DNA from: Chloroflexota bacterium
GTDB lineage: Bacteria; Chloroflexota; Dehalococcoidia; Lucifugimonadales; Lucifugimonadaceae
NCBI GenBank assembly: GCA_022564545.1
Contig: JADFLG010000004.1
Span: 1 to 52,841 of the forward strand
Length of the DNA stretch: 52,841 nt
Direction: 5' to 3'
The translations under genes and the position numbers were made by a program. Under the pieces are notes generated by a model. It saw nothing but the letters and a program-made list of their open reading frames with translations. It was not told where the DNA came from and made no database searches. Of the stretch, positions 1-52,841 are shown one piece after another. Position 1 is the stretch's first letter. Each line of letters starts with the position of its first letter.

Positions 1-2
1 GC

Positions 3-143
3 AAATCCCCGGTACACGCTCGAAGATTAGAGGGGTTCCACGCTGATACCGGCAATCCAGGCGGAATGCTCGAAGCGGCTATTCACGTTGCGAAGCATGA
101 CCCGTCACTTGCCGGCATCGTGAAGCGGGCCCTGGCCGAGTAG
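3..143 (+). CDS. C-terminal fragment of an unidentified protein (5' end outside window)
   Basis: The frame is open from the first full codon to a TAG at 141-143, giving about 46 residues that end in an Ala/Lys-rich helix-like tail (GIVKRALAE). The other two + frames hit stops within 45 bases. The fragment is too short to assign to a family. The IS3-family element and the dispersed repeat it entered begin just downstream, so the gene itself appears to end naturally before the insertion. Confidence 0.45.
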   Translation, partial: KSPVHARRLEGFHADTGNPGGMLEAAIHVAKHDPSLAGIVKRALAE

Positions 144-192
144 TGTCCTGTCCTCCCTCCCTCGCAGGGAGGCGGGTGAACTGCCCCGGGTT

Positions 193-1439
<1,247 letters not shown>

Positions 1440-1486
1440 TCCATCCTCTCAAGGATTAGAGTCTCCAACTTTCCCGGGGCGGTTCA

Positions 1487-1747
1487 CCCACTTGTGGGTG
1501 CGGTCGCGGGTGAAAGTTTTCGACCGTGGCATAAACTACTCAACCGCCAAAAAAACCCCTGTCATTGCGAGGAAGCCCCTGGCTGACGTGGCAATCGCTA
1601 TCCAAACCGGCAGCCCGATCGACTAAACCAGCGTTATCCTCACCTGAGCACAGGGCCGCTCCGGTCCTTCGAGCCGACCGGGACACAGGTGAATATGGAG
1701 CACCCGCTCACCCGCGGCCCAATAATTAACCTGTAAGGAACGAGCAC
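1487..1747. other. Intergenic region between the IS3 element and the mannonate-dehydratase-like gene
   Basis: It holds the right half of the split palindromic repeat (to about 1535) and a solo partial copy of a second dispersed repeat at 1561-1596 (GTCATTGCGAGGAAG, then GACGTGGCAATC). The leader of the next gene follows, with AAGGA at 1736-1740. No other gene is visible. Confidence 0.6.
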
Positions 1748-2725
1748 ATGTATCTGGGAACACAGGGGCAACCTGATGACGAAGACGAACTGAAAGTGCT
1801 GAGCCAGCTCGGCGTCAATCACGTCTCGTCCGACCCGCCAGGCCACTGGACAACGTGGGACCGGCAGGCGTTCGAGGCCCACCGGGACCGTCTTGCCGGG
1901 TTTGGGATAGAGCTGGACATGTCGCTGATGCCGCTGGGCTCGCGCGCCGCGTTCGAGAACGACGCATCTCACGTGTTCCTTGGCCCGAGTGACGAACGAG
2001 ATCGGGAGATCGACCAGATCTGCCAGCTGGTTGAAGCCGCGGGCGCCGCCGGAATCAGGGCGCTCCGTTACAACATCACTATCCTCGGACACATGCGGAC
2101 CGAGCCCCGGTACGGGCGCGGCGGGGCGCAGCTTTCATCGTTCGATTACTCGAAACTGAACCAATCGCTGGGAGAGTTCGAAGGCGGTGCCGCCAATGCT
2201 GACGAAATGTGGGGGCGCATAGACCACTTCCTGGGCAGGGTGGTCCCGGTCGCTGAAGCGAGCAAAATACAGATGGCGTGTCACCCACAGGACCCCGGCA
2301 TCGGCGACAGGCTCTACCGCGGCGTTGCGCGCGTGATGGGGACGGTCGAAGGGCTAAAGAAGTTTGTATCGATGCACGAAAGCCCGTTTCACGGCCTCAA
2401 CTTCTGCCAGGGCACAGTATCGGAAATGCTCGAGGACCCCGGTGAGGATATCTACGACGTAATCCGATACTTCGGCGAGCGAGAGAAGATTTTCAACGTC
2501 CATTTCCGCAACATTAAAGGCGGATTTCTCGACTTCACCGAGGTCTTCCCCGACGAGGGCGACATAGACATGCTGAAGGCCCTCAATGTCTATCGCGAGG
2601 TAGGCTACAAATACATGCTGATGCCCGACCACGTACCCGGCATCGCAGGCGACAACGCAAGAAGAGTCGGCTTCGCATACTGTTACGGCTACATCAATGC
2701 GGCTCTGCAGGCGGTAAACAATTGA
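1748..2725 (+). CDS. Mannonate dehydratase-like TIM-barrel enzyme (UxuA family)
   Basis: This 325-residue protein is probably a D-mannonate dehydratase, making 2-keto-3-deoxygluconate from mannonate, or a close relative. The xylose-isomerase-like barrel has a metal-site segment MACHPQDPG (about residues 175-183) like the family's H-P-x-D-P element. It also has NVHFRNIKGG followed by FTEVFPDEGDIDML, and a C-terminal YMLMPDHVPG that matches the UxuA PDH block. ATG 1748 follows AAGGAACGAGCAC. It overlaps the next gene by 4 nt (TTGA). It sits at the head of a sugar-acid uptake and catabolism block. Other sugar-phosphate isomerase/epimerase activities are possible. Confidence 0.7.
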   Translation: MYLGTQGQPDDEDELKVLSQLGVNHVSSDPPGHWTTWDRQAFEAHRDRLAGFGIELDMSLMPLGSRAAFENDASHVFLGPSDERDREIDQICQLVEAAGAAGIRALRYNITILGHMRTEPRYGRGGAQLSSFDYSKLNQSLGEFEGGAANADEMWGRIDHFLGRVVPVAEASKIQMACHPQDPGIGDRLYRGVARVMGTVEGLKKFVSMHESPFHGLNFCQGTVSEMLEDPGEDIYDVIRYFGEREKIFNVHFRNIKGGFLDFTEVFPDEGDIDMLKALNVYREVGYKYMLMPDHVPGIAGDNARRVGFAYCYGYINAALQAVNN

Positions 2726-3189
2726 CCGACGCCAATCGAAAAGCGTTCCTGTACAAGACCGGCACGTCCGAAGCCTCGGCTGCGATTCTGGCGGTGCGCA
2801 TCATCGTTGGCCTGCCGATTGGCCTGGTCGCCGGTTTCGTCGGCAACATCTTTAACAGCATTGCGGTTCCCTCCCCCGTCCCGGGTGATATATCGGCGTT
2901 CCTTGCGCGAATGGCCGTTATCGGAGCGTTCGCCGCTACAGGCGCAATGATTGCGTGGTTCAACCTGTTCGAATCGAAGCGCGGCGCGCTGCTCGTATGG
3001 TCGGTGGCCGTCGTTGGAGGAGTGCTGGGTGCTCTAGCCGCGTACTACATCGGCGACAGATACATCGACCACCCCGATGTGTACATCCTCAATCAGCGCC
3101 TTTCGCAGGCCGTGCTGTTTGGCGCTGCACTCGGAGCAAACGTGATGTCGACCGTTCTTGCCATCGCAACATCACGGCTGGCCAGATAA
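2722..3189 (+). CDS. Small four-helix integral membrane protein, unknown function
   Basis: This 155-residue protein starts at a TTG that overlaps the upstream stop codon (TTGA), so it is probably translationally coupled to the mannonate-dehydratase-like gene. Four hydrophobic segments are visible, at roughly residues 15-45, 55-85, 90-115 and 130-152 (for example VGGVLGALAAYYIG and GAALGANVMSTVLAIA). Small residues are frequent in the helices. I do not recognise a family. A helper role in transport or membrane anchoring is only suggested by the context. Confidence 0.6.
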   Translation: MTDANRKAFLYKTGTSEASAAILAVRIIVGLPIGLVAGFVGNIFNSIAVPSPVPGDISAFLARMAVIGAFAATGAMIAWFNLFESKRGALLVWSVAVVGGVLGALAAYYIGDRYIDHPDVYILNQRLSQAVLFGAALGANVMSTVLAIATSRLAR

Positions 3190-3353
3190 CTGTGAGCCCG
3201 ACAGTTGAAAGCTCTTCCGGTCCGGTCGGAGACGCCCCCCCCCAAAAAAAAAGACGCCCGCATGTCTGCCATCGTCCGCACAACCGGAGAACACCTATGT
3301 TGGTGCCAGCAGTCTGACGGCGAACCTCGAACAATTTGCGGGTCTTTGAATCT

Positions 3354-3461
3354 GGCTTCAGCACATCTTGTTGTCGATTGACACCCCATTCGACACCCAT
3401 GTATGGTGCGCCACGTCTGGGGCAGTGTGCAGCCAGCATCTGTTGACAACCGGTGCGTGGG
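3354..3461 (+). repeat. Promoter/leader repeat, copy A (upstream of SBP 1)
   Basis: This is about 108 bp, roughly 85-88% identical by eye to 8817-8925. It includes a fully conserved core (CACCCATGTATGGTGCGCC and GTGCAGCCAGCATCTGTTGA). Both copies lie directly upstream of dipeptide-type SBP lipoprotein genes on the same strand. The distance to the gene start differs (about 340 nt here, about 50 nt in copy B). Confidence 0.8.
3378..3407 (+). promoter_or_regulatory. Sigma70-type promoter in repeat copy A
   Basis: A perfect -35 TTGACA (3378-3383), an 18-nt spacer and a -10 TATGGT (3402-3407; 4/6) sit inside the conserved repeat. The same hexamers and the same spacer length recur in copy B. The spacer bases themselves vary more than the core. 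Confidence 0.6.
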
Positions 3462-3582
3462 TCCGCTCCTCGGCCTGCTCATCGGCAGACGTGGTTCGGT
3501 CAGCGGTATGGTTCTCGGGCACGGTCTCGCTCCTTCATCTGGAATCTATCCCAGGGAGCTCAAACACGCCGATCTCTCTCTT

Positions 3583-3598
3583 ATTTCAGGCCTGAAAT
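3583..3598. promoter_or_regulatory. Perfect 16-bp palindrome, operator candidate
   Basis: ATTTCAGGCCTGAAAT lies about 175 bp downstream of the predicted promoter and 205 bp before the SBP start. A dimeric repressor could bind it, or it could fold in the transcript. Neither is shown. Confidence 0.3.
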
Positions 3599-3802
3599 CC
3601 GTACCACTTTTGCTGCTGGCCTGCACACGTGATAAAGTCCCGCAAAATGCCATTGATTCTCATTGATGCAATCGGACAGTTCCGGTTGGGTGAGCAGCGC
3701 AATGGAAGGCTATTTTTGGAGAGATCTGACGGCACCAGATACTTTGAGGATCTGAAAAGTGACGCATTCACACATCGTGATGAGGCACACGGGAGGCTAA
3801 GA

Positions 3803-5629
3803 ATGAGATTTGAGATCAGTAGATTGAAATTCAAATGGTTGCTCCCCGCATTAATTGCCGGGGCAACGCTGGCCATCGTGGCCTGTGGGGGTGAAGCCGC
3901 CACCACGATTGTCGAGACCGTCATCGTAGAAAAACAAATTCCTGGAGAGAGGGTCGTCGAGACTGTAATAGTAACGATAAAAGGCGATACGATCGTAGTG
4001 ACCGCTACTCCTGGTCCCGCCAGTGATGTTGCGCCACCTGGCGCGCCATCGGGCACGCTAACGGTCGCCTGGCCAGCGGTCTTCTCGTTCGTCGGCATTC
4101 CATCGGCGAATGGGGGACGGCAGGGTGAGCGTCTTGTGTGGCTTGGAATACACGAAACTGCTAACCGCATGAATGCCGCCGCTCAGATCGTCCCGCATCT
4201 TGCTGAGAGCTGGGTTATCTCGACAGACGGCCTTCGCCAAACTGTAAAGTTCCGCCAGGGTATCCAGTTCCATGGGGGCTGGGGCGAAATGACGTCTGCA
4301 GACTGGAAGTGGACGGCAGACGACCAGTGGCAGGGGAAACCGACCTCCAACCACGGTGGTCAGTTTATAGCGACGACTTACCTTGATGAAACGAGGATTA
4401 TCGACAAGTACACCATCGAGTTCGTTCTGAACACGCCCAACTCGTTCTTCAAGGAGTACTACGGCAGCATTCGTGATGACGTCGCACTCGCGGTTTACAG
4501 TAAGAACCGGGTGGATACCCTGGGCGTCGAAGCGGCTAAGACAGAACTGCCGGACGGTGGTACCGGCCCGTACATGGTTGACAAGTGGATATCCGATAAC
4601 GAGATCGTGATCAAGGCGTTCCCGGACTACTGGGGCGATCAACCCGAGTACGAAACGATCAAAATCGTCCAGATATCGGAGCCATCGACCGTCCTTGCCG
4701 CCCTTGCGACTGGCGAGATCGACGCCTCAAAGGTGGCGGTAACCCAGCGCAGCCGCGTTGAGGCCGACGGGCTTGAGGTCCGCAGTGCGGGGCTCGGTTT
4801 TGCGAGTTTCACCGTTTCCGGACAGTTCTGCTTTACCGAGTACCTGGGGGAGACGATACCAACCCGGCCTGGATACGATCCGACTCTCCCATGGGTAGGC
4901 GACTGCAACGATCCTGCCTCGCTGGAGACGGCGAAACAGGTGAGGTTGGCTTTGTCCATGGCTATCGACCGGCAGGCTCTTGTTGACGTGATCGCGGGCG
5001 GTGAAGGCCGGCCGAGTTACGTCCAGATGCTGCAGGGCTTCTTCGCCGACCGTTACATGCAGCCAGACTGGGTTGTTCCTTTCGATCCCGAAGGTGCCAT
5101 GAAGATCATCTCGGATGCCGGGTACCCTAACGGGTTTGATTTCCAGCTCGTATGCAGTTCGGCTGGTCACCCGCTGCTCAACGAGTTCTGCGATAGCGTA
5201 GCCGGGATGTGGGATGCCATCGGCCTCACGCCTAAAATTCAACGGATAGCCGATGACGCGCTCCGCGTGCAACTGGTTGACCGTTCGTTCAACGGGATCA
5301 GGATCGGCGTCGGGACTGGCGTCACACCGATTCCAGAGGCGAGAGGATTCGGTGAAAATCCGCTGTCGGCGTACAACTCCGGGTACGAAGTTCCCGGGTT
5401 GCTGGTACATGTAGCTGCGGCGGCCCTCGCAACTACGCCAGCCCAACTCGACCTGATTCGAAACAGGCAGTACGCGTGGGCGTTTGATCAACAGCTGAAC
5501 GTCCCGTTGATCGAATTCAACGAAATCTACGCCGTCAACTCCGACAAGATCGGAGAGTGGCCGAGAACACCGTTCAATGGTCACGCGTCGGAACTGATGG
5601 ACTTTGAGCACCTGCAAAAGCCTCGTTAG
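3803..5629 (+). CDS. ABC transporter substrate-binding lipoprotein, SBP_bac_5 (dipeptide/oligopeptide) family
   Basis: This 608-residue extracytoplasmic binding protein belongs to an ABC importer of the peptide/oligosaccharide class. ATG 3803 is chosen because GGGAGG lies 6 nt upstream and a lipoprotein signal peptide follows, with lipobox I-V-A-C at C28. Next comes a V/E-rich linker of repeated IVETVIVE-like strands (about residues 34-65), then the SBP_bac_5 domain (PHLAESWVISTDG, VKFRQGIQFHGG, ALSMAIDRQAL). The mature protein should be lipid-anchored on the outer face of the membrane. Two permease genes follow at once. Substrate unknown; catabolic neighbours suggest sugar acids or oligosaccharides as well as peptides. 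Confidence 0.88.
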   Translation: MRFEISRLKFKWLLPALIAGATLAIVACGGEAATTIVETVIVEKQIPGERVVETVIVTIKGDTIVVTATPGPASDVAPPGAPSGTLTVAWPAVFSFVGIPSANGGRQGERLVWLGIHETANRMNAAAQIVPHLAESWVISTDGLRQTVKFRQGIQFHGGWGEMTSADWKWTADDQWQGKPTSNHGGQFIATTYLDETRIIDKYTIEFVLNTPNSFFKEYYGSIRDDVALAVYSKNRVDTLGVEAAKTELPDGGTGPYMVDKWISDNEIVIKAFPDYWGDQPEYETIKIVQISEPSTVLAALATGEIDASKVAVTQRSRVEADGLEVRSAGLGFASFTVSGQFCFTEYLGETIPTRPGYDPTLPWVGDCNDPASLETAKQVRLALSMAIDRQALVDVIAGGEGRPSYVQMLQGFFADRYMQPDWVVPFDPEGAMKIISDAGYPNGFDFQLVCSSAGHPLLNEFCDSVAGMWDAIGLTPKIQRIADDALRVQLVDRSFNGIRIGVGTGVTPIPEARGFGENPLSAYNSGYEVPGLLVHVAAAALATTPAQLDLIRNRQYAWAFDQQLNVPLIEFNEIYAVNSDKIGEWPRTPFNGHASELMDFEHLQKPR

Positions 5630-5640
5630 TTGAACTAACA

Positions 5641-5666
5641 ACTGTGGCAACTTCAGGTGCCACAGT
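5641..5666 (+). other. Stem-loop between SBP 1 and permease
   Basis: Arms ACTGTGGCA (5641-5649) and TGCCACAGT (5658-5666) form a perfect 9-bp stem with an 8-nt loop. No T-tract follows, so this looks like an mRNA 3'-end stabiliser or processing element rather than a full terminator. The SBP 2 operon has a stronger hairpin in the equivalent place. Confidence 0.55.
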
Positions 5667-5788
5667 AAGTGATATGTCGGCTGCGGTCCTCCAGGCAGGG
5701 CCGTGGCCGATATGGTCTTTCAAATCGGTCGTACACGTCCGATGTCTATGTCAGGACCCCGCAACTACGAACGACATGGCGGTTTACG

Positions 5789-6706
5789 TTGCTCTCATTT
5801 CTGAGAAAACGATTGATTACGTCACTGATCGCGGTATTTATCGTAACGGTCGTAATATTCGTTCTGGCCCGCCTGCAGGGTGATCCCAGGACGCTATACA
5901 CAGACGAGAACCTGTCCAAAGAAACATACGATGCCCTGGGAGCGGAACTTGGTCTGGATAAGCCGCTTGTTTATCAGTACTTTATATTCATTCGAAAAGT
6001 GGCGGTCGGTGATCTCGGGAAATCTATCCACCAGCACCTGCCAGTATTCGATATCGTGCTCGCGCGGCTTCCAGCCACGGCAAAACTGGCCGCCGCTGGA
6101 TTCCTGTTCTCGGTAGCTGTCGGTGTCCCACTGGGTGTACTTTCGGCCGTCAAGCGTGGGTCGGGGTGGGATCTGGCGGGCCGTATGTTCGCGGTCCTCG
6201 GTCACGCGCTCCCGTCGTTCTGGATTGCCATCATGATGATCTTCATCATCTCGGTGAAGCTGGATCTGTTGCCTACCTCTCGCGATGGTGGATTCGATCA
6301 TTTCATCCTGCCGTCGATTGCACTGGGATGGGCGGCTGCGGGCGGTCAGATGCGTCTCGTTCGCTCGGCGATGCTCGAGGTGCTCGATTCGCAGTATGTG
6401 ATGCTGGCCCGTGCCAAAGGCGTGACCAAGGAGAGTGTGATTTTCAAGCACGCTCTGAGAAACGCCATCCTGGCACCTCTCACCTTTGCGGGGTTGACTC
6501 TGGGAGGCCTTATCACGGGTGCCATCATCACAGAGACTGTGTTCGCGTGGCCGGGCCTGGGATTGCTGGCAATTAATGCAGTTACGTCTTCTGATTACGC
6601 CGTTCTGCAGGGCGTGATGATTTTTATCACGTTCTTCTATTTATTTGTTTCTTTCGCAGTCGACATGATTTATGCCTGGGCAGATCCGAGAATCCGTTAT
6701 GGATGA
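5789..6706 (+). CDS. ABC transporter permease, DppB/OppB-like
   Basis: This is a membrane subunit of the importer served by SBP 1. It has an N-terminal helix (LITSLIAVFIVTVVIFVLA), the family's GDPR segment, a periplasmic stretch and then a BPD_transp_1 domain. The cytoplasmic EAA loop reads LDSQYVMLARAKGV. About six membrane helices are expected. The start is uncertain: the frame opens from GTG 5669, but the extra 40 residues look non-coding. TTG 5789 gives MLSFLRKRL, which matches the usual start of this family. The 3' end overlaps the next gene by 8 nt. Confidence 0.85.
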   Translation: MLSFLRKRLITSLIAVFIVTVVIFVLARLQGDPRTLYTDENLSKETYDALGAELGLDKPLVYQYFIFIRKVAVGDLGKSIHQHLPVFDIVLARLPATAKLAAAGFLFSVAVGVPLGVLSAVKRGSGWDLAGRMFAVLGHALPSFWIAIMMIFIISVKLDLLPTSRDGGFDHFILPSIALGWAAAGGQMRLVRSAMLEVLDSQYVMLARAKGVTKESVIFKHALRNAILAPLTFAGLTLGGLITGAIITETVFAWPGLGLLAINAVTSSDYAVLQGVMIFITFFYLFVSFAVDMIYAWADPRIRYG

Positions 6707-7616
6707 TTCCCAAAATCTCGAATCCGTGGACGTGCTGACCGGGGCGCCGCCGAGTCGCAAATTCAGAGTCCATCTGCGATACCTGCGATTCTTGCGCACT
6801 TACCCGATCTTTTCCGTTGTGATTCTTTCAACCCTCGTATTTGCCGCGGTGACTGCTTCCTGGATTGCTCCGTTCCCTGAGCGGTACGGGCAGCTGCGTG
6901 ACCGGCACGCGGAACCGGCGATATTTGGCGGTGAAGGAGGCCATCTGCTGGGCGCGGACAGTGTTGGTCGAGACATCTATTCCCGGTTGCTTTTCGGAGC
7001 CCGGGTTTCACTGATTATCGCCGTGGGCACAATACTCATCGCGGGGTCGTTCGGCACCACACTGGGTCTCATCTCGGGTTGGTATGGAGGATGGATTGAT
7101 GAGGCGATAATGCGCCTTGTCGACGCCATGAACGCCATCCCCGTGATTTTAGTCGCGCTCGTACTCGCGGTGGCGGTCGGGCAGAGTTTCTGGCTTTTGC
7201 TTGGCATTTTGTCAGTGGGACTATGGCCGGGTTTCGCGCGCCAGGTGCGGGCTGAGACGCTGAGTCTCAAGGAGCGAGATTATGTGGATATGGCAAAGGT
7301 GGGGGGAGCCTCCACCGGCCGAATCCTCTATCGCCACATCCTGCCCGGACTGTTCAGCACTGTCGTCGTTGTCTCGACCAACCTGGTAGGCACGGTGATC
7401 CTGGCGGAAGCAGGATTGAGTTTCCTTGGGGTAGGAGTCCCACCACCAACGCCGTCGTGGGGCGGGATGATCGCGGACGGCCGCCTGTATCTCACCGACG
7501 CATGGTGGGTAAGCGCATTCCCAGGCATTGCCATAGGGCTCACGGTTACCTCACTGGTTTTCCTCGGAGACTGGCTGCGCGACCACCTCGATCCGCGACT
7601 ACGCCAACTGGAATAA
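6699..7616 (+). CDS. ABC transporter permease, DppC/OppC-like
   Basis: This 305-residue second permease pairs with the DppB-like one. An OppC_N helix (about residues 33-55) and the family's LLGADSVGRDIYSRLLFGAR segment precede the BPD_transp_1 domain. The EAA loop reads LSLKERDYVDMAKVGGAST. ATG 6699 overlaps the upstream stop by 8 nt, indicating translational coupling; an alternative in-frame ATG at 6672 lies deeper inside the upstream gene. No ATPase gene follows, so the nucleotide-binding subunits must be encoded elsewhere. Confidence 0.88.
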   Translation: MDDSQNLESVDVLTGAPPSRKFRVHLRYLRFLRTYPIFSVVILSTLVFAAVTASWIAPFPERYGQLRDRHAEPAIFGGEGGHLLGADSVGRDIYSRLLFGARVSLIIAVGTILIAGSFGTTLGLISGWYGGWIDEAIMRLVDAMNAIPVILVALVLAVAVGQSFWLLLGILSVGLWPGFARQVRAETLSLKERDYVDMAKVGGASTGRILYRHILPGLFSTVVVVSTNLVGTVILAEAGLSFLGVGVPPPTPSWGGMIADGRLYLTDAWWVSAFPGIAIGLTVTSLVFLGDWLRDHLDPRLRQLE

Positions 7617-7707
7617 CGAGGAATAACCCGGAATAGCCAGAAACCAGAAATAACACGTCTGCCTGCGACTTGAGGGGCAGATTCGCAAATACCAAGGGAG
7701 GATTATC

Positions 7708-8805
7708 GTGAAGGTCACAGATGTTCGAGCTGAAGTCTACCGCTGGCCCCGGCGCACGCCCATCACGAATGGACTGTACACGTACACCCATTCCGGAATC
7801 AACGCGGTCTTCATAGAAACTGATGAGGGAGTAACCGGAGTGGGGTTGGGATCAGGGATTCAGGATGCCCCCAAGGTTGGCGTGGCGATTCTTGAGCATC
7901 TCAAACAGCACATCATCGGCAAGGACCCCCTGGACATAGAACGGCACTGGCATGAGATGTGGCGCCCCAAACTGGTGGGGCGTCGCGGAATCACGACGCG
8001 CGTGCTCAGCGGGATTGACATTGCCCTCTGGGACCTCAAAGCGAAGATCGCTGGAATGCCGCTGTACAAGCTACTGGGTGGATTCACTAACTCAGTCGAC
8101 ACCTACATCGCCGGGGGCTATTACGAAGAGGGCAAAGGACTCCGTGAACTGGCTCTCGAAATGGAGCGCAACATTGAGCTTGGCGCCACTGCTGTAAAAA
8201 TGAAAGTAGGCGGTGTACCAATTAATGAAGACGTCGAGCGTGTGCGCACGGTGCGAGAAGCTGTCGGACCTGACGTGAAGGTAATGGTCGATGCAAACAA
8301 CGCTTATCGTCACTACCAGGCCATCGAGTTTGCCCGGAAGGTAGAGAAGTACGATGTGTTCTGGTTCGAGGAGCCTGTAGAGCCCGATGATTACATTGGC
8401 CAGCGCGAAATCACCAGGGCAACGGGGGTTCCTGTGGCTGCCGGTGAGAACGAGTACACCAAGTACGGATTCCGGGACATGATTAACCACCGGGCCGTAG
8501 ACATTCTCCAGCCAGACGCCTTGATCCTGGGCGGCATAACGGAATTCATGAAGGTCGCCGCACTTGCGCAGGCAAACGACCTGGATATAGCGCCGCACGG
8601 CAATCAGTACGTCCATATCCACCTTGTTGCCGCGATACCAAACGGACTCATATTGGAGTATTACCGCGACTCGGTCGATCCGATGCACGGGAAGATCTAC
8701 AAGGATGAACTGGAAATAAAAGACGGTCGTGTATACGCGCCCGACAGGCCGGGACTCGGCATAGAGATAAACAGGGAGGCACTCGCTGAATATCGAGTGG
8801 CGTAA
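7708..8805 (+). CDS. Mandelate racemase/muconate-lactonizing enzyme family protein (enolase superfamily)
   Basis: This 365-residue enzyme would abstract the alpha-proton of a carboxylate, probably a sugar acid, through an Mg-stabilised enolate. The residues fit the superfamily: KxK at K164/K166, metal ligands D195 (MVDANN), E221 (FEEP) and E247 (AAGEN), and general base H297 (IAPHG). This suggests a mandelate-racemase-subgroup dehydratase or racemase. GTG 7708 follows a strong AAGGGAGG. It lies between the two importer sets. Exact substrate cannot be read from sequence; galactonate- or gluconate-type dehydratase activity is plausible given the neighbours. Confidence 0.85.
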   Translation: MKVTDVRAEVYRWPRRTPITNGLYTYTHSGINAVFIETDEGVTGVGLGSGIQDAPKVGVAILEHLKQHIIGKDPLDIERHWHEMWRPKLVGRRGITTRVLSGIDIALWDLKAKIAGMPLYKLLGGFTNSVDTYIAGGYYEEGKGLRELALEMERNIELGATAVKMKVGGVPINEDVERVRTVREAVGPDVKVMVDANNAYRHYQAIEFARKVEKYDVFWFEEPVEPDDYIGQREITRATGVPVAAGENEYTKYGFRDMINHRAVDILQPDALILGGITEFMKVAALAQANDLDIAPHGNQYVHIHLVAAIPNGLILEYYRDSVDPMHGKIYKDELEIKDGRVYAPDRPGLGIEINREALAEYRVA

Positions 8806-8816
8806 CCGTAGCAACT

Positions 8817-8925
8817 TGGCGTCAGTACGTCTCGTTCTCGATTGACACCTCGTTCGGCACCCATGTATGGTGCGCCACGTCTGGGACGGTGTGCAGCCAG
8901 CATCTGTTGATACCCGGTGCACGGG
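8817..8925 (+). repeat. Promoter/leader repeat, copy B (upstream of SBP 2)
   Basis: This is the second copy of the roughly 108-bp module at 3354-3461. It begins 12 nt after the enolase stop codon and ends about 50 nt before the SBP 2 start. Differences from copy A are scattered substitutions without indels. Confidence 0.8.
8842..8871 (+). promoter_or_regulatory. Sigma70-type promoter in repeat copy B
   Basis: TTGACA (8842-8847), an 18-nt spacer and TATGGT (8866-8871) repeat the architecture of copy A. This would start the SBP 2 transcript at about 8878. Confidence 0.6.
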
Positions 8926-8977
8926 GGCGCGCAGTTTTTTGACACTGATTTTGGAACGTGCCAATAAGGGGCGAAAT

Positions 8978-10957
8978 ATGCACCAATCTCATTACATTCG
9001 GACCGTCGGCCTGCTGGTATTTGCTGCTCTGGCAGCTGCCGTAATAGCGGCCTGTTCGACCGAGACGATTGTCGAACGAACGGTGATCGTCGAAATCGAA
9101 AGAGAAGTTCCCGGACCCGTACAGACGGTGATCGTCGAGAGGGCGATCAAAGGGGACGAGATCATCGTTGAACGAACGGTGATCGTCGAAAGACAAGTCG
9201 AAGTTATAGTCGACCGCACGGTCGTCGTGACAAAAGCGGGCATCCCGGTCACGGTCATCGTTGTGGCGACGCCAGTGCCTGAAGCGGAAACCTTCTTCGG
9301 CCTGCCACTTCCAGTTGTGCCCGAAAATGTCGGCACCGCGCCGGCACCGCAATCCGCTACGGGTTCCATCGTCGTCCGCGCACCGCTCGAGCTCCGCATC
9401 TCCGGTCTACCGGAAGAAGGTGGCGGCCTGGGCGTGAGCATAGTCGAAAAGTTTTTCACCACCGATAAAGGTGGAAACGCAGTAAACCTGCTTGCAGAAT
9501 CCTGGGTGCTTGCTGACGATCTCTCCTCGCTCACCATCAGCCTGCAGAAGGGCGTTCAATTCCACGGTGATTTCGGAGAGATGACGGCAGACGACGTCGT
9601 ATGGTCGTACAACCGTGGCAACCCCGGGACCAACCCGGTATCGGTCACTGACGGTGGGTCGAACTGGATCTCCTTCCTTGGCAACAACGAAGTAGTCGCA
9701 ATCGACTCTCACACCGTGAAATTCACGATCGCAACGTTCGACCCACGCTGGGCCACGTTTTTGCTTGGCCAGTCAGGCCTGAGCCTGGCAGTCAACAGCA
9801 AGGCGGCCTTCGATCAGATGGGCGAAGACTGGGCGCGCGAGAACCTGATCGGCACCGGGCCATTCAAGGTCGACAACTACTCTCGTGACGACATCCTGGA
9901 GCTCTCGGCAGTGGAAGGTCACTGGCGGATCACCCCGGATGTCAAGTTCTACACAGCACGGTCCATCCCGGACGAGGCGGTTGCAGAAGCCGCGCTGAAG
10001 ACCGGTGCAGTAGACATTTCGGAAGTTCCGCTTCGCAACATGACCGCGATGCAAAAAGCCGGATTCATCGTGATCGGTGCGGGGGCAGGAAGCTTCCACT
10101 CGATCTCGTTCTCAGGAAACTACTGGGAGAGTGAGCACTTCATCACCGGTGAACCCCTGCCTTCCGCCTTCGGCAACGGAACTTTCAACGATTCCCCGTG
10201 GATGGCTCGAAATGACGGCGAACATGAAGAGGAAATGGAGAACGCTCGACTCGTGCGAACGGCTCTCTCACTTGCGATCGACCGTGAGTTGATCTCGGAA
10301 GTCCTGTTTGCCGGCGCTGCGTGGCCGAACTACGTATACGGTGCCGACATCAACAACCCGAACTGGCAGGACAAGTGGGCGACTCCGTACGACCCGGTCC
10401 TTGCAGGTCAGTTGCTCGACCAGGCCGGATACCCGAAAAACGACAAAGGGATCCGGTTCGAAATGCCGTTCTTCATCAGGATCGGTCGGGGTGACGAGGA
10501 AATTGGCACTGCCGTCGTAGGCATGTGGCGAGAACTCGGCGTGGACATGCAGGAATGGAAGGCCCAGTACCAGACGTACAGGCCCAACCTCGTCGGTCGG
10601 ACGGCTGTCGCTCCGTGGATTCACTCCGCGGGTGCCGAAAGCCCCCAGGCTCCCTGGGACTGGCCGGTTATGGGTAACTCAGAGTGTTCCCGTGGTCGCG
10701 GTGGATTCAACATTGGTATCGAAATTCTCGAACTCTGTGAGTTCTTCGTCGCCATGAGCGCCGAGGGTGACATTGCCAAACGCATCGAGTTGCGGAACGC
10801 CAACGTTGAGTTCCTTGCGTTCTGGATGCCGGTCATTGGCACAGTCGCACGACCTAACGTGGCGCTTGCCAACCCGAACAAGCTTGAATCCTGGGACATG
10901 CCGCTGAACATTCGTGAAGCTGCAACGCACCATCCCGAGTTCATCAAACTCAAGTAA
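8978..10957 (+). CDS. ABC transporter substrate-binding lipoprotein 2, SBP_bac_5 family
   Basis: This 659-residue binding protein is a distant paralog of SBP 1. ATG 8978 is chosen because AAGGGG precedes it and a signal peptide ends in lipobox I-A-A-C at C26; the longer frame from 8867 starts inside the promoter repeat. After C26 comes a striking strand-repeat linker (VERTVIVE, QTVIVERAIKG, VERTVIVERQVEVIVDRT) to about residue 90. The SBP_bac_5 domain follows (LLAESWVLADDL, LQKGVQFHGDFG, TALSLAIDRELI). It is followed by a strong hairpin and then two permease genes. Substrate unknown. Confidence 0.88.
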   Translation: MHQSHYIRTVGLLVFAALAAAVIAACSTETIVERTVIVEIEREVPGPVQTVIVERAIKGDEIIVERTVIVERQVEVIVDRTVVVTKAGIPVTVIVVATPVPEAETFFGLPLPVVPENVGTAPAPQSATGSIVVRAPLELRISGLPEEGGGLGVSIVEKFFTTDKGGNAVNLLAESWVLADDLSSLTISLQKGVQFHGDFGEMTADDVVWSYNRGNPGTNPVSVTDGGSNWISFLGNNEVVAIDSHTVKFTIATFDPRWATFLLGQSGLSLAVNSKAAFDQMGEDWARENLIGTGPFKVDNYSRDDILELSAVEGHWRITPDVKFYTARSIPDEAVAEAALKTGAVDISEVPLRNMTAMQKAGFIVIGAGAGSFHSISFSGNYWESEHFITGEPLPSAFGNGTFNDSPWMARNDGEHEEEMENARLVRTALSLAIDRELISEVLFAGAAWPNYVYGADINNPNWQDKWATPYDPVLAGQLLDQAGYPKNDKGIRFEMPFFIRIGRGDEEIGTAVVGMWRELGVDMQEWKAQYQTYRPNLVGRTAVAPWIHSAGAESPQAPWDWPVMGNSECSRGRGGFNIGIEILELCEFFVAMSAEGDIAKRIELRNANVEFLAFWMPVIGTVARPNVALANPNKLESWDMPLNIREAATHHPEFIKLK

Positions 10958-10976
10958 GGTGTGAGTTCGAAATAAT

Positions 10977-11026
10977 CATGGAGTGCGGGGGCGCATTGAT
11001 TGCGCCCCCGCACTCCATGTTTTTGT
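10977..11026 (+). terminator. Strong intrinsic terminator or attenuator between SBP 2 and its permeases
   Basis: A perfect 19-bp stem (arms 10977-10995 and 11001-11019, GC-rich core GTGCGGGGGCGCA) with a 5-nt loop is followed by TTTTTG. It lies inside the SBP-permease gap, so partial termination would raise binding protein over permease. A separate promoter for the permeases is the alternative. Confidence 0.8.
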
Positions 11027-11064
11027 CTCTATCACTCTAGTCGGGGTAAACGGATTCCTGATCG

Positions 11065-12009
11065 ATGAGAAATTTCCTGGCACGCCGCCTGATGTTCTCC
11101 GCGCTGTCTATGATCGTCGCATCAATGGCGGTCTTCGGATTGGCCCACGCCAAGGAAGACCCGATCAACCTGTTCATACAGCCCGGTTACTTCATGGCCC
11201 CCGAAACACTTGCCGCCCTGAAGGCAAAATGGGGCCTCGATAAGCCGCTTGTCTTGCAGTACCTGACATGGGCCGGGAACATGTTGCGCGGCGACCTGGG
11301 CGACAGCGTCCAGCAAAGTCGGCCCGTCACCACAATCGTCGGAGAAAAATGGGGAGCGACCGCACAGCTCGCGATCGTTGCCTGGATATTCGGAACGATC
11401 ACGGGGATCCCACTCGGCATCCTCTCGGCACTGAAACGAGGATCGCCGACCGATTACTTCGCGCGCGGCTTCGCCCTGTTCGGGCAATCATTGCCCGCCT
11501 TCTGGGTGGGCCTGGTCGGCATCTGGATATTCGCCGTCTACCTGGGCTGGCTCCCTGTCTTCGGTCGTGGCGCCGGCCTGCCCTTCTTCGAACAGGCCAA
11601 GCACTACGTGCTGCCGGTGCTCGTGCTCGGTTGGGGACCGATGGCCGGGTACATGCGCATCACACGCTCGGCAATGCTCGAAGTACTTGATTCCGAATAC
11701 ATCAAGTTGGCCCGCGCAAAGGGCGTCTCTGAACGATCTGTCATCTGGAAGCACGCCCTGAGGAACGCCATCATTCAGCCACTCACCATCGCCACCCTAC
11801 TGCTCGCGGGCTTCATGGACGGTGCCGTACTTGTCGAGGTGATCTTTGCCTGGCCCGGTGTCGGACGCGTTGCGGTCGAAGCTGTCAACTCGAACGACTT
11901 CATGCTCATAACCGGCACAGTATTCATATTTACGGCGCTTTACCTCTTTATGAGCCTCGTTGCCGATCTCCTGTACACAGTCGTCGATCCAAGGATCCGC
12001 TACGCATGA
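11065..12009 (+). CDS. ABC transporter permease 2, DppB/OppB-like
   Basis: This 314-residue inner-membrane subunit goes with SBP 2. It has an N-terminal helix, a periplasmic segment including LDKPLVLQYL and GDLGDS, and then the BPD_transp_1 domain with the EAA loop LDSEYIKLARAKGV. The C-terminal DPRIRYA is typical of DppB. It is clearly paralogous to the permease at 5789-6706, sharing LDKPLV, LGILSALKRG-like and LARAKGV segments. It overlaps the next gene by ATGA (12006-12009). Confidence 0.9.
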   Translation: MRNFLARRLMFSALSMIVASMAVFGLAHAKEDPINLFIQPGYFMAPETLAALKAKWGLDKPLVLQYLTWAGNMLRGDLGDSVQQSRPVTTIVGEKWGATAQLAIVAWIFGTITGIPLGILSALKRGSPTDYFARGFALFGQSLPAFWVGLVGIWIFAVYLGWLPVFGRGAGLPFFEQAKHYVLPVLVLGWGPMAGYMRITRSAMLEVLDSEYIKLARAKGVSERSVIWKHALRNAIIQPLTIATLLLAGFMDGAVLVEVIFAWPGVGRVAVEAVNSNDFMLITGTVFIFTALYLFMSLVADLLYTVVDPRIRYA

Positions 12010-12953
12010 TCTCGCAATCCGAAAGCACGGATTCGACCACCGTCCCTGCCCGGTTCACACTGACAAGGATCCCCAGAGCATCCTGGCGGTTCATTCGTCG
12101 CTGGCCCGTTATTCCCGTGGTCATACTTTCCGTCCTTCTTATCTTTGCGGTATTCGCACCGCTGATCGCAACGAACGACCCGAACCACCAGAACCTGAGG
12201 AGAAGCCTGGCCCGGCCATTCTGGTACAACGAGTACTACGAGACCGACCCGCTCGGCCAGAAGCTGGAAAAACGCCACATCCTTGGGGCCGACAAGTTCG
12301 GTCGCGACGTTTTCAGCAGGGTTGTATTCGGCACGCGCGTGTCGCTTGCAGTCGCAATCGTCTCAATGGCAAGCGGCACGATACTGGGGGCATGGGCCGG
12401 CATCACCAGCGGGTTTTACGGTGGCCTTTTCGACGAGCTGATGACGCGGTTCGTCGACGTCTGGAACGCGCTGCCGTTCCTGTTAATCGCGTTGGTCGTT
12501 TCGATAACGGTCGGCCAGGGCGTAATGATCATGATGGTGCTTTTGATAATGCTCACCTGGGTCGGCCTCGTCAGAAACGTGCGCGCGGAGGTTCTGAGTT
12601 TGAAAACCCGCGACTACGTGCTGGCCGCCAGAGTAGCCGGCGCATCCGATATAAGACTCATGTACAAGCACATCCTGCCGGGTGTGTCCAACCTCCTGCT
12701 CGTGCTCGCAAGCCTCCGGGTCGGCGGCCTGATCCTCACAGAAGCTGCTCTCAGCTTCCTCGGGGTTGGCATCCCCTCGCGGATACCGTCCTGGGGACAA
12801 ATGATCAGCGACGGTCGCGACACCCTCGACGAGGCCTGGTGGATTTCGTTCTTCCCGGGCCTCGGAATCTTTTTGACTGTAATGTCGATGAACTTCCTCG
12901 GCGACTGGATTCGCGACCGGATGGACCCACGACTGCGCCAGTTGGCCGACTGA
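12006..12953 (+). CDS. ABC transporter permease 2, DppC/OppC-like
   Basis: This 315-residue partner permease starts with ATG 12006, coupled to the upstream gene by a 4-nt overlap. It contains an OppC_N helix (PVIPVVILSVLLIFAVFAPL), the LGADKFGRDVFSRVVFGTR segment and a BPD_transp_1 domain with the EAA loop LKTRDYVLAARVAGAS. The C-terminus DPRLRQLAD parallels the DPRLRQLE of the first DppC-like protein. No ATPase gene follows; a MITE-like repeat begins right at its stop. Confidence 0.9.
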   Translation: MISQSESTDSTTVPARFTLTRIPRASWRFIRRWPVIPVVILSVLLIFAVFAPLIATNDPNHQNLRRSLARPFWYNEYYETDPLGQKLEKRHILGADKFGRDVFSRVVFGTRVSLAVAIVSMASGTILGAWAGITSGFYGGLFDELMTRFVDVWNALPFLLIALVVSITVGQGVMIMMVLLIMLTWVGLVRNVRAEVLSLKTRDYVLAARVAGASDIRLMYKHILPGVSNLLLVLASLRVGGLILTEAALSFLGVGIPSRIPSWGQMISDGRDTLDEAWWISFFPGLGIFLTVMSMNFLGDWIRDRMDPRLRQLAD

Positions 12954-13103
12954 GAAACTGTCTCATGAACTCCCTCTCCGCGGGAGAGGGTTGGGGTGAA
13001 GAGGAGTGGTGCTGAGTGGCCAAGCCTCCTTCGACAATCTCAACTCTGTCGCCGACGGCATTCTCCCTCAACCTGTGCTCCTCCCGAGGGAGAAGGAACT
13101 GCC
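12954..13103. repeat. Dispersed palindromic/MITE-like repeat copy
   Basis: It starts with the family terminus GAAACTGTCTCAT, then the CTCCCTCTCCGCGGGAGAGGG palindrome split around its centre and GTTGGGGTGA. An inverted, diverged half ends in CCTCCCGAGGGAGAAGGAA. It fills the gap between the importer operon and the amidohydrolase. Confidence 0.65.
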
Positions 13104-13194
13104 CACGCATGCTCGTCGGGTCCGCATCTGGGACCCGCTCAACATGATTACCCTCAAACAAACCGCCCGACATCAGAAAAAGGAGTAACGACCA

Positions 13195-14364
13195 ATGCCA
13201 GGCTACGATCTGCTCATCAAGGGCGGCCACGTTATCGACGCGGCAAACAACGTTGACGGCGTGATGGACGTTGCCGTCGCGGGCCGTGTTGTCGCCGCGG
13301 TCGAACCAGACATCCCCCAATCAGAGGCCCGTCGCGTCGTCGATGCATCCGGCCTCTACGTCACCCCCGGCCTCGTCGACATTCATGCCCATGCGACCGG
13401 GTTTTCCGGAGCGATGTTCCCCGAGGAAATGTGTTTCCCGTACGGCGTAACGACCATGGTCGATTGCGGAGGTTCGGGCTGGAGGACGTTCGACCAGTTC
13501 AACAACGATGTGATCATGAAGACACAGGTGCGGGTGTTCGCACTCCTCAACATCGTCGGCCAGGGCATGGAAGGCGATGTCGAGCAGAACATCGACGACA
13601 TGGACGCGGAAGCCACCGCCGCCAAAATCAGGCAAAGGTCGGACATTCTAGTTGGCGTAAAAGTTGCCCACTACCAGGGTCGTGGGTGGGAGTCGGTCGA
13701 CCGGGGAGTCGAAGCAGCACGACTGTCGGATTCGTTCTGTCTTGTCGACCAGAACGCAAAGACAACACGCCCGTTCGACGAGATGCTAAAACGCCTCCGG
13801 CCCGGCGACGGGGTGACTCACTGCTTCGGCTACGGCAAGCCAATGATCGGCAACGACGGCATGGTCAAGCCGCACTACATCGAAGCCCGCGCACGCGGCG
13901 TCAAGTTCGATGTCGGCCACGGCAATAACAGCTTCTCGTTCTCAATGGCCGTTCCCGCTATCGAGCAGGGCTTCCCGCCCGACACGATTTCGACCGATAT
14001 GCACCGCATGAGCCTGCACACATCGCGGGCGACCATGACCGAAGTCATGAGCAAGTTCCTGGCCATAGGCATGCCGATGGCCGAGGTAGTGGCACGCTCG
14101 ACCTGGGAGCCGGCAAAATGGATCAATCACACCGAACTGGGAACGCTCACTCCCGGCGCGCCCGCCGATATCACGGTGCTCGAGTTCCAGGACCGGCCCA
14201 GCGGACTTTCAGACTCCGGCCCCACCGGCTACCGCATCATGAAGGCCGAGGGCAGGCTGATCAACCAGTTGACCATCAAAGACGGAACGGTGCGTTTCGA
14301 CTATGACGGACTTTCAAAAGACGACTGGGCCGAAACCCCAACAACCGACCTGGATATTCCGTAA
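13195..14364 (+). CDS. Amidohydrolase/deacetylase-type metallohydrolase (dihydroorotase/D-aminoacylase-like)
   Basis: This 389-residue amidohydrolase-superfamily protein has an N-terminal beta-sandwich start (MPGYDLLIKGGHVID) and the HxH metal motif DIHAHA (H64, H66). K156 (GVKVAHY) fits the carboxylated bridging lysine, further histidines are H209 and H242, and D268 (STDMH) fits the catalytic Asp. A C-terminal ADITVLE strand closes the sandwich. ATG 13195 follows AAAAAGGAG. It probably hydrolyses an N-acyl or cyclic amide; the substrate is not identifiable. The position where related enzymes carry another His ligand reads LVDQN (D185), noted as odd. Confidence 0.8.
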   Translation: MPGYDLLIKGGHVIDAANNVDGVMDVAVAGRVVAAVEPDIPQSEARRVVDASGLYVTPGLVDIHAHATGFSGAMFPEEMCFPYGVTTMVDCGGSGWRTFDQFNNDVIMKTQVRVFALLNIVGQGMEGDVEQNIDDMDAEATAAKIRQRSDILVGVKVAHYQGRGWESVDRGVEAARLSDSFCLVDQNAKTTRPFDEMLKRLRPGDGVTHCFGYGKPMIGNDGMVKPHYIEARARGVKFDVGHGNNSFSFSMAVPAIEQGFPPDTISTDMHRMSLHTSRATMTEVMSKFLAIGMPMAEVVARSTWEPAKWINHTELGTLTPGAPADITVLEFQDRPSGLSDSGPTGYRIMKAEGRLINQLTIKDGTVRFDYDGLSKDDWAETPTTDLDIP

Positions 14365-14635
14365 AGCCCCGGGTGGCAATCAACATGTGGAGGCAGAATT
14401 ATCCCTCCGTCCTGGGAGGGAGTTAGATGTACTGCCCACGGACGTTGTTTACAGTTTGCAGGGAAGCGAGTGGCAGCAGCGCGCGTCCGTTTGTCATTGC
14501 GAGGAGTTCGACGACGTGGCAATCCTCCAAAGCGCGGTAGGGACATCTCAATCCTCGGCAAGGGCAGTGCTGGCAGGCTCGGTATGTCATCCTGACTTGG
14601 ATACCGATTGCCACGTCGTCGAACTCCTCGCAATG
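14365..14635. other. Intergenic region of nested repeats before the IS256-like element
   Basis: It has no gene. It contains a fragment of the CTCCC/GGGAG palindromic repeat (about 14398-14436), one 81-nt arm of a second repeat (14444-14524), an 81-nt spacer, and the first 30 nt of the opposite arm (14606-14635). Confidence 0.6.
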
Positions 14636-15716
14636 GGCTTAATACTCAATTAAGTGTGATTTTGCAGACTCGTCTTCAGTTTGGCACAAACGTAAGATGT
14701 GACTGCGATCCATAAACCAGTTTAAGGATGAAGGTGTCATGTCCCCCAAAAACACTGTCCGCAGTGTGGGGCTATGGCTCTACGGAACGGCCACTATGTG
14801 AGCGGTCGCCAACGGTGGTTCTGTCGCACTTGTAGACACTCGTTTAGTTGGCGCGATCCAGCAGCACGTCGCAGACGGGAGAGGGCATGGTTTCGGCGGT
14901 GGATGGTGGAAGGGTATTCGGTCCGCCAACTGGTGCAGCAAAGCGGGCACAGCCGACCCTGGTTGCACCGCCTGATCGGCAGCTTCCTCGCCGATGCACC
15001 CCCAACACCGACCCTGGATCCTCAGACCGCCCGATACCTCCTCTTCGACGGGACATTCTTTCACCGACCTAACAGCATCGTCGTCCTGATGGACGGCCAG
15101 ACTCGCACACTGGTGCGAGGGCAGTTCGGCGTCCGCGAGAACTCCCCACCGGAGCTGCGTGCGTTCTTCAAACCGATGATCAGTGAGGGCTTGCGCCCTC
15201 GTAGTTTCACTGTGGACGGCAACCCGCAGGTGATCAAGGTTCTCAAAGCCCTCTGGCCGGATACGGTCATCCAGCGCTGCCTGGTTCATATTCAGCGGCA
15301 GGGCTTGAACTGGTGCAGGAGATTCCCGAAAACGGCCTATGGCCGCCAGTTGCGACAGATCTTCCGCAAGGTCATCGGAATCACTACTGCTGCAGATCGA
15401 GATGCATTTATCAACCTCGTCGACGATTGGGAAGATCGGTACGGTGCCGAGATAGCAGATCGTAAAGAAACCGGTCGGGTTTTCAGCGACATAAAACGTG
15501 CCCGCAGCATGCTTCTACGTGCTCTGCCCGACATGTTTCACTACATCAACGACTCCAACATCCCGACCACTACAAACGGGCTGGAAGGGTACTTCTCTCG
15601 CCTGAAGACCCGCTACCGTCAGCACCGAGGTCTAAGCCCCCACAGGAGGTCGAATTACTTCGCCTGGTACTTCCACTTTGCACCCAGGTAAATCACACTT
15701 AATTGAGTATTAAGCC
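14636..15716 (+). mobile_element. IS256-like insertion sequence, about 1081 bp
   Basis: Terminal inverted repeats of about 27 bp (GGCTTAATACTCAATTAAGT.. at the left, its complement ending ..GAGTATTAAGCC at the right) flank one transposase gene. A direct repeat CGCAATG (14629-14635 and 15717-15723) is the probable target duplication. The insertion site is inside one arm of a dispersed repeat. Confidence 0.85.
14728..15691 (+). pseudogene. IS256-like transposase, Zn-ribbon variant, with probable N-terminal frameshift
   Basis: The main frame (from ATG 14774, 305 residues) has the catalytic residues D92 (LLFDGTFFH), D148 (FTVDGN) and E271 (TTNGLEGYFSRLK), with the RCLVHIQR block typical of the mutator/IS256 group. 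Upstream in the same frame the codons read HCPQCG, the first half of a zinc ribbon completed by CRTC (C17, C20). No start codon precedes it in that frame. ATG 14728 would supply MKVSCP, but in another frame; removing one C from the C5 run at 14743-14747 joins the two. Either a real one-base insertion, a sequencing error, or frameshifting is involved. Confidence 0.75.
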
Positions 15717-15867
15717 CGCAATGACAAAGGGACGCGCGCTGGTGCCACTTGCTTCCCTGCAATCTGTAAACAACCTCTATGGGAAGTACGGCTGCGGACT
15801 CCTGGCAATGACGGCAATCTACGGGGTCCCCGTGCACCTGCCAGCGCTGTCTCAGCTCCGGCCCGCC

Positions 15868-17274
15868 CTAAAGGTCCTTTACCTCGGCCAGGATCTTCTC
15901 GACCGAGTCCTTCGCGTCGCCGAACAGCATCATCGTCCTGTCGAGGAAGAAAAGCTCGTTCTGGACACCCGCGAACCCCGTCGACATCGACCGCTTCATC
16001 ACGATCACCGACGCTGCCTGGTCGACGTTCAGTATCGGCATTCCGTAGATCGGGCTCGACTTGTCTGTGCGTGCAGCCGGGTTGGTGACATCGTTCGCAC
16101 CGATCACAACGGCAACGTCGGTCCGTTGAAATTCGGAGTTGATCTGATCGAGGTCTTTCAACTCGTCATATGGCACATTTGCCTCGGCGAGCAGCACGTT
16201 CATGTGGCCCGGCATTCGGCCCGCTACCGGGTGAATGGCGTAACGCACGCTGATCCCGCGGTCTTTCAGCAGGTCGGCCAGCTCACGGACCTGGTGCTGT
16301 GCCTGGGCGACAGCGAGGCCATAGCCCGGCACAAAGATCACCGACTGGGCGTATCCCAGGATGGTTGCCGCGTCCTCGGCCTGAATCGAGCGGACAGGAC
16401 GGTCGTCGTCGCCGCCACCACCGACTCCGGTACTGTCCTCAACACCGAACCCGCCGAGCATCACATTTACCAGGGACCGGTTCATGGCCTTCGTCATAAT
16501 CCTTGTCAGGATCAGTCCGGAAGCACCCACAAGTGAGCCGGCGATGATCAAGATGGTATTGCCAAGGGCGAACCCGGTTGCTGCCCCGGCGATGCCTGAA
16601 TAGGAGTTCAGCAGGGCAATGACCACCGGCATATCGGCACCGCCAATCGGGACCACCACAAGAATTCCGAGGGCCAACGCTATTCCGGCGGCAATCAGGA
16701 ACGGCGTGAGAGATGGGTCGGTCACAAGCCATACGGTCGAAGCAACCAACCCGATAAGAAGCGCGACGTTGATCACGTTGCGGATCGGGATCAGCAATGG
16801 TCGCGATGGAATGAATCCCTGGAGTTTCCCGAATGCGATGAAGCTCCCCGTGAGTGTCACGCTGCCGATGATGACGGAGGCCATGATCGTGATCGAGACG
16901 TTCTCGGCGATATCGACTTTCGTGTCGATCAGGTGAATCAGCTCGGCAGCCGCGACTACGGCCGATGCGGCCCCACCGAAACCGTTGAAGATCGCCACGA
17001 GCTGCGGCATCGATGTCATCTGGACTTTTCGGGCCGAGTAAGCGCCTATGCCCGAACCAACGATGACCCCGCCGAGGATCCATTCCCAGGACGCTATGTC
17101 GTTGCCAATCACGGTTGCCAGGACTGCCACCAGCATGGCGAGTGCCGACAGGCGGTTGCCGTTACGGGCAGTGGCTGGCGAGCCCAGTTTCTTGAGGCCG
17201 AGGATGAAAAGTATCGCGGCGACGATGTAAGCCGCATTAGTGAAGTCGATGTTGAACAGTGCTTCAGTGGTCAT
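15868..17274 (-). CDS. pntB: NAD(P) transhydrogenase subunit beta (PntB)
   Basis: This 468-residue proton-translocating transhydrogenase beta subunit is mostly membrane-embedded (domain II, about residues 1-270, many Gly/Ala-rich helices). It ends in the NADP(H)-binding domain III (PGYGLAVAQAQHQV, about 305-318; GANDVTNPAA; MPILNVD). It exchanges hydride between NADH and NADP+ while moving protons across the inner membrane. ATG 17274 overlaps the pntAB stop by 4 nt. It is last of three genes. NADPH from this complex would complement the pentose phosphate genes further on. Length is normal. Confidence 0.95.
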   Translation of the reverse strand: MTTEALFNIDFTNAAYIVAAILFILGLKKLGSPATARNGNRLSALAMLVAVLATVIGNDIASWEWILGGVIVGSGIGAYSARKVQMTSMPQLVAIFNGFGGAASAVVAAAELIHLIDTKVDIAENVSITIMASVIIGSVTLTGSFIAFGKLQGFIPSRPLLIPIRNVINVALLIGLVASTVWLVTDPSLTPFLIAAGIALALGILVVVPIGGADMPVVIALLNSYSGIAGAATGFALGNTILIIAGSLVGASGLILTRIMTKAMNRSLVNVMLGGFGVEDSTGVGGGGDDDRPVRSIQAEDAATILGYAQSVIFVPGYGLAVAQAQHQVRELADLLKDRGISVRYAIHPVAGRMPGHMNVLLAEANVPYDELKDLDQINSEFQRTDVAVVIGANDVTNPAARTDKSSPIYGMPILNVDQAASVIVMKRSMSTGFAGVQNELFFLDRTMMLFGDAKDSVEKILAEVKDL

Positions 17275-17573
17275 GACTTGCGCTCGTCACTTCGCCTGAA
17301 CATTTTCAACATCCGGTCGGTGACCATGAACCCGCCGATCACGTTGATCATGGCGAGCCCAACTGCGATGGCCCCGAGGACCTGGCCCAGCAGCCCGTCG
17401 GCCTGCCCGGCCACCAGCAGCGCCCCTACGATGACGATGCCCGATATGGCGTTCGAGCCTGACATTAGCGGGGTGTGCAGCGTCGGCGGCACCTTGGTGA
17501 TCACCTCGTACCCGACGAAAATAGCGAGCGTGAACACGGTTAGCGCAATAATCAGCGCTTCGGCGTCAAACAT
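17271..17573 (-). CDS. pntAB: NAD(P) transhydrogenase subunit alpha part 2 (membrane domain, PntAB)
   Basis: This 100-residue protein corresponds to the C-terminal membrane part of PntA, encoded separately as in Rhodospirillum rubrum-type three-subunit enzymes. Three hydrophobic helices are visible (LIIALTVFTLAIFVGYEVI; AISGIVIVGALLVAG; VLGAIAVGLAMINVIGG). The motif KVPPTLHTPLMSGSNAISG is diagnostic of the family. A GGAG-containing site precedes ATG 17573. It overlaps pntB by 4 nt. Confidence 0.93.
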   Translation of the reverse strand: MFDAEALIIALTVFTLAIFVGYEVITKVPPTLHTPLMSGSNAISGIVIVGALLVAGQADGLLGQVLGAIAVGLAMINVIGGFMVTDRMLKMFRRSDERKS

Positions 17574-17694
17574 TTACCAGCGGCTCCCTTGTATGGTCCG
17601 GTGCCCTTGCCCGGTGCCTTTGCCCGGTCCGGCACCCTTGCGTTCCGCAGCAACTTCTGGGTCTGACCAGTCGTGGAATGGCAATACCAATTCG
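17574..17694. other. Spacer between pntAA and pntAB with short degenerate repeats
   Basis: On the minus strand this 121-bp gap carries tandem GGGCAAGGGCACCGGACC-like units of about 13-18 nt. It is non-coding, and its proline/glycine-like codon content suggests it may once have linked the two alpha parts. That is speculative. Confidence 0.35.
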
Positions 17695-18813
17695 CTAATC
17701 ACCCAGCCCGTGCCGGGCTTCACCTTCGTGAGCGACACAGATCGCGTCGATCACTTCATCCTCGAAATCGAGGATGAGCGTGCCCTCTTTCCTGTCGATG
17801 ATCAGGTCGAAGAGCGCCATGATGTTTCTTGAATAGAGTTGGCTCGCATCGAACGGCATGGAACTGGGGACGTTAACCGGCCCGTTGATCGACACCCCGT
17901 TTACATCGACGATCTCTCCCGCGACAGTTCCCTCGACGTTCCCACCCGACTCTGCTGCCAGGTCGATCACCACGCTGCCCGGCTGCATCACCTCCACCAT
18001 GTCGGCGGTCATCAGGAGCGGGGCAGGGCGGCCTGGAATCGCGGCAGTGGTAATCACCGCATCGGCTTTGGCAATGTGCTCCTTCAGGAACTCGCGTTGC
18101 GCCGCCTGCTCATCTTCGGTCTGTTCGCGTGCATACCCACCGGCGGCCTCGGCATCCTCGGCAGCCGGGGGCTGGATGAACTTTGCGCCCAGGCTTTCAA
18201 CCTGCTCGCCAGCCGCGGCACGGACGTCGAATGCCTCAACTACTGCCCCCAGGCGACGCGCCGTCGCAATCGCCTGGAGACCGGCAACGCCAGCCCCGAG
18301 CACCAGGAACTTCGCCGGGGGAATCGTTCCCGCGGCTGTCATCATCATTGGCAGGTACTTGCCCAGCGAATTTGCCGCCAGCAGTACGGCCTTGTAACCG
18401 GCAATGGAGGCCTGGGACGAAAGGACGTCCATCCGCTGAGCGCGAGCGATTCGTGGGACCAGTTCCATGGCAAGTGCCGTCACCCCGGCCGAGGCAAGCG
18501 CGGAAACCCCCGCAGGATCGGTCCGGGCGTCCAGCAGGCCAATGACAACGCTGCCCTTTTTCAGCGCGTTTAGTTCGTCGGATGTTGGGGACTGGACGTG
18601 AACGAAAATGTCGACGGACCCGGCGATTTCGCCTGCCGGTGCTAATTTAGCGCCCGCCTTCGCATAGGTTGAATCTGGAAATCCGGCGGCGGTTCCGGCG
18701 CCTTCCTCGATATATACCTCGTGACCCGCCTTGACGAGACGTTCAACCGTTTCTGGCACCAGGGCCACACGGTGCTCGTTGGGATCTGACTCCCCGGGGG
18801 CGCCGATCTTCAT
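17695..18813 (-). CDS. pntAA: NAD(P) transhydrogenase subunit alpha part 1 (soluble NAD(H) domain, PntAA)
   Basis: This 372-residue cytoplasmic domain I of transhydrogenase binds NAD(H). AlaDh/PNT N-terminal features (MKIGAPGESDPNEHRVALVPE) are followed by a Rossmann fold with VLGAGVAGLQAIATARRLGA (about residues 171-190) and FDVRAAAGEQVESLGAKF. It is first gene of the pnt operon. GGAG lies about 6 nt before ATG 18813. The gene start faces the + strand gene at 19041 across a 227-bp divergent promoter region. Alanine dehydrogenase is excluded by the neighbouring membrane subunits. Confidence 0.95.
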   Translation of the reverse strand: MKIGAPGESDPNEHRVALVPETVERLVKAGHEVYIEEGAGTAAGFPDSTYAKAGAKLAPAGEIAGSVDIFVHVQSPTSDELNALKKGSVVIGLLDARTDPAGVSALASAGVTALAMELVPRIARAQRMDVLSSQASIAGYKAVLLAANSLGKYLPMMMTAAGTIPPAKFLVLGAGVAGLQAIATARRLGAVVEAFDVRAAAGEQVESLGAKFIQPPAAEDAEAAGGYAREQTEDEQAAQREFLKEHIAKADAVITTAAIPGRPAPLLMTADMVEVMQPGSVVIDLAAESGGNVEGTVAGEIVDVNGVSINGPVNVPSSMPFDASQLYSRNIMALFDLIIDRKEGTLILDFEDEVIDAICVAHEGEARHGLGD

Positions 18814-19040
18814 TCACTGCTCCAGTCGAACATAATTTTGGTTCGCTCAAAATACGCCTGGCGACAACCGTCTGATGATATCTCGGGCAGTGGACGCACT
18901 GGTGTGTAATTGCCATCAAATCCGTGTCGAGACACTTACGTGTTACGGGTTGTAGTTGTAATTTATCGGTGTCCAATATTTACCGCCCTCACCGATCGGG
19001 TTGAATGGTGGAAATATCCCAGCATTTCGAGGAGCGACCT
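18814..19040. promoter_or_regulatory. Divergent intergenic region between pntAA and the 107-aa protein gene
   Basis: This AT-richer 227-bp gap must hold promoters in both directions. I see A/T-rich candidates (for example TAATTTATCGG and CAATATTTACC) but no pair of hexamers good enough to call. The GAGGAG ribosome-binding site for the + gene is at about 19029-19034. Confidence 0.4.
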
Positions 19041-19364
19041 ATGTATGTGATCAGACGTGTGTACGAAGTGAAACCCGGAACGGCACGGCGTGTGGCGACG
19101 CTGGTGAAGCAGCAAGGTGATGCCTATTCTTCCGCTGGCCAGCGTTCAGAAGTGCGTGTTTACTTCAACGGCGGCACGGTCCCCGGCGACAACAACCGTG
19201 TCTACATGGAATGGACTGATGAGACCATCGACTCACCGTACCGCGAGGGGGCAAGCGCGCCGGAAGAAGCGCGCGAATTCGGAGCGGAAATCCGTGAAAG
19301 CGTGGTCAGTCAGCACATCGAATTCTTCGAGATGATGATCCCTGCGAAAATGCAGGACGAATAA
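19041..19364 (+). CDS. Small NIPSNAP/dimeric alpha-beta-barrel-like protein
   Basis: This is a 107-residue soluble protein. ATG 19041 (MYVIRRVYEVKPG) is preferred over the longer frame from 19005, because GAGGAG lies 7 nt upstream and the alternate N-terminus overlaps the ribosome-binding site. The pattern of a beta-strand start, a helix (ARRVATLVKQQGDAY), then RVYFNGGTVPGDNNRVYMEW resembles ferredoxin-like stress-responsive/NIPSNAP folds. It may be co-transcribed with the enolase-family gene that follows. Function unknown. Confidence 0.65.
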   Translation: MYVIRRVYEVKPGTARRVATLVKQQGDAYSSAGQRSEVRVYFNGGTVPGDNNRVYMEWTDETIDSPYREGASAPEEAREFGAEIRESVVSQHIEFFEMMIPAKMQDE

Positions 19365-19431
19365 CCTTCATGCTGTGGCAGCGCTACGGCGACCGGTTTA
19401 TGAGCGCAACCAGAGAGAAGTCCTCCCCGAC

Positions 19432-20670
19432 TTGAAGATAAAAGACATAACCGCGTTTCCGATACGGGTCCCGCGCGAGGACGAAGACGCCAAGAACGCC
19501 GACGCCGCCAAAAATGGGGCCGCCGCCAGAAATGAGACCGCCGCCAAAAATGAGACCGCCGAAGGCAAGCTCTCGCACCGTCCGCCTGTAATCGATTTTG
19601 GCGACTACTTCGTCGACGCAGAGACCTTCACCTCGATCTACTCGAAGCACCATGAAACGACGGTGATAAAGGTCGAGACCGATACCGGGATAGTCGGGTG
19701 GGGCGAAGCGCAGTCACCCGTCTCGCCGGGGACGACCGGGTCGATTATCGAGAACCTGGTACGTCCGCTGATACTGGGACGCGACCCGTTCGACATAGAG
19801 GCTATCTGGACCCGCAACTACGGTGCGATGAGGGAGCGCGGGCATCCGACCGGCTTTTATGTCGACGCTATCGGGGGGACTGATATCGCCCTGTGGGATA
19901 TCGTCGGAAAGGCAACTGGCAAACCGGTTCACAAACTTGCCGGCGGTCGATATCGCGACAGGATAAAGCTCTACGTCGGGATCGGGGGCATCGACCCTGA
20001 AAAAGTTGCCGACATCGCCGAGGAACACGTCGGCTACGGCTACCAGGCGTTGAAGCTCCACCTGCTGCTCGATGCAGACGGCGTGGCAGAAATTGCCCGG
20101 GCGGTGCGCAAACGCGTCGGGCCCGGCGTCATGCTGATGTGCGATGTCCACATGAGGCAGTCGGTTGCGAGTGCCATCAAGCTCGGAAGGGAGCTCGAAA
20201 AACTCGATTTCGCCTGGCTCGAATCGCCACTTGTTCCCGACGACATTCCGGGCGCTGCAGCGTTGGCAGACGCGCTCGATATGGCGGTGGCGATTGGCGA
20301 GTGGAACCGGACGCGTTATGAAATGCGAGAGGCGTTCGAGAGGCGGGCCTTCGACATCGTAATGCACGATATCGCACGCACGGGCATTACCGAAGGCCAC
20401 CGCATCGGAACTATCGCCGATACATACAACATTCCGGTCGCACCTCATGTAGGCGGCGGAGGAATCCTGTCGGTTGCGGCAACTGTCGAATACTCGGCTT
20501 CCTGTTCCAATTTCATGATCATGGAGCACAGCCATCACGCAAACGAGTATAAAAACGCGATCACTGCGGAGTATTTTGGCCCGAGCAACGGTTATTTCGA
20601 GGTGACCGGCAAACCGGGTCTCGGGATTGAGATCGATCAGTCCCTGGTCGAAAAATATCAAGTTTCCTGA
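19432..20670 (+). CDS. Enolase-superfamily dehydratase/racemase, second paralog
   Basis: This is a mandelate-racemase/muconate-lactonizing-type enzyme of 412 residues. K208 in LKLH (KxH instead of KxK), D238, E264 (LESP), E290 (AIGEW) and H339 (APHVG) mark the barrel. TTG 19432 gives MKIKDITAFPIRVP, the usual start of this family; an in-frame GTG at 19375 would add 19 residues. A low-complexity insertion (residues about 16-48) made of three 18-bp repeats lies in the N-terminal capping domain, which controls substrate choice. It sits 8 nt before an FGGY kinase, so sugar-acid catabolism is likely. Confidence 0.82.
   Translation: MKIKDITAFPIRVPREDEDAKNADAAKNGAAARNETAAKNETAEGKLSHRPPVIDFGDYFVDAETFTSIYSKHHETTVIKVETDTGIVGWGEAQSPVSPGTTGSIIENLVRPLILGRDPFDIEAIWTRNYGAMRERGHPTGFYVDAIGGTDIALWDIVGKATGKPVHKLAGGRYRDRIKLYVGIGGIDPEKVADIAEEHVGYGYQALKLHLLLDADGVAEIARAVRKRVGPGVMLMCDVHMRQSVASAIKLGRELEKLDFAWLESPLVPDDIPGAAALADALDMAVAIGEWNRTRYEMREAFERRAFDIVMHDIARTGITEGHRIGTIADTYNIPVAPHVGGGGILSVAATVEYSASCSNFMIMEHSHHANEYKNAITAEYFGPSNGYFEVTGKPGLGIEIDQSLVEKYQVS
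19504..19557 (+). repeat. Three tandem 18-bp units inside the enolase-family gene
   Basis: Units 19504-19521, 19522-19539 and 19540-19557 share GCCGCCAAAAATGAGACC with up to three changes, and encode AAKNGA, ARNETA and AKNETA-type hexapeptides in frame. This is replication-slippage-type expansion. Confidence 0.8.
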
Positions 20671-20678
20671 CAGAGGGT

Positions 20679-22175
20679 ATGGGTGACCACTTGAACAAAT
20701 ACGAGTCGCCGTTTGTGCTCGCCGTGGACATCGGCAGTTCATCGGTGAAAGTCGGGCTGTTCGACGCCCTGGCCCGCAGTGTGCCCGGCATTGAAGAATC
20801 GGTCCCTCACAGCCAGACCGTCGCGACCGACGGGACTTCGGAAGAAGATGCGGACCAGATCAGGAACGCCGTGGAACAGGCGATCGACCGCGTTCTCGCG
20901 AAAGCGGGCGGGCTGGCTTCCGGGATAACCGGTGTGGGTTTCGACAGCATGGCGAGCACCATTCTCGGAGTGGACGCCGCCGGAGACCCGGTTACCCCCG
21001 TTTACACCTATGCAGACACGAGGTCCGCCCCCGATGTCGAACGCCTGCGAAACGAAATCAACGTCCCAATCGTTTACGACCGGACCGGTGTCATGCAGCA
21101 CACGTCGTATGTGCCGGGACGGATCAGGTGGCTCCGGCGGACACGGCCAGAAATCGCGGCCCGTGTAGCGAAATACGTCGACGTATCGACCTACTTGTTT
21201 TCCAGGTGGTTCGGTCGCGGGGACGTTAAGGCGAGCTACTGTGTGTCGTCGTGGAGCGGAATGCTGAACCGTCACGAAATGTGCTGGGATGCCGGCCTGC
21301 TCGGCAGGCTCGGCATCGCGGAGGAGAACCTGCCTGAGTTAGCTTCATGGAACGTGCCGGAACGTGGACTTGCGGCCGAATATGCCGATCGGTGGCCCGC
21401 CCTCGGCGACCTGCCGTTTTTCCTGGCTGTGGGAGACGGTGCCGCGGTAAACGTCGGTACCGGGTGCATAGACGAGACCAAAGTAGCGCTTACGGTAGGT
21501 ACCACGGGAGCCATGCGGGTCTTGAGCAGGGGACCGGCGCCGGACGTGCCAACAGGCCTGTGGGCCTACCGGCTTGGCACAGACCGCACGCTGCTCGGTG
21601 GCTCGTTCTCGGAAGGTGGGAACGTCGTCCAGTGGGCTCTCGACAACCTGCGACTCCCGCCGGTCGAAAAGCTGAACGAAGAATTATCGAAACTCAAGCC
21701 GGCCGAACACGGGATAAACGTTCTGCCGTTTATCGCCGGTGAACGGGCTACCGGCTGGTCGACGTCGGCGACCGGCGTGCTGGAAGGCGTCAGGGTATCG
21801 ACAACGCCCATCGAAGTCCTGCAGGCGATGCTGGAGTCGGTCGCCTATCGGTTTGCACTGGTCGCCGACCTGCTCCTGCCCGGCGTGAAATCCGGGTATC
21901 AAATGATTGCCAGTGGAGGGGCCATCAAGAACTCCCCGTGGTGGCTTCAGACAATGGCCGACGTGCTTGGCGTCCCGGTCGGCGTTTCAGCTGAGCAGCA
22001 GGACACCAGTCGCGGAACGGCGATCCTTGCGCTGAACGCACTTGGCGTCTGGGACGATCTCGACACCCACCAGGCCCAGATCGCTGAAACTTACGTGCCT
22101 GACCCCGCGAACTCAGACATTTACGCGAGCGCCCGGGAGCGTCAGGCGAAGCTGTACTCAAAATTACTGGGGTAG
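20679..22175 (+). CDS. FGGY-family carbohydrate kinase (gluconokinase/xylulokinase-like)
   Basis: This 498-residue kinase would phosphorylate a sugar or sugar acid in the cytoplasm. The ASKHA fold shows in the phosphate-1 motif AVDIGSSSVKVGLFD (about residues 15-29), an ATP-site block (LTVGTTGAMRVL), and the C-terminal FGGY adenosine motif region (IASGGAIKNSPWWLQTMADVLG). CAGAGGG precedes ATG 20679. With a 6-phosphogluconate dehydrogenase gene convergent and nearby, gluconate is the most likely substrate; xylulose or another acid is possible. Its TAG stop abuts the stop of the convergent gene with no spacer. Confidence 0.82.
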   Translation: MGDHLNKYESPFVLAVDIGSSSVKVGLFDALARSVPGIEESVPHSQTVATDGTSEEDADQIRNAVEQAIDRVLAKAGGLASGITGVGFDSMASTILGVDAAGDPVTPVYTYADTRSAPDVERLRNEINVPIVYDRTGVMQHTSYVPGRIRWLRRTRPEIAARVAKYVDVSTYLFSRWFGRGDVKASYCVSSWSGMLNRHEMCWDAGLLGRLGIAEENLPELASWNVPERGLAAEYADRWPALGDLPFFLAVGDGAAVNVGTGCIDETKVALTVGTTGAMRVLSRGPAPDVPTGLWAYRLGTDRTLLGGSFSEGGNVVQWALDNLRLPPVEKLNEELSKLKPAEHGINVLPFIAGERATGWSTSATGVLEGVRVSTTPIEVLQAMLESVAYRFALVADLLLPGVKSGYQMIASGGAIKNSPWWLQTMADVLGVPVGVSAEQQDTSRGTAILALNALGVWDDLDTHQAQIAETYVPDPANSDIYASARERQAKLYSKLLG

Positions 22176-22418
22176 CTATTCAGCCGAGCGGCCGGGCTCA
22201 TCGGCGTGGCGTTCCACCCTTTCGGAGATGATTCTTGCCATGAGTTGCCGTATCTCCTGGATTAAATGATCGGACGGCGCGTCGGATTCGGGGGCCATCT
22301 CGGCCCGGTGCACCCACTCCCAGAGATCGTCGAGAGTTTCCCGCAGTTCCCGCGCGGTCATCATCCGGGTATCGATACTCTGGTAATCGGGCGGTGGTGG
22401 GAACTCTTTTTTGGCCAT
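22176..22418 (-). CDS. Hypothetical 80-residue protein, helical and charged
   Basis: It starts MAKKEFPPPPDYQSID and continues as charged amphipathic helices (RELRETLDDLWEWVHRAE; IQEIRQLMARIISERVERH). There is no membrane segment, no signal and no recognised domain. The stop codon directly abuts the kinase stop (TAGCTA at 22173-22178), so the two genes converge with zero spacing. A plausible small gene; homologs would be needed to confirm it. Confidence 0.5.
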   Translation of the reverse strand: MAKKEFPPPPDYQSIDTRMMTARELRETLDDLWEWVHRAEMAPESDAPSDHLIQEIRQLMARIISERVERHADEPGRSAE

Positions 22419-22514
22419 CGTTGAATTCTCGACGTACCGGCAAAGTGCTGGTTGTCCTGTGCCGGCGCATCACCGTCGGCCTGCGTGACCTGATCCAGGT
22501 CGTCCAGGCAAATA

Positions 22515-23426
22515 CTACTCGCTTGACTTTTTTACAGCGTGGCCGCCAAACCCCCTGCGCATCGCAGCCAGCAGCTTACCGCCCAGGGGATCGGCCTGTC
22601 TCGACCTGAACCTTACCTGCAACGCGGCGGTGATCACCGGCGCGGGGACCGCCAACTCGATGGAGGCATCGACAGCCCACCGGCCTTCACCGGAATCGTC
22701 GACGTAGGAACTGAGCGAGTCCAGCGTCGGCTCCCGTTCCAGCTCATCGGCGATCAGGTCCAGCAGCCACGACCGGATCACGCTGCCCCTCCGCCAGTTT
22801 TCCGCTATCGCCCCGAGATCGAGCTCGAAATCCGTTTTGGCAGCGAGCAGCTCGAAACCCTCGGCATATGCCTGCATCATGCCGTACTCGACGCCGTTGT
22901 GGATCATCTTCGTATAGTGACCCGAGCCGCTGGGCCCTACGTAGAGGTTGCCGTCTGAATCGGGCGGAGCGAGTGTCTTGAATATCGGCCGGTTCCGGTC
23001 ATAGGCCTCGCGGCTTCCGCCGACCGTCAGGCAGTAGCCGTTCGCAAGGCCCCACACGCCGCCGCTGGTGCCGGAATCGAGGAAGTCGACACCGCTCGCC
23101 GCCGCGTGTTCGGCCCGTCGTTGCGACTCCTTGTAGTTCGAGTTTCCGCCGTCGATAAGCGTGTCGCCCTCAGTGAGCAGTTCAACGAGATCGTTCACGG
23201 TCTTTTCGGTGATGTCGCCCGCCGGGACCATCACCCAGACCGTCCTCTGGGACTCCAACTGCTCAACGAGACCGGCCAGCGAGCCTGCCGGTGAAGCGCC
23301 CTGGTCTGCAAGCGATTCGACCACCGAAGAATCAGGGTCGTAGACAACAAGATCGTGTCCATCGTTCAGCAGTCTTTCAGTCATATTGCCGCCCATGCGG
23401 CCGAGGCCAACCATCCCGAGTTTCAT
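22515..23426 (-). CDS. 6-phosphogluconate dehydrogenase, decarboxylating, short (GndA/YqeC-type)
   Basis: This 303-residue enzyme would convert 6-phosphogluconate to ribulose-5-phosphate and CO2. The N-terminal Rossmann motif GMVGLGRMGGNM is followed by VWVMVPAGDITE, the substrate-binding IDGGNSNYKES and DSGTSGGVWGL. The family's catalytic-Lys segment is GSGHYTKMIHNGVEYGMMQAYAEG. The length fits the roughly 300-residue NAD-type form rather than the 470-residue classical Gnd. ATG 23426 is chosen (GGAG 7 nt upstream); the frame also has a TTG at 23429. It begins a long minus-strand run of pentose phosphate genes. Confidence 0.9.
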   Translation of the reverse strand: MKLGMVGLGRMGGNMTERLLNDGHDLVVYDPDSSVVESLADQGASPAGSLAGLVEQLESQRTVWVMVPAGDITEKTVNDLVELLTEGDTLIDGGNSNYKESQRRAEHAAASGVDFLDSGTSGGVWGLANGYCLTVGGSREAYDRNRPIFKTLAPPDSDGNLYVGPSGSGHYTKMIHNGVEYGMMQAYAEGFELLAAKTDFELDLGAIAENWRRGSVIRSWLLDLIADELEREPTLDSLSSYVDDSGEGRWAVDASIELAVPAPVITAALQVRFRSRQADPLGGKLLAAMRRGFGGHAVKKSSE

Positions 23427-23487
23427 CAAAGTGCTCCGCAGTGCTTACTGGTGCTCCGTAACGCGGCAACCGTCGTGTTAGCGCCGT

Positions 23488-24249
23488 TCACCCTCGTTCT
23501 ATCAATTCAATCCTACGGTTAACAGTTTCGCTGAGTTTAGCTGGATCGTGCACGATCCACTGCCTGTCGATCCACGAAGCCGCCTCAATGGCCTGGCGTG
23601 AAAAGACGGTGCTCACGCATATCCATGCAGCGCCCGACGCAATGGCTGCCTTCGTCCCGATCGGCGAATCTTCGATAATTACAACTTCACCCGGGGCAAC
23701 GCCAAGCCGGGACATCGCCTGCAGGTAAATTTCTGGATCGGGCTTGGGTTTCGTTATCAGGTCGCGGCCGACAATATCGTCCAGCAGCACACGGAGACCA
23801 AGTACATCAAGCACGCGCCTGGCTTCGTCGGTAAACGATGAAGTAGCGACCGCGATGGTCCGTCCGATCGACTTTTGGTGGCGCAACAGGTCGACGTTGT
23901 GCTGGTAGACGTTTGCCAGGAGGTGTTCGGGCGCACCGTGGTTCTCGCGGTACTCGTCCATCCGCAACTGGTGCAGCCCTTTCCAGAGTTCCCCGTCCGG
24001 ACCTGGCGGTTCGAGCGATTCCACGAGGTCGAACTCGTCGATCATTTGCCGGCAGACCATCTCGTCGGTCGACCCGACAATTCGCTCGTACAGTTCGATC
24101 GCGCGGTGGTCCGGGATATTTGCGCCGGTGAGACCTCCTATGACCTTGGCGTATGAAAGGGCTTTGAGTCGCTCCGTGTCAACGAGAGTCCCGTCCAGGT
24201 CGAAAATGAACGCTCGGACCCGACCCTTTGCAGCAGATTGGGCAGACAT
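23488..24249 (-). CDS. HAD-superfamily phosphatase, beta-phosphoglucomutase-like
   Basis: This 253-residue protein carries the HAD motifs in order: motif I FIFDLDGTLVDT (D17 nucleophile, D19), an alpha-helical cap, motif II AVATSSF, motif III Lys in ITKPKPDPEIY, and motif IV VIIEDSPIG. The cap insertion is of the PGM type (subfamily I). It should hydrolyse or transfer a phosphate on a sugar phosphate. It lies 11 nt downstream of the DUF2090 gene on the same strand. Specific substrate not readable. Confidence 0.85.
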   Translation of the reverse strand: MSAQSAAKGRVRAFIFDLDGTLVDTERLKALSYAKVIGGLTGANIPDHRAIELYERIVGSTDEMVCRQMIDEFDLVESLEPPGPDGELWKGLHQLRMDEYRENHGAPEHLLANVYQHNVDLLRHQKSIGRTIAVATSSFTDEARRVLDVLGLRVLLDDIVGRDLITKPKPDPEIYLQAMSRLGVAPGEVVIIEDSPIGTKAAIASGAAWICVSTVFSRQAIEAASWIDRQWIVHDPAKLSETVNRRIELIERG

Positions 24250-24260
24250 GCGCGAGACAG

Positions 24261-25166
24261 CTACAGGGCCTTCGAAGCGGCACGCGATTTTTCGAATATG
24301 TCGTTCGATTCGTTCAGGTGCGAGGCGATCGCATCAACGGCCTCAACGCGTTCGATCAGTCCCTCGTTGAACCGCACCAGGTGCCTGTAGTACGCGCCGG
24401 GACCAATCAGCAGGCCATCGACGCCCTGAGTTCGCGCAGCCAGCCTGACGACTTTCTTTTCGTTTGCCAGGAGGCCCATTCCGACCTGTCCCGGGGCCAG
24501 ATCGCCTGATACCACCAACAACATTCTCGTGTCGCTCCGGTCGTCAAGGTGTACCTGCGCTGCGAGCGCTGCGGTGTACGTGTCGTCTGCGACCGGCTCG
24601 AATACCCAGGCTGCTGGATCGACGCCTGAGTCCTGGAGTTGCTGGACGGCGGCCAGCAGCAACATCGAGCGTGCTTCGGGCTCGCCGCCGTACATCTCGG
24701 TTTGTGTCGGTGTCGGGACCGCGTCTAACTCAATGAGCAGCGGCATTGATTCGTCGCGTGCCTTATCCGAAACGATTTTCAACCGCCCGAGGAGCTCGTT
24801 ACGCGTCTCTTTCGGGCTATCCGGGTTTAAAGTCAACTGCACACCGGTGTAATCCACGTTCAGCTTGCCGAGGGAGTGCGCCCCGCTCCCCGGAGATGAG
24901 ACGGTAGCCATCGACATGGCCCTGGCCCTGAGCAGTACGGATTCACCGAGGTCGCTGTCGGCCCACACCCCGACGCTCGACTTTGCCAGCCCATTCTCGA
25001 CGGCGGCGGTAATGCCCTCGAAAACGACGCGTTTCAGGTCCGACGCCTGTTCGCGCTCCGCCGCCGACGGCTCGCCGGACGTGTTGAGCAGTTCTGCACA
25101 GAAGTCGACCCGATCGTCGAGCGCAACGATGAAGAGAGGGTTCGAATCCGTTGATGAGTCGTTCAT
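24261..25166 (-). CDS. DUF2090 (IolC C-terminal-like) aldolase-fold protein
   Basis: This 301-residue protein opens with PLFIVALDDRVDF, matching the L-x-x-L-A-x-D-H-R start of DUF2090. Later come SVGVWADSDLGESVL, LIELDAVPTPTQTEMYG and GVDGLLIGPGAYYRH, which align with the class I aldolase-like barrel fused to IolC in some bacteria. The His of the DHR motif is Asp here (DDR). It may be a sugar-phosphate aldolase or kinase partner. It is operonic with the HAD gene, and next to PGI and transaldolase. Confidence 0.6.
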   Translation of the reverse strand: MNDSSTDSNPLFIVALDDRVDFCAELLNTSGEPSAAEREQASDLKRVVFEGITAAVENGLAKSSVGVWADSDLGESVLLRARAMSMATVSSPGSGAHSLGKLNVDYTGVQLTLNPDSPKETRNELLGRLKIVSDKARDESMPLLIELDAVPTPTQTEMYGGEPEARSMLLLAAVQQLQDSGVDPAAWVFEPVADDTYTAALAAQVHLDDRSDTRMLLVVSGDLAPGQVGMGLLANEKKVVRLAARTQGVDGLLIGPGAYYRHLVRFNEGLIERVEAVDAIASHLNESNDIFEKSRAASKAL

Positions 25167-25198
25167 ATGGTGCTCTCCAGGGGGAGTCCCGTCTTAGT

Positions 25199-25298
25199 AA
25201 CTATCTCAAAATACGCTGACAGGCGAAGGTATCAGCAGGTAGACGAGCATGTGTGATTAATTCCTTCTCCCCGGGGAGAGGGGGTTTTGAGATAGTTT
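25199..25298. repeat. 100-bp MITE-like repeat with terminal inverted repeats
   Basis: AACTATCTCAAAA (25199-25211) and TTTTGAGATAGTTT (25285-25298) are inverted ends around a CTTCTCCCCGGGGAGAGGGG palindrome. It fills the gap up to the PGI stop codon. The ends match those at 12954, 32229, 48516 and 52721. Confidence 0.75.
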
Positions 25299-25299
25299 C

Positions 25300-27039
25300 T
25301 TAGCCGAAAACTTGTTCTGTGGCATCTATAAGTTCTCTGGATGGTTTTTCGGTCCGGCTGTCCCCGAGTCGAATGGGCATTACCTTTTGACCACGTTCGG
25401 CCATTACAGCAAAATCGCCACCCGCCTGTGCTAAAGACAACTGTCCAAAAGTGTAACTTGCGCCGGGCACCGCCAGATCATCGTATTTCCCTGATACGAA
25501 GCCCAGTACAACAGCGTTTCGTGGCCCTCCCTTGTAGAGCTGGCCGATTGAGTGAAGATAACGGGGTCCGTAGCCAAAAGTTGTCGCCACGCCGGTCTTT
25601 TCGGATATGGCCCTGCGCAATGACGAGAAGGCCCCGGTCAAGTTTGCCGATTCGGGCAAAAACGCGATCAATGCAACGTAGGCGGGGGGTACGATATCTT
25701 CAAGTGAACGCAAGGCGTCGGCAAGTGGCACGGTATCCAGGTCCTGGTCGAGATCGGAGAGCAATTCCCGAGCCCTGATCTTGGCCGCCTCGACATCCGG
25801 TTGATCGAACGGGTAAATGTCCATTAGCGAAGCGGCGGCGGCTGTTGCGAACTGCCACCTGAAGAACTCGCCCGCGACCCCGTGCTTATCCGGGCCCGAT
25901 GCCTTTACGACCAGCACGGGATGACCCGCCGATTCGAGTTCGCCGGCCGTCTGTTGAAATTGCAGTTCCTCACTTCTGGCCGTCTCAATCACGACGAACT
26001 GGCGGTCGTTGCCGTAACTTTCAGGCTGGAGCAGGGGTTCTCCGGCAATCGGGACCAGGCCTTTGCCTCCCTTGCCCGTCGATTCGGCCAGTAACTGTTC
26101 GACCCACATCCCGAAAATCGCATGTTCGGGAGGCGTGATGAGGGTGACCTTATCGCGTCCCTCGAGCGCATTTGCCGCCAGAAACGCCCCCAGTTGAAGA
26201 CCGGGGTTGCCCTTTGCGTCACCCTGGCATTGCTGCGCCATGAGTGCCGCGGATTCTGCGAACCTGTGGAGGTCCATTCCTGCCGCCGCGGCGGGCATCA
26301 TCCCGAAGGCGCTAAGTGCCGAAAACCGTCCGCCCACGTCTTCAGGGGTTGCCACCCAGGTGCCAAACTCACCGGCCCTTGCTCGCTCCGAGAGAGGCGT
26401 GCCCGGGTCGGTCAGGGCAACAAAATTCCGTCTGCCAGCCCCGGATCCTGGCGCAGGTGAGCTCGGGCCTGGCCCGGTCCCCGAGCCCGTCGCAGTTGCA
26501 ATCGCGTACAAACTCGATCGGAAATGAGATTCAAGCGAAAGCGGCTCGACAGTCGTGCCCGACTTGCTCGAAACAAAGAACAGCGTCCTGGCGAGATCGA
26601 GCGAACCGGTCAGGCTGGCTATCGATTCCGGATTCACCGTGTCGAGGGCGCGAAGACGCAGTCCCGGTGCCCGCGGTTCATTCGATGGCGATGACGACGG
26701 CTGGTCCGCTCCCCCCGCGTGTCCTGACGCCGGGCCTGACTCTTTAAAAATATCGCTCAGGGTTAGCGGCGTCATGCTGCTGCCGCCCATGCCGAGCACC
26801 ACTGCGTCGGTGAACCCGTCGCCAGTCAGCTTGCTGGCAAGCCCCGAAAAATCCTCGGCGAGCGCCGGCAACCTTGCCGGAAGATCGAGCCACCCGAGCG
26901 TGCGGCCAGGTGGGTCTCCGCCGGGCGACGGCTCAGGCCAGAGCGAGGGATCGCGCCGCCACAACCTTGACGCAAACGACTTGGCAATGAGGCGGTCCAA
27001 CGCCTCGGCAGCAGAATCCTGGTCATTGTCTGCGGTCAA
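25300..27039 (-). CDS. pgi: Glucose-6-phosphate isomerase (PGI, SIS domains)
   Basis: This 579-residue enzyme interconverts glucose-6-phosphate and fructose-6-phosphate. Two SIS domains are visible, with VLGMGGSSM, FVSSKSGTTVEPLS and the PGI signature-like PEDVGGRFSALSAFGM; the C-terminal part has KTGVATTFGYGPRYLHSIGQ. It resembles the PGI half of the fused transaldolase-PGI proteins of some bacteria, and transaldolase is the next gene upstream on the same strand. Two Pro/Ser/Gly-rich low-complexity insertions (about residues 108-130 and 195-215) are unusual and may be surface loops. Confidence 0.88.
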   Translation of the reverse strand: MTADNDQDSAAEALDRLIAKSFASRLWRRDPSLWPEPSPGGDPPGRTLGWLDLPARLPALAEDFSGLASKLTGDGFTDAVVLGMGGSSMTPLTLSDIFKESGPASGHAGGADQPSSSPSNEPRAPGLRLRALDTVNPESIASLTGSLDLARTLFFVSSKSGTTVEPLSLESHFRSSLYAIATATGSGTGPGPSSPAPGSGAGRRNFVALTDPGTPLSERARAGEFGTWVATPEDVGGRFSALSAFGMMPAAAAGMDLHRFAESAALMAQQCQGDAKGNPGLQLGAFLAANALEGRDKVTLITPPEHAIFGMWVEQLLAESTGKGGKGLVPIAGEPLLQPESYGNDRQFVVIETARSEELQFQQTAGELESAGHPVLVVKASGPDKHGVAGEFFRWQFATAAAASLMDIYPFDQPDVEAAKIRARELLSDLDQDLDTVPLADALRSLEDIVPPAYVALIAFLPESANLTGAFSSLRRAISEKTGVATTFGYGPRYLHSIGQLYKGGPRNAVVLGFVSGKYDDLAVPGASYTFGQLSLAQAGGDFAVMAERGQKVMPIRLGDSRTEKPSRELIDATEQVFG

Positions 27040-27069
27040 ATTGTTGTTTCCGTGTTCAGCTCCGACCCA

Positions 27070-27165
27070 CCCTTTAACTCCCTCCCTCCAGCGGAGGGAG
27101 AATTGGTCCGCTCCCTCTCCCTGTCAGGGAGACGGGTGCCCTTTGGGCGCGGGTGTGGGTTAAAC
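27070..27165. repeat. Palindromic repeat copy between transaldolase and PGI
   Basis: CTCCCTCCAGCGGAGGGAG, then CTCCCTCTCCCTGTCAGGGAG, lead to an apical GCCCTTTGGGC (27138-27148) and GCGGGTGTGGGTTAAAC. The tip differs in sequence from other copies but still pairs. Confidence 0.65.
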
Positions 27166-27213
27166 ACCTTGTCGGATACAACGGCTGACGTTGTCAAAGG
27201 CCCATCCCTTCCG

Positions 27214-28317
27214 CTAGACCTTGAGCAAGCCCAGCTTTGCCTCGATGCGGCCCAGCAGGGTCTCATATGAATCGGCGAACGACTTAACTCCCGCGGTCAG
27301 AAGGTCGCTCGTGATGGCGTCGAGTGAAACCCCGGCTCGCCCGAGTGCGTCGATCTGCGCACGCGCCCCTTCCAGCCCTTCGGTCAATGCAGCGCCGGGA
27401 TTCCCGTGGTCGAGCATCGCGTTCATCGTGGCCTCAGGGACCGTGTTCACGGTGTCAGGTCCCATTAGACCGTCGACGTACATGGTGTCGGGATAGTCCG
27501 GGTTTTTGACGCCTGTCGAGGCCCACAGCGGCCTCTGGACCTGCGCCCCGGCGGTGTGGAGCGGGAAGAACGAGCCGCCGCCCCCGGGCTTGCGGTCGAA
27601 CATCTCATTGAATTCGGCGTAAGCCAGTTTGGCGTTCGCGATCCCGACTTTTCCACGGAGCTCATGGCCCTCAGGCAGTGCGTTATCGGCAGCGGTGTCG
27701 ACTCGGCTTACGAAGAACGAAGCTACCGAGGACACCGAGCCGGGATTGCCCTGCCCGGTCTTTGCGAACTCGCTCAAACCCTCGATATAAGCGTTTGCCG
27801 CAGCCAGATAGGCCTTAATGGCAAACAGCAACGTGACATTGACGTTGATGCCCTCGGATATCAGGGTTTTGATCGCAGGGACCCCGGCCGGCGTGCCCGG
27901 GACCTTGATCATCACGTTGGGCCGGTCGATCGCTGCCCAGAGCCGGCGGGCCTCGGCGATCGTGCCGTCCGTGTCGTGCGCAAGGGTAGGCGACACTTCG
28001 ATGCTTACGAAACCGTCGCGTCTGCCAGCTGCGTCGTACACGGAACGGAGCACGTCGGCGGCGTCCCGGATATCTTCCACCGCCAGGCGCTCGAATATCG
28101 TCTGGCGGTCCGCACCGTCCCTTGCGTATTCGATTAGCGCCTCGTCGTAGATGTCGCTCTCGGAAATAGCCTTGTCGAAGATAGTTGGATTGGACGTGAC
28201 ACCGGTCACACCAAGATCGACAATCCGCTGGAGTTCGCCAGACCGCAGCATGTCCCGGCTAATTGAATCGAGCCAGATCGACTGGCCGTTTTCCAACGCT
28301 TTTTGAATATTGTTCAT
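27214..28317 (-). CDS. tal: Transaldolase
   Basis: This 367-residue class I aldolase of the non-oxidative pentose phosphate pathway transfers dihydroxyacetone units between sugar phosphates. The signature GVTSNPTIFDKAI (about residues 38-50) and the Schiff-base lysine K138 in NVMIKVPGTPAG are present, as is ISEGINVNVTLLFAI. The length fits the longer transaldolase class found beside or fused to PGI. ATG 28317 lies in the same strand run as rpiB (38-nt gap). Confidence 0.95.
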   Translation of the reverse strand: MNNIQKALENGQSIWLDSISRDMLRSGELQRIVDLGVTGVTSNPTIFDKAISESDIYDEALIEYARDGADRQTIFERLAVEDIRDAADVLRSVYDAAGRRDGFVSIEVSPTLAHDTDGTIAEARRLWAAIDRPNVMIKVPGTPAGVPAIKTLISEGINVNVTLLFAIKAYLAAANAYIEGLSEFAKTGQGNPGSVSSVASFFVSRVDTAADNALPEGHELRGKVGIANAKLAYAEFNEMFDRKPGGGGSFFPLHTAGAQVQRPLWASTGVKNPDYPDTMYVDGLMGPDTVNTVPEATMNAMLDHGNPGAALTEGLEGARAQIDALGRAGVSLDAITSDLLTAGVKSFADSYETLLGRIEAKLGLLKV

Positions 28318-28355
28318 ATCTTCTCTCCGAGTTTTGGTCTCCGAGCTCTGGCCCG

Positions 28356-28832
28356 CTAACGGTTTTCCGCCCGGGCGATCTGGTCGTTTTCGATTGCCAC
28401 AACTTTATCGAGGCGGCGCCGGAAGCGGGGGTGTGATTCAAGAGTTGCACCCATAAACGACTTCACGAGGTCTTCGGCCAGCGCCACACCGACGACCCTC
28501 GCGCCCATGCAGAGTACGTTCATATCGTCGTGGCGCACTCCCTGGCCGGCCGAATAAGTATCGTGACACAGCCCGGCCCTGACGCCAGGAAACTTGTTCG
28601 CCACTATGCAGGCACCGACTCCGCTGCCACAGAGTATGATGCCGCGGTCGGCATCACCGGTCTGAACGGCTTTGGCAACCGGTGCCGTAAAGTCTGGGAA
28701 GTCGTCGTCGGCATCGTAGACGTGGGCGCCTACATCGGTCACGTTGTGACCGAGATCCTCCAGCACCTTTACCATGTCGGACTTCAGCGAGTAGCCGCCG
28801 TGGTCCGCGCCGATCGCCACTTTCATTTTCAT
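28356..28832 (-). CDS. rpiB: Ribose-5-phosphate isomerase B
   Basis: This 158-residue RpiB/LacAB protein interconverts ribose- and ribulose-5-phosphate. The start is KVAIGADHGGY, and the catalytic Cys lies in GIILCGSGVGACIVANK (about residues 65-81). H and R of GLCHDTYSA and the C-terminal GARVVGVALAEDLV complete the site. Two ATGs lie six bases apart (28832 and 28826); either is possible. It is part of the minus-strand pentose phosphate run. Confidence 0.95.
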   Translation of the reverse strand: MKMKVAIGADHGGYSLKSDMVKVLEDLGHNVTDVGAHVYDADDDFPDFTAPVAKAVQTGDADRGIILCGSGVGACIVANKFPGVRAGLCHDTYSAGQGVRHDDMNVLCMGARVVGVALAEDLVKSFMGATLESHPRFRRRLDKVVAIENDQIARAENR

Positions 28833-28960
28833 TCCAGCCTATTCAGAAGCTTCTGGACCAGCCCGGCCCAGGGAAGGGCGGAATCGTGTGAAACATGATA
28901 TCGGTGCAAACTGGCAATTTCGCACCCGCGACGGGCACGGAGTACCCGGTTTTGCGCTCG

Positions 28961-29929
28961 CTACCAGTAGCGGTGCGACCCTGCGACCTTCACCCGCACC
29001 GAGTAGAGCGACGTATCGCCACAAATGTAAATCCGCCTGCCGTCCCTGCCCCCAAAAACAAGATTTGCCGTAGCCTGCTCGGGGATCAGGATTTTGCCCA
29101 GCAGTTCACCTCCCGGTGAGTAGCACTGCACCCCGTCCCTGGCGCTGGTCCAGATGTTGCCCGGCTCATCGACCCGAAAACCGTCCGGTGCACCGGGCCT
29201 GACTTCCGCGAACAACCGCTTGTTCGACAGGGTCTTGCCATCATCGCTCACATCGAAAACGTTGATGTTCCTCGGCTCTCCGGTATCGGCGAGGTAGAAC
29301 AGTTTTTCATCTGGCGAGAACGCCAGTCCGTTTGGCCGGTCGCCAGTGTCGTCGACGATCGAGAGTGCGTCCTTTTCAGGAGATTCGGGATCGAGCCTGT
29401 ATGTGAAGTTGCCGTCCAACTCCGAATCACGCTGGTTGCCCTCACGGTCCGAAAGAATGCCGTAGGGAGGGTCGGTGAACCAGATCGTGCCATCGGACTT
29501 CACCACGAGGTCGTTGGGCGAATTAAGCCGATTTCCCTGCCACTTATCGACGAGGGTAACCACCGCGCCGTCGGCCTCGGTGCGGGAAATGCGGTTGGCT
29601 GCGTGCTCGCATGAGACGAGTCGGCCCTGCTGGTCACGATAGTGGCCATTGGTGTTGTTGCACGGTTCCCGAAAAACGGTGGTGTCGCCCGAACCGGCGT
29701 CGTATTTCAGCATCCGGTTGTTCGGGATGTCCGACCACAGGACGTAATCGCCCTCCGGGAAATAGACCGGGCCCTCGGCCCACTCGCAACCTGTGTAGTG
29801 CTTTTCGATACGGGCGTCAGCGTCGATCAGGTCGAGGAAACGGTCGTCGATAACCTCGATTCCTTCGCGCAACTCCTCCTGCGGGGTCTCCGTGCGGTGA
29901 GTCGGGAAGGTCCTGGGTTCTGCAGTCAT
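28961..29929 (-). CDS. SMP-30/gluconolactonase family protein 1
   Basis: This 322-residue six-bladed beta-propeller probably hydrolyses a sugar lactone in the cytoplasm. Family metal-site residues are visible as E in CEWAEGPVYF, N in NSPNDLVVKSDGTIWFTD and N/D in DRPNGLAFSPDEKLFYLADTG. ATG 29929. It is 68 nt downstream of a second SMP-30 gene on the same strand. It would feed gluconate-type acids to the kinase and 6PGDH nearby. Confidence 0.88.
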   Translation of the reverse strand: MTAEPRTFPTHRTETPQEELREGIEVIDDRFLDLIDADARIEKHYTGCEWAEGPVYFPEGDYVLWSDIPNNRMLKYDAGSGDTTVFREPCNNTNGHYRDQQGRLVSCEHAANRISRTEADGAVVTLVDKWQGNRLNSPNDLVVKSDGTIWFTDPPYGILSDREGNQRDSELDGNFTYRLDPESPEKDALSIVDDTGDRPNGLAFSPDEKLFYLADTGEPRNINVFDVSDDGKTLSNKRLFAEVRPGAPDGFRVDEPGNIWTSARDGVQCYSPGGELLGKILIPEQATANLVFGGRDGRRIYICGDTSLYSVRVKVAGSHRYW

Positions 29930-29997
29930 AAATTGGTGTTTCCAAATCCTGGGTTAGCCAGCATTTTCAGTCTGAATTTAGAGGTCGGATTTTGTGA

Positions 29998-30924
29998 TTA
30001 GCCCGTTGGCCGCGTGGCCCCGGCGATGTTGAGTTCGATGCTCCAGATCGAGCTGGTTGCGCCGATAAACAGCGTTTGGCGGTCCCGGTTTCCGAACGAA
30101 AGGTTGGCGGCAACCTCGGGAGTATGGATCTTCCCCAGCAGGTCTCCGCCCGGACTGAACACCTGTACACCATCGCCGCACGCCACCCACATATTTCCGT
30201 CGACGTCGGCCCTGAAACCGTCCGGTACGTAAGGCTCTATATCGGCGAACACCCGTGGGTTTTCGAGCCGGTCGTGCTGTTCTCCGGCCAGATCGAACGC
30301 CATCAACCGGTGCGGGCGGAACTCGCCATGCGTGCGCCCTGTGTCGCTGACGTACAGCACAGATTCGTCTGGTGAAAACGCGATTCCGTTCGGCTTGTCG
30401 AAATCTTCGCTGACCATTTCAATGTCGAGCGTGTCGGGGTCCACCCGGTACACCCGGTTGCGGTTCTGTTCGGGCTTGTCGCCATGACCTACCGCAAGCT
30501 CCAGGAAACCGTAGTCCGGGTCGGTAAACCAGATCGAACCGTCCGATTTCACCGCAACGTCGTTCGGGGAGGTCAGTTTTCCGCCATCGTAAGAGTCCGC
30601 AATAGTAGTCATGCTGCCGTCGTGCTCTTCTCTAACGACCGCTCTGCCACTGGTGAGGCATGACACGACGCGGCCCTCCCGGTCGACGGTGTTCCCGTTG
30701 GCCCGGTCCGACGGCTCCCTGTAAATGCCGAAGCCGTCGGACTCGCTCCAGCTCACGATTCTGTTGTTCGGGATGTCGCTGACGATGACCTTATTCTGGT
30801 CTGGCAGCCAGCAGACACCCTCGGCGAACGTCAGCGTATCGGCCAGCAGTTTCAGGCTCGGGTCCGGACCCAGAATCCTTTGAAATTCGTCGTCGAATAT
30901 TTCGAATTGTTCTGATTCTGCCAT
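29998..30924 (-). CDS. SMP-30/gluconolactonase family protein 2
   Basis: This 308-residue paralog of the preceding propeller shares SDIPNNR, TSPNDVAVKSDGSIWFTDP and KPNGIAFSPDESVLYVSDTG. The longer frame runs from 31047, but its first 41 residues look non-coding. ATG 30924 has AGGAGT about 11 nt upstream and gives MAESEQFEIFDDEF, parallel to paralog 1. Tandem duplication followed by divergence is likely. Confidence 0.88.
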   Translation of the reverse strand: MAESEQFEIFDDEFQRILGPDPSLKLLADTLTFAEGVCWLPDQNKVIVSDIPNNRIVSWSESDGFGIYREPSDRANGNTVDREGRVVSCLTSGRAVVREEHDGSMTTIADSYDGGKLTSPNDVAVKSDGSIWFTDPDYGFLELAVGHGDKPEQNRNRVYRVDPDTLDIEMVSEDFDKPNGIAFSPDESVLYVSDTGRTHGEFRPHRLMAFDLAGEQHDRLENPRVFADIEPYVPDGFRADVDGNMWVACGDGVQVFSPGGDLLGKIHTPEVAANLSFGNRDRQTLFIGATSSIWSIELNIAGATRPTG

Positions 30925-31152
30925 AAGCAACCGACTCCTGAAATCACCGAACCAAACTCCAGACGCCCATGCCTGAAGCCAAAACACAAAGACCAGGGCA
31001 GGCTTGAGAACGGAGCGGAGCGTATCACCCGCAGACGAAATTCGCACTCAGTCAGGCCGACCGAGCAGCTAAAATCGTTTCTGGAACTCGGCCTGACCAG
31101 AAATCAACTTGAATTACCTGAATTTATAGAAACGCGGAAGACAGGATTGCGA

Positions 31153-32223
31153 ATGGCTCTGGAAACGGCCGGCAAGACCGACCCGGGCCTGTTCAGAGCA
31201 GGTGCAGGACGCGTCGTAATCACACCTCCAGTGGGTTTCGTCATGGACGGGCCCGAACACGGGTCGCGCGAATCGACCGGTGTAACCGACGATCTCCTGG
31301 CGCGGGTGATCGTCATCGAATCGGCAGCCACACGGGTGGCTCTCGTCAGCCTCGACGTCTGGGGCATCTCCGGCGGACTGGTTGATTCAATCAGGGCCGC
31401 GGCCGGTGCAGCCGCTGGAATCGGGGAAGATTCTGTCTGGCTCACTGTAACTGGCAACGGCACCGCTCCGCCCCTGTGGCGGGATGACCCGCAGTACGCG
31501 CAATATGCAGCGTTTTTACCCCAGCAGGTCGCCGGGGCGGCAAGGGTTGCTGTCGCATCGTTGGAACCTGCGTCGATGGGGTCGACCGGAACACTATTGC
31601 CCGACGTGTCCACGTTTGTCGAAGGCCCCGGTCGACCCGGCAACGCGGCGCTGTTCGTCCTTGCGATCGACCGCGCCGATGGCAGTGGAATCGCACGTCT
31701 CGTGAACTTCGCGTGCCCGGCCACGATCACGGGCCCGACCACACTCTGGACTGCCGATTACCCGGGCTACGCATCGTGGGCGTTAGAGCAAAATGGTGGC
31801 GGACTGGCGCTTTTCTCGCAGGCACCGTCGCATGACATTCGCCCGTTCGACTGGTGGGACGGAAACGAAGAGCCGGCACACGCCGAACGAAAACCCGAGG
31901 ACGTACAGGCCATGGGCCTGCTGCTTGCCACACAGGCTGCCAACGGCGCCGCAGATACCACCCAGCGTCGAAACGTGACGATTGCGGTCCGAAATGACGT
32001 TGTCACGGGCATCCATGCGATGCGGATCGGAGACGCTCATTTCCTTTCGACCGACGGGCCGCAGCCGAACAAGTTTGCTCGTCGGTTCAGACGCGAACTT
32101 CCCCACGCAAATATCTTCGTGGCTAACAATTTGTCGGGCGGCATGTTCGATGCGAAAGCGACGTTCGACGCCAGGGCGATGAGGCGCGGAATGGCGCTGC
32201 TGACCGAGATGGGGGCGACTTAG
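31153..32223 (+). CDS. Neutral ceramidase N-terminal domain-like protein lacking metal-site histidines
   Basis: This 356-residue protein resembles the neutral/alkaline non-lysosomal ceramidase N-terminal domain: AGAGRVVITPPVG (17-29), VALVSLDVWG, LVNFACPATITG (183-194) and TADYPGYASWALE (200-212). Family members carry a Zn-binding His in the NFACHP segment and THTHSGP-like residues; here those read NFACPAT and LTVTGNGTAPP. Catalysis by the usual zinc mechanism therefore looks lost or altered. There is no signal peptide. Related uncharacterised proteins of this fold are often found with sugar catabolism genes. Confidence 0.65.
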   Translation: MALETAGKTDPGLFRAGAGRVVITPPVGFVMDGPEHGSRESTGVTDDLLARVIVIESAATRVALVSLDVWGISGGLVDSIRAAAGAAAGIGEDSVWLTVTGNGTAPPLWRDDPQYAQYAAFLPQQVAGAARVAVASLEPASMGSTGTLLPDVSTFVEGPGRPGNAALFVLAIDRADGSGIARLVNFACPATITGPTTLWTADYPGYASWALEQNGGGLALFSQAPSHDIRPFDWWDGNEEPAHAERKPEDVQAMGLLLATQAANGAADTTQRRNVTIAVRNDVVTGIHAMRIGDAHFLSTDGPQPNKFARRFRRELPHANIFVANNLSGGMFDAKATFDARAMRRGMALLTEMGAT

Positions 32224-32443
32224 CAGCTATCTCAAAAATCCCTCTTCTTCGGTTCTCCCGGAGGAGGGAATGACGTGCATTTGCCCACTTAGCTCCCTCT
32301 CCCCGGGGGAAGGGTTGGGGTGAGGGGATAGTCGCTTGGTAGCGTTCGCTCGTCCAATGGCAACTACACTGTTGTCAAACATTGTCCCCCTCAGCCGCGC
32401 CCCGATCGCATCGGGGCACCCGTCTCCCCAGGGGGAAGGAATT
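32224..32443. repeat. Dispersed palindromic/MITE-like repeat copy
   Basis: It begins with a GCTATCTCAAAAATCCCTC terminus. It then has CTCCCTCTCCCCGGGGGAAGGG, GTTGGGGTGAGGGG, and an opposite half with the apical GCCCCGATCGCATCGGGGC (32399-32417) and CACCCGTCTCC. It fills the gap between the ceramidase-like gene and the GH4 gene. Confidence 0.7.
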
Positions 32444-32466
32444 ACATGAAATAGGGAATAAAGCAC

Positions 32467-33753
32467 TTGGCAAAGATCTCACTCATTGGAGCCGGCAGCG
32501 TCGTGTTCGCCCGCCGGTTGCTCCAGGACATCATGTGTGTACCCGAACTTTCGGACTCGACGGTGTCACTGATGGACACCGACGCGGAACGACTCGAGCT
32601 GATGGGGAAGTTCGCAAAAAAGCTCGCGGGTGACACCGGCACCAGCATCGAGATCGAGGTAACCAGCGACAGACGCGCAGCGCTCGCCGGTTCCGACTAT
32701 GTGCTGACAACCATCCGGGTCGGCGACAGTTTTGAGCGCGATATAGCGATACCGTTGAAGTATGGAGTGGACCAGTCGGTTGGCGACACGGTCGGACCGG
32801 GCGGCGTATTCAAGGCCCTCCGGACCGCACCCGTTCTGCTGGATATCTGCCACGACATCGAGGACGTTGCGCCAGACGCCACCCTGCTGAACTACACGAA
32901 CCCGATGGCAATTGCCTGCTGGGCGATTGCCGACGCCACCGATGTGCCGACCCTCGGCCTCTGCCACAGCGTCCAGCACACGACGGCCGACCTTGCCGAT
33001 TACATTGGCGCGCCACGAGATTCAGTCACGGGCTGGGTGGCCGGGATCAACCACCTGGCGTGGTTCCTCAGGTTCGAACAGGACGGCGTGGACGCCTACC
33101 CCAGGCTGTTCGAGGCGATGGAAAACCCGGAGATATATTCGCAAGACACGGTGCGCTTTGAAATCCTGCGCCAGTTCGGGTACTTCGTCACCGAGTCGAC
33201 GAGGCACATGTCGGAGTACACGCCGTACTTCCGCACGAACGAAGAGGTGATCGACAAATTCAACCTCAACCAGATTCGGCAGGACCTGCAGCGTCGCACC
33301 GCAAGGGTCGATGACCACTACACCCGGCTACTCGATGATGTCAATTCCGACGAAAAACTCACCGCCGAGCGGTCCGAGGAATATGCGTGCCGAATCATCG
33401 AGGCGATGGAAACAGGCAAACCAACAGTGATAAACGCGAATGTGCCAAACTCGGGTCTTATCGACAACCTGCTGGACCAGAGTTGTGTCGAGGTGCCTGT
33501 GCTGATCGACAAGCTCGGGTTCCACCCTATGGCAGTGGGTGAAATCCCAGGGCAGCTTGCGGCGCTCAGCCGGTCGAACCAGGCAGTCCAGCAACTTGCG
33601 ACCCAGGCCATTCTCGACGGAGACCGCGAGGCCGCTTTCCATGCCGTCGCGCTCGACCCGCTTACCTCGGCAGTCCTGTCGCTCTCCGAGATCAGAGAAA
33701 TGTTTGACGAAATGTGGGCCGCCCACGGGGCCGAACTGGCCGCATACGCATGA
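32467..33753 (+). CDS. Glycoside hydrolase family 4 enzyme (alpha-galactosidase/alpha-glucosidase-like)
   Basis: This 428-residue NAD- and Mn-dependent glycosidase has a Rossmann start (KISLIGAGSVVFARRLLQD), LNYTNPMAIACWA and the metal-binding GLCHSVQ (C166, H167). GINHLAWF (N195, H196) is typical of GH4. Hydrolysis proceeds by transient oxidation at C3. TTG 32467 is the only reasonable start. The stop overlaps the MDR dehydrogenase start (ATGA). Whether it prefers galactosides, glucosides or glucuronides cannot be told. Confidence 0.9.
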   Translation: MAKISLIGAGSVVFARRLLQDIMCVPELSDSTVSLMDTDAERLELMGKFAKKLAGDTGTSIEIEVTSDRRAALAGSDYVLTTIRVGDSFERDIAIPLKYGVDQSVGDTVGPGGVFKALRTAPVLLDICHDIEDVAPDATLLNYTNPMAIACWAIADATDVPTLGLCHSVQHTTADLADYIGAPRDSVTGWVAGINHLAWFLRFEQDGVDAYPRLFEAMENPEIYSQDTVRFEILRQFGYFVTESTRHMSEYTPYFRTNEEVIDKFNLNQIRQDLQRRTARVDDHYTRLLDDVNSDEKLTAERSEEYACRIIEAMETGKPTVINANVPNSGLIDNLLDQSCVEVPVLIDKLGFHPMAVGEIPGQLAALSRSNQAVQQLATQAILDGDREAAFHAVALDPLTSAVLSLSEIREMFDEMWAAHGAELAAYA

Positions 33754-34763
33754 TGCCAGGTGCGACGAAACGCCTCATGCGGGCCGCCGTCGCCCTCGAA
33801 CGGGCCGTACTTCGCTGCGAAGAGGTCGTGGTCCCACAGGCAGGTCCGGGCGAAGTGCTGGTGCGGACGCGGGCAGCTTCGATCTGCGGCAGCGACCTTC
33901 ACATGGTCAATACCGGCTGGGGAATCCCCGCCTTTCCAGCAATGTCCGGTCACCCGGGACACGAGGCCGTAGGCGAGGTCGTCGAGTCACGTTCAGAACG
34001 ATTTTCTGAGGGCGACCTCGTCCTGACGACTCCCCATATCTGGGACGCGCGTTGCTTCGCCGACTACCAGGCTGTGGATGACGCCCACGTCCTGAAACTG
34101 GATCCGGACGTAGACATAGATACTGTTACGCTTGCCCAGCAGCTGGGGACGGTCGTTTATGCGGCAAAGCGCCTTCCGGGCTCGCTTGCCAGGTCGCTTG
34201 AAGGACAGACGTGCCTGGTGGTCGGGCAGGGCAGCGCTGGACTGTTCTGGGACTTCATCCTGACCCGGCTCGGCGCGGAGAGGATCATCTCGATCGAGCC
34301 GCTTGCGTGGCGACGCGAACTCGGCCAAAAATACGGCGTAGACGATTCCATCGATGTTACCGGTGAAAATGCTACGCAGGCTGTAAAAGACCTGACCCAC
34401 GGAGCCGGGGCCGATCTGGTTATCGAGGCCGTAGGAACGACCGAGACGCTCTCGCAGGCGTTCCATCTCGTTCGTGACGAAGGGCAGGTTGTGCTGTTCG
34501 GTCTGCCGGAGTCCGAACAGCCTGTGCCGTTCGACTATTCGCAGATGTTCAAGAGCCGCGCCCACGTATTCACGGTGCTTGGGTCACAGGACGAGCCTGG
34601 ACTGACGAGTTACGTCGAGGCAGTCGGCCTGATCAGCTCAGGCGAGATTGACGTTGAGCCAATCATTTCGCACCGTATCAGCATTTCTGAAATAGACCGG
34701 GCATTCGAGATTGCGACCAACCGCGTCGATGGGGCCGTAAAGATCGGCCTGACATTCGACTAA
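33750..34763 (+). CDS. Zinc-type MDR alcohol/polyol dehydrogenase
   Basis: This 337-residue medium-chain dehydrogenase has the catalytic zinc site (C in SICGSDLH; H-E in GHPGHEAVG) and a nucleotide-binding CLVVGQGSAGLFWDFILTRLGA. The four-Cys structural zinc loop is absent: the segment after the GD(V/L)V motif is short and has a single Cys. ATG 33750 overlaps the GH4 stop by 4 nt; in-frame ATGs follow at 33753 and 33777. It probably oxidises a sugar or polyol released by the GH4 enzyme. Confidence 0.85.
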   Translation: MMPGATKRLMRAAVALERAVLRCEEVVVPQAGPGEVLVRTRAASICGSDLHMVNTGWGIPAFPAMSGHPGHEAVGEVVESRSERFSEGDLVLTTPHIWDARCFADYQAVDDAHVLKLDPDVDIDTVTLAQQLGTVVYAAKRLPGSLARSLEGQTCLVVGQGSAGLFWDFILTRLGAERIISIEPLAWRRELGQKYGVDDSIDVTGENATQAVKDLTHGAGADLVIEAVGTTETLSQAFHLVRDEGQVVLFGLPESEQPVPFDYSQMFKSRAHVFTVLGSQDEPGLTSYVEAVGLISSGEIDVEPIISHRISISEIDRAFEIATNRVDGAVKIGLTFD

Positions 34764-35166
34764 CGACTTTCGCCATAACGGCGTCCCCTCTTCCCGACCG
34801 TCGCGGTGGGACCGCGGCGCAAACCTCGCACCCCTTTCATTCTGAATCCCATTCGACTCCGCTCAGGGCAGGCAAGTTCAGAATAACAATGCAACAACGA
34901 ACTTCATCTTAGTGATGTCAACAGAGCCAACCTGATTCAGGATCCACGGCCAACAGGAAACAACCCCTCCGTCCGACCTGGCCAACCCTCAACCCGCCGG
35001 CGTCATTCATCCGCGCTGATCTGCCAGGCTGCCGTGGAGAAATTATCCGGTCTGCAGCCCGCAACGACCGGAACCTGCTCAATTTCGTGAAGACTGCATG
35101 GTAATCTGCGCCTGGAAATCACCGTCTGCGTGAGAATCATGCGAATTAATTCGGGATGAGGGAGCT
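34764..35166. other. 403-bp intergenic region with small repeats
   Basis: It has no gene. It holds a hairpin CGCGGT-GGG-ACCGCG (34802-34816) shortly after the dehydrogenase stop, without a T-tract. A dispersed repeat follows with ATTCTGAA/TTCAGAAT inverted ends around CATTCGACTCCGCTCAGGGC (about 34839-34887). A GGATGAGGGAG ribosome-binding stretch lies just before 35167. Confidence 0.55.
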
Positions 35167-35670
35167 ATGGACGCAGAGATCGTAATACTGAGACTTCTAC
35201 ATATCGTGCCCGGAGTTATCTGGGTCGGCAGCGCAGTATTCCTCGCATTCGTGCTTCAGCCAGCCCTCGCCAAAACCGGACCGCCTCATTCCGGCGCTCT
35301 CATGACCAACATGGTCAAGCCGTTATCAATTCTTTTGCATTCGACCGCCTGGTTAACCATGGTTGTCGGCGTCATCATGGCTTTCCGTGTTCGCGACCCG
35401 TTATTCGATTTTCTCTGGTCGACCAACTGGGGCACGATGATCTGGCTTGGTTTCCTGTTCGCTGTCGTTGGATATGCAATTGGGACCAGCGGTAGTTTGA
35501 GCAGCATGAAAGTGCTGAATATTGGCAGGAGTTTGGCCGGTCAGCCACCTTCCGCGGAACAGGCGGCCGAAATTGGGGCTCTTCAGAAGCGTGCGATGCT
35601 GCTCACGAAAATCGCAGCGCTGCTTGTTGTGGCCGCTGTCGTGACGATGGCTCTGGCACAACACGTCTAG
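35167..35670 (+). CDS. Four-helix membrane protein A (CopD/DUF-type, heme-like His motif)
   Basis: This 167-residue integral membrane protein has helices at about 8-30, 50-72, 82-105 and 142-164. The N-terminal RLLHIVPGVIWVGSA follows the L-H-x-x-x-x-x-x-W-x-G pattern seen in CopD-like and cytochrome-like membrane families. GAG-rich sequence precedes ATG 35167. It is followed 11 nt later by a paralog with the same helix order. Role unknown; a membrane redox or metal-transfer role is only suggested. Confidence 0.65.
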   Translation: MDAEIVILRLLHIVPGVIWVGSAVFLAFVLQPALAKTGPPHSGALMTNMVKPLSILLHSTAWLTMVVGVIMAFRVRDPLFDFLWSTNWGTMIWLGFLFAVVGYAIGTSGSLSSMKVLNIGRSLAGQPPSAEQAAEIGALQKRAMLLTKIAALLVVAAVVTMALAQHV

Positions 35671-35681
35671 ACAGGTTTGAA

Positions 35682-36200
35682 TTGGACCTCCCGCTCGTCA
35701 TTACCCGCCTCGTTCACATTATTTCGGGATCATTCTGGGTGGGAGCGGCCATCTACCTTGCTGTCCTGCTGGAACCGGGTATCAGGTCGGGTCCGGTTGA
35801 ACTAGAACGGCAACTCTTGCGCCGCACCAGCAAGCTGAACAGCCTCTGGATAACGAGCGCGGCCGTTCTCACTATCCTGTCGGGGTTCGCGTTGATATCC
35901 ATGACACCGGGACGCAGCATGGCCGATCTGGGCGAGCCCGGCTGGGGCACTATGATCTTGATCGGGCTTCTGGCCTCGCTCGCCGCTTTTTTTATTTCCG
36001 GGTTTGCCGGTATGGCGACGGCGAAGCTACGGCGAGCTTTTGAGTTTGCCAGCGACAATCCCGGTATTAATCTTGGGGCCACTCCGGAATCAGATCAGCA
36101 GGTTGCGAGCTTCCGTCGACGGCTATCGTTGCTGGGCTACCTGAACGCAGTGCTGGTCGTTGTCGCAGTCGGGTCGATGGCCATCGCACGCTTCGTCTAA
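35682..36200 (+). CDS. Four-helix membrane protein B, tandem paralog of A
   Basis: This 172-residue membrane protein repeats the plan of protein A: RLVHIISGSFWVGAAIYLAVLLEPG at the start, WGTMILIGL (A has WGTMIWLGF) and a final helix with a single-residue-matched VVAVGSMAIA (A has VAAVVTMALA). The start is TTG 35682. The pair presumably arose by duplication and may form a heterodimer. A repeat element begins right after its stop codon. Confidence 0.65.
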   Translation: MDLPLVITRLVHIISGSFWVGAAIYLAVLLEPGIRSGPVELERQLLRRTSKLNSLWITSAAVLTILSGFALISMTPGRSMADLGEPGWGTMILIGLLASLAAFFISGFAGMATAKLRRAFEFASDNPGINLGATPESDQQVASFRRRLSLLGYLNAVLVVVAVGSMAIARFV

Positions 36201-36385
36201 GAAACTCGCGACTCCCGCTCCTCGGGGAGACGGGTGCCCCGATGCAATCGGGGCGCGGGTGAGGGGATAGCTGCCTGGCAGGCACCACTCTTTCGACAGT
36301 CTCAGCCCCAGCGCCGACAGCATTCCACGTCAACCGCGCCCACAAGTGGGCACCCGTCTCCCGGGGGAGAAGGAAATGGCCACAC
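36201..36385. repeat. Dispersed palindromic repeat, head-to-head pair
   Basis: Left unit: CTCCTCGGGGAGACGGGT, tip GCCCCGATGCAATCGGGGC (36236-36254), GCGGGTGAGGGGATAG. Right unit, inverted: CCGCGCCCACAAGTGGGCAC (tip 36338-36351), CCGTCTCCCGGGGGAG. It sits between convergent genes. Confidence 0.75.
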
Positions 36386-36398
36386 CCGGGCGGTTCGG

Positions 36399-37121
36399 CT
36401 AAACGTACAGGCCCAGCTGGCCGCCGCCGAGCAGGAACAGGCTGGCCGGGTTGAGGCCAGGCGGGTCATCGGCAGTGCGGGCAGGGTCGAAGCTCGACAG
36501 CAGCCGAAAGCCCTCTGCCGAATATCGCCCGCCAATTCGCTGTGCGGCCTGTGAGCCACGCAGTATCCGTTCAGAGCCCCAGAACTCGCGTTGTGTCACC
36601 GGAGATTCCGAAGATGAGGGCAAAGGTGAAATCTCGACTGCAAATGGCGCCTCGTCCACGTCGTACTCACCGACTACGAGATCGCCGGCGCCAGGGTCGT
36701 CGATGGCGGAATCAATTGAACCGGGCGCCCGCGAGTTCTGTGATTTCTGACGGGCTTCCCTGATCTGGCGCGATGTGCCCGATACGACATGCATATGTGC
36801 ATGGGCCTGGCTCTGGTGTGCGACACGCCCGAAGTTGGAGATCACCCGGTAGCCATCGCCGCCGCAGTGTTGATCGCCCATCCTGACGGCCAGTGACGCA
36901 GCATCGACGAGCACCTGCGAAGACCAGAACTCCGTCTGGGTCATGTGCTGAGTTGGGACGATCAGCAGCATCACGCGCGCCCACTTCAGTTGATTGTGAA
37001 AGCAAGCGACTGTTGCACCTGGCGCACTGGCATCTGGACGTACTTCAAAGCGCGCATTGGTGTCTCCCGCAACGATCGCGCAAAAAACACAGTCACCAGA
37101 CTCAGACAACTCAAAGGTCAC
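36399..37121 (-). CDS. HIT-family protein with a second, degenerate HIT-like repeat
   Basis: This 240-residue protein has a complete HIT domain first: zinc-type CVFC (C11, C14) and the histidine triad H107-A-H109-M-H111-VV. The second half repeats it: TQTEFWSSQ (61-69) pairs with TQREFWGSE (176-184), and GGDGYRVISNFG pairs with SAEGFRLLSSFD. The triad segment is replaced by LNPASLFLL, so the second domain should be inactive. Start GTG 37121 overlaps the stop of the AAA+ gene (GTGA). HIT proteins hydrolyse nucleotide phosphoramidates or similar; a role beside replication genes is inferred only. Confidence 0.8.
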   Translation of the reverse strand: MTFELSESGDCVFCAIVAGDTNARFEVRPDASAPGATVACFHNQLKWARVMLLIVPTQHMTQTEFWSSQVLVDAASLAVRMGDQHCGGDGYRVISNFGRVAHQSQAHAHMHVVSGTSRQIREARQKSQNSRAPGSIDSAIDDPGAGDLVVGEYDVDEAPFAVEISPLPSSSESPVTQREFWGSERILRGSQAAQRIGGRYSAEGFRLLSSFDPARTADDPPGLNPASLFLLGGGQLGLYV

Positions 37122-38560
37122 CTGCGCGATGACTTCCCGCGGGACGCCCTGGGCCTGGGGGTCGCCCCCCGGTGCCGGAAGTCGGGCGCCGACAGGTAGC
37201 GTTCTGCGACGACATTGGCGTCACTGAGCCTCGACACGATCGCCTCTGAATACCGGGTCGTAATCCGAGCCTCCGAATCACCGATAGTCTCAAGCGCAGT
37301 GCGGCTGGTGAACACTGTCGGCATCATCGAATCGTGTCTGTGCACGATCAGTTGGTACAGTTTTTCTTCCGCCCACGCTGTCGAGACTTCGGCCCCGAGG
37401 TCGTCAAGCACGAGGACTTCCACATCGCGCACCAGGCCGAACGTGTGATCGAACGTCTTGCTCCCGGTCGGTCCATATGAGCGGCGGAGGTCGTCTAGCA
37501 GGTCCGGCACGAACCTGAACAGGACCTCACGACCCTGCTCGATGCACTCGCCCACGACGGCTGCGGCGAGGTGTGTTTTGCCAACACCCGTCGGGCCCGC
37601 AAGGTAGAGCCAGCCAGAAGGGTGCTCGGCGAAGACCTTCGCCGCGTCGTAGGCCTCGGCGAGAGACCGTTTTTGCGCTGCCGTCGCGCCTGCCGCACCT
37701 CGTTTTGTGAAACTGTCGAAAGTCATCGTCTCGGCGAGGCGGAGTCCCAGGCCTGAATCACGCCCGTCTGGCGTTCCGCTGCCGGCCTTGATGTGCACGA
37801 CCGTCGAGAAATAAGGATCGCCGAGCCTCGTGCGGAGCCGGTCGCCCAGTTCTGCAAATGGAATACCGGTTGTGACCATGGTTGGGAGTCGCCGGTTGTA
37901 GCGGTGTGTGAGAATTTGATCCAGTTTTTCATCAGCCCACGGGGTAGGCGATTGTGCTCCCAGGTCGTCGAGGATCAGGATTGGCGCTTCGATGGCCTGC
38001 AGGAAAATCTGGTCATACCGCGCACCAACAGCCGGGTCGAAGGCCGATCGCAAATGATCGAGCAGGTCGGGCACAGACACGAACCGGACCGGTTGGCCGG
38101 CCTCGACCAGTGCGTTGCCGACTCCGGCCGCAAGGTGTGTTTTCCCGGTGCCTGACGGGCCCGACAGCACCAGCCAGCCCTGCCGGTCGGTCACAAATCG
38201 TTGGGCCGCGTGGTATGCCTCCCTGAAGCTCGACGGGTCCGAGTAGGTGTCGCGAGTCCCCAGCTCGATCGTGTCGAACGTCAGTCGCTCGAGCGGTCCC
38301 AGGTCCGAATACTGCCTGATCCGGTCGGATGAGGTGACGCCCCAGACTCGCTCCTGGCACTGACATGGGACGACCGTCCGGGCCGATGCCGGCGAATTCT
38401 CGTCAGGCGCCACAACGAACCACCGCTTGTCGTCGCAGATGTCGCAGTGGACCTCGGCGTTAATGAGATCCTCTGGCTCGCTGTCGCTTGAGGTACTCCT
38501 CGTAGAACTCGTCTGACCGATCCTCTTGAAGATCTCGTCGAGCGGTTCCATCCCCTTCAT
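37118..38560 (-). CDS. Tandem double-AAA+ helicase-loader-like protein (DnaC/DnaI/IstB type)
   Basis: This 480-residue protein has an N-terminal zinc-type CDIC...CQC (C39, C42, C66, C68) like DnaI-type loaders. Two full ATPase modules follow: Walker A GPSGTGKTH (134-142) with Walker B ILILDDLG (194-201), and GPTGVGKTH (322-330) with VLVLDDLGAE (382-391). Both modules begin with a (L/M)TFD segment and share VPDLLDxLR, WAxEKL and HR. Usual loaders have one. ATG 38560 has AGGAG 7 nt upstream and lies 101 nt inside the DnaD-like gene, in another frame. It probably loads DnaB, whose gene is just upstream. Confidence 0.85.
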   Translation of the reverse strand: MKGMEPLDEIFKRIGQTSSTRSTSSDSEPEDLINAEVHCDICDDKRWFVVAPDENSPASARTVVPCQCQERVWGVTSSDRIRQYSDLGPLERLTFDTIELGTRDTYSDPSSFREAYHAAQRFVTDRQGWLVLSGPSGTGKTHLAAGVGNALVEAGQPVRFVSVPDLLDHLRSAFDPAVGARYDQIFLQAIEAPILILDDLGAQSPTPWADEKLDQILTHRYNRRLPTMVTTGIPFAELGDRLRTRLGDPYFSTVVHIKAGSGTPDGRDSGLGLRLAETMTFDSFTKRGAAGATAAQKRSLAEAYDAAKVFAEHPSGWLYLAGPTGVGKTHLAAAVVGECIEQGREVLFRFVPDLLDDLRRSYGPTGSKTFDHTFGLVRDVEVLVLDDLGAEVSTAWAEEKLYQLIVHRHDSMMPTVFTSRTALETIGDSEARITTRYSEAIVSRLSDANVVAERYLSAPDFRHRGATPRPRASRGKSSRR

Positions 38561-39230
38561 TTTCCAGCTCCTCGGGTCTGCCTTCGATCGCCCATCGGCG
38601 AAGGATTGCGGCAATGTAATTCCAGCTCCGTACGTTCGCTCCGGCTGCCGTGCGAATTGCCAGCAGGACCTCGTCCTCAGGGTGTTCTTCCAGCGCGGTG
38701 CGAATATTTTCGGCCACCACCGGCGTAACCGGCGCGATGTTTTGTTCGTAGGACGTTATGGCGCTCAACTTTGGGAGGGCAGCGTCTGTGTCAGGCCATG
38801 TTTCAAGCCGACTGCCAGATTTGCCGGGCTTGCTTGCCGCAGGGTCGATGCCCTGCCGCACAAGTGCACGTCTGACAGGCTCGGTATTCAGATAGATACG
38901 TTCGCCTGCCGAACTGGCGCCCGAACTCCCCGGGTTGTCCGGGGCCACTCGAATCAGTAAGACCCCACGTTCTGAAGCGGCTTCGAGCGCTGCGTCGACT
39001 ACGGCTTCAAGTTTGTCTCCTGATGCACCTAACATGGATGCCACCGTGCGGTCGGAATAGAGTTCATCGCGTGCGATCGAAGAAGGCACTTTTCGCTGCC
39101 GGTGCAGGGCGTGGATGACACGCAAGACCACCTTCAGTTCGTCAAGGGAGTCGATCTCTTCGAGCAGCGATGCCAGGAGCGGGTCTGGTACCGGCGTGAA
39201 CTGGACCCCGCGTGGGAATCCGCCGCTCAC
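38460..39230 (-). CDS. DnaD-domain replication protein
   Basis: This 256-residue protein has an N-terminal winged-helix-like region (LASLLEEIDSLDELKVVLRVIHALHR; SIARDEL) and a C-terminal DnaB_2/DnaD domain, YEQNIAPVTPVVAENI...NVRSWNYIAAILRRW, of the YxxxIxxx...W type. GTG 39230 is chosen because it overlaps the dnaB stop (GTGA) and gives a sensible N-terminus; the open frame to 39434 runs over dnaB and looks non-coding. DnaD/DnaB(Bs)-type proteins remodel origin DNA and recruit helicase with a loader, matching its place between dnaB and the AAA+ gene. Confidence 0.8.
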   Translation of the reverse strand: MSGGFPRGVQFTPVPDPLLASLLEEIDSLDELKVVLRVIHALHRQRKVPSSIARDELYSDRTVASMLGASGDKLEAVVDAALEAASERGVLLIRVAPDNPGSSGASSAGERIYLNTEPVRRALVRQGIDPAASKPGKSGSRLETWPDTDAALPKLSAITSYEQNIAPVTPVVAENIRTALEEHPEDEVLLAIRTAAGANVRSWNYIAAILRRWAIEGRPEELENEGDGTARRDLQEDRSDEFYEEYLKRQRARGSH

Positions 39231-40657
39231 CGCGCTACTCCGGGTCCGACAGCGCCAGCGGTACCGGCTGCGTAACTCGGTGCTGATTGGGCCCGGTACG
39301 GCAACTCCTCGAAAATTCCGATCGAGTCCTGGACCTTCATGTCGACTTCGTCCGTGGGGCCGTTTCTGTGTTTCGCAATTATCAGGGTGGCTCGGTCCCG
39401 CGGGAACGGTCTGCCCTGGCTGGTCTTTTCCCACTCTTCCTGAGACGTGAACTTTTCCTCCCGGTGGATGAACATCACGATATCGGCGTCCTGCTCGATC
39501 GATCCCGATTCACGCAGGTCGGAAAGCATCGGGCGGTGCGAGGCGCGGTGCTCGATGGCACGGCTGAGCTGCGATATCGCCAGGACAGGGATCTGCAAAT
39601 CCCGGGCCATCCCCTTCATGTGCCGGGAGATTTCTGAAACCTCCTGGGCACGGTTTCCTTCGCGGCTGCCGGTTCCGCCGTCGATAAGCTGCATGTAGTC
39701 GACCACCAGGAAATCCAGGCCGTGCGTCATTTGCAGACGGCGCGCCTTGCCGCGCATTTCTGCGACGGTCTGAAACGGCGTATCGTCTATAAATATCTGC
39801 AGGTCGGAAAGAAATCCGATCGAGTCGATCACCTTGTCTTCTTCGCTCGACGATTGCAGGATGCGGTTCCTGATCTTTTGCATGTTCACGCCGGACTGAG
39901 TGGCGAGCAGCCTCATGGCTATCTGCTCGCTCCCCATCTCTAACGAAAAAATTCCAACTTTGTTCTTGGCCTTCGCCGCGTGGAGAGTGAAATTCAGCCC
40001 CAGCATCGACTTGCCGACCGACGGGCGGGCTGCCAGAACGATCATGTCCGACCGTTGGAGGCCCCCCACCAGTAGTTTGTCGAGACGCTCAAAACCGGTG
40101 ACAATCGGCGATGTACCTTGCTGGCCGTCGATCTGATCAAGCGGTGACGATTCCTGAAGATACGGGAGGAGCGATTCGGACAACGGCGCAAAATCTCTTG
40201 TTTGCGATCCCTGCCGGATGCTGAACAGCGCGTCTTCGGCGGCGGACAGCGCGTCATCGACGTCGGGGTCGTCCCTGTAGCCGATGTCGGCGATGTCGGC
40301 TGCTGCGGCGATAAGCCTGCGCATCGTGGCGGTACGGCGCACAAGGTTGGCATAGTGCCTGATGTGGACCGAGGTCGGGGTGACCGATACCAGGTGCGAC
40401 AGGTACGCCGGACCCCCCACATCCTCAAGGACCCCGCGGTTCTCCAGTTCATGGGTGATGGTGACCTGGTTAATCGCCTCGTTTCGCTGGAACAGATCGT
40501 TGCAGGCCTCGAAGCAATGACGATTGATCTCGCGATAGAAATCATCAGCCGAAAGATAGCCTGCGATCTGGGTGATCGTCGTGCCATCAATCAGGATGGA
40601 ACCGAGTACGGATTCCTCGGCGTTCAGGTCGTGTGGGGGGAGTCGGTCGGCTTGCAT
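39227..40657 (-). CDS. dnaB: Replicative DNA helicase DnaB
   Basis: This 476-residue hexameric helicase acts at the replication fork. An N-terminal domain (LPPHDLNAEESVLGSILID...) leads to the RecA-like C-terminal domain with Walker A AARPSVGKSMLGL, Walker B FLVVDYMQLIDG, and motifs AISQLSRAIEHR and LRESGSIEQDADIV. There is no intein. ATG 40657 lies about 80 bp from two DnaA boxes. Upstream rplI is separated by a terminator, so dnaB heads its own operon with the DnaD-like, AAA+ and HIT genes. Confidence 0.97.
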   Translation of the reverse strand: MQADRLPPHDLNAEESVLGSILIDGTTITQIAGYLSADDFYREINRHCFEACNDLFQRNEAINQVTITHELENRGVLEDVGGPAYLSHLVSVTPTSVHIRHYANLVRRTATMRRLIAAAADIADIGYRDDPDVDDALSAAEDALFSIRQGSQTRDFAPLSESLLPYLQESSPLDQIDGQQGTSPIVTGFERLDKLLVGGLQRSDMIVLAARPSVGKSMLGLNFTLHAAKAKNKVGIFSLEMGSEQIAMRLLATQSGVNMQKIRNRILQSSSEEDKVIDSIGFLSDLQIFIDDTPFQTVAEMRGKARRLQMTHGLDFLVVDYMQLIDGGTGSREGNRAQEVSEISRHMKGMARDLQIPVLAISQLSRAIEHRASHRPMLSDLRESGSIEQDADIVMFIHREEKFTSQEEWEKTSQGRPFPRDRATLIIAKHRNGPTDEVDMKVQDSIGIFEELPYRAQSAPSYAAGTAGAVGPGVAR

Positions 40658-40728
40658 TGGGTGACGCGCAATATACAGGCCCGGCGGCGCGGATTAGAAG
40701 CGCGAACGGCAGGATATTTCAGACGAAG

Positions 40729-40747
40729 TTATCCACAAATATCCACA
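40729..40747 (+). promoter_or_regulatory. Two phased DnaA boxes upstream of dnaB
   Basis: TTATCCACA (40729-40737) is the perfect consensus 9-mer. ATATCCACA (40739-40747) matches 8/9 in the same orientation exactly 10 bp on, about one helical turn. They lie in the 142-bp gap between the rplI terminator and dnaB. DnaA control of the helicase operon, or part of an origin, are the two readings. Confidence 0.6.
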
Positions 40748-40798
40748 TTTCCCCCCAACTCAGTTCAAGTTGGAAAGTTGCTGAAAATTCCAGCCGTG

Positions 40799-40836
40799 AA
40801 AAACATCCGCCGGGACTGTAGCGCTCCGGGCGGATG
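40799..40836 (-). terminator. Intrinsic terminator between rplI and dnaB
   Basis: On the minus strand, CATCCGCC (complement of 40836-40829) pairs with GGCGGATG (40811-40804), with further GGA/TCC pairing inside, and TTTTT follows at 40803-40799. It ends the rplI transcript 28 nt after the stop codon. Confidence 0.75.
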
Positions 40837-40863
40837 AGGTTTCAACTAATGGTCGCTGGACAA

Positions 40864-41613
40864 TTATTCGGATTTTTCTTCCGATGCTTCTTCTGACTCT
40901 TTGGCATCTTCAGACTCGGATCGAGAATTGCTTTCATCTGCAGTTTCATCAGATTCACTCTCGTCCGCCGCTTCACCGGACTCAGACTCGGATTCGGATT
41001 CGTCGTCAGATTCTTCGGACTCCTCAGACTCTCCGGAAGCCTCGGCGTCGATCCTGGCCTCGGCCGCGGCCAGGACATCTTCAAACGAGGGGTCGAGAAT
41101 ATTTTTGTCTTCTTCAACGATCAGGTCAGAAACTTCTTCCAGCTGCTTGTTCAACTCGACCGAAGCGTCGTCGGCTACGACTTCCACTACCAGCGTGGCT
41201 GAAACGCCCTCGACCAGCCTGGCGGGTATCTTGTAGTCGCCGACCGCACGGATCGGGGCAGGGATTTGAATTCCCTTGCGGTCGATTTCCCGTCCCGTCA
41301 TTCTGGCAAGCTCGGCGGCGATCATCGTGTTGGTTACGGACCCGTACAGCCGGCCCGTCGGACCGGTGCGGACCTCAATTCGTACCTTCTCATCTTGAAG
41401 GGCGTCGGCGACGTCCTGCCATTCCCTGGCTTCCTGGAGTCGGCGGTCATCAGCTTGCTGGCGCAAGCCGGCAGCGCGTCGCAACTCGTGTTCGGTTGCC
41501 TGAACCGCAAAACCCTGCGGGATCAGGTAGTTTCGTGCGAAGCCATTCTTGACTTCCTTCACGTCGCCGGCGCGCGCCCTGGGACGTACGTCCTGCAGAA
41601 ATAGAACTTTCAC
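40864..41613 (-). CDS. rplI: 50S ribosomal protein L9 with long acidic C-terminal tail
   Basis: Residues 1-150 are a normal L9: N-domain MKVLFLQDVRPRARAGDVKE with GFARNYLIPQGFAV, connecting helix, and C-domain GRLYGSVTNTMIAAELA...RAVGDYKIPARLVEGV. The protein is 249 residues, against about 150 usually. The extra part ends in a tail (about 190-249) made almost only of Glu, Ser, Asp and Ala. It lies in the usual place upstream of dnaB, but rpsF, ssb and rpsR are not beside it. Confidence 0.93.
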   Translation of the reverse strand: MKVLFLQDVRPRARAGDVKEVKNGFARNYLIPQGFAVQATEHELRRAAGLRQQADDRRLQEAREWQDVADALQDEKVRIEVRTGPTGRLYGSVTNTMIAAELARMTGREIDRKGIQIPAPIRAVGDYKIPARLVEGVSATLVVEVVADDASVELNKQLEEVSDLIVEEDKNILDPSFEDVLAAAEARIDAEASGESEESEESDDESESESESGEAADESESDETADESNSRSESEDAKESEEASEEKSE

Positions 41614-42283
41614 TTGTTCATCACCTTATGTGTCCGGCGGTAGGTTTTGCGCTGAATTACGGCGGACCGGCATGCCGGCCCAGCCCCCGCCCCGACGCAG
41701 CCGCGCATTACGCGACTGCCGCTACACTTCCTGAGCCAGTTTTTGGGCCAGTTGTTGTCCGGTGCGAATAATTTTGCCCGGGCACACACCCGGTTAATCG
41801 CGGCCTAACAGAATAAAGGTACATCAAGACCGCAACGCGAGCCACAATCTGCCAGGACCTGATAGAAGTCAGGTCGTTGGCCCACGTCTGATGTTTTCAG
41901 GGTTTGTCGGAGCCGTGTTTTGATTTATGTTTCGGGCTGCCAGATACATCGATTACACAAACACCGTGGTATGCCCCGCGGAGCTTGCGCATGCGCCCGG
42001 GCGTTCAAAAGTGCTACCTTGACACGCCCGGCGACTGACACATCGCGCGCTCGACATTTCGTCATCTGCACGTGTCGTATCTCATCTCGACTTACAACCC
42101 ACTCAACTGACTATTCTCGCCCGGCGGCTAACGCCGTGGCGTGGCCCCCGGAGCTTGCACAAGCACACGGGGACGCATATCCACCCGGTGCAAAATACAG
42201 AAACGGGTCGCCATGCAAGTGCCGACCGCGAAGAAAATTGCAAAAGCTTTCGCGACGCCGAACCCCGAACTGGAGACCAGACA
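41614..42283. other. 670-bp intergenic region upstream of rplI and of the SMP-30 gene
   Basis: No gene is convincing here, though open frames exist. It contains the palindrome CCGGCATGCCGG (about 41668-41679) and a hairpin GACCTGA-TAGAAG-TCAGGTC (about 41858-41877). An imperfect 41-nt direct repeat (about 41963-42003 and 42131-42171, roughly 75% identical) shares CGGAGCTTGC. Promoters for both flanking genes should lie here but I cannot place them. Confidence 0.5.
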
Positions 42284-43189
42284 TTGCCAGACATTGATCG
42301 CACGATATTTCACTCGGGTCTGGGCGAACCCGAGGGACCTGTACTTCTGGGCGACGGAAGCTGGGCTGTAGTCGAGATGAGCCCGGAAACCGGGCAGGTG
42401 TCAGTCATCTCACCCGACGGTTCCAGCAAGCGTATCGTGGCTAAGACCGGTCGTCCCAACGGCATGGTCCAGGACTCAGAGGGAGCGCTGTGGGTAGCCG
42501 AATCTGTAAACCCGCCGTCGCTGCTGAAAGTCGAACTTGACGGCTCATCCGAGGTAGTCCTCACCGAGGGCGATGGCGCCGAATTTCTGTTTCCGAACGA
42601 CCTTGCGTTTGGCCCGGACGGTGCGTTGTATATGACCGATTCAGGCGTTCGACAGCCTGTGTTCCGGGATTTACCGGTGGCCGAGCGAGTGGTCTACCCG
42701 TTCGAAGGGAAGGTGTTTCGCATCGACCTGACAAGCATGTCGGTGACCATACTCGACGACGACCTTGGATTTGCGAACGGACTGGCATTCGGAAAGGACA
42801 GGGCCCTGTACGTGACAACAACCGCAAACGGCCTGCTCTACCGGTACGAATGGAACGGCGACCGCACCCCGGGTTCCCCACTTGGCCCCGGAACAGAGTT
42901 CGCCGATCTGGTCGATCGCACCCAAACAGCTGGTTTCACGGGTGGTGACGGCCTGGCTGTTGCGGCAAACGGACACCTGTTCTGCTCGGTAGTAGGGCAG
43001 GGCGATGTAACCGTGATCGATGCGAGCGGCGTGGTGGTCCGGCGAATTCCGGTTGGTGGAATCCAGCCCACGAATGTTGCGTTCGGCCGGGCAGGGACCG
43101 GTGACATTTACGTCACGGTCAAAGACGCCGGAACGCTCGAACGCTACCACGTCGGCGTCGATGGCCTGCCGCTACTGCCGTCCGCATAG
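42284..43189 (+). CDS. SMP-30/gluconolactonase family protein 3
   Basis: This 301-residue beta-propeller has EPEGPVLLGDGSWAVVEM, RPNGMVQDSEGALWVAES, FPNDLAFGPDGALYMTDSG and FANGLAFGKDRALYVTTT carrying the family's E, N, N and D positions. TTG 42284 follows TGGAG and matches where the family starts; the open frame to 42155 has a non-coding look. It is more distant from the two tandem paralogs at 28961-30924. A sugar or aldonic lactone is the likely substrate. Confidence 0.8.
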   Translation: MPDIDRTIFHSGLGEPEGPVLLGDGSWAVVEMSPETGQVSVISPDGSSKRIVAKTGRPNGMVQDSEGALWVAESVNPPSLLKVELDGSSEVVLTEGDGAEFLFPNDLAFGPDGALYMTDSGVRQPVFRDLPVAERVVYPFEGKVFRIDLTSMSVTILDDDLGFANGLAFGKDRALYVTTTANGLLYRYEWNGDRTPGSPLGPGTEFADLVDRTQTAGFTGGDGLAVAANGHLFCSVVGQGDVTVIDASGVVVRRIPVGGIQPTNVAFGRAGTGDIYVTVKDAGTLERYHVGVDGLPLLPSA

Positions 43190-43218
43190 GCCGTTCGTGC
43201 ACAGGCCATCCCGGCGAT

Positions 43219-43833
43219 TCAGGATTTTGGATCCACAGGTTCGGAATCAGAGTAGGCGTCTGCCGATTCGCCCGATTCCCCCAGTCCGGTTATGAACAGG
43301 TTCAGGGCGGCGGCGGCGGAGTCCGGGTTGTCCTTCGCCGGAAAATCACCACAGTCCTCCGGTTCAATCAGCATCGAATGCGGGAGCGCCTCGCGCAGCC
43401 GCACGGCATCTTCGTGGCTTTGCAGTTTGCTCTGGCGACCACGCAGAATTAGCGTCGAGACCGCATGCATGGTACCGATGAGGTCGGCGGGAACCACGCC
43501 ATCGCAAATGGCGAGCGCAGTGACGGCCCCCGGAGCAAGGTTCACGACCTGGCTGACCCATGCGGCCGCGGCGTCGCCCTGCGATAGCAACAATACCGGC
43601 TCACCAAGCTCCCAGATGAGCAGCACCAGCTCAAGTGCAGACGACACACCGGCCAGGACGGGAGCGCGCGAAGCCACCAATCGCGATGCGAAATCGCTCC
43701 AGTCTTCCGCTGAAGTTCCTGGACCGACGATAATGATCGGCTGGGCGGCGTCGGAGCCCGGCCACGCGTCAACGCGCACGACAGCGCCGGACTGCAACGT
43801 AACCGAGATGTTTTCGAAATCGACCATTTCCAC
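43219..43833 (-). CDS. Degenerate alpha/beta-hydrolase-like protein
   Basis: This 204-residue protein follows the alpha/beta hydrolase strand order (PIIIVGPGTSAEDWSDFASRLVA like an oxyanion-strand start; PVLLLSQGDAAAAWVSQVV at the elbow; ALAICDGVVP). The nucleophile elbow reads SQGDAA where G-x-S-x-G is expected, so there is no Ser nucleophile. Start GTG 43833, or ATG 43827, is uncertain. It converges with the SMP-30 gene at 43189. Function unknown. Confidence 0.55.
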   Translation of the reverse strand: MEMVDFENISVTLQSGAVVRVDAWPGSDAAQPIIIVGPGTSAEDWSDFASRLVASRAPVLAGVSSALELVLLIWELGEPVLLLSQGDAAAAWVSQVVNLAPGAVTALAICDGVVPADLIGTMHAVSTLILRGRQSKLQSHEDAVRLREALPHSMLIEPEDCGDFPAKDNPDSAAAALNLFITGLGESGESADAYSDSEPVDPKS

Positions 43834-44181
43834 GTTTGTCTATTTTTTACCCAAATTAGCTCGTGCGTCCGTTTTTGCGCAGCACGGGGAGCGTGTGTCC
43901 TGCCGGAGATGGGCACGCCCATTCTTGCGCAGTACCGGGCAGCGTTAGTTTGCCCTGCCTGTGCGCATGTACGAACAAGACTGCGAATGTTATCTGGCCT
44001 TGCCGGTGCGGTACTGGCAATTTATATTCATTTAACCCGGAACAGGGGCCCTGGAACATGCGCGAATCGCGGCCCGCAGGCGGTATATTGGCCTTCGCAG
44101 TGGAATTCAACCGCATCGCTGGCATCGTTTGGGCCGTGTATGTGTGGTGGCCCGAACAACAGTTAAAAAAAAGGATCCGAT
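43834..44181. other. 348-bp divergent region between the hydrolase-like and PLP-enzyme genes
   Basis: It holds two imperfect direct repeats with TTGCGCAG core (about 43874-43895 and 43925-43947), a possible promoter for the + strand gene, and an A8 run before the ribosome-binding site AAGGAT (44171-44176). No gene is supported. Confidence 0.5.
44000..44028 (+). promoter_or_regulatory. Possible sigma70 promoter for the PLP-enzyme gene
   Basis: TTGCCG (44000-44005), a 17-nt spacer and TATATT (44023-44028; 5/6 to TATAAT) lie about 155 nt before the start codon. Confidence 0.35.
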
Positions 44182-45327
44182 GTGACTACCGAAAACTGGG
44201 GAGCGATCTACAAGGAAATGGGTGCCACGCCGGTGATCAACGCGACCGGCAGCGTCACCCTGCTCGGCGGCTCAACGCCAGTCGCCGAAGTTAAGGAGGC
44301 CATGGACGCTGCCGACTCGGCGTTCATCCCGCTGATCGAACTGGAACAGGTCGCCGGCGACCGGATCGCTGAAATGCTCGGCGTTCCCGCGGCTTACATC
44401 ACTTCGGGCGCCGGTTCTGCCCTGACCTTGATGACCGCTGCGTTCATGGCCGGGACGGACGATGACAAGATCGAGCAACTGCCCGACACGACCGGGATGC
44501 CGAACGAAATGCTGATCCAGACCCGGCAGCGCTACTGGTACGACCGCTGCCTGGAGTTGGCCGGGGCAAAGCTGGTCGAGTTCGGCGATGAAAACGGTAC
44601 CACCGAGGACGACCTGCGGAACGCAATCTCCGACCGGACCGCCGGGGTCCACTATGTCGTGTACGAGCAGATGCCCGCCGACCCGAACGTGCTGACGCTC
44701 GAGCAGGTCATTGAAATTGCACATGCTGCCGGCAAGCCCGTTTCGGTTGACGCCGCGGGGCAGATTTACCCGCTCGAAAACTTCGGCAAGTACGTCAAAA
44801 TGGGCGCCGATTTTCAGTGCATCGCAGCCAAGTACATGGGCGCACCCCATTCAACTGGATTTGCGCTCGGCACCAAGGAAGTGATCGATGCCATGGGTCA
44901 CCATTCATTCATCGGATATGAAACGCGACGGATCCGCGGCATTGGGCGACCCCACAAGATTGATCGACAGGAGATCGTGGGAGTCGTGGCGGCCGTCCGG
45001 CGATGGATGACATTGAACCACGAGGAACGGCTTGATTTCGCCGAAGGACAATCAGAGGCGATTATCAAGCCGTTGAAGGAGATACCCGGCGTCACCGCCG
45101 AACTGAATACAAACATCAAGGCTCACCAGCCGTTCGGCGTATTCGTTAGCGTCGATCCAGATATTGTCGGGTTCACTAACGACGACCTTGTCGACAAGCT
45201 AAAAGACGGTGAACCTTCGATCTGGACCCGCGTCCAGGACGGCCGGCTCGTGCTTCATGTATTCGGACTCGGTGAAGGCGAGGCTGAACTCGTGGGCAAC
45301 GCCATTGCCGCCGCGGTGAAGGGTTAA
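44182..45327 (+). CDS. SelA/DgaE-like PLP-dependent enzyme (ammonia-lyase/aminotransferase class)
   Basis: This 381-residue fold-type I PLP enzyme is related to selenocysteine synthase SelA and D-glucosaminate-6-phosphate ammonia-lyase. It has the family start PVINATGSVTLLGGSTP, ITSGAGSALTL, VSVDAAGQIYP (D190) and the PLP lysine K217 in CIAAKYMGAPHSTGF. GTG 44182 follows AAGGAT. No tRNA-Sec or selD is near, so a sugar-amino-acid ammonia-lyase is likelier. It precedes a 6PGDH-like dehydrogenase by 64 nt. Confidence 0.75.
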   Translation: MTTENWGAIYKEMGATPVINATGSVTLLGGSTPVAEVKEAMDAADSAFIPLIELEQVAGDRIAEMLGVPAAYITSGAGSALTLMTAAFMAGTDDDKIEQLPDTTGMPNEMLIQTRQRYWYDRCLELAGAKLVEFGDENGTTEDDLRNAISDRTAGVHYVVYEQMPADPNVLTLEQVIEIAHAAGKPVSVDAAGQIYPLENFGKYVKMGADFQCIAAKYMGAPHSTGFALGTKEVIDAMGHHSFIGYETRRIRGIGRPHKIDRQEIVGVVAAVRRWMTLNHEERLDFAEGQSEAIIKPLKEIPGVTAELNTNIKAHQPFGVFVSVDPDIVGFTNDDLVDKLKDGEPSIWTRVQDGRLVLHVFGLGEGEAELVGNAIAAAVKG

Positions 45328-45391
45328 CGAGCGGTCGCTTTAGCGACATTGAAAATCGCCCGGTCGACGCACAAGACGAGGAGGGCATCCC

Positions 45392-46273
45392 ATGGCAGTT
45401 AAAACCGTCGGAATCATGAGTCCCGGCGATATGGGCAGTGGTGTTGGCGGGGTCTTAAAGCGAAACGGGCTCACAGTGCTTACGGCGCTCGACGGTCGCA
45501 GCGAAGACACAAGGGAACGTGCTACCGAGCAGGGGATCGAAGACGTGGGTTCGCTTGATGACCTTGTGAAAGCAAGCGACCTGATCCTGTCGATTCTCGT
45601 GCCATCCGAAGCTCGCTCATTCGCGCAAGACGTCGCTGAAGCAATAGTGAGGACCGACGCGGACGTCGCAGTTGCCGATTGCAACGCGATCTCGCCCGCT
45701 ACCGGCATCAAGATTGACGAAATTATTACCGCCGCAGGTGGCAGGTTCATTGATGCAGGGATAATTGGCGGCTCGCCCAGGACCGGAGCCGTACCAAGGA
45801 TTTACGCTTCGGGCGAACATGCGTCGGTCCTTGCTGAACTCGATGGCAAAGGGATCAAAGTCCCGGTACTGAACGGTCCTGTGGGCCGTGCTTCGGGACT
45901 CAAGATGTGCTACGCGGCGATTACCAAGGGAACTGCTGCGCTATACGCGTCGACCCTGATGACCGCGAAATCACTTGGTCTCTATGAAGACCTGATCCGG
46001 GAAATGCAGGGCAGCCAGGCATCGACCCTGGCCGCGATGGATGGGGTGAAGTCGATCTCGGCACGGGCTTTCCGGTGGATTGGCGAAATGGAGGAGATCG
46101 CCGCCACGTTCGAGGACGCAGGTGCTACGCCAAAAATTCACCTGGGCGCCGCCGAAACGTTTCAGCAGATCGCCGACTCGTCGATAGGACACGAAAGGGT
46201 GGGTACGGTCGACCGGGACCGGACACTCGAGCAAACGATCGAGCAGCTCCTGGTCCCGGCGAAGCCCGGGTAG
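45392..46273 (+). CDS. 6PGDH/3-hydroxyisobutyrate dehydrogenase-like NAD(P) oxidoreductase (DUF1932 C-terminus)
   Basis: This 293-residue beta-hydroxyacid dehydrogenase-like protein has the Rossmann start TVGIMSPGDMGSGVG, then LSILVPSEA and FIDAGIIGGSPR. The active-site helix is RASGLKMCYAAITKGTAAL, where the Lys matches the catalytic one of the family. The C-terminal half looks like DUF1932. AGGAGGGCATCCC precedes ATG 45392. It is paired with the PLP enzyme, so it may reduce or oxidise the same hydroxy-acid pathway intermediate. Confidence 0.8.
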   Translation: MAVKTVGIMSPGDMGSGVGGVLKRNGLTVLTALDGRSEDTRERATEQGIEDVGSLDDLVKASDLILSILVPSEARSFAQDVAEAIVRTDADVAVADCNAISPATGIKIDEIITAAGGRFIDAGIIGGSPRTGAVPRIYASGEHASVLAELDGKGIKVPVLNGPVGRASGLKMCYAAITKGTAALYASTLMTAKSLGLYEDLIREMQGSQASTLAAMDGVKSISARAFRWIGEMEEIAATFEDAGATPKIHLGAAETFQQIADSSIGHERVGTVDRDRTLEQTIEQLLVPAKPG

Positions 46274-46297
46274 CGCCAGAACCGAAAATAACTGGCG
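46274..46297. terminator. Short hairpin between convergent stop codons
   Basis: CGCCAG (46274-46279) and CTGGCG (46292-46297) form a 6-bp stem with a 12-nt AA-rich loop. It fills the whole 24-bp gap between the dehydrogenase and Mrp genes. No T-tract; at best a weak bidirectional terminator. Confidence 0.35.
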
Positions 46298-47116
46298 TCA
46301 GTCTGCCTTCTCAGCAGCGATGCGGGCCTTCAGTTTCTCGGTGATTCCGGCGTATTCAGCGGCGATTTCATCCGACTCAAGCGATGCGGGGCGCTTCGAG
46401 TTGTTGTAATCCGCTCGCATCTCGATGGTGCCCAGAAACGGGAGGTCCATCTCCTCGGCCAGTGCCTGACCGCCGCCCGTGCCGAACATGCCACCCGAAA
46501 AGTTCTCGATCACGCCGAAGACTTTCAGGTTCATCTTCTTGATCATGTTGATCGAGCGTTTCGCGTCGAGCACGGCGAGTTCCTGGGGCGTCGATACGAC
46601 TACGAACCCATCGAGGTTAAGGGTTTGCATGACCGTCAGTGGTGCGTCCGAGGTCCCGGGCGGCAGGTCGACGATCATGTAGTCCGGGTTGCCCCACTCG
46701 GTCGTCTGCAGGAACTGGTTGATGGCGTTGTGGATCATCGGGCCGCGCCAGATGATCGCCTCATCTTCATTTTCCTGGAAGAACGCCATCGACATGACCT
46801 TCACGCCGAAGCGCGACGGCGGGATCAGCTTTTTGCCGTCCTGCACCGGCCCTTCGGTGACTCTCAGCACACGTGCGACGTTGGGGCAGTCGATGTCGCA
46901 ATCGAACAGGGCAACGTTGTTGCCCTGCGCAGCAAGTGTGACCGCGAGGTTCGTTGCGACCGTCGTCTTCCCGACCCCGCCTTTTCCTGAGTAGACGCCG
47001 ATGCGGGTGCCGATTCCCTCAAGCGATTCCGTTACGCGGCGTCGCTCCTGGAAATTCTTGCGGACCTGCGCCAGCCGGGTCTCTTCCTGGGGGGTCAGTT
47101 TTCTGGGTGTAGTCAT
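46298..47116 (-). CDS. Mrp/NBP35-type P-loop ATPase without the CxxC cluster motif
   Basis: This 272-residue iron-sulfur carrier-type ATPase has the deviant Walker A GKGGVGKTT (44-52), IVDLPPGTSDAPLTVMQ (148-164) and STPQELAVLDAKRS. The conserved CPxC pair that bridges the cluster at the dimer interface is missing: GVIENFSGGMFGTGGG (201-216) stands where N-M-x-x-F-x-C-P-x-C normally occurs. Cysteines C73 and C77 (FDCDIDCPN) lie in another place. The DUF59 protein upstream is a typical fusion partner or neighbour. It may load clusters in another way or act on something else. Confidence 0.85.
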   Translation of the reverse strand: MTTPRKLTPQEETRLAQVRKNFQERRRVTESLEGIGTRIGVYSGKGGVGKTTVATNLAVTLAAQGNNVALFDCDIDCPNVARVLRVTEGPVQDGKKLIPPSRFGVKVMSMAFFQENEDEAIIWRGPMIHNAINQFLQTTEWGNPDYMIVDLPPGTSDAPLTVMQTLNLDGFVVVSTPQELAVLDAKRSINMIKKMNLKVFGVIENFSGGMFGTGGGQALAEEMDLPFLGTIEMRADYNNSKRPASLESDEIAAEYAGITEKLKARIAAEKAD

Positions 47117-47201
47117 GGGCTAGTTCCCCGAACGCGGCAGACCGCCAGTACGCAGGGCCGGTACCTGGGAGAATGCAAGAGAGCAAATTCGTGGGCGTAG
47201 G

Positions 47202-47516
47202 TCAGTCGATGCCGAGCAGGCGCTTGCCGTCCTCGGTGATCATGTCAGGGGTCCAGGGCGGGTCGAACACCATATCGACCTGAACATCTTCGACATCGTC
47301 GATCTCGGCGATGCGCCATTCGGCCTGCTGCGCAATGTAATCCCCCATTCCGCAGCCGGGGGCGGTCAGAGTCATTTCAACGTGAACGTCCCCGTCGGCG
47401 ACCTCGACCGTGTAGACCAAACCGAGGTCAACGACGTTTACTGGAATTTCCGGGTCGTAAACATCTTTCAGCGCCTCGATAACCATCTCTTGTCCGAGCA
47501 CTTGAGTGTCGACCAT
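47202..47516 (-). CDS. MIP18/DUF59 family protein (SufT/PaaD-like)
   Basis: This 104-residue protein has the family pattern [21 protein letters not shown] and [11 protein letters not shown], with the conserved Cys in the PGC segment, ending [11 protein letters not shown]. Such proteins work in iron-sulfur cluster assembly or target maturation. ATG 47516 is preferred (GGAG six nt upstream) to ATG 47522. It lies 85 nt upstream of the Mrp gene, the pair often being fused or co-transcribed. Confidence 0.88.
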
Positions 47517-47707
47517 CACCATCTCCGTAAACCCGGGGAGTTTGTGGGCTTCCCGGTCATTGTTATTTGCTTCGAGATCAATTCAGAGTAATTTCGAAGT
47601 CATGTTAAGTCTACCAGAGAGGTAAGGAATTGCCGACGTTTTCAATGACGCGGATATCGTCGACGCCAACTTTGCCGCCTAACGAACAACCGCTGCGGGA
47701 ACCACGG

Positions 47708-48232
47708 CTAGGAATCATTCCCAGACGGACCATCGCGACGGACTTTTTCAACGGTCTTGAACGCATCACGTAATTCATCGAGCCAGCCCTTCTCGTTTTT
47801 ACGCACGAACCGCACGCACCACGCAAGGGCTTCGCTGCGTGAGTTCGCAACGCCCGCGTTTACCAGCGTGTCGAGCACTCCCCGTTCGGCAATGCGGAGC
47901 CGTGTCATTGCCGGCACGGTTACGTGGGTGAACAGATAGGTGTCTTCTCCTGCCTGGACGCCCCACGATACCTTCCGCTCGAACAGCTCCTGGGCCTCTT
48001 CTGCGACCGACATCCTTGATTGCCGGGTCCCCCTGCGGAATCGACGTGCAATGCGCTTGATGGCGATTTCTTTATCGTCAGGGTCGTCGGGAAGTTCCTC
48101 GTCTGCCGTGGAAACCCTGACTACCGCCAGTATTTCATCGTCATCCGCGGTTATCTCGATCCCCTCAGAACCCCACTCATCGTCTATGTGGGCGTTAAAC
48201 CACTTCTGGATTGCTGCTATGTCTGCGCTCAT
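47708..48232 (-). CDS. Hypothetical 174-residue protein with ribbon-helix-helix-like C-terminal part
   Basis: Residues 1-60 are acidic (ITADDDEILAVVRVSTADEELPDDPDD). A basic helix follows (IKRIARRFRRGTRQSRMSVAEEAQELF). The C-terminal third has TRLRIAERGVLDTLVNAGVANSRSEALAWCVRFV, the strand-helix-helix spacing of RHH DNA-binding proteins with the usual SRSEAL turn. No enzyme motif. The first nine-tenths fit one well-behaved coding frame. A DNA-binding regulator or DNA-associated structural protein is possible. Confidence 0.6.
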   Translation of the reverse strand: MSADIAAIQKWFNAHIDDEWGSEGIEITADDDEILAVVRVSTADEELPDDPDDKEIAIKRIARRFRRGTRQSRMSVAEEAQELFERKVSWGVQAGEDTYLFTHVTVPAMTRLRIAERGVLDTLVNAGVANSRSEALAWCVRFVRKNEKGWLDELRDAFKTVEKVRRDGPSGNDS

Positions 48233-48351
48233 GTCGCTGCCTCGCTGTTTGATATTTATTTATTGATTACTTGATTACATAATTACAACATTAATCGGAA
48301 GCGATGGCAACGGCGTGATTTCAGAATGGTTGTGGGCGGGTAGCTGGTGTA

Positions 48352-48532
48352 AATTCCTTCTCCGCGAGGAGACGGGTGCCCACTTGTGGGCGCGGTTGAG
48401 GGGAAAGTTTTCGACAGTGGTGGAGATGCCAACGAATAGTTGCCACCGCTGGGTAACTTTCACCTCACCCGCGCCCCGATTGCATCGGGGCACCCGTCTC
48501 CCGAGGTGGTGGGAGTTTTGAGACAGTTTCTA
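48352..48532. repeat. Dispersed palindromic repeat, complete head-to-head copy
   Basis: Left unit: CCTTCTCCGCGAGGAGACGGGT, tip GCCCACTTGTGGGC (48378-48391), GCGGTTGAGGGGAAAG. Right unit, inverted: CTCACCCGC, tip GCCCCGATTGCATCGGGGC (48473-48491), CACCCGTCTCCCGAGG. It ends TTTTGAGACAGTTTCT, running into the uvrB stop codon. Best preserved copy in the window. Confidence 0.8.
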
Positions 48533-50623
48533 GTCGGCGCTGACCAGTTCCTCTGGCACACCATCTTCCCTGGTCGGCGACAGGTCGACGGCCCGATCTG
48601 GCTCGGGGTCAACCGAATCCGAGTCGCCCAGGTCGACCAGGACCTTGCGCAGGTCGACAATCTGGTCACGCAAAAGCGCGGCTTTCTCGAACTCCAACTC
48701 TCTGGCAGCCTTCTTCATCTGCTTCTCAAGGTCTTTCACCAGGCGGACCAGGTCGGCCTTAGGCAGTGCCGCAGGCGTTACATACGGCGTCTTGGCTTCG
48801 GCAACCTGTCTGATACGGGTCGTGATGTCCTTCACTTCTTTGACTATGGAAGTTGGAGTTATCGAATTCGCATCGTTGTGCGCAGACTGAATTACCCGGC
48901 GGCGGTTGGTCTCGTCAATGGCAATGCGCATCGAATCGGTGATTCGGTCGGCGTACATCACTACCTTGCCCTCAACGTGCCGGGCGGCCCGGCCGACGGT
49001 CTGGATGAGCGACGTGCTCGACCGCAGGTAGCCCTCCTTGTCGGCGTCAAGGATTGCCACCAGCGACACCTCGGGGAGGTCAAGGCCCTCTCGCAGCAGG
49101 TTGATCCCGACCACAACGTCGTAAACGCCGAGACGGAGGTCCCGAAGTATCTCGACACGCTCCAGCGTCAGGATCTCCGAGTGCAGGTAATGCACCCGCA
49201 CACCCAGTTCCCTCAGGTAGTCCGAAAGTTCCTCAGCCATCCGTTTTGTCAGCGTGGTTACGAGCACCCGCTCGTTTCTCGCCGTCGTCGCCTGGATGCG
49301 CTCCAGCAGGTCGTCGATCTGCCCTTCGCTGGGTCGCAGAATAATTTCCGGGTCGATGAGTCCGGTAGGCCGGATGATCTGCTCGGCGCGTCGTTCCTCG
49401 TGCTCTGCCTCATACCCGCCGGGAGTGGCTGAAACGTACACGATCTGGTTGACGCGTTCTTCGAATTCTTCGAACGACAATGGCCGGTTGTCCATGGCAG
49501 ACGGCAGCCTGAACCCGAAATCCACAAGCGTGGTCTTGCGCGAAATGTCACCCTTGTACATTGCACGGATCTGCGGGAGGGTGATGTGCGATTCGTCGAT
49601 GAAGACCAGGAAGTCGTCCGGGAAGTAATCCAGGAGCGTCCACGGCGCCGAACCCGGTGGGCGTCTTCCGAGCGGCCGGGAGTAGTTTTCGACTCCCGGG
49701 CACGAGCCGGTCTCCCGCAGCATTTCCAGGTCGAAGTTGGTCCTCTGCTCGAGACGCTGTGCCTCGAGGAGCTTGCCCAGCGACCTCAACTCGTCGAGCC
49801 TCACACCGAGCTCATCCTCGATGTCCTTCAACGCTTCATTACGCTCGTCCTCTGGCGTGACGAAGTGTTTGCCGGGGAAGATGTCGATATGGTCGAGTTC
49901 GGCCAGCACCTCGCCGGTCAGCGGGTCGAGCTCTATGATCCTCTCGATCTCATCGCCGAAGAACTGCACCCGCACCGCCAGTTCCTCGTAGGCCGGCATG
50001 ATCTCCAGGGTGTCGCCACGGAGGCGGAAGCGGCCACGGACCATCTCCATGTCGTTCCGTTCGTAGTACATGTCGATCAGCCTGCGAACGACCCTGCGCA
50101 ATCCCGGCTCCTCGCCCTTGCGCAGGCTGAGCACCACCGAGCGATATTCCTCGGGAGAACCAAGACCGTATATGCAGGAGACGCTTGCAACGATCAGCGT
50201 GTCCCGGCGGGTGAGCAGTGCGCGTGTGGCGGCGTGGCGGAGCCGGTCGATCTCCTCGTTTACATCCGACTCTTTCTCGATATAAGTGTCGGACTGCGGG
50301 ATGTACGCCTCGGGCTGGTAGTAGTCGTAGTAGCTGACGAAATACTGGACCGAGTTGCGCGGGAAGAAATCCTGGAACTCGGAGGCAAGCTGGGCGGCGA
50401 GCGTCTTGTTGTGGGCAATCACGAGTGTCGGGCGCTGGACCTCCTCGACGATCTTGGCCATCGTGTAGGTCTTGCCCGACCCTGTCACACCGAGCAGGGT
50501 CTGGTGGTGAAGGTCATCTTTCAGCCCGCTTGAAATGGCGCGGATCGCCTCGGGCTGGTCGCCCGTCGGCTCGAAGCCCGCCTCAATTTCAAACTTGCCT
50601 TCCGTACTGGCCACGCTGGTCAT
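48530..50623 (-). CDS. uvrB: Excinuclease ABC subunit B (UvrB)
   Basis: This 697-residue damage-verification helicase of nucleotide excision repair is full length. Walker [15 protein letters not shown], the beta-hairpin [19 protein letters not shown]-box-like VFIDESH and helicase motifs [17 protein letters not shown] and [15 protein letters not shown] are present. The C-terminal UVR domain ([26 protein letters not shown]) binds UvrC. Its stop lies in the end of the repeat element. No other uvr gene is in the window. Confidence 0.98.
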
Positions 50624-50943
50624 ACTCGAATTCTAACCCGCGTGCGGGTTTTGTTTCAGGAGTCGATGACGCTGGCCCTCAACGTTCTCTCGTTCCGAGG
50701 AGTTCGACGACGTGGCAAGCCGCTGCCAACACGAGAAGACATTGCGATTCGGCAACCGCCACGCCTGCCCCGGGGCACCCGTCATCTCGACTGAAGCGGA
50801 GAGATCTGAAGTCGACCTGCTCGGAATCACTTCTCAATATCGAAACCGGAGATTCCTCCGCCCTTCGACGGGCTCAGGATGTACTCCGGTCGGAATGACA
50901 GGCAGCGAGGGCGGGCCGCTTCCGCCTTCGAAAACACAGCGGC
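50624..50943. other. 320-bp intergenic region downstream of DUF402 and upstream of uvrB
   Basis: No gene. It holds a solo partial copy of the second repeat family at 50690-50726 (CGAGGAGTTCGACGACGTGGC). A third small repeat at 50867-50905 reads CCCTTCGACGGGCTCAGGAT, then GGTCGGAATGAC, and is related to the one near 34850. The uvrB promoter should be here; I could not place it. Confidence 0.5.
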
Positions 50944-51591
50944 CTAAACCTCTTCCCAGCCCTCTGGAAGTTCAGGTGTCTTCCATAATTCGTCCGGCCT
51001 CCAGCTGGCCCAGATATTGCCGAACGGCGGCCTGTCGGCCCTCACGATTGCGAGCGCCTCAGCAGCCGTTGCACGGACCTCATCCGCCTCCCTGCCAGTG
51101 AAAAGGCCGGCCGAAATCGCATTGGCGAACTCGTCTTCGTCCTTGTACCGCCACGCCTTCCGGTCCGGTTCAACCACGATGTCCAGAAACATGTCCCAGG
51201 TGTCGAATCCAAAGCGCGTGCGCCTGTATGGCGCGTCGATATTGATGTACCAGCCGCGGAGTTCGGTCATTCCTTTATCCCAGAACACCCACAGCGACCA
51301 CATGGTGCGCGGTGATTTAAGGCGCAGGACCCCAGAGGTGTGCCACTTGCGCGCTACCATCTCCCATGACTGCGCTGCCATCACCTCGACACTCAGGTGA
51401 CCCGTCCCGCCGGACACCCCGTTCATAACCGTCGTGCCGGGAGGGGTCCAGGTGGCGATCAGTTCCGGAGTGTCGGTAACGACGATTGAAGGAAAGACGG
51501 TCTGTACTTTGCCGCGGAAAACATATCGAATCGCGATGTGATCGCCAGGCTGGAACCCTGGAACCTCGCTTGAATTGTCTATCGTGACCAT
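50944..51591 (-). CDS. DUF402 domain-containing protein (FomD-like)
   Basis: This 215-residue protein has an N-terminal beta-rich part and the DUF402 core GWYINIDAPYRRTRFGFDTWDMFLDIVVEPD (split here as WYINIDAPYRR, then DTWDMFLDIVVEPD), with the paired Asp residues of the metal site, then an ADEV helix. FomD-type members hydrolyse nucleoside di/triphosphates or CMP conjugates. ATG 51591 is 72 bp from the divergent dehydrogenase start. Substrate unknown. Confidence 0.8.
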   Translation of the reverse strand: MVTIDNSSEVPGFQPGDHIAIRYVFRGKVQTVFPSIVVTDTPELIATWTPPGTTVMNGVSGGTGHLSVEVMAAQSWEMVARKWHTSGVLRLKSPRTMWSLWVFWDKGMTELRGWYINIDAPYRRTRFGFDTWDMFLDIVVEPDRKAWRYKDEDEFANAISAGLFTGREADEVRATAAEALAIVRADRPPFGNIWASWRPDELWKTPELPEGWEEV

Positions 51592-51662
51592 TGGCGCATT
51601 ATGCCGATTGTGACACCATGCGCACTCGGCGCATCTGCCCGAAATACAGCGGAGATGAACGA

Positions 51663-52637
51663 ATGGCCCGAACAGAACAATTAAAAGTTGTTATTGGCAC
51701 CGACCATGTTGGTACTCACTATGCCGACGAGCTGCGCGATTCGTTCCCGGAGATCGAGTTCGTCGTTGCGTATGACCCTGCCGATCACGTAAATGCGATA
51801 CGCGACGCTGACGCATTTTTCGGCTGGCCAAGCGGCGATGCCTTCGCGGCAGCGCAAAACCTGAAATGGATCGCGTGCCCGGGCATGGGCATCGACAGGA
51901 TCGTCGCATACCAGAACATCGTCGATTCGGACGTGCCGATAACAAATGCGCCGGGCACCCACGTTACTTCGATGGGCGACCATGTGATCGGCGCGATGGT
52001 CGGGCTGACTCACCGGTTCCAGGAGGCGTTTGTAGACCGCCAGAACAAGACCTGGGACACGCCGAAGTACGCCTCCCGAATCACCGAATTAACTGGAACG
52101 ACTGTGGGAATATTCGGCCTGGGCGCCATCGGCAGGGCGGTAGCTGATCGGGTGGCCGCGTTCGGAACGACGACACTTGCTATCGACCCCGGACCATCCG
52201 AGGTTCCCGTAAGCGTCAGGGAGTGCTGGGACCTCGACCGGCTCGACGACCTGTGCCGCCTGTCGAACTTTCTTGTGATCGCTGCGCCGGTGCTCGATAC
52301 GACACGCAATTCGATCGACGCCCGCCGGATCGCGCTAATGCCCGAAGGCAGCTACGTGATCGTTATATCCCGGGGCCAGATCGTCGACGAGGACGCCCTG
52401 TGCGATGCGCTCGAATCGGGTCACCTTGCCGGGGCGGCACTTGATGCGACAGCCGTTGAGCCACTGCCCGAAGACTCAAGGTTGTGGACCCTGCCGAACG
52501 TCATTTTGACTCCACACTCGTCCGCCCTCACGCCCGAGCTGTACGAGATGCGACGCCAGGCTTTCAGGGCGAACCTCCGGAGGTTCGCAGCCGGCCAACC
52601 GCTCGAAAACGTCTGCAACAAGACGGCTGGTTTTTGA
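51663..52637 (+). CDS. D-isomer-specific 2-hydroxyacid dehydrogenase
   Basis: This 324-residue NAD-dependent dehydrogenase has the Rossmann motif VGIFGLGAIGRAVADR (148-163), and the catalytic set R237 (VISRGQIVDE), E266 (AVEPLP) and H285 (TPHSS), so it should interconvert a 2-oxoacid and a D-2-hydroxyacid. ATG 51663 (GGAGATGAAC upstream) is preferred over the open frame from 51591, which would begin opposite the DUF402 start codon. The gene is monocistronic as far as the window shows. Confidence 0.92.
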   Translation: MARTEQLKVVIGTDHVGTHYADELRDSFPEIEFVVAYDPADHVNAIRDADAFFGWPSGDAFAAAQNLKWIACPGMGIDRIVAYQNIVDSDVPITNAPGTHVTSMGDHVIGAMVGLTHRFQEAFVDRQNKTWDTPKYASRITELTGTTVGIFGLGAIGRAVADRVAAFGTTTLAIDPGPSEVPVSVRECWDLDRLDDLCRLSNFLVIAAPVLDTTRNSIDARRIALMPEGSYVIVISRGQIVDEDALCDALESGHLAGAALDATAVEPLPEDSRLWTLPNVILTPHSSALTPELYEMRRQAFRANLRRFAAGQPLENVCNKTAGF

Positions 52638-52720
52638 TTTGACACGACCCATCGACACTTTGAGCGCGCTCTAACTCCGCGCAGCACGCCTGGCGAATGG
52701 CATCTTCCCGACCCCTGGAG

Positions 52721-52841
52721 CCTGTCTCATAATACGTCGACCGGCGAGATTAGTTCCTTCTCCTTGGGGAGAAGGTTAGGTTGAGGGGGAACGATTCGAC
52801 GGTGATTTTGATGCTTTTGAACGGGTGTTGACGACTCAGCA
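52721..52841. repeat. Dispersed MITE-like repeat, running off the window
   Basis: CCTGTCTCATAATACG matches the terminus of the 25199 copy (TATCTCAAAATACG). CTTCTCCTTGGGGAGAAGG and GTTAGGTTGAGGGGGAA follow. The other end lies beyond the window. Confidence 0.65.

Follow-up and report, generated by a model that had tools for sequence, protein, structure and literature searches.

The rplI–dnaB gap and the helicase operon

The window, meaning the whole 52,841-nucleotide stretch analysed here, is contig C80 of a 195-contig, 2.9-Mb Dehalococcoidia (Chloroflexota) MAG from a genus of uncultured bacteria, and a DnaB search returned two public MAGs (labelled Dehalococcoidia and Chloroflexi) that match its DnaB at 81% identity. 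The genes rplI and dnaB follow one another on the minus strand, with 206 nt from the rplI stop to the dnaB start, and it is within this gap that the DnaA boxes lie. The features of the locus, in the direction of transcription, are as follows.

40864–41613, minus strand: rplI, ribosomal protein L9, with a long acidic C-terminal tail
About 40799–40836, minus strand: GC-rich hairpin plus T-run, probable intrinsic terminator of rplI (−22 kcal/mol, z −2.4)
40762–40768, minus strand: TTGAACT, 11 bp (one turn) upstream of box 1, conserved in relatives
40749–40757, minus strand: DnaA box 1, degenerate, TGGGGGGAA on the dnaB strand, assigned from an alignment of 13 leaders
40739–40747, minus strand: DnaA box 2, TGTGGATAT on the dnaB strand (ATATCCACA on the plus strand), one mismatch, GTGGA core conserved
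40729–40737, minus strand: DnaA box 3, promoter-proximal, TGTGGATAA on the dnaB strand (TTATCCACA on the plus strand), exact consensus, position kept in relatives
40694–40699, minus strand: TTCTAA, inferred weak −35-like hexamer, 18 nt before the −10
40670–40675, minus strand: TATATT, −10-like, invariant in 13 aligned leaders
39227–40657, minus strand: dnaB, replicative helicase, first gene of the operon
38460–39434, minus strand: DnaD-domain protein (PF07261), given as the longest open frame; the true start is probably further in, near the dnaB stop
37118–38614, minus strand: DnaC/DnaI-like helicase-loader candidate with two AAA+ modules

Read on the coding strand the site is TGTGGATAT-T-TGTGGATAA, so that boxes 2 and 3 share an orientation, start 10 bp apart and are separated by 1 nt, exactly as an earlier sequence-only reading of this DNA had placed them. 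That reading also put an intrinsic rplI terminator ahead of the boxes, which is plausible given the folding energy of the GC-rich hairpin and its T-run, although a simple consensus terminator scan did not list the hairpin at 40799–40836. A consensus scan of the leader returned no sigma-70 promoter, TTCTAA included. The acidic tail of the rplI product (40864–41100) is rich in Glu, Ser and Asp and extends beyond the L9 domain, and the length of the product among congeners ranges from 206 to 320 aa.

The operon runs from dnaB through the DnaD-domain gene to the double-AAA+ gene, which is related to DnaC, DnaI and IstB; with a helicase, a DnaD-domain protein and a DnaC/DnaI-like loader all encoded, its earlier description as a helicase-loading operon is apt. 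Each of the tandem AAA+ modules in the loader-like gene matches DnaC/DnaI/IstB models, and most of the genomes sampled from the order encode a near full-length relative of the protein. In G076, two adjacent matches (residues 22–251 and 255–497) lie in separate frames. A domesticated dnaC/I gene has been reported in Chloroflexi (PMC5109545), in an account whose passage on that gene makes no mention of a tandem-AAA+ form.

A three-position box array in the dnaB leaders of the genus

A single box in the window would be uninformative, since about 0.4 exact boxes are expected from base count alone, and the lone TTATCCACA is not rare across the genome either (10 exact matches against 6 for the reversed control). 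The tandem pair at 40729–40747 is another matter: it did not occur in any of 200 simulated windows, a genome-wide scan found it only once in the 2.9 Mb, and 15 of 19 genomes of the genus have boxes at this location. We therefore reject a chance origin of the pair, and consider chance similarity of the boxes extremely improbable.

We compared the gap across 19 genomes of the genus (our own and 18 congeners), pairing leaders through dnaB because a DNA similarity search with the leader alone reached just 6 of the 19, our own included. As the sequence-only reading had proposed could be checked in relatives, boxes are conserved upstream of dnaB, and in all 15 genomes that carry them the layout between rplI and dnaB is TTGAACT-N4-box1-N2-box2-N1-box3. 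Thirteen of these genomes hold all three box positions, while G009 and G011 each lack exactly one 10-bp unit and so carry two boxes. The earlier statement that the gap contains no further boxes thus has to be revised: the third position, 40749–40757, is degenerate in the window, yet most congeners have TGTGGATAA or a single-mismatch variant of it as box 1. Across the 13 aligned leaders the 46-nt box block has a mean pairwise identity of 74%, compared with 45% and 35% for the two neighbouring 46-nt segments upstream and 38% for the one before the −10. In a genome-wide scan with a two-adjacent-box pattern, 14 of the 19 genomes had a match in the dnaB leader; 15 of the 17 matches in the genus fell there and 2 elsewhere, and the reversed control pattern gave 8 matches across the same genomes. 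On this comparison, the window most likely has a DnaA-binding array of three positions with a 10–11-bp period, of which boxes 2 and 3 are the best preserved.

Spacing within the leader is conserved in part. TATATT was found in all 15 array-bearing leaders, 60–62 nt from the start of box 3, or 70–72 nt, one helical turn more, in G009, G013 and G014. TTGAACT and TATATT stand 92–94 nt apart in most leaders; the distance falls to 84 in G011, which has lost ten bases, and rises to 102 and 104 in the two leaders whose spacers carry insertions. From TATATT to the dnaB start, by contrast, it varies from 17 to 79 nt. In our genome, a start site 6–8 nt past TATATT would give a dnaB message with almost no leader. 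Such spacing is suggestive of helical phasing between boxes and promoter; we hold it as suggestive only, because the number of indels behind it is only three or four, the repeat is by its nature prone to slip by ten bases, and the interval between the rplI stop and TTGAACT likewise varies little in length (91–96 nt in most).

TTGAACT is not accounted for by DnaA, and it is as conserved as the boxes. As the −35 of a second promoter it was ruled out by eye, with no suitable −10 at 16–18 nt. Its conservation, and its retention at the same distance to the −10 in the boxless leader of G017 (L013), are what one would expect if some other DNA-binding protein with GTGGA half-sites, perhaps also using TTGAACT, controlled dnaB and the likeness to DnaA boxes were incidental; box 2, often preserved merely as GTGGA in the 13-leader alignment, points the same way. 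Against this, boxes 1 and 3 fit the DnaA consensus without mismatch in several species, and all 19 genomes encode a DnaA that keeps the canonical box-reading motif DHSTV. We regard control by such a protein as an outside prospect, at odds of roughly one against nine.

Four of the 19 species (G002, G003, G016 and G017) have no boxes in their dnaB leaders, so dnaB can be expressed in the genus without the array. Three of them, G002, G003 and G016, form a well-supported clade in the DnaB tree, and their leaders (L018, L027 and L015, respectively) contain an inverted repeat with 7–10-bp arms and the general form GAATTTCC-n-GGAAATTC at about the position that the DnaA boxes occupy in other species. 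This repeat is possibly the site of a replacement regulator. Beyond the genus, inspection by eye found the array absent from 11 leaders of other genera in the same family, with a stray single TTCTCCACA in G025 only, and a computed search of 20 further upstream stretches (4 from the same family, 16 from other families) found no box at up to one mismatch. In several of these same-family genera dnaB starts almost directly after the rplI stop, and the terminator, the separate promoter and the array of the genus thus appear together.

Position of the array relative to the probable origin

Several near-consensus DnaA boxes within an intergenic gap could also mark a whole or partial replication origin next to the helicase gene, which the sequence-only reading had offered as its second option. 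Since our own genome, in 195 contigs, is too fragmented for skew analysis, we sampled GC skew in 20 stretches of the single-contig congener G013. Positive skew prevails in G013 between 0 and about 1.4 Mb, negative skew between 1.5 and 3.0 Mb; the switches fall at dnaA, which lies at the start, and near 1.45 Mb. The dnaB gene, at 1.774 Mb, is closer to the terminus and the skew keeps its sign on either side of it, so the array in this relative does not coincide with a skew switch. The AT-rich interval with box-like sequences is found instead between dnaA and obg, whereas the dnaB site is short and, by eye, shows no AT-rich stretch alongside its boxes. Skew and the dnaA–obg interval together contradict the origin-fragment option and make the dnaB leader a very unlikely origin, to which we would give only a few chances in a hundred.

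We place the probable oriC of the genus in the dnaA–obg interval (L064:2140-2460 in G013:C1), whose last box overlaps the obg start codon (TTATCCACATG and variants). Many congeners have two box-like sequences there at a distance of 66 bp, the second of which runs up to the obg start. In this interval the window's own genome has TTTTCCACA and others the exact TTATCCACA, which indicates that the boxes of the origin belong to the same family. A clear oriC elsewhere with a different box consensus had been named as evidence against the earlier proposal; a probable oriC does exist elsewhere, but with boxes of the family seen in the dnaB leader. A similar recurrent sequence, the box-like TCCACATAT, precedes dnaA, as autoregulation of dnaA would lead one to expect. 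A literature search on oriC in Dehalococcoidia, judged by title and abstract, found nothing relevant.

Clustered boxes distant from the origin might alternatively serve mainly to titrate DnaA in the manner of datA, buffering free DnaA without directly affecting dnaB. Two or three boxes would make a small sink, however, and the array always stands immediately upstream of dnaB, at fixed distances from the −10 element; we think titration improbable, with a likelihood just short of one in ten.

DnaA as a candidate regulator of helicase supply

We favour, with a probability of roughly three in four, the reading in which DnaA binds the array and regulates the dnaB–DnaD-domain–AAA+ loader operon as a transcription factor. 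Boxes of the TTATCCACA family lie by the putative promoter, are conserved in 15 of 19 genomes and occur alongside a DnaA with DHSTV in 19 of 19. The proposal of direct DnaA control over a helicase-loading operon is well supported by this genus-wide conservation, by the place of the boxes upstream of a conserved −10-like element and by the content of the operon. We infer DnaA binding, use of the promoter and the sign of regulation from such sequence features. DnaA would bind the array just upstream of the dnaB promoter, cooperatively and on one face of the DNA; bound DnaA would set transcription of the dnaB, DnaD-domain and AAA+ loader genes, and helicase-loading capacity would track the level of DnaA, probably DnaA-ATP. 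An activating role is somewhat favoured over repression or dual control. The array would sit at about −66 to −95 relative to the presumed transcription start, and this position, together with the weak −35, favours activation over simple occlusion.

More tentatively, the array and TTGAACT may form a genus-specific composite switch, with DnaA as a face-of-helix activator, that arose when a terminator and an own promoter set dnaB apart from the ribosomal operon, and that was replaced in one clade by the inverted-repeat site of another regulator; we consider this extended scenario unlikely as a whole, though worth keeping in view.

DnaA is an established transcription factor that activates or represses, for example at the E. 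coli nrdAB and dnaA promoters (PMC8203912). As at those promoters, DnaA boxes here lie near the promoter of a replication-linked gene, but the target is a helicase operon and the boxes are direct repeats at 10–11 bp upstream of the −35 region. The array shares its 9-mer family and multiple copies with oriC arrays, but differs from them in being short, with no evident AT-rich region alongside, and, in the relative, far from the skew switch. The closest likeness is to dnaB of Caulobacter crescentus, a member of the DnaA regulon with predicted DnaA boxes upstream (Hottes et al. 2005, as summarized in the review PMC8203912). Unlike that case, the Chloroflexota genus has, on sequence evidence, a phased three-position array with TTGAACT, and the array heads an operon in which dnaB is joined by genes for a DnaD-domain protein and an AAA+ loader. 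DnaA control of dnaB has thus already been reported in Caulobacter; the present case stands out by its phylum, its array and its natural variants.

DnaA may also control the dnaB–dnaI operon of B. subtilis, a case to which we give no weight here. If the proposed regulation holds, DnaA control of helicase supply would extend from Caulobacter to Chloroflexota, where replication control has hardly been studied. The natural variants, comprising 10-bp box losses, 10-bp spacer insertions and complete losses of the array, provide a ready set on DnaA–RNA polymerase communication.
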